Assembly: GCF_002161675.1 (NCBI RefSeq)
Contig: NZ_NFIH01000018.1
Location: 1 to 51,525, forward strand
Length of the DNA stretch: 51,525 bases
Direction of reading: 5' to 3'
DNA from: Pseudoflavonifractor sp. An44
Lineage (GTDB): Bacteria; Bacillota; Clostridia; Oscillospirales; Oscillospiraceae
Shown here: piece by piece, positions 1 through 51,525 of the stretch
Layout of the letters: each line of letters opens with the position of its first letter
Position numbering within the stretch: position 1 is the first letter of the stretch
Notes under the pieces: generated by a model
What the model saw: only the letters and a program-made list of their open reading frames with translations
What the model was told of the DNA's origin: nothing
Database searches by the model: none
Program-made: the position numbers and the translations under genes

Positions 1-73
1 TGTGCCTGCTTCCTCAAGCCTATTCTAACAAATTACGACTGGCTGCGTTAGAGGTACCGGGTTTCATATTCCT

Positions 74-1291
74 TTGGTGCCTTGGAGCGCAGCGGAAAGG
101 AATGGTCATAAATATGAAAAATATGAATTAGTGGAACAGGTGCTCAACAGTGAGCGGGTATTTCCCCAGGAGCTGTGCGTGGAGGCCCTGGCAAGGCTGG
201 CGGAGTATGTGGGAGATACAGGGGCAAGCTGCGTTCCCTTCTGTGCGCTGCGCCCCATGAAATGGGAAGCGGCTTCCCAGCAGGTGGAGGCTTTAGTGAA
301 TAGCACAAAGTTTCGAGAAATGTACAAAAAGCCAGAGTTAGGGAAAAAATTAGAGGTAGACAAAGAGCGGCAAGGGAAGCTGCTGGCCCATGTCTACCGC
401 CTCCACCACACCATGGAGCAGATCAAAACGACCCTGCGCTTGAAACGAGAGGAGCTGAAGGAAAAACCATGCTGGCACTACACCCGGATGAGCACCATGC
501 AAAAGCTACTCCTGGCCCAGGGGGAACAGCAGCCCAGGTTCCGCCTGTCCAATGTGGCATACATGAATGACTCGGCAGAAGGGGAGCCGTTTGGAACATT
601 GCTGAAGCAGTGCGGGAGCGCCCCAGAGATGTTGCAGGCGTATGGGTTGCTGCCAGGCGGCGAAGTGCCCAACGCCTCCAGCCTGCGCAATGTCTACCTC
701 ACCAGCCTTTGTACCTCCGGGGACTACATCTACATGTGGGCCATCTACGCTGACAAGGGTACCGGGTGCAGCTTAAAGTTTGACGAGAACTTTTTTGATG
801 TGAAGGATTCCTACCCCCAGGGCTATATTCCCTTTCACGAGGAGAAAAACAGCTACCCCCTCTACCGAATCGTATATTTACCGGATCAGGACAAGAAAAT
901 GGAGTTGGAGGAATCTCTAAAAGAATTAGTGGATGAATTAGTGGGTATTTTAGGGGAAATATATCAGGTGCTTCCAGAGGAGCAACAACAGTCTAAGGGG
1001 AAAATGCTGCGGGCCTATATCACTGCCATGCTGGACCAGGTGCGCTATCTCTTTAAGTATGATGAATATTCCAGTGAGAAAGAAGTTCGGTGCCTGGTGG
1101 TGACAAGAAAGCGCGAACTGGCGGCGGGAGAGGGTGACACCCCCTACTTATACACGGAGATCGACAAGGAGGTTCAATTGGACGAGGTGCGCTTTGGCCC
1201 CAAGGTATTCAAAAGCCCGGAAAAGGAGGCGTGGATGTACGCCACCGACCGGGTGAAAAAGGTGTCCTACTCCAACCGCCACTACCGATGA
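74..1291 (+). CDS. DUF2971-like protein, start uncertain
   Basis: The protein of up to 405 residues is of unknown function. Its middle part has the order typical of DUF2971 proteins: a WHYT segment near residue 135, then RLSNVAYMNDSAEG, and later a VYLTSLC..YMWAIYAD..GCSLKF stretch. DUF2971 proteins turn up often in accessory and defence-related loci, but no activity can be read here. The first 120 residues are charged and probably helical and look unlike the rest. The start is unclear. The frame is open back to a stop at 26-28, and the only early start codons are TTG at 74 and GTG at 77, neither with a good ribosome site. A short out-of-frame ATG run at 102-131 has a better site. An N-terminal truncation or a non-ATG start are both possible. 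A 13-bp hairpin follows the stop codon. Confidence 0.6.
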   Translation: MVPWSAAERNGHKYEKYELVEQVLNSERVFPQELCVEALARLAEYVGDTGASCVPFCALRPMKWEAASQQVEALVNSTKFREMYKKPELGKKLEVDKERQGKLLAHVYRLHHTMEQIKTTLRLKREELKEKPCWHYTRMSTMQKLLLAQGEQQPRFRLSNVAYMNDSAEGEPFGTLLKQCGSAPEMLQAYGLLPGGEVPNASSLRNVYLTSLCTSGDYIYMWAIYADKGTGCSLKFDENFFDVKDSYPQGYIPFHEEKNSYPLYRIVYLPDQDKKMELEESLKELVDELVGILGEIYQVLPEEQQQSKGKMLRAYITAMLDQVRYLFKYDEYSSEKEVRCLVVTRKRELAAGEGDTPYLYTEIDKEVQLDEVRFGPKVFKSPEKEAWMYATDRVKKVSYSNRHYR

Positions 1292-1292
1292 C

Positions 1293-1331
1293 ACAACGCC
1301 CCTGCATCCGTTTTGGACGCAGGGGCGTTGT
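1293..1331 (+). terminator. Hairpin after DUF2971-like gene
   Basis: A perfect 13-bp stem (1293-1305 with 1319-1331, arms ACAACGCCCCTGC and its complement) lies just after the stop codon at 1291. There is no T-run behind it on either strand, so it may be a weak terminator or an mRNA-stabilising hairpin. Confidence 0.45.
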
Positions 1332-1345
1332 GGGAGATTCCACCC

Positions 1346-1374
1346 TTGACGCTTTGGGGGGAAAATGGTAAGAT
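1346..1374 (+). promoter_or_regulatory. Promoter of the ZTP riboswitch-fhs unit
   Basis: TTGACG at 1346-1351 and TAAGAT at 1369-1374 are separated by 17 bases, a good vegetative sigma-70 match. The expected transcription start near 1381 coincides with the first base of the riboswitch P1 stem. Confidence 0.8.
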
Positions 1375-1380
1375 AGACAC

Positions 1381-1460
1381 GCTGTATGACTGACGGAAGT
1401 GGAGTGACCACGTGGAGTACAGCCGACGCCCATGTGCGCCGTATTGCCGACCGTCTGGGC
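1381..1460 (+). ncRNA. ZTP (pfl) riboswitch aptamer
   Basis: The leader folds as a ZTP riboswitch, which senses the purine intermediates ZMP/ZTP that accumulate when 10-formyl-tetrahydrofolate is short. Visible parts are: P1, GCTGTA (1381-1386) with TACAGC (1418-1423); P2, GTGG (1399-1402) with CCAC (1408-1411); the pseudoknot GACGG (1392-1396) with CCGTC (1451-1455); and the conserved 3' segment GCCGACCGTCTGGGC ending at 1460. The last four bases also begin the terminator stem that follows. Ligand binding and termination are therefore mutually exclusive, as in known ON switches. The regulated gene, fhs, is a classic member of this regulon. Family assignment is from memory of the consensus. 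Confidence 0.88.
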
Positions 1461-1487
1461 GCACTCGAAATCAGTGCGCCCTTTTTT
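1457..1487 (+). terminator. Riboswitch-controlled intrinsic terminator
   Basis: A perfect 9-bp stem, GGGCGCACT (1457-1465) with AGTGCGCCC (1473-1481), is followed by six T and then five more T after one G. It overlaps the CTGGGC end of the ZTP aptamer, so bound ligand should prevent its formation and let transcription reach fhs. Confidence 0.88.
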
Positions 1488-1517
1488 GTTTTTGAGGCGC
1501 AGGAAGGAGCATGGAAG

Positions 1518-3182
1518 ATGAAAACAGACATTCAAATTGCCCAGGAGGCCCAGATGTTGCCCATCGGACAGGTGGCGTCCATGGCCGGGATGGACGAGAA
1601 CCTGCTGGAGTATTACGGCAAGGTGAAGGCCAAGATCGACATCACCCCGTTGCGCAATGTGCCCCGGAAGGGCAAGCTGATTCTGGTTACCGCCATCAAC
1701 CCCACCCCCGCCGGAGAGGGAAAGACTACCACCTCGGTAGGGTTAGCCGATGCCCTGCGCCGCATGGATAAAAACGTGATGCTCTGCCTGCGGGAGCCCT
1801 CTTTGGGCCCCGTGTTCGGCGTGAAGGGCGGCGCTGCCGGCGGCGGCTACGCCCAGGTGGTGCCCATGGAGGACATCAACCTCCACTTCACCGGCGACTT
1901 CCACGCCATCGGTGCCGCCAACAACCTGCTGGCCGCCATGCTGGACAACCACATTCAGCAGGGCAATGCCCTGGGCATTGACGTGAAGAAGATCACCTGG
2001 CGCCGCTGCGTGGACATGAACGACCGCCAGCTGCGCAACATTGTGGACGGCCTGGGTGGCCGGATGCAGGGCGTGCCCCGGGAGGACGGCTTCGATATCA
2101 CTGTGGCCAGCGAGATTATGGCTGTGCTGTGCCTGGCCACCGGCCTGTCCGACCTGAAGGAGCGGCTGGGCCGCATGATCGTGGGCTACACCTACGACGA
2201 CAAGCCCGTCACCGCCGCCGACCTGAAGGCCCAGGGTGCCATGGCTGCCCTCTTGAAGGACGCCATCAAGCCCAACCTGGTGCAGACCCTGGAGCACACC
2301 CCCGCTCTGGTCCACGGCGGCCCCTTCGCCAACATTGCCCACGGCTGCAACTCCGTCTCCGCCACCGACACCGCTTTGAAGCTGGCCGACTACGTGGTCA
2401 CCGAGGCGGGCTTCGGCGCGGACCTGGGCGCTGAGAAGTTCCTGGACATCAAGTGCCGGGCTGCCGGGCTTACCCCCGACGCTGTGGTCATCGTGGCCAC
2501 GGTCAAGGCCCTGAAGTACAACGGCGGCGTGCCCAAGACCGAGCTGGGGGCGGAAAACCTGGAGGCCCTGGAGCGTGGCCTGCCCAACCTGCTCAAGCAC
2601 GTGGAGAACATCACCCGTGTGTTCGGCCTGCCCGCCGTGGTGGCCATCAACCGCTTCGCCAATGACACCGAGGCCGAGCTGAACCTCATCCGCACCCGCT
2701 GCCAGGAGCTGGGGGTCAATGTGGCCCTGTCCGAGGTGTGGGGCCAGGGCGGCGAGGGCGGCCTGGAACTGGCCCAGGAAGTGCTGCGCCTGTGCGACCA
2801 GCCCCAGGACTTCCACTACGCCTACGACCTGGACCTGCCCTTGAAGGACAAGATTCAGGCCATTGTGGAGAAGGTGTACGGCGGCGCTGGCGTACACTAC
2901 ACCGCCGCCGCTGCCAAGGAGCTGGCCCGTCTGGAGGCCATGGGCTTTGACAAGCTGCCTGTGTGCATGGCCAAGACCCAGTACTCCCTGTCCGATGATG
3001 CCACCCAGCTGGGACGGCCCGAGGGCTTCACCATCACCGTGTCCAAGGTGAAGGTGTCCGCCGGCGCTGGCTTCGTGGTGGTGCAGACCGGCGACATTAT
3101 GACCATGCCTGGCCTGCCCCGTGTGCCTGCCGCCGAGAAGATCGACGTGGACGAAAACGGCGTCATCTCCGGCCTGTTCTGA
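1518..3182 (+). CDS. fhs: Formate-tetrahydrofolate ligase
   Basis: This cytoplasmic enzyme joins formate to tetrahydrofolate using ATP to give 10-formyl-tetrahydrofolate, feeding purine synthesis and, in acetogens, the methyl branch of the Wood-Ljungdahl pathway. The product is 554 residues, the usual family length. The ATP-binding loop [12 protein letters not shown] lies at residues 61-72. Further family blocks are visible: [22 protein letters not shown], and the C-terminal [21 protein letters not shown] 1518 is chosen because AGGAAGGAG stands just upstream and the protein begins MKTDIQIAQ as relatives do. An earlier ATG at 1511 is out of frame, and the frame upstream of 1518 is riboswitch. 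The gene appears monocistronic: a ZTP riboswitch precedes it and a strong terminator follows. Confidence 0.97.
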
Positions 3183-3198
3183 GATATAAAATTCGTTT

Positions 3199-3234
3199 GG
3201 CGGCCATCCCCCCACGGGGATGGCCGCCATTTTT
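3199..3234 (+). terminator. Terminator after fhs
   Basis: A perfect 13-bp stem (3199-3211 with 3216-3228) with loop CCAC is followed by ATTTTTG. It separates fhs from the convergent regulator gene, whose stop codon is at 3238, and may serve both strands. Confidence 0.85.
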
Positions 3235-3237
3235 GCG

Positions 3238-4314
3238 TCATTTTTTGCCGAACAGCGCCGCCTGCCGCTCCAAAAACAGCTGGACCTGTTCTTCGTCCAG
3301 GGTGTAAAAGGTGCGGTTTCCGTGGATGGTGCACTGCACCAGGCCGCAGTCGGAGAGCTTGTTCATATGGTGGTGGATGGTGTTGCGGCTGAGAGAGAAG
3401 CGGGTGGACAGCTCCTGCACATAGGCGGTGCGCCCCCGCAGATAGCACAGAATGTCAAACCGGGTGGAGTCCCCCAACAGACGGTAGGTCTCGCACACCT
3501 GGTCCTGGGCGGAGGTACGGCCGCTGACCAGCTCCATGAGCTCCCGCCGCAGCACGCCGCCGTAGATGCGCACCTGGCCGGGGGCCTCGTCAAAGGTCAG
3601 GTTGGTGTCCGCCCCGAAGAGGAAGGGGTGAAGGGTGTAGGTGGTTTCCGGGGCGGGGCGCAGGTGGGACAGCTGGGTGAAAAACTCCAGCTGAGACAGG
3701 GGGGCGCACTGTTGGAGATAGGGGGCGGCCAGCTCTTCCAGCTGCGCCTGGTGTTCCTCCAGGTGGGCCACAATGGGGCGCAGGCACGCCAAGGCCCGCG
3801 CTCCCACCGCCCGGTGTTTGCGGGAGAGCTCCAGCAGGGCCACCTTGGTGGAGTCCGGGGCGTTGAGCCCCAGTACCAGGTCGGTGAAGACCTGGGCGTC
3901 CATCCGGCGCTGGTTAGGCAGGTCGTCCTCAAAGATGCTGGCAATGCCCCAGACCACCTCCTCCCGGTCCAGTCCGTCCACCAGCTGGGAGAAGGCCTCC
4001 CAATCCCCCTGAAATCGGTCCAGCAGGGGATAGAGGAGGAAGAAGGCGGGAGAGCTGGAGCCGATGGTGTTGTAGGGGAAGCCCTCCAGGTTGCCAAACA
4101 GCGCCTGGATTTCCTTTTCCTCAGCAGTGGCCACCCGGTCCAGCTGGTGGGTGAGGGCCTTGAGTCGCTCCAGAGCCTGGCACAGAGCGGGGCTGGGCAG
4201 CACCTTGCGCTGCTGAATGCGCTGCTCCATCTGGTCCCAGGTTTTGTTGCTGGCACGCCGTCCCAGATAGGCCAGTGCTTCCAGAATGAGGTTTGGTTTG
4301 TGTTGAATTATCAT
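3238..4314 (-). CDS. ArsR-type winged-helix regulator with long N-terminal domain
   Basis: The protein is predicted to be a transcriptional regulator of 358 residues. A winged-helix domain of ArsR type fills the last 85 residues: LLGDSTRFDILCYLRGRTAYVQELSTRF, then SLSRNTIHHHMNKLSDCGLV, then a beta wing. The first 260 residues form an alpha-helical domain without cysteine clusters, so this is not a simple metal sensor. Relatives with this order are usually annotated as ArsR-family regulators of unknown ligand. The start at 4314 is preferred over an upstream in-frame ATG because AGAAAGGAA stands 6-10 bases before it. The gene diverges from the large subtilase gene, and the shared spacer holds repeated TTGACAATTT motifs, which makes control of the subtilase or of itself plausible but untested. 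Confidence 0.8.
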   Translation of the reverse strand: MIIQHKPNLILEALAYLGRRASNKTWDQMEQRIQQRKVLPSPALCQALERLKALTHQLDRVATAEEKEIQALFGNLEGFPYNTIGSSSPAFFLLYPLLDRFQGDWEAFSQLVDGLDREEVVWGIASIFEDDLPNQRRMDAQVFTDLVLGLNAPDSTKVALLELSRKHRAVGARALACLRPIVAHLEEHQAQLEELAAPYLQQCAPLSQLEFFTQLSHLRPAPETTYTLHPFLFGADTNLTFDEAPGQVRIYGGVLRRELMELVSGRTSAQDQVCETYRLLGDSTRFDILCYLRGRTAYVQELSTRFSLSRNTIHHHMNKLSDCGLVQCTIHGNRTFYTLDEEQVQLFLERQAALFGKK

Positions 4315-4374
4315 AGAAATTCCTTTCTGCCCCGGAGTTTCAGCTGATACGGTAAGATTGGCTGGGGCTTGCAG

Positions 4375-4435
4375 TTGACAATTTTTTGGAGAGTTGACAA
4401 TTTCTCTTGACAAAGAGAATGGGTGGAGGTATCAT
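4375..4435 (+). promoter_or_regulatory. Subtilase promoter with repeated TTGACA motifs
   Basis: TTGACA occurs three times in direct order at 4375, 4394 and 4407. The first two lie in a GTTGACAATTT repeat 19 bases apart. The last one pairs with TATCAT at 4430-4435 over 17 bases to form a strong promoter for the subtilase gene. The upstream copies could be binding sites for the divergent ArsR-type regulator; that part is inference. Confidence 0.7.
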
Positions 4436-4546
4436 TTGACCATGACATACGCCTATCGTACAAAATGAACGATGTCTATATGATAGCATGGCAGAGCCCT
4501 TTGGGCAATGGGGGTATGTGAGATTCAGATAGAAGGGAGAAGAACA

Positions 4547-7500
4547 ATGGAAAAAGTCAGAAAAAGCATGGCAATGTTACTTGCCGTCATGATGCTGGCT
4601 GGCGCACTTCCTGGCGAGGCTTGGGCTGAGGGCACTCAGACCAATGAGCGCACGGTCCAGGCCCAGGAAGTGGAGTCCGAGTCCCGGGTGCAGTACCAGG
4701 ACGCCCAGGACGACAGCCAGCCCCGATATGCAGAGGATGAGGTGGTAACCGTCATCGTGGAGATGGAAGCTCCTGCTGTGATGGATTACTACCAGGTCAG
4801 CAGCTACGCTGCCTCTGTGGGCGACGAGACCAGCGCTGGTGAGGCGGTGTCTGAGTACCTGGCCTCCGCCGATGCCCAGCAGACCACCCAGCAGCTGCTG
4901 GACGATCAGCAGGGCATCATCGACCAGGTGACCGCTCTGGCCGCTCAGCAGCCTGCGGTGACCGATGCCACCGAGGAAAACAGCGGTGAGCCGGTTGGTA
5001 CCATTGTAGGCCAGTGGGCCACTCTGGTCAATGCCATGGCTATCCGGGTGCCCTACAGCGCTCTGGATGAAATTCGCAACCTGGACGGGGTCAAGCGGGC
5101 CTATGTGGAGCTGGTGTATGACCGGCCCGAAGAGACCAGCGGCACCGTGGACGGGGACAAGGCCTGGTACTCCTACAGCTATGATAAGGTAGGGGTGGAA
5201 GGTGTCTGGAGCCAGGGCTACACCGGTCAGGGTATGCTGGTGGCCGTGCTGGACACCGGCCTGGACCTGAAGTGGGGCGTGACCCAGAACGAGGATGGCA
5301 CCCAGGGCCGCGGCGTGGTGCGGGTCCACGAGGCCTTCACCGACAACTCCTTTAAAAACGACCCCAGCGATGCCGAGAGCGGCTGGAATCTGCGCTACAC
5401 CTCTGAGAGCCTGGCTGCCTTCCTGGAGGACAACCAGCTCAACTCCACCACGGGTGCCGATGGCGGCGTGATCGTGTGGGACTACAACGGTCTTTATAAG
5501 AACCTCAAGGTGCCCTACGCCTGTGACTACGCAGACGGCGACATCAACGTCCTGCCCACCTCCAGCGACCACGGCACCCACGTCTCCGGTACGGTGGCGG
5601 GCTATGCCGAGACCAGCGAGGGCGAGGTCATTTTCTCCGGCGTGGCCCCCGATGCCCAGATCATGATGATGAAGGTGTTCCCCGATCAGGACGGCGGCGC
5701 CCAGCAGTCTGTGACCCTCAACGCTCTGGAGGATGCTCTGGCCTTGGGCGCCGACGTCATCAACCTGAGTTTGGGTTCTGACAACGGCTTTGCCGACGAC
5801 GACACCATGCAGAACGAGCTGTACGCCCGCATTGAGGAGGCCGGCATTGTGCTCATGACCTCCGCTGGCAACAGCAGCTACTCCTCTGCCAGCAACAACT
5901 ATGGGGACAACCCCCTGACCTCCAACGTGGACACCGCTATGATGTCCTCTCCTGCCATTTACGACTCCAACCTGAGCATTGCCTCTCTGGAGAACTCCAT
6001 CCAGGTACAGTCCTACCTGACCTGGACCAACGAGGACGGGGAAGTGCGGGAGATCTCCTACACCGACCCCTGGACCGTGGCCATGAAGGCCACCTTCGCC
6101 GACGGCAAGGAGTACCCCGTCTACCTGGTAGAGGGCACCGGTACCTGGAGCGACTACAACGCCGTGGGCTGGTACAATGAGTACTCCAATCAAAATGGCA
6201 AGACCGGCTTTGCCCTGGTCAAGCGCGGCGACCTGTCCTTTGCCGATAAGGTCACCAACGCCCAGTCCTTCTCCACTGTGGTCCACGGAGAGAAACGGGG
6301 CATTCTGGGCGTGCTGATCTATGACAGCGATCCCAATGCCACGGAACTGATCAACATCAGCGTGGAGAACACCAGCCTCACCAGCGCCTTTATCAACGGC
6401 CAGGACGGCGCTGCCATGGAGGCTGCCCTCAAGGCAGGTCAGTCCGTGAACATCGTGGTTCCCGAGGACGACAAGGCCGTGGAGAGCCCCACCGATGGTC
6501 AGATGTCCACCTTCTCCTCCTGGGGCGCCGGTCCCAGCCTGGAGCTGAAGCCTGAGATCACCGCCCCCGGCGGCAACATCTGGTCCACCATCATTGACCA
6601 GCTGAACACCGCCGACCAGGGCTACACCGGCAGCTACGGCATGATGAGCGGTACCTCCATGGCCGCCCCCCACATGACCGGTATTGCCACTCTGGTGCGC
6701 CAGTACGTGCAGTCCAGCGCAGCCTTTGCCGGCAAGGAGCCCGGTGAGGTGGGCGACATCGTCAACCAGCTGCTGGTGAGCACCGCCGTGCCTCAGACCG
6801 ATACCAATGGCGTGTACTACTCTCCCCGTCAGCAGGGCGCCGGTCTGGTCAACGCCACCGCCGCCGTGGAGACCCCTGCCTACGTCACCGTGGACGGTCA
6901 GAACGTGGGCAAGCTGGAGCTGTTGGACGACCCCGACCGCACCGGCAGCTACGACATCACCTTTGATGTACACAACATTTCCGACAAGGCCGTGACCTAC
7001 AATGTGGCCATCACCCTCATGCGCCCTGCCACCGAGACGGTGGACAGCGCCTGGGGTGAGCGGGACACCATGATGCACCAGGACGTGGTCATCAAGACTG
7101 TGGAGCTGGGCCAGGTCACCGTGGAGGCGGGCCAGACCGTCACCTTCTCCAAGACTGTGACCCTCACCGACAGTGAGAAGGCCCAGCTGGACCAGCTGTT
7201 TGAAAACGGCGTGTATGTGGAGGGCTTTGTCTCCCTCACCGACACCGCCGGCACCGCTCCTACCCTGGGCCTGCCCATGCTGGCCTTCTACGGCGACTGG
7301 ACTGCCGCCCCCATCTTTGACCAGGGCGACTGGACCGACGAGGCCGAGGACGGCGAGAACGTGATGAACAACGAGTCCACCTGGGGCGTGTCCCTGATGG
7401 GCTGCACCATGATCAACTGGAGCTCCGGGGGGATCGTCGGCTACCTGGACCTGGGCCAGAATCCCTTTGACTCCGACGCTGTCATGAACCAGACCCTCTA

Positions 7501-10279
7501 TCACGAGGAGAACATCACCATCTCGCCCAACGGAGACGAGTACTTCGACCGCATCGACGACTACATTCTCTATCAGCTCCGTGATGCCAAGATGATTGTG
7601 GTGCGGGTCACCGATGCCGAGACCGGTGAGGTGTACTTTGCCGACTGGAACTCTTACATCACTCGTACCCTGTACAACGCCTCTTACGCCACCGCCATTC
7701 CCCAGAGTGCCATGTACTACGGCCTCATTCCCACCTGGGACGGCACCGACCAGGAGGGCAACGTCCTGCCCAGCGGCACCCAGTGCAAGTATGAGATCAT
7801 CGCCTATGGCGAGGGTGACTACGGCGACAAGGTGTACAACGAGGAAGTGGGCTATGACATCACCAACTTTGACGCCGTGGCCGCTGGGGAGCTCACTCCC
7901 ACCTTCAACGGCCATGAGATGGACATGACCGGCGACGTGATCTCCTTCTCCGTCACCGTGGACACCGTGGCCCCCGAGCTGGAGAACAACACCGTCTCCA
8001 TCTACGAGAAGAATGGCCGCACCTACATGACTGGCACCGTCTATGACGAGGACGGCTCTCTGGCCAATATCGAGGTCTCCCCCTATGTGGTCCGTACCTA
8101 TAAGGACGGCTACGGCGATCCCAACTACTCCGAGGTGGGCGTGGATGCCACCAACGCCTTCCTGGTGGAGAACTTCTATGACCCCGCCGTGAAGACCCAC
8201 ACCTTCACCGTGGACGTCACCGAGTACGCCCACACCGTTGAGAGCTATCCCGGCGAGAACAGCTGCTATGACTTCGAGTGGACCGGCAACGTGCTGGTGT
8301 CCTGCGGCGACTACGGCGCCAATGACCGCAGCTATGCCATCACCGTGGATTCCACCCAGGGCCTGGTGCTGTCTCAGACCTCCGCTCTGCTCCATCCCGG
8401 CAGCACCTTCGACCTGAGTGTCATCGACAACACCGACCAGGAGGGCGCTATGACCCGTACCTCCAGCAACCCCGAGGTGGTCACCGTTGACGATTACGGC
8501 CATGTCACTGCGGTGGCTCCCGGCCAGGCCGTGATCACCGTGGCCAAGGGCGACGCCAGCGCTACCTGCGTGGTGGCGGTGGAGGAAGTGCCCACCGTGG
8601 TGGAAGACTTCGACCTATCCATCCAGAGCTTTGACGGCCTGAAGCCCGACGGCCAGGTGGTGGTGAAGGTGGAAAACCTCCAGCCCGCCAATGTGGATCT
8701 CTCCGAGATTCGCTGGACGGTGTGGGAGGATGAGGACTACGCCGAGGACTATGCTGAGGGTCTCATTGATGTGGACCAGTACACCAGCGATGGACTCTCC
8801 GGCGTGCTCTACCTCACCGTGTCCACCTCTCAGGAGGGCCTGGAGCTGCCCGAGGGCAACGGCCGCCTGGATGTGACCCTCAACGGTGTCACCCGTTCCA
8901 TGGACATCAACTGGGACGACATCTACACCACTTCCGATCAGGACGACCTGGTCTCTGACATGGCCATGGGCGACCAGGTGGTATACGTGGATCAGGGCCA
9001 GACCGCCGAGCTGGTGGCCAAGTATCGCCAGAACAAGCTCCACGAGACCAGTGAAGTGCTCACCGAGCTCACCGGTCTGCAGCTGGACGGACCCGACTTC
9101 TACTATGTGGGCGGCACCTATGATGGCACCCTGGTCAACGAAGAGGGATATGAGCTGCCCGAGGAAATCCACCTGTACACCCGGTACAACTACGCCGACG
9201 GCTCCACCTACGATGTGGAAATCGTCAACTACAGCTGGTACCATGCCTATGACTATGACCCCGAGACCGGCGTGCTCCACGTCAATTACGCCCCCAACGG
9301 TGCCAACAACAACCTGGTAATCAAGGCAGAGGGTGTGGAATCCCAGGGCGCTGAGGCTGGCACCATGTCCGGCCAGACCTGGACCCGTCCCGATTCCCTG
9401 TATGGTCCCTTTGACTGGACCGTCACTTCCGGCAACGGCGAGCTGACTCAGGGTACGGTAGAGGACAACTGGGGCCAGGAGATCAATGCGGCTCTGTACA
9501 CCCCCTCCGAGCCCGGCGTGAGCTACATCACCGCCACCACCAAGGACGGCCAGTACTCCGTCAATTTCGCCGTGGTATGCCAGGGCGTGATGGCTGATAC
9601 CTTGGATTTGGACACCCACAGAATGGACCTGGAGGCTGGCCAGAGCCAGACCCTCACCGCCACTCTGAGCCCCGAGCCCACTCTGGCCGAGGATGCCCAG
9701 GTGCGCTACATCAGCTTCAACCCCGATGTGGCCTCTGTGGATGAAAACGGTGTGGTCACCGCCCACAAGGAGGGCTATGCCTACCTGAAGGTGGAGAGCG
9801 TGGCCGACAACCAGGTCACCAGCTACTGCGTGGTCAAGGTCACCGGTAACATGTATCAGGTGAAGTTCGTGGACGACACCGGCAACATCTACAAGCTGGT
9901 GGAAGTGGCCGAGGGCAGCTGCGTGTCCAAGCCCCAGGACCCCGTGCGGGAGGGTTACACCTTCGACGGCTGGTTTATGGACGAGGACGGCACCCAGGCC
10001 TACGACTTCAACACCCCTGTGGATGCTGACCTGACCCTGTACGCCCACTGGACCAAGGAGGACACCGAGCCCACCCCCAATCCCGGTGGTGACGGCGGCT
10101 CCCAGGGCGGCGGCAGCGGTACCGGCGACGGTTCCCAGACCGGGGGCAACACCAAGCCTGACGGCTCCGTCCCCGGCACCGGCGACGAGAGCAACCTGAT
10201 TGTGCCCATGGCCACTCTGGTGTGCGCCATGGCAGGCGTGGCCGTGCTGAGCGTGGTACGCCGCAAGGAAGAGGACTAA
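4547..10279 (+). CDS. Cell-wall-anchored subtilisin-like protease (S8, lactocepin type)
   Basis: This 1910-residue exported serine protease probably degrades extracellular protein for peptide uptake. A signal peptide ends near AWA (residue 27). The catalytic triad is in place: Asp236 in AVLDTGLD, His342 in DHGTHVSG and Ser704 in SGTSMAAPH. A PA-type insert lies between His and Ser (about 510-650). After the catalytic part come Fn3-like beta domains of the C5a-peptidase/lactocepin kind, a Big_2 domain near 1280, another near 1690, and an InlB/Flg_new-type repeat ending YAHW. A Gly/Ser/Thr linker follows, then VPGTGDESN, a hydrophobic helix and RRKEED. That tail is a non-canonical LPXTG-like sorting signal. 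The start at 4547 follows AGAAGGGAG. The gene is flanked by its own promoter and terminator. Confidence 0.93.
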   Translation: MEKVRKSMAMLLAVMMLAGALPGEAWAEGTQTNERTVQAQEVESESRVQYQDAQDDSQPRYAEDEVVTVIVEMEAPAVMDYYQVSSYAASVGDETSAGEAVSEYLASADAQQTTQQLLDDQQGIIDQVTALAAQQPAVTDATEENSGEPVGTIVGQWATLVNAMAIRVPYSALDEIRNLDGVKRAYVELVYDRPEETSGTVDGDKAWYSYSYDKVGVEGVWSQGYTGQGMLVAVLDTGLDLKWGVTQNEDGTQGRGVVRVHEAFTDNSFKNDPSDAESGWNLRYTSESLAAFLEDNQLNSTTGADGGVIVWDYNGLYKNLKVPYACDYADGDINVLPTSSDHGTHVSGTVAGYAETSEGEVIFSGVAPDAQIMMMKVFPDQDGGAQQSVTLNALEDALALGADVINLSLGSDNGFADDDTMQNELYARIEEAGIVLMTSAGNSSYSSASNNYGDNPLTSNVDTAMMSSPAIYDSNLSIASLENSIQVQSYLTWTNEDGEVREISYTDPWTVAMKATFADGKEYPVYLVEGTGTWSDYNAVGWYNEYSNQNGKTGFALVKRGDLSFADKVTNAQSFSTVVHGEKRGILGVLIYDSDPNATELINISVENTSLTSAFINGQDGAAMEAALKAGQSVNIVVPEDDKAVESPTDGQMSTFSSWGAGPSLELKPEITAPGGNIWSTIIDQLNTADQGYTGSYGMMSGTSMAAPHMTGIATLVRQYVQSSAAFAGKEPGEVGDIVNQLLVSTAVPQTDTNGVYYSPRQQGAGLVNATAAVETPAYVTVDGQNVGKLELLDDPDRTGSYDITFDVHNISDKAVTYNVAITLMRPATETVDSAWGERDTMMHQDVVIKTVELGQVTVEAGQTVTFSKTVTLTDSEKAQLDQLFENGVYVEGFVSLTDTAGTAPTLGLPMLAFYGDWTAAPIFDQGDWTDEAEDGENVMNNESTWGVSLMGCTMINWSSGGIVGYLDLGQNPFDSDAVMNQTLYHEENITISPNGDEYFDRIDDYILYQLRDAKMIVVRVTDAETGEVYFADWNSYITRTLYNASYATAIPQSAMYYGLIPTWDGTDQEGNVLPSGTQCKYEIIAYGEGDYGDKVYNEEVGYDITNFDAVAAGELTPTFNGHEMDMTGDVISFSVTVDTVAPELENNTVSIYEKNGRTYMTGTVYDEDGSLANIEVSPYVVRTYKDGYGDPNYSEVGVDATNAFLVENFYDPAVKTHTFTVDVTEYAHTVESYPGENSCYDFEWTGNVLVSCGDYGANDRSYAITVDSTQGLVLSQTSALLHPGSTFDLSVIDNTDQEGAMTRTSSNPEVVTVDDYGHVTAVAPGQAVITVAKGDASATCVVAVEEVPTVVEDFDLSIQSFDGLKPDGQVVVKVENLQPANVDLSEIRWTVWEDEDYAEDYAEGLIDVDQYTSDGLSGVLYLTVSTSQEGLELPEGNGRLDVTLNGVTRSMDINWDDIYTTSDQDDLVSDMAMGDQVVYVDQGQTAELVAKYRQNKLHETSEVLTELTGLQLDGPDFYYVGGTYDGTLVNEEGYELPEEIHLYTRYNYADGSTYDVEIVNYSWYHAYDYDPETGVLHVNYAPNGANNNLVIKAEGVESQGAEAGTMSGQTWTRPDSLYGPFDWTVTSGNGELTQGTVEDNWGQEINAALYTPSEPGVSYITATTKDGQYSVNFAVVCQGVMADTLDLDTHRMDLEAGQSQTLTATLSPEPTLAEDAQVRYISFNPDVASVDENGVVTAHKEGYAYLKVESVADNQVTSYCVVKVTGNMYQVKFVDDTGNIYKLVEVAEGSCVSKPQDPVREGYTFDGWFMDEDGTQAYDFNTPVDADLTLYAHWTKEDTEPTPNPGGDGGSQGGGSGTGDGSQTGGNTKPDGSVPGTGDESNLIVPMATLVCAMAGVAVLSVVRRKEED

Positions 10280-10301
10280 AACCGAACTTCCAAAACGCAT
10301 A

Positions 10302-10333
10302 AAGGCGGGGCCGGATTTTTCCGGCCCCGCCTT
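10302..10333 (+). terminator. Terminator of the subtilase gene
   Basis: A 14-bp perfect stem (10302-10315 with 10320-10333) with a TTTT loop carries GGCGGGGCCGGA and its complement. It is followed by GTTTATG, a short T-rich tail, 22 bases after the stop codon. Confidence 0.85.
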
Positions 10334-10342
10334 GTTTATGGT

Positions 10343-10556
10343 TGAAACAGCAGATTTTCTTTTGAATGATAAAAGCCCTCGGCAGAGTTTCCCCGCCCTG
10401 AGGGGCGGGGAAATAAAATGAAATCTGTTTTTTCCGGGGACATGCGCCTCGGGAAAAACACTTCTCAGCCCGCCAGTGTGGAATTGGGTCGCCCTTTGAC
10501 CCAATTATGCATGCAGCGGGCTGCATCCCCTCGAAAAAATGCTGGCATTTTTTCGA
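10343..10556 (+). ncRNA. Structured intergenic element, copy A (uncharacterised)
   Basis: This element between two converging terminators matches copy B at 25335-25526 in the order of all its parts. P1 is an 11-bp stem (10388-10398 with 10403-10413). P2 is 10 bp (10427-10436 with 10450-10459) with a loop containing GGACATGCGC. The linker ACTTCTCAG follows at 10460-10468. P3 is 8 bp (10466-10473 with 10516-10523) and encloses P3a, 9 bp (10482-10490 with 10498-10506). P4 is 11 bp (10531-10541 with 10546-10556). Stem sequences differ from copy B while pairing is kept. P2 has a U-G pair that works only if the plus strand is transcribed. It is not a family I recognise. It could be an sRNA, a 3'-UTR element or a mobile palindromic repeat. 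Confidence 0.65.
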
Positions 10557-10597
10557 AAAAGTAGGCCGCACAGCCAAAGCTGTGCGGCCTACTTTTT
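10556..10597 (-). terminator. Terminator of the ferredoxin gene
   Basis: A near-perfect palindrome with arms GTAGGCCGCACAGC (ending 10574) and its complement (from 10579) around loop CAAA is flanked by A and T runs. It can end transcription in both directions, and on the minus strand it closes the ferredoxin transcript. Confidence 0.85.
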
Positions 10598-10609
10598 TGC
10601 AGACTGAAA

Positions 10610-10783
10610 TTAGTCGGCGGGAGCGATGGCGCCCACGGGGCAGGTGCCGGCGCAAGCGCCGCAGTCGATGCAAGTACCAGCGTCGATCTGCATGTGATCG
10701 TCACCCATGGAAATAGCGCCCACGGGGCAAGCGGACTCGCAGGAGCCGCAGGACACGCAGGTGTCATTGATTGCATGTGCCAT
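10610..10783 (-). CDS. 2[4Fe-4S] ferredoxin
   Basis: This 57-residue electron carrier holds two CxxCxxCxxxCP motifs: Cys9, 12, 15, 19 and Cys38, 41, 44, 48. Each is followed by VGAI, so it is a clostridial-type ferredoxin that carries low-potential electrons in the cytoplasm for hydrogenases, oxidoreductases and related anaerobic enzymes. The length fits the family. ATG 10783 is chosen because GGAGG stands 10 bases upstream and the protein begins MAHAIND, directly before the first cluster. It has its own promoter (10823-10850) and terminator and diverges from the ClpC-like gene, so it is probably transcribed alone. Confidence 0.95.
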   Translation of the reverse strand: MAHAINDTCVSCGSCESACPVGAISMGDDHMQIDAGTCIDCGACAGTCPVGAIAPAD

Positions 10784-10822
10784 GTAAAATACACCTCCAT
10801 CATTAGAGTTAGAACCATTCTC

Positions 10823-10850
10823 ATTGTAGCATAACTGGCGAAAAATGCAA
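10823..10850 (-). promoter_or_regulatory. Ferredoxin promoter
   Basis: On the minus strand TTGCAT (10850-10845) and TACAAT (10828-10823) are 16 bases apart, followed by GGAGG and the ferredoxin start. An alternative -35, TTGTTG, would give a 19-base spacer. Confidence 0.65.
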
Positions 10851-10950
10851 CAAGGAATTTTGGGAAATGGACGAGGGAGAAAAATCTGGCCACAGGGGTA
10901 TAAACTGGGGAAAAGCAACCCATGATTGGAGGGAAGACAGGAGGGATTCC

Positions 10951-13029
10951 ATGGAAGACAGGAAGGAATGGAAGGAACGTTCCCCAGTGGGGAAGAAGGG
11001 CGGCCTGCCCCGGGATTCTGCGGGGTGGGGCGGAGAGATGCAAGCCACCCGGGCGGAACGGGCCAGAGTGCGGGAGGGTGGGGAGACCAAGCTCACCGAC
11101 CGCTACTCCCGGGACCTCACCCGTATGGCGGCCATGGGTGCCCTGGACCCTCTCATTGGACGGGACGAGGAGGTGGGCCGGGTGGTGCAGATCCTCTCCC
11201 GGCGCACCAAAAATAACCCTGCCCTGGTGGGAGAGCCGGGGGTGGGCAAAACCGCTGTGGCTGAGGGACTGGCCATGCGCATGGCTTCCGGACAGGTGCC
11301 CCCGGTGCTGCGGGGCAAGCGACTTTTGTCCCTGGACCTGGTGTCCATGGTGGCGGGCACCAAGTACCGGGGTGAATTTGAAGACCGGGTGAACCAAATC
11401 CTGGCGGAGGTGCACCGGGCGGGCAACGTCATCCTCTTTTTGGACGAGCTGCACAACATTGTGGGTGCTGGCTCGGCGGAAGGGGCCATTGACGCCGCCA
11501 ACATCTTAAAGCCCGCCCTGGGCCGGGGTGAAATCCAGGTGGTGGGTGCCACCACCCTGGAGGAGTACCGGAAGTATATTGAGAAGGACTCCGCCCTGGA
11601 GCGGCGGTTCCAGCCTGTGCGGGTGGGGGAGCCCACCCCGGAGCAGACCCTGGAGATCTTGAAGGGCATCCGCCCCCGGTATGAGGCCCACCACGGCATT
11701 GTCATCACCGACCGGGCCCTTCAGGCGGCGGTGGAGCTGTCCCGGCGCTACCTCCCCGACCGCTTCCTGCCGGACAAGGCGATTGACCTCATGGACGAGG
11801 GGGCGGCCAAGCTGCGGATGCAGGGGGAAGTGCCCCACTCCCTGCGGGGCCTCATGGGCCGCATTGAACAGGCCGCCCGGGAGCGGCGGGCAGCCGCAGC
11901 GGAGCAGAATTACGAGCGGGCCGCCATGCTCCGGGACGCCGAGTGGGACTTCCGGGGGGAGCTGGAGCGGAAGCTGGCCCGGAAGCAACTGGCCCCCCAC
12001 CAGCAGCTGGAGCCGGAGCACATCGCCTCGGTGGTGGCCCAGTGGACGGGGATCCCGGTGGAGACGGTGACCAAGGGGGAGGCCCGGCGGTTGCTGGAGC
12101 TGGAGGACGAGCTGCGGGCCCGGGTGGTGGGCCAGGACCAGGCGGTGGCGGCGGTGTCCGCCGCCATCCGCCGCAGCCGGGTAGGACTCAAGGAGCCCAA
12201 CCGCCCGGTGGGGGTGTTCCTCTTCCTGGGCCCCACCGGAGTGGGGAAGACCGAGCTGTGTCGGGCTCTAGCCGCCGCCCTCTTCGGCAGCGAGGAGGCC
12301 ATCGTCCGTTTCGATATGTCCGAGTATATGGAGAAGCACTCGGTGTCCCGGCTGGTGGGTGCGCCCCCCGGCTATGTGGGCCACGAGGAGGGGGGACAGC
12401 TCACCGAGCGGGTGCGCCGCCGCCCCTGGTCGGTGGTGCTCTTTGACGAGCTGGAAAAGGCCCACTCCGATCTGCACAACATCCTGTTACAGGTCATGGA
12501 GGACGGGGTGCTCACCGACGGACTGGGGCGAAAGACGGACTTCCGCAACACCGTGGTGGTGATGACCTCCAACGTGGGGGCCCGCCACATGGTCAGCCAC
12601 ACGCCCCCCATGGGCTTTGCCGGGGGAGACCTGGACGCCTACCGCACCCGGGCCGTGATGGAGGAACTCAGACGCCAGTTCCCGCCGGAATTTCTCAACC
12701 GCCTGGACGAGGTGGTGCTCTTCCACCGCCTGGACCAGCCCCACTTGGAGCGCATCGCCGGGCGGCTGCTGGGTGGCCTGGAGGGCCGTTTGGCCGCCCT
12801 GGGGGTGGGCCTCAAGGCGGACGAGAAGGCGGTGTCCCTGCTGGCCAGCCCCATGGAAGAGCGGGAGCGGGACCAGGGGGCCCGCCCCATCCGCCGCTCG
12901 GTGCGCCGCCGGGTGGAGGAGCCCGCCGCCCAGATGCTCCTCTCCCGGGACCTGGAGCGGGGAGACGTGCTGTGCCTGGGGGTGGAAAAGGAGCAGCTGG
13001 TGCTCCACCGGGAGAAAAAGCAAATCTGA
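10951..13029 (+). CDS. ClpC/ClpA-like AAA+ unfoldase lacking the N-domain
   Basis: This is a double-AAA+ Clp ATPase that unfolds proteins, probably for ClpP. It has 692 residues. The first AAA+ module has Walker A GEPGVGKT and Walker [14 protein letters not shown]. The middle region has a UVR-like helix ([15 protein letters not shown]) as in ClpC. The second module has GPTGVGKTE and LFDELEKAH, and ends in the expected sensor region. A MGFAGG segment sits where ClpP-binding Clp proteins carry their IGF-type loop, so partnership with ClpP is plausible. The family's N-terminal repeat domain is missing: the first AAA+ starts about 60 residues after a short, Arg-rich, likely disordered leader. ATG 10951 follows GGAGGG at good spacing; a second in-frame ATG at 11038 is possible. 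No mcsA, mcsB or ctsR lies nearby, unlike the classic clpC operon. Confidence 0.88.
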
Positions 13030-13034
13030 ATGCG

Positions 13035-13068
13035 CAGCGGGCCGTCTCTCCAGTGAGGTGGCCCGCTG
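13035..13068 (+). terminator. Terminator after the ClpC-like gene
   Basis: A 9-bp stem CAGCGGGCC (13035-13043) with GGCCCGCTG (13060-13068) is followed by TCTTTG. The T-tail is weak. Confidence 0.7.
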
Positions 13069-13146
13069 TCTTTGTATGAATATGCATATATACGTGAATA
13101 AACCCCGGATATTGTGGAATATTACCCATAGAATTTTGGGAACAAT

Positions 13147-13198
13147 TGAATAGTTATGCAAATTTGGGGTTGCAATTTTCCAGGAGAAGGGGTATACT
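13147..13198 (+). promoter_or_regulatory. ARG box and promoter of the arginine cluster
   Basis: TGAATAGTTATGCA at 13147-13160 matches the ArgR/AhrC operator pattern TGAATA-N2-TATKCA. It lies 9 bases before TTGCAA (13170-13175), which with TATACT (13193-13198) forms a promoter with a 17-base spacer. A weaker TGAATA half-site stands further upstream at 13077-13082. This arrangement suggests arginine-dependent repression. Confidence 0.75.
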
Positions 13199-13240
13199 CT
13201 ACTTCACTAAGACAGAGAAACGCATTGGAGGAATGCAACC

Positions 13241-14455
13241 ATGGCAGAAGTGAAAAAAGTAGTGCTGGCCTATTCCGGCGGCTTGGATACATCCATCATC
13301 ATCCCCTGGCTGAAGGAGAACTACGGCAACCCTGAGATCATCGCCGTGTCCGGCGACGTGGGCCAGGGCACCGAGCTGGACGGCCTGGAGGAGAAGGCCA
13401 TCAAGACCGGCGCCTCCAAGCTGTACGTGGAGGACCTCACCGACGAGATGGTGGACGACGTGATCATCCCCTCCATGATGATGGGGGCCAAGTATGAGGA
13501 CTATCTGCTGGGCACCGCCTTCGCCCGGCCCATCATCGCCAAGCGTCTGGTGGAGATCGCCAAGGCCGAGGGCGCCGACGCCATCTGCCACGGCTGCACT
13601 GGCAAGGGCAACGACCAGGTGCGGTTCGAGCTGGCCATCAAGCGCTTTGCCCCTGAGATGACCATCATCGCCCCCTGGCGGGAGTGGGACATCAAGGGCA
13701 GAGAAGAGGAGATCGCCTACGCCGAGGCCCACAACGTGCCGTTGAAGATCAGCCGGGAGACCAACTACTCCAAGGATAAGAACCTGTGGCACCTGTCCCA
13801 CGAGGGCCTGGACCTGGAGGACCCCGCCAACGAGCCCCAGTACGACAAGCCCGGCTTCCTGGAGATGGGCGTGTCCCCCGCCATGGCCCCCGACCAGGCG
13901 ACTTATGTGACCATCGACTTTGAGAAGGGCTGGCCCGTGGCGGTGGACGGCCAGAAGATGAAGGCCAGCGACATCATCCGCAAGCTCAACGAGCTGGGCG
14001 GGGCCAACGGCATCGGCCTGCTGGACATCGTGGAGAACCGTCTGGTGGGCATGAAGGACCGGGGCGTGTACGAGACGCCCGGCGGCACCATCCTCTACCG
14101 GGCCCACGAGGTGCTGGAGATGATCACCATCGACAAGGACACCAAGCACATGAAGCAGAAGCTGGCCATCGACTTTGCCGACCTGGTGTACAACGGCAAG
14201 TGGTTCACCCCCCTGCGGGAGGCGCTCCAGGCCTTCGCCGTCAAGACCCAGGAGTACGTCACCGGCACCGTGAAGCTGAAGCTGTACAAGGGCAACATCA
14301 TCACCTCTTCCGTCACCTCTCCCTGTTCTCTCTACTCCGAGAACCTGGTGACCTTTGAGGAGAGCGACTACAACCAGGACGACGCCACCGGATTCATCAA
14401 TCTGTGGGGTCTGCCTGACACCGTGCAGGCGCTGCGGGAGCAGGGCAAGCTGTAA
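13241..14455 (+). CDS. argG: Argininosuccinate synthase
   Basis: The enzyme condenses citrulline and aspartate with ATP to argininosuccinate, the penultimate step of arginine synthesis. At 404 residues it has normal length. The PP-loop ATP site AYSGGLDTS lies at residues 10-18, and the conserved [13 protein letters not shown] block follows near 120. GGAGG stands upstream of ATG 13241. It is the first gene of the arginine cluster, placed behind an ARG-box promoter, and a hairpin lies between it and argH. Confidence 0.97.
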
Positions 14456-14468
14456 ATCAGAGTTACAC

Positions 14469-14495
14469 GCAGGGGCGGTTATCCTCCGCCCCTGC
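14469..14495 (+). terminator. Hairpin between argG and argH
   Basis: A perfect 10-bp stem GCAGGGGCGG (14469-14478) with CCGCCCCTGC (14486-14495) is followed by TGTGGTTTATTTTTC, a T-rich tail that starts late. It may partly terminate, lowering expression of the downstream genes relative to argG. No separate promoter for argH is obvious. Confidence 0.6.
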
Positions 14496-14527
14496 TGTGG
14501 TTTATTTTTCCGAAAGGCTGTGTTATT

Positions 14528-15916
14528 ATGAAACTATGGGCAGGACGCTTCCAGAAGGAAACGGATACACAGGTCAATGACTTCAACTCCTCCATCACCT
14601 TTGACGCCCGCCTCTATGAACAGGATATCCGTGGCTCCATTGCCCACGCCACCATGCTGGGCCGTCAGGGCATCATTGAAGAGCACGAGGCGGAGAAGAT
14701 TGTGGAGGGTCTGAAGGCCATTTTGGAGGACATCGAGGACGAGAAGGTGGAGTTCTCTCTGGACAACGAGGACATCCACATGAACATCGAGGCCCTCCTC
14801 ACCCAGCGCATCGGCCAGACGGGCAAGCGTCTGCACACCGGACGCAGCCGCAACGACCAGGTGGCCACCGACTTCCGCCTCTATGTGAAGGAGCAGATTC
14901 CCACCATCATCGACATGATTGTGGATTTGCAGAAGGTACTCATCAAAAAGGCCAAGGCCAACGTACATACCGTCATGCCCGGCTACACCCACTTGCAGCG
15001 GGCCCAGCCCACCACCTTCGGCCACTACATGATGGCCTACGCCAACATGCTGCGCCGGGATGTGACCCGGCTGGAGGACTGCCTGGAGCGCATGGACGAG
15101 TGCCCCCTGGGCGCTGGCGCCCTGGCCACCTCCACCTATCCCGTGGACCGCTTCCAGACCGCCGCCGCCCTGGGCTTCACTAAGCCCTGTGACAACTCCA
15201 TGGACGCTGTGTCCGACCGGGACTACGCCATCGAGCTGCTGTCTGCCCTGTCCATCCTCATGATGCACCTGTCCCGGTTCTCCGAGGAGATCATTCTGTG
15301 GTGCTCCTGGGAGTTCAAGTTCGTGGACCTGGACGACGCCTATTCCACCGGCTCCTCCATCATGCCCCAGAAGAAGAACCCCGATGTGGCCGAGCTGGTC
15401 CGGGGCAAGACGGGCCGGGTGTACGGCTCCCTTATCACTCTGCTGACCGTGATGAAGGGTCTGCCCCTGGCCTACAACAAGGACATGCAGGAGGACAAAG
15501 AGCCGGTGTTTGACGCCATCGACACCGTGGAGCTGTGCGTGCCTGTGTTCGCTGCCATGCTGGACACCCTGACCGTGCGGCCCAAGAACATGTCCAAGGC
15601 GGCCTCCGGCGGCTTCATCAACGCCACCGACTGCGCCGACTACCTGGTGAAGAAGGGCATGCCCTTCCGGGAGGCCTATATGATCGTGGGCCGCCTGGTG
15701 AATATGTGCATCAAGTCCGGGGAGAGCCTGGACACCCTGCCGTTGAAGGACTTCCGCTCCATCAGCGCCCTGTTTGACGAGGACGTGTACGAGGCCCTCC
15801 AGCTCAAGACCTGTGTCAACGGCCGCACCGTGTACGGCGGCCCCTCGGAGGAGTCTGTCAACCAGCAAATTCAGCTCATGGAGGAGTTTGTCGCCCTCCA
15901 CAGTCCAAAGCAATAA
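14528..15916 (+). CDS. argH: Argininosuccinate lyase
   Basis: The enzyme splits argininosuccinate into arginine and fumarate, the last step of the pathway. The 462-residue protein begins MKLWAGRF as the family does. It shows the fumarase-superfamily signature GSSIMPQKKNPD at residues 275-286, the mobile loop with the catalytic serine. TGRSRNDQV near 105 and the histidine-containing PGYTHLQRAQP near 150 are also present. It runs 13 bases ahead of argJ, whose ribosome site AAGGAG overlaps the argH stop codon, so the two are probably translated from one message. Confidence 0.97.
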   Translation: MKLWAGRFQKETDTQVNDFNSSITFDARLYEQDIRGSIAHATMLGRQGIIEEHEAEKIVEGLKAILEDIEDEKVEFSLDNEDIHMNIEALLTQRIGQTGKRLHTGRSRNDQVATDFRLYVKEQIPTIIDMIVDLQKVLIKKAKANVHTVMPGYTHLQRAQPTTFGHYMMAYANMLRRDVTRLEDCLERMDECPLGAGALATSTYPVDRFQTAAALGFTKPCDNSMDAVSDRDYAIELLSALSILMMHLSRFSEEIILWCSWEFKFVDLDDAYSTGSSIMPQKKNPDVAELVRGKTGRVYGSLITLLTVMKGLPLAYNKDMQEDKEPVFDAIDTVELCVPVFAAMLDTLTVRPKNMSKAASGGFINATDCADYLVKKGMPFREAYMIVGRLVNMCIKSGESLDTLPLKDFRSISALFDEDVYEALQLKTCVNGRTVYGGPSEESVNQQIQLMEEFVALHSPKQ

Positions 15917-15929
15917 GGAGAGATTGCAT

Positions 15930-17165
15930 ATGAAAACCATTTCCGGCGGTGTCACCGCCCCCAAAGGCTTCCGGGCCGCTGGGGTGTACTGCGGGGTCAA
16001 GGCCAGCCATGCAGGGGTGCCCGGCACCCAAGGCAAGCCCGACCTGGCCATGATTGTGTCCGACTGCGAGTGTACCGCCGCCGCCACCTATACCCTCAAC
16101 CGGGTGAAAGCCGCCCCTCTCTATGTGACCATGGGCCACCTGGAGGACGGGGTGTGCCGGGGCATTGTGGCCAACAGCGGCAACGCCAACGCCTGTGCCC
16201 CCCTCAGCCACGAAAACGCCGAGAAGATGTGTGAGCTGGCCGCCGCCGCCACCGGGCTCAAGCCCCAGGACTTCGCCGTGGCCTCCACCGGCGTCATCGG
16301 CCAGACCCTGAACATCGCCGCCATCGAAAAGGGAATGCCCATGGTGGCCGGGGAGCTGTCCTACGAGGGCTCCGACGCCGCCGCCCACGCCATCATGACC
16401 ACCGACACGGTGAAAAAGGAGATCGCCGTCACCGTCACCATCGGCGGAAAGCCGGTGACAGTGGGCGCCATCGCCAAGGGTTCCGGCATGATTCACCCCA
16501 ACATGGGAACCATGCTGTGCTTCATCACCACCGACTGCGCCATTACCTCCGAGATGCTCTCTGATGCCCTCCACGACATTGTGCCCCGCACCTTCAACCG
16601 GGTCACCGTGGACGGAGACACCTCCACCAACGACATGTGTGTGGTGCTGGCCAACGGCATGGCGGAGAACACCCAGATCGAGTGGAAGGACGACGACTAC
16701 ACCCTCTTCTACAAGGCCCTGTATCAGGTGTGCGAGACTATGGCTCGGTCCATCGCCGGAGACGGCGAGGGGGCCAGCCGCCTCATCACCTGCACCGTCA
16801 CCGGGGCACGCAGCGAGGAGACCGCCGAGCGTTTGGCCAAGGCCGTGGTGGGCTCCTCCCTGGTGAAGGCCGCCATGTTTGGCGCGGACGCCAACTGGGG
16901 CCGGGTGCTGTGCGCCATGGGCTACTCCAAGGCCCCCTTCCGTCCCGAGTATGTGGACGTGTCCTTCTCCTCCGACCAGGGCGAGATTCTGGTGTGCCAG
17001 CATGGCACCGGGGTGGACTTTGACGAGGACCTGGCCAAGAAGATTCTGAGCCAGGACGAGGTGGTTATCGCCGTCAACCTCCACGAGGGAGACGACCAGG
17101 CCACCTGCTGGGGCTGCGACTTGACCTATGAGTATGTAAAAATCAACGGAGATTACCGCTCCTGA
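15930..17165 (+). CDS. argJ: Bifunctional ornithine acetyltransferase / N-acetylglutamate synthase
   Basis: ArgJ moves the acetyl group from N-acetylornithine to glutamate and so runs the cyclic arginine pathway; many versions also use acetyl-CoA. The 411-residue precursor cuts itself into two chains. The cleavage motif is visible as GSGMIHPNMGTML, with the nucleophilic threonine at residue 194. ATG 15930 follows AAGGAG by nine bases and opens MKTISGGVTAPKGF; the open frame further upstream is inside argH and spurious. Whether the N-acetylglutamate synthase activity is present cannot be decided from sequence alone. Confidence 0.95.
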   Translation: MKTISGGVTAPKGFRAAGVYCGVKASHAGVPGTQGKPDLAMIVSDCECTAAATYTLNRVKAAPLYVTMGHLEDGVCRGIVANSGNANACAPLSHENAEKMCELAAAATGLKPQDFAVASTGVIGQTLNIAAIEKGMPMVAGELSYEGSDAAAHAIMTTDTVKKEIAVTVTIGGKPVTVGAIAKGSGMIHPNMGTMLCFITTDCAITSEMLSDALHDIVPRTFNRVTVDGDTSTNDMCVVLANGMAENTQIEWKDDDYTLFYKALYQVCETMARSIAGDGEGASRLITCTVTGARSEETAERLAKAVVGSSLVKAAMFGADANWGRVLCAMGYSKAPFRPEYVDVSFSSDQGEILVCQHGTGVDFDEDLAKKILSQDEVVIAVNLHEGDDQATCWGCDLTYEYVKINGDYRS

Positions 17166-17185
17166 TAAAAACGAAGGTGCTGAAC

Positions 17186-18043
17186 ATGGCTTATACACTG
17201 GCAGACCGGGCCCAAGTGCTGGCTGAGGCTCTGCCCTACATTCAGAAATACAACGGCAAGACCATTGTGGTGAAGTACGGCGGCAACGCCATGATCTCTC
17301 AGGAACTGCGCTGCGCCGTCATTTCCGACATCATCCTCCTGTCCCTGGTGGGCCTCCACGTGGTGGTGGTCCACGGGGGCGGCCCCGAGATCAACCAGAT
17401 GCTCAAGCGCCTGGGCAAAGAGGGGAAGTTCGTGGACGGCCTGCGCTACACCGACGAGGAGACCATGGACGTGGTGCAGCAGGTGCTGTGCGGCAAGGTG
17501 AACAAGGACCTGGTGGCCACCCTCAACCGTATGGGTGGCCGGGCCCTGGGGCTGTGCGGCATGGACGCCCAGCTGTTCCAGGCGGTGCAGCTGGACGAGA
17601 AATACGGCCTGGTGGGTGAGATCACCGGGGTGGACCCCAAGGTGGTGCAGGACGCCCTGGCCCAGGGATATATCCCTGTGGTGTCCACCGTGGCCCAGGG
17701 TACCGACGGCAACACCGCCTACAACATCAACGCCGACACCGCCGCTGCCAAGTTGGCGGTGGCTCTGGGGGCGGAGAAGTTGGTGCTGCTCACCGACGTG
17801 CGGGGCCTGCTGCGAGACCCCAAGGATGAGTCCACCCTCATCCATTCCGTGGGGGTGTCTGAGATTCCCGGCCTCATCAAGGACGGCATCATCAGCGGCG
17901 GCATGATTCCCAAGATCGACTGTGCCGTGGAGGCGGTGCGCTCGGGGGTCAACTCCACCGTCATCCTGGACGGACGCATTCCCCACTCTATTTTGATCGA
18001 ATTGCTCTCCGACGACGGAGCGGGCACCATGCTGGTGCGATAA
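17186..18043 (+). CDS. argB: Acetylglutamate kinase
   Basis: The kinase phosphorylates N-acetylglutamate, the second pathway step and commonly the site of arginine feedback in cyclic pathways. The 285-residue protein shows KYGGNAM near residue 30, VVVHGGGPEIN near 60 and the nucleotide-site segment near 220. The N-terminal extension before KYGGNAM is about 28 residues and includes an LADRAQVLAEALPYIQKY helix. Such a helix is a feature of arginine-sensitive hexameric kinases, so feedback inhibition is likely but inferred. ATG 17186 is preferred over GTG 17177 because GAAGG lies about eight bases before it. The gap to argJ is 20 bases. Confidence 0.96.
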   Translation: MAYTLADRAQVLAEALPYIQKYNGKTIVVKYGGNAMISQELRCAVISDIILLSLVGLHVVVVHGGGPEINQMLKRLGKEGKFVDGLRYTDEETMDVVQQVLCGKVNKDLVATLNRMGGRALGLCGMDAQLFQAVQLDEKYGLVGEITGVDPKVVQDALAQGYIPVVSTVAQGTDGNTAYNINADTAAAKLAVALGAEKLVLLTDVRGLLRDPKDESTLIHSVGVSEIPGLIKDGIISGGMIPKIDCAVEAVRSGVNSTVILDGRIPHSILIELLSDDGAGTMLVR

Positions 18044-18057
18044 AGGAGGAGAAACCC

Positions 18058-19239
18058 ATGAACACTCAACAACTGATGGACTTGGACCATCAATACCTGG
18101 TACAGACCTATGGCCGCAACCCCATTGCCCTGGACCACGGGCTGGGGGCCACCATGTATGACTTGGAGGGGAAGGAGTACATCGACTTCGCCTCTGGCAT
18201 CGGCGTGCTGTCTCTGGGCACCGCCCACCCCAAGTGGCTGGCGGCGGTGACCATGCAGGCGGCCAAGCTGGGCCACGCCTCCAATCTGTACTACACCCAG
18301 CCCTATGCCCAATTGGCGGAGAAGCTGTGCACCCGATCCGGCATGTCCGCTGCCTTCTTCGGCAACTCCGGCGCCGAGGGCAACGAGGGCATCATCAAGC
18401 TGGCCCGCAAGTATTCCTTTGACAAGTACGGCAAGGGGAGAGGCACCGTGATCACCCTCAACCGCTCCTTCCACGGCCGCACCATCACCACTCTGGCCGC
18501 CAACGGCCAGGAGGTATTCCACCAGTATTTCTTCCCCTTCACGGAAGGATTCCGCAGCGCCGACCCCACCATGGAGGCCATCCAGGAGGTGGCGGGCCAC
18601 GACGTGTGCGCGGTGCTGCTGGAGCTGGTGCAGGGCGAGGGCGGCGTGCTGCCCATGGACAAAGAGTTTGTCCAGCAGCTGGCCCAGTTGTGTGAGAAGC
18701 GGGACTGGCTGCTGCTGGTGGACGAGGTGCAGACGGGCATTGGCCGCACCGGCACCCTCTTTGCCTTCCAGCAGTACGGCATTCAGCCCGATGCCTGCTC
18801 CTTTGCCAAGGGCATCGCCGGGGGCCTGCCCATGGGCGGCTTCCTGGTCAACGAGAAGTGCCGCAACATTCTGGGCCCCGGCACCCACGGCTCCACCTTT
18901 GGTGGCAACCCGGTGAGCGCCGCCGCTGGCTGCGCTGTGCTGGAGGTGCTGGACGACGCCACCATCGCTCAAGTCAAGGAGAAGGGCGCTTACATTCGCC
19001 AGTCCATTGAGGATATGCATCTGCCCTGCCTGGGTAAGACCCGGGGCCTAGGGCTGATGATTGGCATTGATGTGGCGGAAGGCTACAACAACAAGGAGCT
19101 GTGCGCCAAGCTCAACGTGGGGGGCTTGCTGACCCTCACCGCCGGAACCGGGCTGCGGTTCCTGCCCCCGCTGCTCATCACCCAGGAGGAGATGGACAAG
19201 GGCCTGAGTGTGTTCCACGACGTGCTGTCCAAGGTATAA
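18058..19239 (+). CDS. argD: Acetylornithine aminotransferase
   Basis: This PLP-dependent class III aminotransferase makes N-acetylornithine from the semialdehyde with glutamate as donor. The 393-residue product has the family blocks FFGNSGAEGNE, SFHGRT and LLLVDEVQTGIGRTG. The PLP lysine is Lys251 in SFAKGIAGGLPMGGF. AAAGGAGG precedes the start, 14 bases after argB. Its substrate requires ArgC, which is not encoded in this cluster. Confidence 0.96.
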   Translation: MNTQQLMDLDHQYLVQTYGRNPIALDHGLGATMYDLEGKEYIDFASGIGVLSLGTAHPKWLAAVTMQAAKLGHASNLYYTQPYAQLAEKLCTRSGMSAAFFGNSGAEGNEGIIKLARKYSFDKYGKGRGTVITLNRSFHGRTITTLAANGQEVFHQYFFPFTEGFRSADPTMEAIQEVAGHDVCAVLLELVQGEGGVLPMDKEFVQQLAQLCEKRDWLLLVDEVQTGIGRTGTLFAFQQYGIQPDACSFAKGIAGGLPMGGFLVNEKCRNILGPGTHGSTFGGNPVSAAAGCAVLEVLDDATIAQVKEKGAYIRQSIEDMHLPCLGKTRGLGLMIGIDVAEGYNNKELCAKLNVGGLLTLTAGTGLRFLPPLLITQEEMDKGLSVFHDVLSKV

Positions 19240-19264
19240 TATGGTTCCCAGGGAGGTTCGAAGA

Positions 19265-20176
19265 ATGAAAAAGGATTTACTCAAGCTGTTGGATTTGAGC
19301 GGGGAGGACATCAAGGAGATTCTGGACACCGCCGACCAGATGAAGTACAGCCAGAAGCATGGCATTCCCCACGATGCGCTGCGGGGCAAGACCCTGGCCA
19401 TGATCTTTGAGAAGAACTCCACCCGCACCCGTGTCTCCTTTGAGGTGGGCATGTACCAGCTGGGCGGCCACGCCCTGTTCCTCTCCGGTAAGGAGAGTCA
19501 GATTGGCCGAGGCGAGCCCATTGAGGACACTGCCCGGGTGCTGGCCCGCTACTGCGACGGCATCATGATTCGAACCTACTCCCAGGAGGAGGTGGAGGCC
19601 CTGGCCAAGTACGCCTCCATCCCCGTCATCAACGGCCTCACCGATTTTGCCCACCCCTGCCAGGTGCTGGCGGACCTGATGACCATCCGGGAGAAGATGA
19701 CCCGGCTGGAGGGGCTGAAGATGGCCTTCATTGGGGACGGCAACAACATGGCAAACTCCCTCATTGTGGGCGGCCTCAAGTGCGGCATGGATGTGTCCGT
19801 GGCCTGCCCCCAGGGGTACGACCCGGACCCCCGGGTGCTGGACTTTGCCGCCACCGTGGAGGGGCCCAAGTTCCAGCTGTGCCGCAAGCCGGAGGACGCC
19901 GTGGTGGACGCCGATGTGGTGATCACCGACGTGTGGGCCTCCATGGGCCAGGAGGAGGAGCGGGCAGAGCGGGCAAAGGCCTTTGCCGGGTACTGCATTG
20001 ACGACAAGCTTCTGTCTCTGGCCAAGCCCGGGTGCATGGTGCAGCACTGTCTGCCCGCCCACCGGGGGGAGGAGATCACCGCCGAGGTGTTCGAGGCCCA
20101 CGCCGACGAGATCTTCGAGGAGGCGGAGAACCGGCTCCACGCCCAGAAGGCGGTTATGTACCTGCTGATGAAATAA
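19265..20176 (+). CDS. argF: Ornithine carbamoyltransferase
   Basis: The enzyme makes citrulline from ornithine and carbamoyl phosphate. At 303 residues it has typical anabolic length. The carbamoyl-phosphate loop STRTR lies at residues 52-56, followed by HPCQVLADL and HCLPAHRGEE. ATG 19265 follows GGGAGG and gives the usual MKKDLLKLLDLS start. It is the last gene of the arginine cluster. No terminator is seen after it; foreign-looking DNA begins within about 30 bases of its stop codon. Confidence 0.96.
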   Translation: MKKDLLKLLDLSGEDIKEILDTADQMKYSQKHGIPHDALRGKTLAMIFEKNSTRTRVSFEVGMYQLGGHALFLSGKESQIGRGEPIEDTARVLARYCDGIMIRTYSQEEVEALAKYASIPVINGLTDFAHPCQVLADLMTIREKMTRLEGLKMAFIGDGNNMANSLIVGGLKCGMDVSVACPQGYDPDPRVLDFAATVEGPKFQLCRKPEDAVVDADVVITDVWASMGQEEERAERAKAFAGYCIDDKLLSLAKPGCMVQHCLPAHRGEEITAEVFEAHADEIFEEAENRLHAQKAVMYLLMK

Positions 20177-20209
20177 AAAAATTTGTCCGATTGGCCTTTT
20201 CGTAAAAGT

Positions 20210-20695
20210 ATGAAAACAATCCGACAGATTGCCACGGAATGCGGCGTGTCTGAACAGGCGGTGCGGGCATGGAGCAGGCGAAACAATGTTGCGAAAGATG
20301 CGAAAGGAAGTTTCGCAATCGATGAAAGCGTAAAAACCGCTATTTATCAGCATTATCGGGTAGTTGAGGGAAACGAAGTTTCGCAACCTGCGAAAGAAAG
20401 TTGCGAAACTTGCGAAACCTCCGAAACGGTCTTGATTGCCATGATTCAAAAGGAATTAGACCTGAAAAGTGAGCAGCTCGCCGTGAAGGACAAGCAGATT
20501 GAAGAACTGAATGCAAGGCTGGCAGAGAGCAATGCCGCCCTTGTCGCTGCACAACAGACCGCACAGGCGGCACAGGCGCTTCATGCGGGGACAATTCAGA
20601 AACAGCTTGTCGAAGGCAGTGCGGCCTGTGCAGATCAATCCGAACAGGAGCCGCAGGAAAAAAGAAAATGGTGGAGCAAGCTGTTCAAAGGTTAA
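20210..20695 (+). CDS. DUF536-like HTH and coiled-coil protein
   Basis: This 161-residue protein starts with a MerR-like helix-turn-helix (TIRQIATECGVSEQAVRAW, residues 3-21). A long predicted coiled coil follows (about 80-130, with KDKQIEELNARLAES), then a basic WWSKLFKG tail. This order is that of DUF536/plasmid replication-associated proteins found on small plasmids and integrated elements of Firmicutes. The DNA is less GC-rich than the arginine genes and contains a run of repeated GCGAAA words (20290-20420). ATG 20210 has no strong ribosome site. The role is unknown; a DNA-binding maintenance or replication accessory is the best guess. It begins 34 bases after argF with no terminator between. 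Confidence 0.6.
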   Translation: MKTIRQIATECGVSEQAVRAWSRRNNVAKDAKGSFAIDESVKTAIYQHYRVVEGNEVSQPAKESCETCETSETVLIAMIQKELDLKSEQLAVKDKQIEELNARLAESNAALVAAQQTAQAAQALHAGTIQKQLVEGSAACADQSEQEPQEKRKWWSKLFKG

Positions 20696-20735
20696 ACGGA
20701 TAGGAAAATAGAAAATCCAATTTAGGAGGGGCTAT

Positions 20736-21278
20736 ATGAAACGATACATAAGCGTGTTCTTGGTTCTTCTCTTATGTTTTTCTTTTTCAGGCTGTGGAAA
20801 TAAGAGTGAAGAACTGTTTTCCACCTGGATCGTCGGCAATGCGGAATTTTCCGTTCCCATTGACAGCATGCCCATGAACATGAGGGAGGAGGGTGTGGAA
20901 TACTGCGGGTTTCAGGCCGGAGAGCTGTATGTTCTGGTGAGTGCCGTTCCTCTGAGGGGGCTGTTTTCCCTGTCAGATTTTGATAAGGAGGACGCGGACG
21001 CCTATCTGGAGGAGTTGAAGGCGCCGGATAAATACGGATACGCGCCGGTGACAGCGGAGCTGATCATCGCCGGGGAGCTTCCCTATTATCTGCTGGGCTA
21101 TTCCTACGAGGATACGGGAAGCTGGGTTGTCTTTCATACCATCCTGGATGGTATGGCCTACGATTTCTGCGGTTGGCGGCCCGGAGACCGGATCGTGGAG
21201 GAGGATATAGAATTCTTGTGGGGAACGGCTTCGACCTTAGAATCGATTCCGTTGGAAATGGAGGAGACGGAAGAATGA
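20736..21278 (+). CDS. Putative lipoprotein of unknown function
   Basis: The 180-residue product has an N-terminal hydrophobic stretch ending in the lipobox FSGC (cysteine near residue 20), so it should be exported and lipid-anchored. The rest is acidic, and no family is recognised. A strong ribosome site (TTAGGAGGGG) precedes ATG 20736. Its stop codon overlaps the start of the next gene in ATGA, so the two are translationally coupled and likely work together at the cell surface. Codon use is less GC-biased than in the flanking core genes, in line with acquisition. Confidence 0.75.
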   Translation: MKRYISVFLVLLLCFSFSGCGNKSEELFSTWIVGNAEFSVPIDSMPMNMREEGVEYCGFQAGELYVLVSAVPLRGLFSLSDFDKEDADAYLEELKAPDKYGYAPVTAELIIAGELPYYLLGYSYEDTGSWVVFHTILDGMAYDFCGWRPGDRIVEEDIEFLWGTASTLESIPLEMEETEE

Positions 21279-23005
21279 AAAGAACAGGAAAGATGAGAAA
21301 CAGGAAAAAGTGGATTTCTGCCTTTCTGTCAGTTGTTTTATTGTTGTCCACTCCTGGAATGCAGGCGGGAGCGACGGAGGCGTCCTCCGAGACAATAGAG
21401 GAACCGGGGCAGATAACTGGGGTGGAAGATGCGCAGGAAGTTCCGGCGGAGGAACCAGCGCCGGAAACGCCGGCAGAGGACCCGGTTTCGCCTTCTGCCG
21501 GAGCGCCTGCGGATCAGTTTGCCCCGCCGGAGCCGGACCCTAATCTTCCGGCCAACACTCCGGCAGAACTGCTTCCGGTGCGGTACCTAAATCCGGGGTC
21601 CGCCGATCTGGATGATATATGTTCAACGGTAACTTTGAGCGATGGCCAAAAAGTATCCTTGACAGACAATGCATACGGGTATTATTTGGGAAATGGTATG
21701 TATTTTTTCCTGAGTATCAATTCGAGCAACAACTATGGAGTCAAGTCCCCGGACAGTCCTTATGACGATGGCGAAGTAGACGAACTGATCGATATGGCGA
21801 TGCAAACCGGAATCGTGACGCCAAGAATGCTGTGCGCAAATCCGGAGGAACTGGCGGTTTATCAAATGTATGTGGGAGAAGATACCGCAATCGTAGGCGC
21901 TAAGTACATTGCCAGTTGGTATCATGATGGAAGAGATAATGATGGAGCGTCTTTTAATCAGGAGCTGGGCACAGATGTAGGGCCTGGGAATGATGTTCTC
22001 TATGATGACGGCATGATCAAAAGAACTTCTTTCGTAGGAGAATACACAACGGACCGGGTTGGACTACAGGATATGCAGGTCTTTGGGTATGACGCGTCAT
22101 GGGAGGTTGATTACGAGCAGTACAAATTTTTGTTCGGCGCAGAGCCGCCCTTGCCGCCGGGCTGGCGCTACGGCACCGAGGAAGAACTGAAAACTGCGTG
22201 GCTGGAAGCCAATAGCGTTATGTACCAGGTACAGGATCTGGGAATCCCCTCTGTAGAGCGTGAACTGTTGGAAAGTAGGCTTAGACTCATCAATTATAAA
22301 CTGAAAAACAAGCCGGAAGACTGGTCCCAGGAAAAATGGGAGGCTTTTCAGGCCGCCAGGGAGAACGCGCAAAGAGTGAGCCAAAAGGAGAACGCCACGG
22401 CGGAGGAGTATTCCATCGCCAGGGAGGCGCTGGACAACGCGTACGCGGATGCTGTGTACGAGGGCTCCGAAGAACAGATAAGGAGCGGAAAAGCCGGGGT
22501 CACGGAAGAGCAGAAGGAGAATTACCGGAATATGGTAAGGGACTATCTTGATAAGCTGAGGAATCCAAGAAGCGACGAATTTAAAGCGGTGTCAGGTAAA
22601 TTTGGCGTTTCCGGACGGAAGGTGGACGCGACTGCGACAGCGACCGAAACGGTGGGGGCGCTCTACAATGTGAGCCAGACGCGCCCGGCTACTCAGGAGA
22701 ATGCCCAGGCGATCATTGATTTCAGCAGCAAGATGGTAGAACTGTTCGGAGAGGGCTGGTCCGCCCTTGTGGGGATATTTACGAAGCCGCTTCACCCCTT
22801 TGTGGGGGACAAGATCAACGCCGGTGCGGATTACGTTGTTGAGACAAATACTGCGGGAGTTGCTACGGTCCAGCAGGGGATACTCAATAAGCACACCACG
22901 TCAGCCCGGGTGGATCAGTGGCTGAACGAGAACCCGGGGGCGATTGATGGGGTCAATGATATTATGGTTCCAGAAGGTGTGCGGCAGCAAAACGGTGGAA
23001 GATAA
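21275..23005 (+). CDS. Secreted protein of unknown function
   Basis: This 576-residue protein has a basic start (MKRTGKMRNRKKW), a hydrophobic segment and a likely signal cleavage near MQAGATEA. A Pro/Glu/Ala-rich linker covers about 35-100. A folded middle region follows with GNGMYFFLSIN, DTAIVGAKYIASWYH and a Gly-Asp-rich stretch, then a helical, charged C-terminal half. It has no sorting signal or transmembrane tail, so it is either released or held by the coupled lipoprotein. No domain family is recognised. The start is fixed by the ATGA overlap with the upstream lipoprotein gene. A strong terminator lies 20 bases behind the stop codon, so the pair forms a closed two-gene unit. Confidence 0.7.
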   Translation: MKRTGKMRNRKKWISAFLSVVLLLSTPGMQAGATEASSETIEEPGQITGVEDAQEVPAEEPAPETPAEDPVSPSAGAPADQFAPPEPDPNLPANTPAELLPVRYLNPGSADLDDICSTVTLSDGQKVSLTDNAYGYYLGNGMYFFLSINSSNNYGVKSPDSPYDDGEVDELIDMAMQTGIVTPRMLCANPEELAVYQMYVGEDTAIVGAKYIASWYHDGRDNDGASFNQELGTDVGPGNDVLYDDGMIKRTSFVGEYTTDRVGLQDMQVFGYDASWEVDYEQYKFLFGAEPPLPPGWRYGTEEELKTAWLEANSVMYQVQDLGIPSVERELLESRLRLINYKLKNKPEDWSQEKWEAFQAARENAQRVSQKENATAEEYSIAREALDNAYADAVYEGSEEQIRSGKAGVTEEQKENYRNMVRDYLDKLRNPRSDEFKAVSGKFGVSGRKVDATATATETVGALYNVSQTRPATQENAQAIIDFSSKMVELFGEGWSALVGIFTKPLHPFVGDKINAGADYVVETNTAGVATVQQGILNKHTTSARVDQWLNENPGAIDGVNDIMVPEGVRQQNGGR

Positions 23006-23024
23006 AGAATTGGAATAAGATAGC

Positions 23025-23061
23025 GAAAAGGCGTTGAGAATGATGTGCTCAACGCCTTTTC
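23025..23061 (+). terminator. Terminator of the lipoprotein/secreted-protein unit
   Basis: A perfect 14-bp stem GAAAAGGCGTTGAG (23025-23038) with its complement (23048-23061) is followed by TGCGTTTGTTTTC. Confidence 0.8.
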
Positions 23062-23093
23062 TGCGTTTGTTTTCGGCTGTATCAGGGAAAAAA

Positions 23094-23134
23094 TAACGGT
23101 TTACCCGTTTATATTATGAACGGGTAAACCGTTA
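23094..23134 (-). terminator. 16-bp inverted repeat ending the minus-strand ORF
   Basis: TAACGGTTTACCCGTT (23094-23109) and its exact complement (23119-23134) flank a 9-base loop. On the minus strand the hairpin is followed by T-rich sequence (complement of GGGAAAAAA, 23086-23094), as in an intrinsic terminator. The stop codon of the small minus-strand ORF (23101-23103) lies inside it. Confidence 0.7.
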
Positions 23135-23490
23135 TAAGTAAAGTAGTTTGTATATGTTATTGACTTATTCGGTGCTTTGTGGTAAAAGAACAGCATTCCA
23201 AAATCTCTATTTGAGAAGTCAAAACAGGCTTGATACACCTGTATGATGTGCGGACTTGCCCCAGTAGCCTTTGCGAAATCGTGGGAAAGCACATCATTGA
23301 CCGGGCATGAGTAATCCTTTTGAAAGTGCCTGTAAGGAAAATGTATCGTGAATGTAGCCGACATACTGACAAAGTGCCGGAGAGCTGGTTCCTCTAAAAA
23401 GAACCCGACAGATCTTCCACTGCTCGTAGAAAGGGAATAAAGGGAGCTGCACACATAAGCAGTAAAAAAGTGTTTGGGGAGCAATCCCAA
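23101..23490 (-). CDS. Hypothetical protein, possibly a fragment
   Basis: An uninterrupted 129-residue frame ends inside an intrinsic-terminator hairpin on its own strand, which argues that at least its 3' end is a real gene end. No family is recognised. The C-terminal half (VNDVLSHDFAKATGASP, then FDFSNRDFGMLFFYH) looks like ordinary globular protein, while the N-terminal third is less convincing. It sits among remnants of a mobile element, so it may be a truncated gene of that element. Confidence 0.35.
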   Translation of the reverse strand: MGLLPKHFFTAYVCSSLYSLSTSSGRSVGFFLEEPALRHFVSMSATFTIHFPYRHFQKDYSCPVNDVLSHDFAKATGASPHIIQVYQACFDFSNRDFGMLFFYHKAPNKSITYTNYFTYNGLPVHNING

Positions 23491-23601
23491 CAGTCACACA
23501 TAAGACTATAAAAAGTGTATTTGCCGAATGCCGTGTCCCGATGGGCGGGCAGGAGGCGGCTCAGCTTCAACGAAAATCAAAATATGAGGGAGGCGGTTTT
23601 C

Positions 23602-23740
23602 TTGGGAAGAAGAAACAAGGAGTATTCCAAAACCCTGCACCAGCAGGCGTATGACTGCCTGACTGGTATGCAAGCCTTTGGCGAAAGCAAAAGGGAAGCA
23701 AAGGACACGGAAACGGATAGGGAGAAAATTTTTTCTTACC
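23602..23740 (+). pseudogene. Truncated tyrosine recombinase/integrase, 5' fragment
   Basis: From TTG 23602, preceded by GGGAGG, the frame reads MGRRNKEYSKTLHQQAYDCL, then TGMQAFGESKREAKD and REKIFSY. This resembles the N-terminal core-binding start of tyrosine recombinases carried by clostridial integrative elements. Homology stops at about 23739, where the frame runs into unrelated sequence and a stop. The catalytic domain is absent, so it is a dead remnant. Recognition is from memory of the family. Confidence 0.5.
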
Positions 23741-23800
23741 GAGGACGAAATGAATCGTATCAATGCGCTTGACAGGAATGAAAAGCACGATTGGTATTAA
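23723..23800 (+). pseudogene. C-terminal scrap resembling an aldo/keto reductase
   Basis: In the frame next to the integrase fragment the DNA reads FFLTEDEMNRINALDRNEKH followed by DWY and a stop at 23798-23800. This resembles the C-terminal LTxEEMxxIxALDRNE segment of aldo/keto reductases. The join with the integrase fragment is abrupt, which suggests an illegitimate recombination or deletion. Confidence 0.35.
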
Positions 23801-23889
23801 AATGGTGGAAAGCAGTTTTTTGTAAACTGAATAAATAAAGTAGTATGTCCAGCTTTCTGAAAAATATACAAAAATTTATTTAGGAAATA

Positions 23890-24186
23890 TTGACAAACAG
23901 TTATTCTATCAAGTATAATAAAATACTCTCGCAGGAGAGGAATAACTGAATATCTTTCTTCACAGATTTTGGATAGACGGCTTTCAGCCGGACAACGCCT
24001 GCGGTATGCTAAGAGAAAATACCGCCGCTTCTGAAACTGCTTTGGACTGTCGGCAGTCGGAAAAGCGTAAAGGACAGTTTCGACTTTGAATTTCAAAGCC
24101 GGTTACATGAATGTGAAGCCACCACCGCAAGGGATAGGTCTATCCTTTTGCGGGAAGTCGGCACGCATTTGTGTGCCGGCTTTTTT
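23890..24186 (+). promoter_or_regulatory. Promoter and hairpin leader ending in a terminator
   Basis: TTGACA (23890-23895) and TATAAT (23914-23919), 18 bases apart, form an almost perfect promoter in AT-rich DNA. The 260-base transcript leader that follows contains several hairpins, including CCGCAAGGGATAG with CTATCCTTTTGCGG (24125-24153). It ends in GTCGGCACGC (24157-24166) with GTGTGCCGGC (24171-24180) and six T. This is the layout of an attenuated, inducible gene of a mobile element, such as a resistance gene. The expected gene is missing: only the recombinase tail follows. Confidence 0.55.
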
Positions 24187-24231
24187 GTTGCCCGAAAGCC
24201 GGTTACAACTGAATGACCGGCTGGATGGGAT

Positions 24232-24483
24232 ATGGATTTAAGGCTGCTGCTCCGAACACTTCGTGAAATGACCGACATAAATGAACTTACTCCAATGCTT
24301 GTAAACTCGTTGATTGAGCGTATTGAAGTTCACAACAACGATAAGTCAGGCGGTCACTGCTATGTGAAGGTGGATATTTACTTCACGGCGGCAGGGATGA
24401 TAGACATTCCCACCGAACAGGAAATCCTTGCTATGATGAAGGAAATACGGGAAAACCCGCAGGACTTCCGCTTTGTAGCATAA
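24232..24483 (+). pseudogene. Large serine recombinase, C-terminal fragment (DUF4368-like)
   Basis: The frame encodes LREMTDINELTPMLVNSLIE, then RIEVHNNDK and VKVDIYFTAAG, and ends NPQDFRFVA. That is the C-terminal DUF4368-type end of TndX/TnpX-like serine recombinases that move clostridial integrative elements. The catalytic N-terminal domain and zinc-ribbon region are absent: upstream is a terminator, not coding sequence. This is a remnant marking one end of a former element. An imperfect palindrome follows the stop codon. Confidence 0.7.
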
Positions 24484-24491
24484 CAAAAGAA

Positions 24492-24525
24492 TACGGTGCA
24501 ACCCATTTTACTGAGTTACACCGTA
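24492..24525. repeat. Imperfect palindrome after recombinase remnant
   Basis: TACGGTGCAACCCA (24492-24505) pairs with TGAGTTACACCGTA (24512-24525) with two mismatches. Its place directly after the recombinase tail suggests a terminator or element-end structure. Confidence 0.5.
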
Positions 24526-24579
24526 CCTACTACATAAATACTTCCTTATCTGGCCTTGGCATTAGGGAAAGCCTATTTT

Positions 24580-24861
24580 TTATTTGCGGTATAGGTAAAT
24601 CCACTGATAGCCCAGATAGCTGAGCGAGCCCGACCGGATGGGCACTCGCAGGGGGTTAAACGCCCGGTAGGGCTCCCCCAGGCGGCAGACGTAGGTCACA
24701 CCATCCACCTCAATCACCGGCTCCATGCCCGGCTCCAGCAGGGTGACCCCCTTGCCCTCCTGGGTGAAGTGGAGAATCAGCTGGTGAGAGAACTCTCCGG
24801 GGGTGGTGATGGGGTCGGTGGGCTCAATGTACATGTCGTGGTTGTAAGGCAGTAGTTTCAT
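24580..24861 (-). CDS. Conserved small protein of unknown function
   Basis: The 93-residue product, starting MKLLPYNHDMYIEP at 24861, has GGGAGG at good distance upstream. It is predicted soluble and beta-rich (GVTLLEPGMEPVIEVDGVTYV, ending YQWIYLYRK). No family is recognised. GC content and codon use match the core genome, so it marks the return to native DNA after the accessory island. It lies downstream of ireB with an intrinsic terminator between, so it probably depends on read-through or a promoter I could not identify. Confidence 0.7.
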   Translation of the reverse strand: MKLLPYNHDMYIEPTDPITTPGEFSHQLILHFTQEGKGVTLLEPGMEPVIEVDGVTYVCRLGEPYRAFNPLRVPIRSGSLSYLGYQWIYLYRK

Positions 24862-24893
24862 TGCAATACCTCCCGGCCATGGCACAACGAAAA

Positions 24894-24929
24894 AACCCGC
24901 AAAAAAGGTGTGGCCCTTTCTTGCGGGTT
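24894..24929 (-). terminator. Terminator after ireB
   Basis: AACCCGCAAAAAAGG (24894-24908) pairs with CCTTTCTTGCGGGTT (24915-24929) with one mismatch. On the minus strand it is followed by a T-run, placed 18 bases after the ireB stop codon. Confidence 0.8.
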
Positions 24930-24946
24930 TGCGTACAGGGCTCAGC

Positions 24947-25198
24947 TCAAATGCCCAGATAGCTCTTCAACAGCGTCTGCAACAGCTCGTCCCGGTCCAG
25001 CTTGCGAATCAGAGCCCGGGCGTTGTTGTGGTTGGTGATGTAGGTGGGGTCTTCACTGAGGATGTAGCCCACCAGCTGGTTGATGGGATTGTAGCCCTTC
25101 TCCTGCAAGGAGGCGTAGACGGAACTGAGGATGGAGTGAATCTCGTCGTCCTTGTTCATATTGACGCTGAACTTGCGGGTATAATCAATATCATTCAT
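24947..25198 (-). CDS. ireB: IreB-family regulatory phosphoprotein
   Basis: This 83-residue protein matches the IreB (DUF965) family, a small substrate of the PASTA Ser/Thr kinase that influences cell-envelope stress and cephalosporin tolerance in Enterococcus. The signature segments are visible: a flexible N-terminus with a possible phospho-threonine (DYTRKFS), then [35 protein letters not shown] and [13 protein letters not shown]. Length is as expected. ATG 25198 gives the family's usual start; the longer open frame upstream is only the shadow of the structured element. The ribosome site is weak. The usual Firmicutes neighbours (ruvX, alaS) are not here. Confidence 0.85.
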
Positions 25199-25288
25199 TG
25201 GGAGCACCCCCGATAAAAATCTTCCAATCCGATTCATCGGATGAAAGTATTGTACCCCAAACGGGGCGAATTGTAAAGAGGGAGGAGG

Positions 25289-25327
25289 AAAAAACCCGTG
25301 GCAACCCAGGAAATGGATTGCCACGGG
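25289..25327 (-). terminator. Minus-strand terminator beyond the NlpC/P60 gene
   Basis: CCCGTGGCAA (25295-25304) pairs exactly with TTGCCACGGG (25318-25327). On the minus strand six T follow (complement of 25289-25294). It could end the wall-hydrolase transcript, placing structured element copy B in that gene's 3'-UTR region. Confidence 0.75.
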
Positions 25328-25334
25328 AAATAAC

Positions 25335-25526
25335 TTGAAAACGCTTTTTGTGTAAAAAGCCTCGCAGAGTTCCGTCGCCCGCAGGTGACGGAATAAATTG
25401 AGATTTCGTATTTTCCCAGGACATGTGCATGGGAAAATACACTTCTCAGGCCGCAAACGTGCGAGCGCAAGCGAGTGCGATGCAGCGGACTGCAACTCTC
25501 TCACGAAAATGCTCGCATTTTCGTGA
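25335..25526 (+). ncRNA. Structured intergenic element, copy B (uncharacterised)
   Basis: This is the second copy of the element at 10343-10556. P1 is 10 bp (25370-25379 with 25384-25393). P2 is 11 bp (25408-25418 with 25430-25440) with loop GGACATGTGCA. The linker ACTTCTCAG is at 25441-25449. P3 (25447-25454 with 25485-25492) has one mismatch. P3a (25458-25479) closes on a GCAA tetraloop with tandem G-A pairs. P4 is 11 bp (25501-25511 with 25516-25526). P1 has a G-U pair that would be an A-C mismatch if the minus strand were the RNA; the GNRA loop also exists only on the plus strand. The element therefore probably acts as plus-strand RNA, although the neighbouring genes on both sides run on the minus strand. 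Confidence 0.65.
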
Positions 25527-25530
25527 AGCG

Positions 25531-26907
25531 TCAGCCCATACGCTTGACTGCCACCACGTAGTTGCTGTAATAGCCGCCGAACAGAGTGTCGGTGCGCACG
25601 GTGTTGCTGGTGGTAGAGGCGTGGAGCACGGTGTTGTCGCCGATGTACATCAGCACGTGGGTGGTGGGCAGGGTGCCGCCAGAGTAATCGTACTTGGAGT
25701 CGAAGATGTACACCAAGTCGCCGGGCTGCATCTCGTCCACGGAGACGAACCGACCGCTGTTGTAGTACTGGCTGGAGGAAGTGCGGGCGATGGACACGCC
25801 CAGCTGGTTGAACACGTAGTAGAACAGGCCGGAGCAGTCAAAGCTGTTGGGGCCGGCGGCCCCGTACACGTAGGGCTTGCCCAGCTGCTGCTTGGCCAGG
25901 GCCACAGCCTGCTCCCCGATGGAGGAGGTGGAGCTGTTGCCGCCGTCGTTGTTGCCGCCATCCTTGATGGAGACGTACTCAGCGCTGACGTAGCCCACGC
26001 CGTTCTTGTAGGAGATCTTGTACCAGCCGTTGCTGCTGCCCAGGATGGTCACAGAGTTGCCCTTGTACAGCAGGCCCAGACGGGAGTAGCCGGTGCCAGC
26101 ACCGGAGCGCACGTTCAGGGCGTCGGCGGTGATGGTGCCGATGGACTGGGTGTCGTTGCTGCCGGAATCGGAGCCGCCGGAATTGCCGGAGTTGCCGTCA
26201 TTCCAGGTGATGTACTCAGCGCAGACAAAGGCGCTGCCGCTACCGTAGGAGATCTTGTACCAGCCATTGCCGCAGTCGGCCAAAATGGACACGGAGTTAC
26301 CGTTGTACAGGTAGCCCACACGGGAGTAGCCGGTGCCAGCGCCGGAGCGCACGTTCAGGCAGGCGGTGTTGACGGTGCCGGTGCCAATGGGGCTGGAACT
26401 GCCGGAGTCGGAGCCGCCGGAGCTGCCGGACACCTTCACCCACTCAGCGGACACGTAGCCGGAGTAGCCGGCGCCGGTGATCTTATACCAGCCGTTGCCG
26501 CAGTCCTCCTGGATGATCAGAGTGGTGCCCTTGTACACCAGGCCCTTGCTGGCGTAGCCAGTGCCGGCGCCGGAGCGGACATGGAGGGCGTCGGCAGTGA
26601 CGGTGCACTGACCCACCACAGCCTCGCTGCCGGTGAGGGTCACGTCCAGCCAGTCGGCGGACATGTAGCCCACCTGATCGCCGTACTCCACCTTGTACCA
26701 GCCGTCCAACTCCTCCAGGAGGGTGACGACGCTGTTGTGGGGGGCCAGGGTGAGAATGCTGGAGTTGGTGTTGGCCTGGCTGCGCAGGCGCAGGGCATCT
26801 GCCGTCACGGTACCGGTGCCAATGGAAGCCATGGCAATGCCGGTGGTCATGACCAATGCAAGGCCGGTGATGGCGGCGACCTTGATCAGTCCCTTCTTAC
26901 TGTGCAT
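25531..26907 (-). CDS. Secreted SH3b-NlpC/P60 peptidoglycan hydrolase
   Basis: This 458-residue exported enzyme is predicted to cut peptide stems of peptidoglycan (NlpC/P60 gamma-D-glutamyl endopeptidase type). A signal peptide ends near AMA (about residue 27). Four bacterial SH3 domains follow, each with the pattern [16 protein letters not shown], a GWYK strand and a G-YVSAEW/Y end, joined by Gly/Ser/Asn linkers. The C-terminal NlpC/P60 domain has the catalytic cysteine in [11 protein letters not shown] and the histidine in [13 protein letters not shown] precedes ATG 26907. It lies 25 bases after a 96-residue gene and shares its promoter, which overlaps a WalR-like box. The repeated SH3 units are also near-repeats at the DNA level. 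Confidence 0.93.
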
Positions 26908-26932
26908 GGGTTTCAGCCTCCTGTTGGTTTGG

Positions 26933-27223
26933 TTATTTTCCAGACAGAGCACGCATCAGCCAGATGGAGCCCATGTCGATGGCAGAGAACAGATCGGGGA
27001 GATCGGACTTCTTCACCACACGGTCCCGGCTCTTCAGGTCGGGGTCGGTGAGCTGAAGCTCCAGATGGACCTTGTCGGCAATCTCCAGATCGCCGGACTT
27101 GGTGGTGCTCATCACCTGGATCATAATGATATACTTATCCGCCATGGACCCGTAGTAGATCAGGTTGTCCTTGCGGCGCAGGGGATGTCCCTTGTACATG
27201 AGAGTGCTGGATTTATCAGCCAT
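26933..27223 (-). CDS. Conserved small protein co-transcribed with the wall hydrolase
   Basis: The 96-residue product (MADKSSTLMYKGHPLRRKDN, ending LMRALSGK) is charged, without signal peptide or membrane segment, and so cytoplasmic. No family is recognised; the sequence suggests a small alpha/beta fold. TAAGGAGG precedes its ATG and a strong promoter lies just upstream. It is the first gene of a two-gene unit with the NlpC/P60 enzyme, which suggests a supporting or regulatory role in wall turnover, though only the gene order shows this. Confidence 0.75.
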   Translation of the reverse strand: MADKSSTLMYKGHPLRRKDNLIYYGSMADKYIIMIQVMSTTKSGDLEIADKVHLELQLTDPDLKSRDRVVKKSDLPDLFSAIDMGSIWLMRALSGK

Positions 27224-27256
27224 GATAGCCTCCTTAGAAGTATGCGAAAGATTCAT

Positions 27257-27303
27257 TGTAACCAATTTGTAACTATTGTAACTCTTTGTTTCCCCTTTGT
27301 CAA
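27257..27303 (-). promoter_or_regulatory. Promoter with WalR-like direct repeats
   Basis: On the minus strand TTGACA (27303-27298) and TACAAT (27280-27275) are 17 bases apart. On the plus strand TGTAAC occurs at 27257, 27268 and 27277. The first two, separated by five bases, match the WalR (YycF) pattern TGTWAH-N5-TGTWAH exactly. They lie over the expected transcription start, a place typical of repression. The downstream NlpC/P60 gene is of the class WalRK controls. Confidence 0.7.
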
Positions 27304-27318
27304 CCATAGATATTGTCG

Positions 27319-27362
27319 AAAAAGGCCCTCCTGCCACTTTTTTCAGGGCAGAAGGGCCTTTT
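27319..27362 (-). terminator. Terminator after the DUF1294 gene
   Basis: AAAAGGCCCTCCTGCC (27320-27335) pairs with GGCAGAAGGGCCTTTT (27347-27362) with one mismatch, immediately behind the DUF1294 stop codon. Minus-strand read-out ends in T-rich sequence. Confidence 0.8.
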
Positions 27363-27363
27363 A

Positions 27364-27642
27364 TCAAGTTCGCATCAGAACCACGGCGAAAAGCACCGCA
27401 TCCAGGATAACCAGCAGGGGGACTGTCACATAGAACTTGGGCTTTCGGATTTTGTGGTGAAACAGGTACATGCCTACAAGCCCCCCCACGGCCCCGCCCG
27501 CCAGGCAGGCAAAGAGGAGGGAGGCCTCGGGAATGCGGCGGCGGCCCAGCTTGGCCATGAGCTTGTCCCAGCCGAAGAGGAGCAGGGTGAAGGCGGAGAG
27601 TACCCCCAGCCACACCAGCACCAAGTAGACAGGCTTAGTCAT
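27364..27642 (-). CDS. DUF1294 membrane protein
   Basis: This 92-residue membrane protein has a first helix at residues 4-24, then the family core DKLMAKLGRRRIPEASL, LLFACLAGGAVGGLVGM and HHKIRKPKF, and a last helix near 72-90. That is the standard DUF1294 plan; function is unknown. ATG 27642 lies inside the 3' end of the upstream ABC-F gene (8-base overlap), so the two genes are translated from one message. A longer frame to 27672 is possible but starts with residues unlike the family. Confidence 0.87.
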   Translation of the reverse strand: MTKPVYLVLVWLGVLSAFTLLLFGWDKLMAKLGRRRIPEASLLFACLAGGAVGGLVGMYLFHHKIRKPKFYVTVPLLVILDAVLFAVVLMRT

Positions 27643-29233
27643 GGTGGAGCTGAGACTCCAGGTAGTCCTCATAGCTCATGCGCTTGTCAATGAGCTTGCC
27701 ATCGGGGGTGAAGTCGAAGATCCGGTTGGCCACGGTCTGCACCAGCTGGTGGTCGTGGGAGGACACCAGCACGTTGCACTTGACGGACTCCAGGCCGTTG
27801 TTCAAAGCGGCGATGGACTCCAGGTCCAGGTGGTTGGTGGGCTGGTCCAGCAGCAGCACGTTGGCTCCGGACAGCATCATGCGGGAGAGCATGCACCGCA
27901 CCTTCTCGCCACCGGAGAGCACCTTCACGGGCTTGAAAATGTCGTCCCCGGAGAAGAGCATCCGGCCCAGGAAGCCCCGGAGGTAGCTCTCGTGCTGGTC
28001 CTCGGAGAACTGGCGCATCCAGTCCAGGATGTTCAGGTCACAGTCGTTGAAGAAGGGGGAGTTGTCCTTGGGGAAGTAGGAGAAGGTGGCAGTCTGGCCC
28101 CACTTCACGGTGCCCTCGTCGGGCTCCCACTCGCCGGTGAGAATCTTAAAGAGGGCGGTGTGGGCGTTCTCGTTGTCGCCCACGAAGGCGATCTTGTCCC
28201 CGTGGCCCACGATGAAGGACACCTTGTCCAGCACCTTCACGCCGTCCACGGTCTTGGACACATCGGTGACGAAGAGAATGTCCTTGCCCACTTCCCGGTC
28301 GGGGGAGAAGCCCACCCAGGGATAGCGGCGGGAGGAGGCGGGCAGCTCCTGCACGGTGAGCTTGTCCAGCAGCTTGCGCCGGGCAGTGGCCTGCTTGGAC
28401 TTGGACTTGTTGGCGGAGAACCGGGAGATAAACTCCTGCAACTCCTTGATCTTGTCCTCGTTGCGCTTGTTCTGCTGCTTGATGAGGTTCTGCACCAGCT
28501 GGGAGGACTCGTACCAGAAGTCGTAGTTGCCCACGTACATCTTGATCTGGTTGTAGTCAATGTCCACGATGTGGGTGCACACGGTGTTGAGGAAGTGACG
28601 GTCGTGGCTGACCACGATGACGGTGCCGTCGTAATCCAGCAGGAAGTCGTTGAGCCACTCCACGGCGGCAATGTCCAGGTTGTTGGTGGGCTCGTCCAGC
28701 AGCAGGATGTCGGGGTTGCCGAACAGGGCCTGAGCCAGCAGCACCTTCACCTTGAGACGGGCGTCCAGGGTCTCCATGTTGTAGTCGTGCAGGTCCACCC
28801 CAATGCCCAGGCCCTGGAGAATGCGGCTGGCGTCGGACTCGGCCTCGTAGCCGCCCATCTCGGCGTACTCTGCCTGGAGGTCCGCGGCCCGCAGGCCGTC
28901 CTCGTCGGTGAAGTCCTCCTTCTCGTAGAGGGCGTTCATCTCCCGGCCAATCTCGTACAGGGTCTGGTTGCCCATGATGACGGTATCCAGCACGGTGTAG
29001 GCGTCATAGGCGTTCTGGTCCTGCTTGAGCACGGACATGCGCACCTTGGGCAGGATGGACACCGAGCCGCTGGTGGGCTCCAGCTGGCCGGAGAGGATTT
29101 TCAGAAAGGTGGATTTACCAGCGCCGTTGGCGCCGATGATGCCGTAGCAGTTGCCCCGGGTGAACTGCAGGTCCACGTGGGAGAACAGGGGGGCGCCCTG
29201 ATAGCTCAGGGACAGATCAGAAACAGTAATCAT
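27635..29233 (-). CDS. ABC-F protein, YbiT/YkpA type
   Basis: This is a cytoplasmic twin-ATPase of the ABC-F family, which acts on ribosomes rather than in transport. It has 532 residues, no membrane segments, and Walker A GANGAGKST in the first half. That half carries KVKVLLAQALF in place of a clean LSGGQ, as in YbiT/YkpA proteins, and Walker B LLLDEPTNNLD. A charged linker joins the halves. The second half has the signature VLSGGEKVR and the segment LLLDQPTNHLD. The catalytic glutamate of the second site is thus glutamine, which should slow or abolish hydrolysis there; some relatives also vary at this position. The start at 29233 follows AAAGGAG. A minus-strand terminator-like hairpin upstream at 29361-29386 hints at attenuation. 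Confidence 0.9.
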   Translation of the reverse strand: MITVSDLSLSYQGAPLFSHVDLQFTRGNCYGIIGANGAGKSTFLKILSGQLEPTSGSVSILPKVRMSVLKQDQNAYDAYTVLDTVIMGNQTLYEIGREMNALYEKEDFTDEDGLRAADLQAEYAEMGGYEAESDASRILQGLGIGVDLHDYNMETLDARLKVKVLLAQALFGNPDILLLDEPTNNLDIAAVEWLNDFLLDYDGTVIVVSHDRHFLNTVCTHIVDIDYNQIKMYVGNYDFWYESSQLVQNLIKQQNKRNEDKIKELQEFISRFSANKSKSKQATARRKLLDKLTVQELPASSRRYPWVGFSPDREVGKDILFVTDVSKTVDGVKVLDKVSFIVGHGDKIAFVGDNENAHTALFKILTGEWEPDEGTVKWGQTATFSYFPKDNSPFFNDCDLNILDWMRQFSEDQHESYLRGFLGRMLFSGDDIFKPVKVLSGGEKVRCMLSRMMLSGANVLLLDQPTNHLDLESIAALNNGLESVKCNVLVSSHDHQLVQTVANRIFDFTPDGKLIDKRMSYEDYLESQLHHD

Positions 29234-29360
29234 GTGGGACTCCTTTATGGTAATTCAATGGTTTGTAGACACACTCCTCTACATCCTACCATATGTAACG
29301 GGAAAATGGTAGAGTGAATTTTAAGGGATTCCGGAGGGAATCGGGGAAAAGAGACAAAAA

Positions 29361-29386
29361 ACAAGCGGGGATTTCTCCCCGCTTGT
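29361..29386 (-). terminator. Hairpin upstream of the ABC-F gene
   Basis: A perfect 11-bp stem ACAAGCGGGGA (29361-29371) with its complement (29376-29386) is followed on the minus strand by TTTTTTGTCTCTTTTCC. It stands about 130 bases upstream of the ABC-F start. It is either an attenuator of that gene or a barrier protecting the divergent rpoB promoter. Confidence 0.65.
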
Positions 29387-29409
29387 GGCTTTTGTTCATG
29401 TGTCAGCCC

Positions 29410-29438
29410 TTGACAGATGCGCAATCCTATGGTATCAT
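29410..29438 (+). promoter_or_regulatory. rpoB promoter
   Basis: TTGACA (29410-29415) and TATCAT (29433-29438) with a 17-base spacer. The transcript would carry a leader of about 165 bases before rpoB, without an obvious terminator in it. Confidence 0.8.
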
Positions 29439-29612
29439 TAATTGCTTTTAACATATGGTCAAAAGCCCGGAGAATACTCCCCCAGGCTAAGCACAGTATA
29501 CCAGACCATACCAGGAAATGCAAGAGCGAATTTTCCAATTGTGACAACAACCCCGGGTGTGCGCGACTGCGCCCACCTGCAAAATTCTTACGAAGTGGAG
29601 CGTGATCAGCAA

Positions 29613-33365
<3,753 letters not shown>

Positions 33366-33383
33366 GAAAGGGAGGTTGAGGTA

Positions 33384-36300
33384 ATGAGCTACGCTGAATT
33401 TAACGCCATCCGCATTGGCATCGCCTCCCCAGAGCAGATCCGGGAGTGGTCCTACGGCGAGGTCAAGAAGCCTGAGACCATCAACTACCGCACCCTGAAG
33501 CCGGAGCGGGACGGTCTGTTCTGCGAGCGCATCTTTGGTCCAACCAAGGACTGGGAGTGCCACTGCGGAAAGTATAAGAAGATTCGTTTCAAGGGCAAGG
33601 TGTGTGACCGCTGCGGCGTGGAGGTCACCCGGGCCAAGGTGCGCCGTGAGCGCATGGGCCACATTGAGCTGGCCGCCCCCGTGTCCCACATCTGGTACTT
33701 TAAGGGCATCCCCTCCCGGATGGGCCTGCTGCTGGATATCAGCCCCCGCATCCTGGAGAAGGTGCTGTACTTCGCCTCCTATATCGTCACCGATCCCGGC
33801 CCCGACTACACCCATCTGACCAAGAATCAGATTCTGTCCGACGCCGAGTACCGCAAGCTGCGGGAGTACTACGAGGACGACTTCCAGGCTGGCATGGGCG
33901 CTGAGGCCGTCAAGAAGCTGCTGCAGGACCTGGATCTGGAGCAGCTGTCCGAGACCCTGCGGGCCCAGCTCAAGGACGCCACCGGCCAGAAGAAGGCCAA
34001 GATCGTCAAGCGTCTGGAAGTGGTGGATGCCTTCCGCCTGTCCGGCAACAAGCCCGAGTGGATGATCATCGACGTGCTGCCCGTCATTCCCCCCGAGCTG
34101 CGCCCCATGGTGCAGCTGGACGGCGGCCGTTTCGCCACCTCCGACTTGAACGACCTCTACCGTCGTGTCATCAACCGTAACAACCGTCTCAAGCGCCTGA
34201 TCCAGCTCAACGCCCCTGACATCATCGTGCGCAACGAAAAGCGCATGCTCCAGGAGGCCGTGGACGCCCTCATTGACAACGGCCGCCGCGGCCGTGCCGT
34301 CACCGGCGCCAACAACCGGGCTCTGAAGTCCCTGTCCGACCTGCTCAAGGGTAAGCAGGGCCGTTTCCGTCAGAACCTGCTGGGTAAGCGTGTGGACTAC
34401 TCCGGCCGTTCCGTTATCGTGGTTGGCCCTGAGCTGAAGATCTACCAGTGCGGCGTGCCCAAGGAGATGGCCATTGAGCTGTTCCGCCCCTTCGTGATGA
34501 AGAAGCTGGTGGAGGACGGCCACGCCAACAACATCAAGTCCGCCAAGAAGATGGTGGATAAGGCCTCTCCCGCCGTGTGGGACGCCCTGGAGTTTGTCAT
34601 CAAGGAGCACCCCGTTATGCTCAACCGTGCTCCTACCCTCCACCGTCTGGGCATCCAGGCCTTCGAGCCGGTGCTGGTGGAAGGCCGCGCCATGAAGCTC
34701 CACCCCCTGGTGTGTACCGCCTTTAACGCCGACTTCGACGGCGACCAGATGGCTATCCACGTGCCCCTGTCCGCTGAGGCCCAGGCTGAGGCCCGCATCC
34801 TGATGCTGGCTGCCAACAACCTGTTGAAGCCCTCCGACGGCGGCGCTGTGGCCGTGCCCACCCAGGATATGGTGTTGGGCTCCTACTACCTGACCTACGA
34901 GAAGGACCCCGAGCACGATCCCGACTGTGCCTATGAGACCACCGCCGACGCCGCTGCCGCTCTGGAGCGGGGCGAGGTGGGCATCAACGACCGCATCTGG
35001 GTGCGGGATGAGGAGCTGGGTCGCTGGTACCGTACCACTCCCGCCCTGTGCGCCGAGGCTGTGGACGGCAAGGCCCGTGAGGTCTACCAGACCTTCGAGA
35101 ACGACCAGGCCGCCAAGCTGGCCTATGACGAGGGCGAGCTGGACCTCCACGAGCCCATCCTGGTGCGCCGCACCGCCGAGCTGGACGGTGTGACCCAGGA
35201 GAAGATGGTGCGCACCACCGTGGGCCGCCTGATCTTCAACGAGGGCATTCCCCAGGACCTGGGCTTTGTGGACCGCAACGACCCCGAGAAGGCCTTTGAT
35301 CCTGAAATCAACTTTGTCTGCGGCAAGAAGCAGCTGGGCAAGATCGTGGACAGCTGCATTGCCAAGCACGGCTTCACCGTGTCCGCCACCGTGCTGGACA
35401 TCATCAAGGCCCGGGGCTATAAGTTCTCCACCCGCGGCTCTCTGACCGTGGCCATCGCCGACATGACCGTGCCTCCCCAGAAGAAGGAACTGATCGCCAA
35501 CACCGAGAAGGAAGTTGTGAAGATCGAGAACCAGTACAAGCGCGGCTTCCTCACCAACGAGGAGCGGTACCGCTTGGTGGTGTCCGCCTGGGAGAAGACC
35601 ACCGCCGACGTGTCCGACGCCCTGCAAAAGGGTATGGACCGCTACAACCCCATCTTCATGATGGCCGACTCCGGCGCCCGTGGTTCTGCCGCTCAGATTC
35701 GTCAGCTGGCTGGTATGCGTGGTCTGATGGCCGATACCTCCGGCCGTACCATCGAGATCCCCATCAAGGCCAACTTCCGTGAAGGTCTGTCCGTGTTGGA
35801 ATACTTCATCTCATCCAGAGGCGCTCGAAAGGGCATGGCCGATACCGCTCTGCGTACCGCCGACTCTGGTTACCTGACCCGCCGTCTGGTGGACGTCTCC
35901 CAGGAAGTCATCATCCGGGAGGAGGACTGTGGTACCCACGACGGTATCACCGTGTTCGAGATCAGCGAGAACGGCCAGGTCATCGAGCCCCTCAACGAGC
36001 GTCTCCGGGGCCGCTACCTGTGCGAGGACTTCAAGGACTTCCGCACCGGCGAGGTCCTGGTGGGCCACCACGAGATGGTCAGCGCCGACCAGGCCAAGCT
36101 CATCGAGGCCAAGCTCCGGGAGCAGGCCGAGGCCGAGGGCGATCCCGACCGCAAGGTGTCCATCCGGGTGCGCTCCGTGCTCACCTGTGAGGCCCGCAAC
36201 GGCGTGTGCGCCAAGTGCTACGGCATGAACATGGCCTTCGGCGAGCCCGTGGGCCAGGGCGAGGCCGTTGGTATCATCGCCGCTCAGTCCATCGGTGAGC

Positions 36301-37259
36301 CGGGTACTCAGCTGACCATGCGTACCTTCCACACCGGCGGCGTGGCCGGCGGCGATATCACTCAGGGTCTTCCCCGTGTTGAAGAGCTGTTCGAGGCCCG
36401 CAAGCCCAAGAAGATGGCCCAGCTGGCCGAGATCTCCGGCACCGTCTCCATGGAGGAGGCCAAGCGTGCCACCCTGTGCAACGTCACCATCACCGCCGAC
36501 GACGGCGAGGTGGTCACCTACGCCATCCCCTACAGCGCCGGTATCCGGGTCAAGGCCGGAGACCGTGTGGTCAAGGGTCAGGAGCTCACCGACGGTGCTC
36601 TGTCCCCCCACGACGTGCTGCGGGTACGTGGTGTGGACGCCGTTCACAACTACCTCATTCAGGAAGTTCAGAAGCCCTACCGTCAGCAGGGCGTAGATAT
36701 CAACGACAAGCACATCGAGGTCATCGCCCGTCAGATGATGCGCAAGGTGCGTGTGGAGGACGCCGGGGATTCCACCCTGCTGTCCGGCTCCACCGTGGAT
36801 ATCATCGAGTACAAGGACGCCTACAAGGCCGTGGAGGCCCGCATCGCCGCTGGCGAGAAGCAGGAGACCGGCGAGGACCTGCGCCTGCCCACCTGCACCC
36901 GTCTGCTGCTGGGTATCACCAAGGCCTCTCTGGCCACCGAGTCCTTCCTGTCCGCCGCCTCCTTCCAGGAGACCACCAAGGTGCTCACCGAAGCCGCCAT
37001 CAAGGGTAAGGTGGACCACCTGCTGGGCCTGAAGGAGAACGTCATCATCGGTAAGCTGATCCCCGCCGGTTCCGGCCTGGCTGCCTACCGCAAGTATGAC
37101 AAGATCGAGGACGAGATGCCTCAGGAGGAGAGCCGCTTTGACGCGGTCAACGCCGCCGCTGAGGCCGCCCGGGACGCCGAAGAGCCCGTGGACAACGCTC
37201 CCGAGGAAGTGGAGGAGGACGAGATTCTCTCCATCTCCATTGAGGGCGACGAGGAGTAA
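33384..37259 (+). CDS. rpoC: RNA polymerase beta' subunit
   Basis: The 1291-residue beta' subunit carries the catalytic magnesium motif [10 protein letters not shown], with Asp450, Asp452 and Asp454. The N-terminal zinc site has Cys59, Cys61, Cys74 and Cys77. The second zinc site appears later as [13 protein letters not shown]. It is somewhat longer than many Firmicutes homologues because of an acidic C-terminal extension ([15 protein letters not shown]), which matches the acidic tail of RpoB here. GGGAGG precedes the start. A strong terminator ends the rpoBC transcript. Confidence 0.98.
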
Positions 37260-37281
37260 GCTTCCATTCCATTCAATTAAG

Positions 37282-37319
37282 ATTCCCACCGCTGTACACG
37301 CAGCGGTGGGAATTTTTTT
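37282..37319 (+). terminator. Terminator of rpoBC
   Basis: A 13-bp stem (37282-37294 with 37301-37313; core TTCCCACCGCTG) is followed by seven T, 22 bases after the rpoC stop. Confidence 0.92.
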
Positions 37320-37331
37320 GTCTCTGGGGCC

Positions 37332-37383
37332 TTGACAAACTCGTTAGCCTGTGCTAACTTATAGGCAGTTAGCAAGAGCTAAC
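37332..37383 (+). promoter_or_regulatory. Promoter with two identical-pattern palindromes
   Basis: TTGACA (37332-37337) and TAACTT (37355-37360) are 17 bases apart. Two palindromes GTTAGC-N4-GCTAAC lie at 37343-37358 and 37368-37383, 25 bases apart. One covers the spacer and the -10 box, the other the region just after the start. This is a typical repressor layout. The half-site resembles DtxR/IdeR-type metal-regulator sites, which would suit DUF3793 and flavodoxin, but the regulator is inferred. Confidence 0.75.
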
Positions 37384-37399
37384 CAAAGGAGGACCCACC

Positions 37400-37963
37400 A
37401 TGCAACCATCTCTGGATCAACTGTTTGCCACCCACTGTGCCCCGGCCTTGGCCGGTGTGGTCCCCGCCAACCTCATCTCTCTGCGGCGTGGAGATGTTCC
37501 ACACTTGGAGGAAGAGCTGCGGAAGTATCAGCAGGCCTTTGCCCGCCGGGGTGTGAAATTTGACCGCCTGTGCTCCTGCACCAACCGGGAGCTGATTTTG
37601 GTCTATCGGCCCCAGCTCATGGCCCAGGCCTTGAAGCGAGACGGGGTAGAGGAGATTCTCACCCCCTGTGGCTACGACCTGAGCCGTCCGGTGGAGGAGA
37701 TTTTGGCCCACCTGGGCCAGCGGGTCCGGCAGGGCGGCTCCTTTCCCCACGAGATTGGCCTCTTCCTGGGCTATCCGGTGGAGGATGTGGTGGGCTTTAT
37801 TGAGAATCAAGGGCAGAACTTCAAACTGTGCGGCCCGTGGAAGGTGTACGGGGATGTGGAAGCTGCCCAGCAGTGCTTTACCCGGATGCAGAAGGTGAGC
37901 CAGAAGATTCGGGAGCGCATGGAGCAGGGGAATACCTTGTTTCAGGTGTTTGCAGTGGCATAA
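37400..37963 (+). CDS. DUF3793 family protein
   Basis: The 187-residue protein matches DUF3793: an N-terminal HCAPALAGVVPANLISL segment, a central SCTNRELILVYRPQLM stretch and FPHEIGLFLGYPVEDVVGFI near residue 125, followed by KLCGPWKVYGD. The domain is common in anaerobic Clostridia, often beside iron-transport (feo) and flavodoxin genes, which suggests a role in iron or redox balance; no reaction is known. AAAGGAGG precedes ATG 37400. Two palindromic operators overlap its promoter. A flavodoxin gene lies downstream after a long hairpin-rich spacer. Confidence 0.87.
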   Translation: MQPSLDQLFATHCAPALAGVVPANLISLRRGDVPHLEEELRKYQQAFARRGVKFDRLCSCTNRELILVYRPQLMAQALKRDGVEEILTPCGYDLSRPVEEILAHLGQRVRQGGSFPHEIGLFLGYPVEDVVGFIENQGQNFKLCGPWKVYGDVEAAQQCFTRMQKVSQKIRERMEQGNTLFQVFAVA

Positions 37964-38660
37964 ACTTCGAGAGCTTAGCCTACTCCAGTTTCCAGGAGCA
38001 GGCTTGCCAGCCTGGTGGGGACGCTACCCGCTGGGGGTTTCTTTTGAGCGGGCAAAAGAAACCAAAACCCGCTTAGGGCGTTCCCCCCTAAGTACCCTCC
38101 TGGGGTACGAGGCTGGGCGTGCGTCAAGACTAGGTTCGGCCCGTCACTCTTATTGTGGCTCCTGTTTCTGCCACCACACCAGGTCACCCTGGGAAGCTGG
38201 CCCTACAGCCAGGTGGTTTTCACAGCCGGGCCTACCCTGGAGAAGCGGCGTTCCCGCCGCCGGGAGCCAGACCACCAACCGCTGAGAACAGCGGCTCACC
38301 AGGGTAAGACTCTGGTGAGAGAAGCATAGTTTTGCAGAGAAGCAGGTACATTCTGTAGTATTGCCATGCTATCTATGTGACCCCACCAAGCCAAGGGCCG
38401 AGAAGAGAAGAACGCAGGGGCTCCCAGTACCGCGGGGTGGATTCCACAAGGCGGGGGAAGGCCCCGCCTTTGGCGATTCTTTCCCCGATTTCTCATCGGG
38501 GAGAAATCGGGCATAAGCGGAGCGTCCCCGGCTGGGGCGCTGGGTTTTGCCTGAGAAATCGGAGAAGAGCAAGCCTTCACCCCAAGCCCTGACGGACTGC
38601 ATCTCTCCCAGAGGGAGCGGAGAAACATATTCACTCAACGAGTCATATCAAATCATATAT
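37964..38660. repeat. Hairpin-rich non-coding spacer, probable dispersed repeats
   Basis: About 700 bases between DUF3793 and flavodoxin hold no convincing gene but many exact hairpins. The clearest are: GGTTTCTTTTG (38036-38046) with its complement (38053-38063); CTTAGGG (38072-38078) with CCCTAAG (38086-38092); CCGCTG-AGAA-CAGCGG (38279-38294); CTCACCAG (38295-38302) with CTGGTGAG (38312-38319); and GGCGGGG (38450-38456) with CCCCGCC (38462-38468). The end (38590-38625), with CTCTCCCAGAGGGAG, resembles short interspersed repeats common in gut Firmicutes. Frames across it are open by chance. It may be one or two repeat elements or a structured RNA. Confidence 0.6.
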
Positions 38661-38679
38661 CTTTTAGGAGGTCTTACAC

Positions 38680-39111
38680 ATGAGCAAAGTAGCTGTGATT
38701 TATTGGAGTCAGACCGGGAACACCCAGCAGATGGCCCAGGCCATCGCCGACGGTGTCACCGGAGCCGGGGCGGAATGCGACCTGATGGAGGTGTCCGCCG
38801 TCACCCCGCAGCAGGCCCTGGAATATGACAAGCTGGCCCTGGGCTGTCCTGCCATGGGGGCGGAGGTGCTGGAGGAGTCCGAGTTCGAGCCCTTCTTCAC
38901 CCAGCTGGAGGGCCAGCTGGGCGGCCACACCGTGGCCCTGTTCGGCTCCTATGGATGGGGCGACGGCCAGTGGATGCGGGACTGGGTGGAGCGCACCCAG
39001 AGCACCGGAGCCAACCTGCTGGATGAGGAGGGCCTCATGGTCAACGAGACCCCCGACGCCGAGGCCCTGGAGGTGTGCAAGAACCTGGGCGCCCGACTGG
39101 CCAACGCATAA
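38680..39111 (+). CDS. Flavodoxin
   Basis: This 143-residue FMN-binding electron carrier can replace ferredoxin under iron limitation. The phosphate loop SQTGNTQQMA lies at residues 10-19, and the isoalloxazine-binding loops are near 57 (CPAMGAE) and 88 (GSYGWGDGQW). Length is that of short-chain flavodoxins. AGGAGG precedes ATG 38680. The neighbouring DUF3793 gene and its palindromic operators suggest shared metal-responsive control, although the 716-base spacer makes one common transcript uncertain. A bidirectional terminator follows. Confidence 0.95.
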   Translation: MSKVAVIYWSQTGNTQQMAQAIADGVTGAGAECDLMEVSAVTPQQALEYDKLALGCPAMGAEVLEESEFEPFFTQLEGQLGGHTVALFGSYGWGDGQWMRDWVERTQSTGANLLDEEGLMVNETPDAEALEVCKNLGARLANA

Positions 39112-39122
39112 CAAAGAAAAAA

Positions 39123-39164
39123 GACGTGCCGTAGAGGAATGAACTTCTACGGCACATCTTTTTT
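39123..39164. terminator. Bidirectional terminator between flavodoxin and response regulator
   Basis: GACGTGCCGTAGA (39123-39135) pairs with TCTACGGCACATC (39146-39158) with one mismatch, flanked by A-run and T-run. It can stop both the flavodoxin and the convergent two-component transcripts. Confidence 0.85.
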
Positions 39165-39831
39165 ACTTTTTCAGCTGATACAGGCGGCAGGGACGGCCCC
39201 CCGTGTCATAGTTGACGGTGGAGCAGGCCTCCCCACGCTCCACCAGGTAGTTGGCGTAGCGGCGCACCGTGACCACCGACAGGTTGGTCTGCTTGGAGAT
39301 GGCCTCGCTGGGCAGCCCCTGGGCGGGGGCGGCGTGGAGACAGTCCCGAATGAGCTTCAGGGTGCTCTCCTGGAGCCCCTTGGGGGCGGAGCGATCCCCG
39401 CTGTCCGGGGGCGCAAACAGCTTGTCCAGCTCTCCCTGGGTCACCGCCTGGCCGTGGACGGCCTCTTTGTGGCGGCAGAAGGTATCCAGGGCCTGCTGGA
39501 ACCGCTCATAGGTGAAGGGCTTGACCAGGTAGTCCACCACCCCCATCTTTAAAAGGGTGTCCACCGAGGCGGCGTCGTTGGCCGCGGTGACCATGATGGC
39601 GTCCACGGGGATGGCCTGGGCCCGCAGAGCCCGCAGCAGCTCCACTCCGGTGCACAGGGGCATGTACACGTCCAGAATCACCAGGTCGGCGGGGTTGTGG
39701 CTCAGCCACTCCAGGGCCGCCCGGCCATCCGAGCAGGTCTGCACCACGTGGAACCGGGAGTCCTTCTCGGTGAATGTGCGGTTTAACAGGGAGACCATGG
39801 GGTCATCCTCTACAATGACGACTCGATACAA
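39163..39831 (-). CDS. Response regulator, CitB/DcuR type
   Basis: This is the DNA-binding partner of the adjacent histidine kinase. The receiver domain (about 1-118) shows the acidic pair Glu8/Asp9, the phosphorylated Asp54 in VILDVYMP and Lys104 in YLVKPF. The C-terminal half has a CitB-type helix-turn-helix (SEAISKQTNLSVVTVRRYA, near 180). This pairing normally senses C4-dicarboxylates or citrate. TTG 39831 is proposed as start because AAGGAG lies eight bases before it; GTG 39840 is in frame but overlaps the ribosome site. The kinase stop codon is five bases upstream. Confidence 0.88.
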   Translation of the reverse strand: MYRVVIVEDDPMVSLLNRTFTEKDSRFHVVQTCSDGRAALEWLSHNPADLVILDVYMPLCTGVELLRALRAQAIPVDAIMVTAANDAASVDTLLKMGVVDYLVKPFTYERFQQALDTFCRHKEAVHGQAVTQGELDKLFAPPDSGDRSAPKGLQESTLKLIRDCLHAAPAQGLPSEAISKQTNLSVVTVRRYANYLVERGEACSTVNYDTGGRPCRLYQLKK

Positions 39832-39836
39832 GGGGT

Positions 39837-41453
39837 TCACTCCTTCTCTCCGGGCAGTTCCTCCCGGCAAAAGCTGATGAAAAATGAGGTGCCCACGCCG
39901 CTCTCCGACTCCACCCGGATGTCCCCGTGGTAGGCCTCCACCACTTCCTGCACCAGGGACAGCCCGGTACCCCGGTGGCGGCCCTTGGTGGAGGCCCCCC
40001 GCTGGAACATGGTGTTGCGCAGTACGGTGGGGATGCCGGGTCCGGTGTCCTCCACGCACAACAGCAGGCTGTCCGGGTTCTCCCGGATGCTGACGAAAAT
40101 CTCCTTGGTGGCGCTGCGGGACTGGTTGAGCACCTCAATGGCATTCTCAATGAGGTTGCCCAGGATGGTCACGTAGGCGTCCGGGGGCAGCCAGTCGCTG
40201 TCTTCGCTCAGTCCGCTCTCCCGGTCCAGGGTCAGGCGGATGCCCAGCTCGTTGGCCCGGCTGGTCTTGCCCACCAACAGGGCGGCCACCGACGGCTCAT
40301 GGAGCTGGTTCATGATGCGGTTCACCGCCTCCCGGTGGATTTGGGTGGTGTCCATGATGTACTGCTGGGCCTTTTCCGGCTCCCCGATTTGCAGCAGACC
40401 CAAAATCACGTGGAGCTTGTTCAAAAACTCGTGGGTGTAGGCCCGCATGGCGTCCACCATGTGGCGCACACCGGTGAGGTCGTCGGCCATCCGGGCCAGC
40501 TCGGTGCGGTTGCGGAAAATGCTCACCGCTCCGTTGAGCTGGCCGTCCTCATACAGGGGCAGGCGGTCAGCCAGCACCCGTACATGCTTTAAAGAGTTGA
40601 TGCTCACGTTGTACTCCGGCTTTCCCGTGCGGAGAATGCGGTCCAGGGTGGAGCGGGGGTAGAAGTCCGCCAGGGACTTGCCCAGCACCTCGTCCCGGTT
40701 GAGGGAGAACATCTCAGCGGCGGCGGTGTTGAGGAAGATCAGCTTTTTGTCCCGGTCAATGGCCATGATACCCTCCTCCAGGGCATCCATGATGTCCTCC
40801 CGCTGGTGGAAGCGGTGGACGAAGGCGTCGGGCTCATAGCCCATGAGGGAGTCCTTGATGCGCTTGGACAGCCGCAGGGCCAGGGTGGAGCCCACCACCG
40901 CTGCGGCCAAACCCACCACCGACAGGACAACCACGGTGTGGCGGGTGAGCTGGGCCATGCTGCGGAAGTACACGCCTACGATGATAAAGCCGATGATGTT
41001 GCCGTCGTCGTCCCGGACGGGGGCGTAGGCGGAGTGCTCCGAGCCCATGGGGCCGGTCTCGTCGGAGGTGTAGGGGGCGGCCCCTGCCAGGGCATCGGTC
41101 TGGGCGGTGCCGGAGTAGGGGGTGTCCACCAGATCGTGGTCCGGGGCGTAGAGCAGGTTGGACTGGGTGTCGCCCACCAATATGAGGTCAATGTCCCGGG
41201 TGTTCTGGGTGGCCTCATCCAAAAACTCCGCCAGCTCCTGGGTGGAGCGCGTTCCCTCCAGGGCCTCTTGAATCAGGTCAATCCGGGAGAGGATGGAGGC
41301 GGAGTTGACTAGGGTGCTGTCTAAGGCGTCCTGACTGTTGTGGAGGGTGAAATACAGGTTTCCCGCCGTGGACAGGACGATGGAGACGATGACGACAATG
41401 AGATTCATTCGGGTCATGCGGGCCCGAATGGAGGCCCCGGACGGTGTGGACAT
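39837..41453 (-). CDS. Sensor histidine kinase, CitA/DcuS type
   Basis: This 538-residue membrane sensor has transmembrane helices at about 17-38 and 172-192. They enclose an extracellular Cache/PAS-type domain with the SxxLLYAPD and SAYAPVRDDDGNIIGF strands typical of CitA/DcuS. A cytoplasmic PAS domain follows (220-325), then a DHp-like segment with His341 in THEFLNKLHVILGLLQ. A GHKL ATPase domain has the N-box LGNLIENAIEVL and DTGPGI. The ligand is probably a di- or tricarboxylate, by family analogy. AAAGGGGGAG precedes the start. A strong promoter lies just upstream and diverges from the ATP synthase promoter. Confidence 0.9.
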   Translation of the reverse strand: MSTPSGASIRARMTRMNLIVVIVSIVLSTAGNLYFTLHNSQDALDSTLVNSASILSRIDLIQEALEGTRSTQELAEFLDEATQNTRDIDLILVGDTQSNLLYAPDHDLVDTPYSGTAQTDALAGAAPYTSDETGPMGSEHSAYAPVRDDDGNIIGFIIVGVYFRSMAQLTRHTVVVLSVVGLAAAVVGSTLALRLSKRIKDSLMGYEPDAFVHRFHQREDIMDALEEGIMAIDRDKKLIFLNTAAAEMFSLNRDEVLGKSLADFYPRSTLDRILRTGKPEYNVSINSLKHVRVLADRLPLYEDGQLNGAVSIFRNRTELARMADDLTGVRHMVDAMRAYTHEFLNKLHVILGLLQIGEPEKAQQYIMDTTQIHREAVNRIMNQLHEPSVAALLVGKTSRANELGIRLTLDRESGLSEDSDWLPPDAYVTILGNLIENAIEVLNQSRSATKEIFVSIRENPDSLLLCVEDTGPGIPTVLRNTMFQRGASTKGRHRGTGLSLVQEVVEAYHGDIRVESESGVGTSFFISFCREELPGEKE

Positions 41454-41474
41454 GAAAACTCCCCCTTTTCTATC

Positions 41475-41503
41475 AGTATAGTAAAAAGGGGGAAGACTGT
41501 CAA
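41475..41503 (-). promoter_or_regulatory. Promoter of the two-component operon
   Basis: On the minus strand TTGACA (41503-41498) and TATACT (41480-41475) are separated by 17 bases, about 20 bases before the kinase start codon. Confidence 0.8.
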
Positions 41504-41573
41504 ACCAAACCCTGGGAGAGAACGGTAAGAAACACATTCGCTGTTTTTCTTACTTTTTTTACTTTCGTAAGCC

Positions 41574-41602
41574 TTACGGGAAGGGGGGGAGTGGGGTACA
41601 AT
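41574..41602 (+). promoter_or_regulatory. Promoter of the ATP synthase operon
   Basis: TTACGG (41574-41579) and TACAAT (41597-41602) are 17 bases apart and lie shortly before atpB. The -35 match is moderate. Confidence 0.6.
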
Positions 41603-41623
41603 GGCACACGCGAAAACGAGGTG

Positions 41624-42325
41624 ATGTGTTTGGATGCATTCAAGGAAATGCTGCTGGAAGAGCTGGGGACACCCACGGCATTCACCATCCCGCTGCTTGG
41701 GGGCATTGAGGTGTCCCAGTCGGTGGTGGTATCGTGGATCGTCATGGCGGTGCTCATCTTGGCCGCTGTGTGCCTGACCCGGAATTTAAAGGTAGAGAAC
41801 CCGGGCAAGGTGCAGGTGGCCCTGGAGAGCGCGGTGGAGTTTCTCAATGGCTTTGTCAAGACCAACATTGGGGAACACTGGAGACCCTTTGCCCCTTGGC
41901 TTGGTACCGTAGCGCTGTACATCGGCTTTGCCAACATCATCGGCATCTTCGGCTTTGCCCCGCCCACCAAGGACGTGAGCGTCACGGCGGGTTTGGCCAT
42001 TTTGAGTATGCTGCTGATCTACGGCTCCCAGTTTCGATACAACGGACTGGTGGGCGGCCTGAAACGGTTTGCCGAGCCCATGCCCCTGCTGCTGCCCATC
42101 AACCTGATGGAGGTGGCCATCCGGCCCCTGGCACTGTGTATGCGACTGTTCGGCAACGTGCTGGGCGCCTTCATCATCATGGAAATGCTGAAATTTGTGG
42201 CCCCGATTCTGTTCCCGGCGGTGTTCAGCATCTATTTCGACCTGTTTGACGGGTTGATCCAAACCGTTGTCTTTGTGTTCCTGACCACCCAGTTTGTGGG
42301 CGAGGGCATCAAAGAGGAAGAGTAA
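41624..42325 (+). CDS. atpB: ATP synthase F0 subunit a
   Basis: This membrane subunit forms the proton half-channels beside the c-ring. The 233-residue protein has about five helices. The essential arginine lies in the penultimate helix region MEVAIRPLALCMRLFGNVLGA. ATG 41624 follows GAGGTG; the upstream frame is not homologous. It is the first gene of an operon in the order a, c, b, delta, alpha, gamma, beta, epsilon. No atpI precedes it. Confidence 0.95.
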   Translation: MCLDAFKEMLLEELGTPTAFTIPLLGGIEVSQSVVVSWIVMAVLILAAVCLTRNLKVENPGKVQVALESAVEFLNGFVKTNIGEHWRPFAPWLGTVALYIGFANIIGIFGFAPPTKDVSVTAGLAILSMLLIYGSQFRYNGLVGGLKRFAEPMPLLLPINLMEVAIRPLALCMRLFGNVLGAFIIMEMLKFVAPILFPAVFSIYFDLFDGLIQTVVFVFLTTQFVGEGIKEEE

Positions 42326-42365
42326 ATCTATCAACAAAACATGGAATTAACAGGAGGAACTTATT

Positions 42366-42584
42366 ATGTCTATCGGAATCATTGCTGCAGCTCTGTCTGT
42401 GTTCACTGGAATCGGCGCTGGTATCGGCATCGGCGTTGCCACTGGTAAGGCCAGCGAGGCCATTGCCCGTCAGCCCGAGGCCTCCGGCAAGATCAACAGC
42501 GCCCTGCTGCTGGGCTGCGCTATGGCAGAAGGTACCGCCATCTTCGGCTTCATCACCGCTCTGCTGATCATCTTTATGGGTTAA
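42366..42584 (+). CDS. atpE: ATP synthase F0 subunit c
   Basis: This 72-residue hairpin of two membrane helices joined by the polar ARQPEA loop forms the rotor ring. The ion-binding carboxylate is Glu55 in AMAEGTAIFGF. Sodium-type rings carry a glutamine in the first helix and Ser/Thr and Tyr around the glutamate. Here the first-helix position is Ile22, Gly56 follows the glutamate, and Phe60 replaces the tyrosine, so proton use is predicted. AGGAGG precedes the start. Confidence 0.96.
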   Translation: MSIGIIAAALSVFTGIGAGIGIGVATGKASEAIARQPEASGKINSALLLGCAMAEGTAIFGFITALLIIFMG

Positions 42585-42598
42585 GGGGGGAGCCTCCC

Positions 42599-43087
42599 AT
42601 GCTGGAGTTCCATCTTTCCACCATCATCTTTACCATCATCAACCTGCTGGTGCTGTACGTCATCCTGCGCAAGGTGCTCTTTGGCAAGGTCAATGCCGTG
42701 CTGGAGCAGCGGGCCCAGCTGGTGCAGCAGGAGATTGACGCCGCTCAGGCGGGCAACCGCCAGGCCCAGGAGCTGAAGGCCCAGTACGAGGGCCAACTCC
42801 AGGACGCCCACCAGGAGGCGGCCAAGATCGTCTCCGACGCCCAGACCCGTGCCCAGCGGGTGTACGACGGCACCGTGGCCGAGGCCCAGAGCGAGGCCCA
42901 GCGGCTACACCGTGAGGCCCAGGCCCAGATCGCCACGGAGCGGGAGACCATGCTCCGCAGCGCCCGTCAGGAGGTGGCCTCTCTGGCCCTGCTGGCCGCC
43001 GCCAAGGCCGCAGGCCGGTCCATGGACGGCAACGACGACAAGGCCTTTGTGGACGAATTTCTTTCGGAAGTAGGTGAGCAGGCATGA
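42599..43087 (+). CDS. atpF: ATP synthase F0 subunit b
   Basis: This peripheral-stalk subunit of 162 residues has one N-terminal membrane helix (about 6-26) and a long Ala/Gln/Glu-rich coiled coil up to about 135. A GGGGGGAG ribosome site stands close before ATG 42599. Its end overlaps the delta-subunit start in ATGA, giving translational coupling. Confidence 0.95.
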   Translation: MLEFHLSTIIFTIINLLVLYVILRKVLFGKVNAVLEQRAQLVQQEIDAAQAGNRQAQELKAQYEGQLQDAHQEAAKIVSDAQTRAQRVYDGTVAEAQSEAQRLHREAQAQIATERETMLRSARQEVASLALLAAAKAAGRSMDGNDDKAFVDEFLSEVGEQA

Positions 43088-43604
43088 GTGAGTTGGCCCG
43101 CCGTTATGCCCAGGCCCTCTATGGGATTTACCCCAACGAGGGTACCCTGGACCTCACAGCCCAGCGGCTGATGGAGAACCAGGAGCTGTGGGAGAGCCTA
43201 TGCTCTCCTGCGGTACAAGCAGAGGAGAAGGAGCGTGTTCTGGCTCGGCTGCCCATGCTGGACGGACACCGGATTCTGCTCAGCTTCTATTCTCTGCTGG
43301 CAGACAAGGGCCGCATGGCTCTGCTGCCCCAGATCGTGGAGGCATTCCACGACATCGCCCTGGAGGACCGGGGTGCGGCCCGCTGCCGCCTGACCTGTGC
43401 CCGAGTGCCCCAGGAGGAGGAGCTGGAAAAGCTCAGAAAGACCCTGTGTCATCTGCACCGCAAGAAGGATGTGGTCTTTGACATCCACACCCAGCCCGAC
43501 CTCATCGGCGGCTTCGTGCTGGATATCGAGGGCGTGACCTATGACAAGAGCGTCCAGGGGACGCTGACCGGCATGTTCCGGCAACTGGAAGAGAGGCGAA
43601 TGGC

Positions 43605-43608
<4 letters not shown>
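43084..43608 (+). CDS. atpH: ATP synthase F1 subunit delta
   Basis: This 174-residue subunit links the peripheral stalk to the top of F1. It shows the usual helical N-terminal half ([13 protein letters not shown]) and the C-terminal [19 protein letters not shown] segment. Both ends overlap neighbouring genes by four bases (ATGA), so it is tightly coupled to subunits b and alpha. Confidence 0.94.
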
Positions 43609-45112
<1,504 letters not shown>

Positions 45113-45125
<13 letters not shown>

Positions 45126-45991
45126 AGGAAATCCGTACCCACATCAAAAGCGTGGAGCAGACTCTGAAGATCACCAACGCCATGTTCCTCATCTCTTCCT
45201 CGAATCTTCAGAAAGCCCGCAAGCAGCTGTCTGATGTGGAGCCCTACTTTCAGAAAATCGGCACCACCATCTCCGATATTCTCCACCACTCCCCGGAGAT
45301 CAACCATGTCTTCTTTGATAAGCGTCCCCACATTCCGGCGGAGAAGCGGAAGATCGGCTACATTGTCATCACCGGAGACAAGGGCCTGGCCGGTGCCTAT
45401 AACCATAACATTCTCAAGCTGGCGGAGGAGAAGCTGCGCCAGTCTGCCAACACCAGCCTGTTTGTGGTGGGCCAGGTGGGACGCTCCTACTTCATGGAGC
45501 ACGGCATTCCCATTGATGTCGAGTTCCTCTACACCGCCCAGAACCCCAACGTGGGCCGGGCCCGGGATATGTCGGAGACCATGCTGGAGCTGTTCCGTAG
45601 GGAACAGCTGGACGAGGTGTACGTCATCTTCACCCGCATGGTCAACTCCTTCCAGATGGAGCCCACCATCCACAAGCTGCTCCCCCTGGACCCGGACGCC
45701 TTCCCCCAGGAGGAGGAGACCAGTTCCTATAACCGGGACGTGGCCTATGTGCCCTCGGTGAAGGCGGTTATGGACCGCCTGGTCCCCGGCTATGTGAAGG
45801 GCGACCTGTTCGGCGCCCTGGTGCAGTCCTACTGCTCGGAGCAAAACGCCCGCATGACCGCCATGAAGTCGTCCAGCGACAACGCCCGGGCCATGCTGCA
45901 AACCCTGAACCTGTCCTACAACCGTGCCCGCCAGACCGCCATCACCCAGGAGATCACCGAGGTGGTGGGCGGCGCTCAGGCGGCCCAGTAA
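45113..45991 (+). CDS. atpG: ATP synthase F1 subunit gamma
   Basis: The 292-residue central rotor shaft has conserved N- and C-terminal coiled-coil helices ([20 protein letters not shown] at the start, [19 protein letters not shown] at the end) and the family segment [12 protein letters not shown]. It starts 13 bases inside the alpha gene. A gap of 36 bases separates it from beta. Confidence 0.96.
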
Positions 45992-46021
45992 CCCCACGAA
46001 ATCATGACACCCGAAAGGTGA

Positions 46022-47427
<1,406 letters not shown>

Positions 47428-47428
<1 letters not shown>

Positions 47429-47832
47429 TGGCAGAAGCCAATACCTTCTACCTGGAGATCATCACCCCCGAGCGGCAGTTCTACATTGGACCCGCCCAGG
47501 CCCTGATCTTCCCCGCTGTGGACGGCCAGATGGGCGTCTATGCAGGCCACGCCCCCACGGTTACCGCCATTGAGCCCGGCGAGCTGCGCTACAAGGTGGA
47601 CGGCGTGTGGGAGCCCGCCGCCGTGGGTGCTGGCTTTGCCGAGATCAAGCCCGACTATGTGATCCTGCTGGTGGGCTTTGCCGAGCACCCCGAGGAGATC
47701 GACCGCAAGCGTGCCGAGGCCGCCAAGCTGCGTGCCGAGGAGCGTCTGCGCCAGAAGCAGAGCATCCAGGAGTACTACCACTCCAAGGCCGCTCTGGCCC
47801 GGGCCATGGCCCGCTTGAAGACCCGGCGATAA
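47428..47832 (+). CDS. atpC: ATP synthase F1 subunit epsilon
   Basis: This 134-residue stalk subunit can inhibit ATP hydrolysis. It has an N-terminal beta barrel (ITPERQFYIGPAQALIFPA, DGQMGVYAGHAP) and a C-terminal two-helix domain ending RAMARLKTRR, so the inhibitory arm is present. It is the last gene of the operon, with a strong terminator 15 bases behind. Confidence 0.96.
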
Positions 47833-47846
47833 CAGAATATAGGTAA

Positions 47847-47881
47847 AAGCGCATGTCTCACCCCGAGACATGCGCTTTTTT
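47847..47881. terminator. Terminator of the atp operon
   Basis: A 13-bp stem AAGCGCATGTCTC (47847-47859) with its complement (47865-47877) is followed by further T up to 47881. The convergent sigK stop codon is at 47888, so it may serve both transcripts. Confidence 0.9.
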
Positions 47882-47887
47882 GCGCGC

Positions 47888-48577
47888 TCAATGGCTTTCG
47901 TAGGCCTGGCGCAGCTTTTCCAGGGCCTTTTTCTCAATGCGGGAGACGTAGGAGCGGCTGATGCCGCACAGGGTGGCGATTTCCCGCTGGGTGAGGGGGG
48001 CTTGCTGGTTGAGGCCGTAGCGCAGCTTGATGATGTGGGCTTCCCGGGGGGTGAGGCAGGTGTCCACGCACTCCCGCACCCGCTGGCAGGAGTCCCGCAG
48101 GTCCAGGTCTTCCAGCATGGTGTCGTCCACGCACACCACGTCCATCAGGGACAGGGAATTGCCCTCCGGGTCTCCGTCCAGGCTGTCGGAGAGGGACAGC
48201 TCTCCCTGGGTTTTCCGCTGGGAGCGGAAGTACATGAGAATTTCGTTTTCAATGCAGCGGCTGGCGTAGGTGGCCAGGCGCACATTTTTGTCCCCTTTGA
48301 AGGTGGACACCCCTTTGATGAGCCCGATGGTGCCAATGGAGATGAGATCGTCCTGATCTCCCGTCTGTGTGTAGTATTTTTTCACGATATGAGCCACAAG
48401 CCTCAAATTGTGCTCAATGAGTTTGTCCCGGGCGTCGCTGTCCCCCTGGGCCATGCGTGTTAAGCAGTCCTGTTCCTCTTCCCGGGTCAGGGCCCGGGGG
48501 AAGGACCCAGTGTTGTTGGCCAGCCGCAGGGTGAAAAAGAGTCCGTTGAGCATTAACAAGAGCCATGCCGTCCACAT
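47888..48577 (-). CDS. sigK: Sporulation sigma factor SigK (pro-form)
   Basis: The late mother-cell sigma factor of 229 residues begins with a hydrophobic stretch (MWTAWLLLMLNGLFF) ahead of the mature start near NNTGSFPRAL. This corresponds to the pro-sequence removed by SpoIVFB, so activation by intramembrane proteolysis is expected. Region 2 reads HNLRLVAHIVKKYY and DLISIGTIGLIKG; region 4 ends in LTQREIATLCGISRSYVSRI. ATG 48577 is chosen because GGAGG stands eight bases before it; an upstream ATG at 48592 overlaps that site. The gene is not interrupted by a skin-type element. A second, decayed copy of its region-4 DNA lies at 51213-51263. Confidence 0.93.
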   Translation of the reverse strand: MWTAWLLLMLNGLFFTLRLANNTGSFPRALTREEEQDCLTRMAQGDSDARDKLIEHNLRLVAHIVKKYYTQTGDQDDLISIGTIGLIKGVSTFKGDKNVRLATYASRCIENEILMYFRSQRKTQGELSLSDSLDGDPEGNSLSLMDVVCVDDTMLEDLDLRDSCQRVRECVDTCLTPREAHIIKLRYGLNQQAPLTQREIATLCGISRSYVSRIEKKALEKLRQAYESH

Positions 48578-48680
48578 GGTCACCACCTCCATGGGGAAGT
48601 GTATGCATGGGCGGCGTGTCCCTATGGCTGGGGATGGTGAGAAAACGGCGGGGCATCCATCATTGGAACATCCATTTTGA

Positions 48681-48709
48681 TTGATGAAATGAGGGATGGA
48701 TGGTATAAT
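48681..48709 (+). promoter_or_regulatory. Promoter of the Fic gene
   Basis: TTGATG (48681-48686) and TATAAT (48704-48709) with a 17-base spacer. The surrounding CATCCATCAT (48654-48663) and GGATGGATGG (48694-48703) are roughly inverted and could serve as an operator for the Fic protein's own DNA-binding domain. Confidence 0.65.
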
Positions 48710-48740
48710 AAATAAAGTGATATCTAAGTGAGGTGTGGGT

Positions 48741-49751
48741 ATGAAAAATCAAAAGCCGCCATTTGAAATTACCAATCAAATCATCAGTGATGTAGCGGAA
48801 ATTGCGGAACTGATGGGAAAATTCAGCGTAACAAATCAGCTTTCCACAAACCCCACCTTGCGCCGCAGCAATCGCATTCGCACCATCCATGGGTCCCTGG
48901 CCATTGAGCAGAATACCCTATCGCTGGAACAGGTAACCGCTGTTCTCGATGGAAAACAGGTCCTTGCCCCGCCCAAAGACATTGCGGAGGTCAAGAACGC
49001 CTATGAGATATACGAGCGGTTGGACCAGTTGGACCCCTATTCTGTGGATGATCTGCTGACCGCCCACGGCATTCTCACCCGGGGGCTGGTGGAAGAATCC
49101 GGCCAGTTCCGTTCCCGCCCTGTGGGGGTGGTGGACAGCCAGGGCAATATCCTGCACTTTGGGACCCTTCCCCAGTATGTGCCGGACTTGGTGATGGAAC
49201 TGCTGGACTGGGTGAAAACCAGCCAGGTACACATGCTGATTCGCAGCTGTGTGTTCCACTATGAACTGGAGCTGATTCATCCCTTTGCCGACGGAAACGG
49301 GCGTGTAGGCCGACTGTGGCACACCCTGTTGCTGTCCCGGTGGAATCCTGTTTTTGCTTGGCTTCCGGTGGAGTCTATCATCCATGACCGCCAACAGGAA
49401 TACTATGCCGCCATCAACGCCTCCAACGATGCGGGGGAGTCTACGGTATTTATCGAGTTTATGCTCTCCGCCATCAAAGCATCTATCACCGAGGCCATGG
49501 AAGTGAGTGATGAAATGATGGATGAAATGAGCGATGGAAAGATGGATAAGGCCACCCAGCGTTGGAAGAAGATTGAGGCGTATTTGAAAAACCACGACTA
49601 TATTATGAATGCCGATGTGCGGGAGTTGTGCGGGGTGTCATCGGCGACGGCGAATCGGATATTAGCGGAATTGGACGCAGAAGGAAAGCTTGTAAAATAC
49701 CGCCAAGGTGGACATTGGGCATATAGATTAACATTGAAAATGTGCACTTGA
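48741..49751 (+). CDS. Fic family protein with C-terminal winged helix
   Basis: Fic proteins usually transfer AMP or another nucleotide from its triphosphate to target proteins. The 336-residue product has the complete catalytic motif HPFADGNGRVGR near residue 175 and the N-terminal inhibitory-helix sequence SLAIEQN near 55, a variant of the class II S/T-x3-E-G/N motif. The Glu that blocks ATP is present, followed by Gln instead of Gly. A Met/Asp/Lys-rich linker (about 250-275) leads to a winged-helix domain (NADVRELCGVSSATANRILA). ATG 48741 follows GAGGTG; GTG 48735 is an alternative. It ends 23 bases before the GHKL-type gene, so the two probably form one unit. Confidence 0.9.
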   Translation: MKNQKPPFEITNQIISDVAEIAELMGKFSVTNQLSTNPTLRRSNRIRTIHGSLAIEQNTLSLEQVTAVLDGKQVLAPPKDIAEVKNAYEIYERLDQLDPYSVDDLLTAHGILTRGLVEESGQFRSRPVGVVDSQGNILHFGTLPQYVPDLVMELLDWVKTSQVHMLIRSCVFHYELELIHPFADGNGRVGRLWHTLLLSRWNPVFAWLPVESIIHDRQQEYYAAINASNDAGESTVFIEFMLSAIKASITEAMEVSDEMMDEMSDGKMDKATQRWKKIEAYLKNHDYIMNADVRELCGVSSATANRILAELDAEGKLVKYRQGGHWAYRLTLKMCT

Positions 49752-49774
49752 GAACTATGACAGGAGATAAGATC

Positions 49775-51028
49775 ATGGAAAAGAACGCCTCTAAAAAAGA
49801 GTTAAGAGTTACACGAAAAAACAATCGTATCACAATTCATAGAATGAACCACCCTTCCTGTGTCTCTTCTTTTCTTAGAGCATTACAGCGCGGAATTGCC
49901 AAAGGTTATCGTGCCTTTAGCGTTGAGTGGATAGGAGATCTGGTATTCCCCGATGCATGCGTCCCCATCGCAGGAATTATTGCATACTATAAAGAAAACC
50001 GGCATATAGACTTTTCGTACGTTTTGTCGGAGGACTCCTATCTATATCACTGTGGCTTTACTGAGCCTTTTATTGAAACTGCCGAAGTGATTGAAAGTGA
50101 GCCATATCCGTTCGATAAGCTATACCGATACAACAACTCAAGTCAAGTCGCCGCTCTTACGCAGGCATACATAAATTGTATCAGTCGCCAGACTGAGTGC
50201 TCAGACGGTGTAATCACTGGCCTTATCTGGTGTCTTAATGAAATAATGGATAATGTTTTGGTTCATAGCGAATCAGGGTGCGGATACGTAATGGCACAAT
50301 ATCATCAAGCAAAAAAAGTAATTGCAATATGTGTTTATGATAATGGTATTGGAATTTATAATTCTCTTAAAAAGTCGCCTCATCGCCCACGCACCCCTAT
50401 AGATGCAATTAGTCTTGCGATTCAAGAAGGTGTAGGAGATGGCAAGGGTCAAGGAAACGGACTTTTTGGTCTTTATCAAATTGTTACAGAGAATAACGGC
50501 GGCCTTAATATTACGTCTGGCTCTGCATCAATGATGTGGTCTTCAGACGGAGAGATGAAAAAATATGAAAACCTACCTTACATTACCAGGGACTATAATG
50601 CAACCGCCATTGATTATAGGCTAAATTTGGGGCATGATATCAATATTCAAAAAGCTTTTAAATCGATAGGAGGTTTTGATGGATTTGATATTAGGCTAGA
50701 TTATATGCTTCAAGATGATAACACAATTAAGTATGACATTTTTTCAAATAGTATGGGGACGGCTACACGTGAATCTGGTGCATTTCTTAGAAATGATATA
50801 CTAAATATTCTTACACGAATGAACACAGGAATTATTCTTGATTTTGCAGGAGTTAAAACCGTTAGTTCTTCATTTGCAGATGAGTTAATAGCAAAACTTG
50901 TTTTGCGACTTGGAATAATCAAGTTCAACCAAGTTATCCGCATAATTAACATGAACGAAAATGTAAAGTTTTTGTGTGAACGTTCAATATATATGAGAAT
51001 TCATGAAGCATGGAAAGCGTTACAGTAA
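49775..51028 (+). CDS. GHKL ATPase with C-terminal STAS-like DUF4325 domain
   Basis: This 417-residue cytoplasmic protein combines a Bergerat-fold ATPase with a C-terminal STAS-like domain. ATPase motifs are visible: N-box NEIMDN (155-160), G1 DNGIGI (189-194) and G2 GQGNGLFGL (225-233). No phospho-acceptor histidine or membrane part is seen, so it is not a normal sensor kinase. The C-terminal FAGVKTVSSSFADELIAKL is characteristic of DUF4325. The N-terminal 115 residues look like another alpha/beta domain. AGGAG stands nine bases before ATG 49775. The gene is markedly AT-rich compared with its surroundings, pointing to recent transfer. The biochemical role is unknown; linkage to Fic suggests a signalling or defence cassette. 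Confidence 0.82.
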   Translation: MEKNASKKELRVTRKNNRITIHRMNHPSCVSSFLRALQRGIAKGYRAFSVEWIGDLVFPDACVPIAGIIAYYKENRHIDFSYVLSEDSYLYHCGFTEPFIETAEVIESEPYPFDKLYRYNNSSQVAALTQAYINCISRQTECSDGVITGLIWCLNEIMDNVLVHSESGCGYVMAQYHQAKKVIAICVYDNGIGIYNSLKKSPHRPRTPIDAISLAIQEGVGDGKGQGNGLFGLYQIVTENNGGLNITSGSASMMWSSDGEMKKYENLPYITRDYNATAIDYRLNLGHDINIQKAFKSIGGFDGFDIRLDYMLQDDNTIKYDIFSNSMGTATRESGAFLRNDILNILTRMNTGIILDFAGVKTVSSSFADELIAKLVLRLGIIKFNQVIRIINMNENVKFLCERSIYMRIHEAWKALQ

Positions 51029-51203
51029 TCTATGCTTACATAATAGCAAATTATCAAATGATATGGTAAACTGATGAACAGTTGCGTATCTTCCTAAGAT
51101 TCTTACAACTTACAATAACTGCGGTGCTCCCCCAGTTACGTACGAAACCCGGAAAGACATACTCTACAAGGTATTCCGGACTTCGTTTGTATTAGTGGTG
51201 TTA

Positions 51204-51300
51204 TTATACATGGGAGTGGCTAATGCCGTACATGGTGGCGATTTCCCACTGTATGAGGGTAGGCGGATGTTTGTGCACATTGCGGAGAAAAAGCTGCATG
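51204..51300 (-). pseudogene. Remnant of a sporulation sigma factor, region 4
   Basis: On the minus strand one frame reads PTLIQWEIATMYGISHSHV and then a stop. This lines up with LTQREIATLCGISRSYV of the SigK gene 3.2 kb away. At the DNA level 51213-51263 matches 47951-48001 at about 41 of 51 positions without gaps by hand alignment. Nothing else of a sigma factor is recognisable, so this is a broken copy. Confidence 0.6.
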
Positions 51301-51367
51301 TGGAGCGGGAAGCTCGTAATCGCAGGTGAGGCGAGACGTTCTCTTGATGTAGGCTCCCAAAAAGCTA

Positions 51368-51407
51368 AAAAGACGAAGCAGAATCTGTTCTGCTTCGTCT
51401 TTTTTTA
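51368..51407 (+). terminator. Intrinsic terminator before the intron
   Basis: A 16-bp perfect stem AAAAGACGAAGCAGAA (51368-51383) with its complement (51388-51403), loop TCTG, is followed by T up to 51407. The group II intron starts three bases later. Confidence 0.85.
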
Positions 51408-51409
51408 TG

Positions 51410-51525
51410 GTGCGCCCGGCATGGGCAATAACTTGGTGGTGAAAGTCCACTACAGACTTGGCAGTAGGAACTGTTAGCCGAAGGCAAGGGTGTCCATCGT
51501 GAGGTGGAATCTGAAGGAAGCTGGA
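51410..51525 (+). mobile_element. 5' end of a group II intron, cut by the window edge
   Basis: From 51410 the sequence begins GTGCGCCCGGCATGGGC, matching the GUGYG 5' boundary of bacterial group II introns. It continues with domain I blocks I recognise from such introns: GGTGGTGAAAGTCCACTACAG, TTAGCCGAAGGCAAGGGTG and GTGAGGTGGAATCTGAAGGA. The reverse transcriptase gene and catalytic domain V would lie beyond 51525. Insertion directly after a terminator hairpin is the habit of group IIC introns, but the subclass cannot be fixed from the 116 bases present. Confidence 0.85.

Follow-up and report, generated by a model that had tools for sequence, protein, structure and literature searches.

The intergenic segments A (10343..10556) and B (25335..25526), both on the plus strand of the window (the whole stretch of 51,525 nucleotides of Pseudoflavonifractor sp. 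An44 DNA that was analysed), are two members of an interspersed repeat family. Very probably, this family is a non-autonomous transposon (MITE) that is moved in trans by IS1182-type transposases, inserts at and duplicates terminator-like hairpins, and carries a conserved fold. The element is short, non-coding and multicopy, mostly 180-280 bp. The first-pass annotation of the window had proposed a trans-acting sRNA, a cis element or a folded mobile repeat. The last of these is favoured by terminal repeats, hairpin duplications and a link to IS1182, which were invisible at that stage since only two old copies were at hand.

Copies A and B in the window

Copy A is flanked by two convergent genes, an S8-peptidase surface-protein gene on the left (4508-10279, plus strand) and a ferredoxin gene on the right (about 10610-10783, minus strand), both assigned by gene family search. 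A terminator-like hairpin, as read from the sequence, lies on each side, one 3′ of the surface-protein gene (10302..10333, plus strand) and one belonging to the ferredoxin gene (10556..10598, minus strand), and the two hairpins differ from each other. The conserved core of copy A (10373..10467, plus strand, 103.2 bits with the covariance model R1 described below) comprises P0, P1 and P2 together with the unpaired motifs GCAGAGTT and ACTTCTC. Sequence and covariation support both the P1 hairpin (10388..10413, plus strand) and the P2 hairpin (10427..10459, plus strand, with the heptaloop ACATGCG at 10440-10446). The core is followed by P3 (10468..10521, plus strand), which has an outer helix GCCCGC/GCGGGC, a wobble-rich middle helix and a variable inner helix, and by the P4 hairpin (10531..10556, plus strand).

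Copy B belongs to another subtype, with its core at 25355..25448 (plus strand, 98.9 bits) and its P4 hairpin at 25501..25526 (plus strand); its neighbours are an NlpC/P60 gene and an ireB gene, and it is antisense to both. The two copies, in which P3 is unequal in size, align over their full length with a mean column identity of 77%, confirming a correspondence that had been read by eye. Their predicted folds have energies of -94.2 kcal/mol (copy A, z -6.77) and -76.9 kcal/mol (copy B, z -5.93), equalled in both cases by 0 of 200 shuffles. Neither terminal repeats nor a duplicated hairpin were seen at copy A or copy B, and both are old insertions.

As had been supposed, no Rfam family corresponds to the element at its gathering score, group II introns and HEARO included. 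Permissive matches around copy A lay far under the gathering scores of the families concerned, and 16 further element loci gave zero matches. The only Rfam match of the window is a ZMP/ZTP riboswitch (1376-1467, plus strand, 49.9 bits with a cut-off of 39), located upstream of a formate-tetrahydrofolate ligase gene.

Family size and host range

A DNA search of the window's own genome gave 44 match rows distributed over about 40 places, with 31 covering most of the body; this copy count is a lower bound, with 40 of 56 candidates scored. The DNA search of near genomes found matches in 13 of 40, the window's genome among them. R1, a covariance model built for the core from 26 sequences and spanning 93 positions, matched 32 of 295 sampled genomes of the order Oscillospirales, again including the window's genome. 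Genera with a match number 19 of 148 and families six, one family resting on a single weak match. In a class-wide sample, R1 matches were found in 2 of 391 genomes, both from the window's own family and one of them the window's genome. The covariance-model search of relatives suggested in the first-pass annotation did yield further copies, and none of the outcomes named there as speaking against a structured element was observed: the copies are many and the covariation, described below, is strong.

A pattern scan of named genomes returned at least 120 stretches. Among the matches listed (80 titles), the taxa are Oscillospiraceae, Ruminococcaceae, Flavonifractor, Pseudoflavonifractor, Intestinimonas, Oscillibacter, Ruminiclostridium and Candidatus Galloscillospira, some titles giving only Eubacterium, Eubacteriales or Clostridia. 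The seven weakest rows of alignment A3 (E 0.0006-0.008) were excluded from the counts; six are the opposite strand of a true copy and one lies elsewhere in locus L024. In one genome (G226), contigs C8, C10, C20 and C35 begin or end at or near element copies, and because contig ends fall at such places, counts of copies in draft genomes are minimum values. One cultured carrier is Flavonifractor plautii ATCC 29863, with a copy in L254. The element also occurs in four contigs of a viral collection (L315-L318).

Anatomy of the element

The compact form measures about 200 bp. In it, CAGnnTGTCGAAAAA, the left terminal repeat, directly abuts GCCTCGCAGAGTT, which is followed by P1, an A-rich linker, P2 with its heptaloop RCRTGYR, ACTTCTC, P3 and P4, the 3′ arm of this last hairpin being the right terminal repeat. 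Younger copies have terminal inverted repeats of the form CAGnCTGTCrAAAAA. A longer form, found in the window's genus and in others, has additional hairpins between the ends and the core. Between their duplications, the 63 copies measured are 182-343 bp long, all but two being shorter than 280 bp.

P0 is the pairing of GAG in GCAGAGTT with CTC in ACTTCTC, and in P3 the inner helix above the outer helix and the wobble-rich middle is of free sequence. The step above the P3 middle is CGAG/CGAG (tandem G-A) in 46 copies and CGCG/CGCG in 8; the remaining steps are various and often fully paired, each in a single copy or a few, and 125 copies outside the search motif were left unscored in this count. 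The P2 loop, given earlier as GGACATG-YGC, is indeed conserved, although the sequences are better described by a heptaloop RCRTGYR, with additional P2 pairs closing it. In compact copies (e.g. L258, L254 and L251), the right repeat has two potential pairing partners, the 5′ arm of P4 and the left terminal repeat, and the two resulting foldings are predicted to be mutually exclusive.

A fold maintained on the plus strand

The interior of the element, P0 to P4, folds on the plus strand, with compensatory and G-U changes preserving the pairing. When 26 cores were aligned by sequence only, changes on both sides occurred in 15 of 24 pairs, and 98.5% of the cells were paired, compared to 88.4% in shuffles. 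With 105 distinct cores, in an alignment fitted to the model, changes on both sides were seen in 19 of 24 pairs, 98.6% of the cells were paired (80.1% shuffled) and 409 cells had changed on both sides (103.5 in shuffles); this pairing signal was lost once the partners were slid. The idea that compensatory change in the stems reflects a selected structure, which had been drawn from copies A and B, therefore holds well beyond these two copies.

The P0-P2 stems of 226 distinct cores contain 4924 Watson-Crick, 185 G-U, 15 A-C and 47 other pairs. Since each G-U pair of the plus strand would be an A-C mismatch in its complement, it is the plus strand that folds, as had been argued from the U-G pair in P2. 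When the most wobbly pair was removed, 48 G-U pairs remained against 15 A-C (binomial 4e-5, relatedness ignored). In the window's subfamily (43 copies), the middle helix of P3 consists of 128 G-U and 87 Watson-Crick pairs out of 215, with zero other. Changes confined to a single copy numbered 19 in 98 stem sites versus 38 in 82 unpaired sites; of the 19, pairing was kept with a changed partner in 7, 7 gave G-U, 2 gave A-C and 3 were other breaks. The unpaired motifs of the core are conserved across families. A small coding frame starting at the conserved ATG of the P2 loop was considered and rejected, with a stop in 53 of 215 copies versus 108 and 73 in the other frames.

Insertion at hairpins and their duplication

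Flanks were analysed for 208 of 240 copies, 32 having been dropped because of too little flank or because they repeat another copy. By a strict end pattern, 36 of these copies have both terminal repeats, 45 have one and 127 have neither. Copies with both ends sit between two copies of one segment in 28 of 36 cases, compared to 0 of 173 mismatched pairs, and when ends were not required a flanking duplication was found at 71 of 208 copies versus 0 of 208 mismatched pairs, direct matches only being scored in these controls. Target-site duplication, a feature of MITEs, is thus present. A perfect stem of at least 6 bp is held by 55 of 69 direct duplications, and stems of at least 9 bp occur in 22 of 36 left flanks and 26 of 36 right flanks, compared to 1 of 144 control pieces. 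In the 63 strongest cases the duplicated part measures 18-55 bp (median 30). By simple count, an A- or T-rich run lies beside the duplicated hairpin in 31 of these 63 and is absent in 32, which limits the label of terminator to the former. However, some observations count against the main reading: 137 of 208 copies show no duplication, 14 of 69 direct duplications have no perfect 6-bp stem, and the apparent duplications at L048, L034 and L303 resemble other repeats.

When the 71 duplications were scored for orientation, 52 were direct, 9 inverted and 10 undecided. Among the 9, L045, L143 and L310 are clearly inverted in the loop, and the others are weak or lengthened by the terminal repeats. 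At L026 (1057-1414), two elements of different subtypes occupy one site with three copies of one hairpin, the site having been struck twice. At one site of genome G196, the sister species (L177 and L189) have a single hairpin and no element; the hairpins have diverged and the exact empty sequence is unreadable there, and a second site tested had no readable synteny. At L129 (around 1566-1659), one element seems to sit inside another that shares its ends and has an outer duplication of its own. Larger composite elements around the core were also considered, and rejected: exact far repeats of at least 18 bases numbered 10, two of them belonging to the L026 double insertion, and apart from the L129 nesting the rest seem unrelated.

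An IS1182-family transposase as candidate mobiliser

The window's own genome (G000) has an intact IS1182-family gene, whose 484-aa product scores 385 bits (cut-off 270) and matches the Pfam families DDE_Tnp_1_6, DDE_Tnp_1 and DUF772. The element shares its terminal inverted repeats with resident IS1182-type copies of this genome: the ends of one of them (L146), CAGACTGTCGAAAAA and TTCGACAGTCTG, match those of the element, and the same hairpin lies on both of its sides, inverted in the loop. L145, of another genome, shares these ends and is likewise flanked by one hairpin, here as a direct copy. For members of the IS1182 family, long palindromic duplications are on record. Counting against the main reading, at L156 the left end is accompanied by a hairpin that differs from the right-hand one, and a matching left end was present in only 3 of 10 IS1182 loci scanned. 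An IS1182-family match was found in 9 of 21 carrier genomes tested and in 1 of 4 tested non-carriers; these numbers show no association, many of the assemblies being drafts. The core fold was found in 0 of the 10 IS1182 loci and is hence not generally required for IS1182 transposition.

Of 6 genomes, 5 contain the exact end sequence, at 42 places in total, and the reversed control was found at 0. Of 30 such loci that were read, 20 have the core next to the end by pattern, and L342 and L354 hold the core by other searches. At L331, L340 and L345, the same terminal repeat lies beside a hairpin and the core was not found by pattern, suggesting that other elements may share these terminal repeats.

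Genomic setting

Gene neighbours were taken from a trained gene finder, which gave 165 copies with close genes on both sides. Among these, 62 lie between convergent genes, 70 between tandem genes with the folded strand antisense, 29 between tandem genes in sense and 4 between divergent genes; among the 488 background pairs drawn from these loci, 74 are convergent, 315 tandem and 99 divergent. Convergent sites are therefore enriched (62/165 versus 74/488) and divergent sites depleted (4/165 versus 99/488). IS1182 is one of the families reported to be over-represented between convergent genes (PMC9208149). The tandem antisense to sense ratio of 70:29 (binomial p 5e-5) is similar in two sets (32:14 and 38:15) that come from different collections and possibly share species. 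This bias could be caused by a polarity of insertion or by the loss of sense copies. A weak test of replication-strand bias by GC skew gave no signal.

The copies lie at gene 3′ ends in many different loci, which does not fit a cis element of particular genes, gene functions having been examined beside the window copies. A sigma-70-like promoter with a score of at least 10 was found in 1 of 208 and 0 of 208 copies on the two strands, not above shuffled sequence. This result, which concerns the sigma-70 consensus, goes against a trans-acting sRNA gene with its own promoter. Together with the siting beside genes, mostly antisense in tandem, it makes a dedicated sRNA gene unlikely.

Discussion

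We propose that an IS1182-family DDE transposase with the same ends mobilises the element in trans. The transposase would recognise the palindrome of a terminator, possibly in an extruded cruciform state, and would cut the two strands at the base of the extruded hairpin, and repair would leave one hairpin on each side. Cuts at both hairpin bases would make the length of the duplication follow that of the hairpin. As a hairpin would be retained on each side, the insertion should hardly disturb transcription, and copies could accumulate.

Several other explanations of the repeats were weighed against this transposon reading. That the flanking hairpins are simply the pre-existing terminators of two convergent genes is true of some copies, such as copy A with its two unlike hairpins, but is scarcely credible for the 71 of 208 copies that are flanked by near-identical segments, seen for no mismatched pair, and tandem sites are common (99/165). 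A REP-like element mobilised by a RAYT (REP-associated tyrosine transposase) is a reading of close to negligible likelihood. RAYT-like genes are present in some carriers, but a protein query matched in 3 of 13 of them, the element adjoins none of 30 Y1 loci read, and its ends are inverted repeats with hairpin duplication; the candidate was rejected with Y1 profile matches in 4 of 13 carriers versus 13 of 27 non-carriers. At L069 and L071, RAYT-like genes are flanked by palindromes of the GTAGGGGC type, seemingly a separate repeat family. A family of trans-acting small RNA genes multiplied by duplication would account for a strong plus-strand structure with conserved unpaired motifs. It is nevertheless very improbable in view of the promoter scan, the terminal repeats and duplicated flanks, and the position of the copies at gene ends.

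Even if the element is a transposon, its fold requires an explanation. The covariation might be a by-product of hairpin self-correction (quasi-palindrome template switching) in an unselected fold, as perfect hairpins of free sequence and the changed partner in 7 of 19 single-copy stem changes would suggest. Self-correction should yield no strand bias, yet G-U exceeds A-C even without the most wobbly pair, the unpaired motifs are conserved across families, and the P3 middle helix is rich in G-U with zero other mismatch in 43 copies; with the G-U excess and the conserved motifs left unexplained, it is insufficient alone, and we give it little chance. The main alternative to a role of the plus strand as RNA, though a rather unlikely one, is that selection acts on single-stranded DNA, with the plus strand folding during replication or excision and being read by a transposase or a host protein. 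It is consistent with a target that is a hairpin too, with the lack of a sigma-70-like promoter in the scan and with the tolerance of G-T pairs in DNA hairpins as well. On the other hand, the IS1182 loci read are without the fold, the G-U-rich middle helix of P3 and the tandem G-A steps are typical of RNA, if not proof of it, and the GC-skew test, weak as it is, gave no replication-strand signal. Our tentative reading of the fold, held at slightly less than even confidence, is an RNA of the plus strand, arising from read-through or divergent transcription, which would aid the element's own spread or persistence. A more far-reaching version, which we regard as doubtful, makes the body of this DNA transposon a dedicated structured RNA acting in transposition, with a duplication length set by the cruciform junction and not by a fixed stagger. 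In that case, the plus-strand fold would, for example, bind the IS1182-type transposase or bring it to extruded terminator hairpins, and the rivalry of the left repeat with P4's 5′ arm for the right repeat could act as a switch between closed and open RNA.

Group IIC introns insert beside intrinsic terminators and carry a folded RNA; the element differs from them in its terminal inverted repeats and duplications, and it has no Rfam group II intron match. The IS1182-family IS of the window's genome (L146) has the same terminal repeats and a hairpin on both sides, but contains the 484-aa transposase gene and no core fold. In the staphylococci, IS1272 and TnSha1, also of the IS1182 family, target terminator hairpins with no sequence consensus, and IS1272 is reported to make a blunt cut and to delete part of the hairpin with no duplication (PMC4923244). 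Hence, the likeness lies in the transposase family and in the hairpin or terminator target, whereas IS1272 is autonomous and the element here is non-coding, has a conserved fold and duplicates the whole hairpin. The partial deletion reported for IS1272 counts against the main reading. The BOX element of Streptococcus pneumoniae is described in the available text as a folded MITE with ends like those of a resident IS, located downstream of genes and with some copies transcribed (PMC3049150). It differs, by description, in being streptococcal and modular (boxA, boxB and boxC), and a duplication of terminator hairpins is not mentioned for BOX in that text (PMC3049150). The SPRITE repeats of S. 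pneumoniae, in the same text, are likewise short and enriched at gene 3′ ends, but a SPRITE is itself terminator-like, whereas the element here duplicates a terminator (PMC3049150). Folded MITEs, as in BOX, and hairpin-seeking IS1182-family elements were already known separately. The combination of an order-wide conserved fold with whole-hairpin duplication is new in that it is not described in the literature found; in the titles and abstract openings covered, mostly of non-subscription journals and ISfinder aside, neither the element nor the whole-hairpin duplication was recognised.

MITEs normally require only their ends. A MITE with a folded interior and fixed motifs across several families of the Oscillospirales, which are common gut bacteria, would be expected to have a function that can be tested. 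From the duplicated hairpins, the way in which a DDE transposase deals with a terminator or a cruciform could be read out cleanly. Annotators could misread copies of the element as sRNAs or riboswitches, and the covariance model would prevent such errors.
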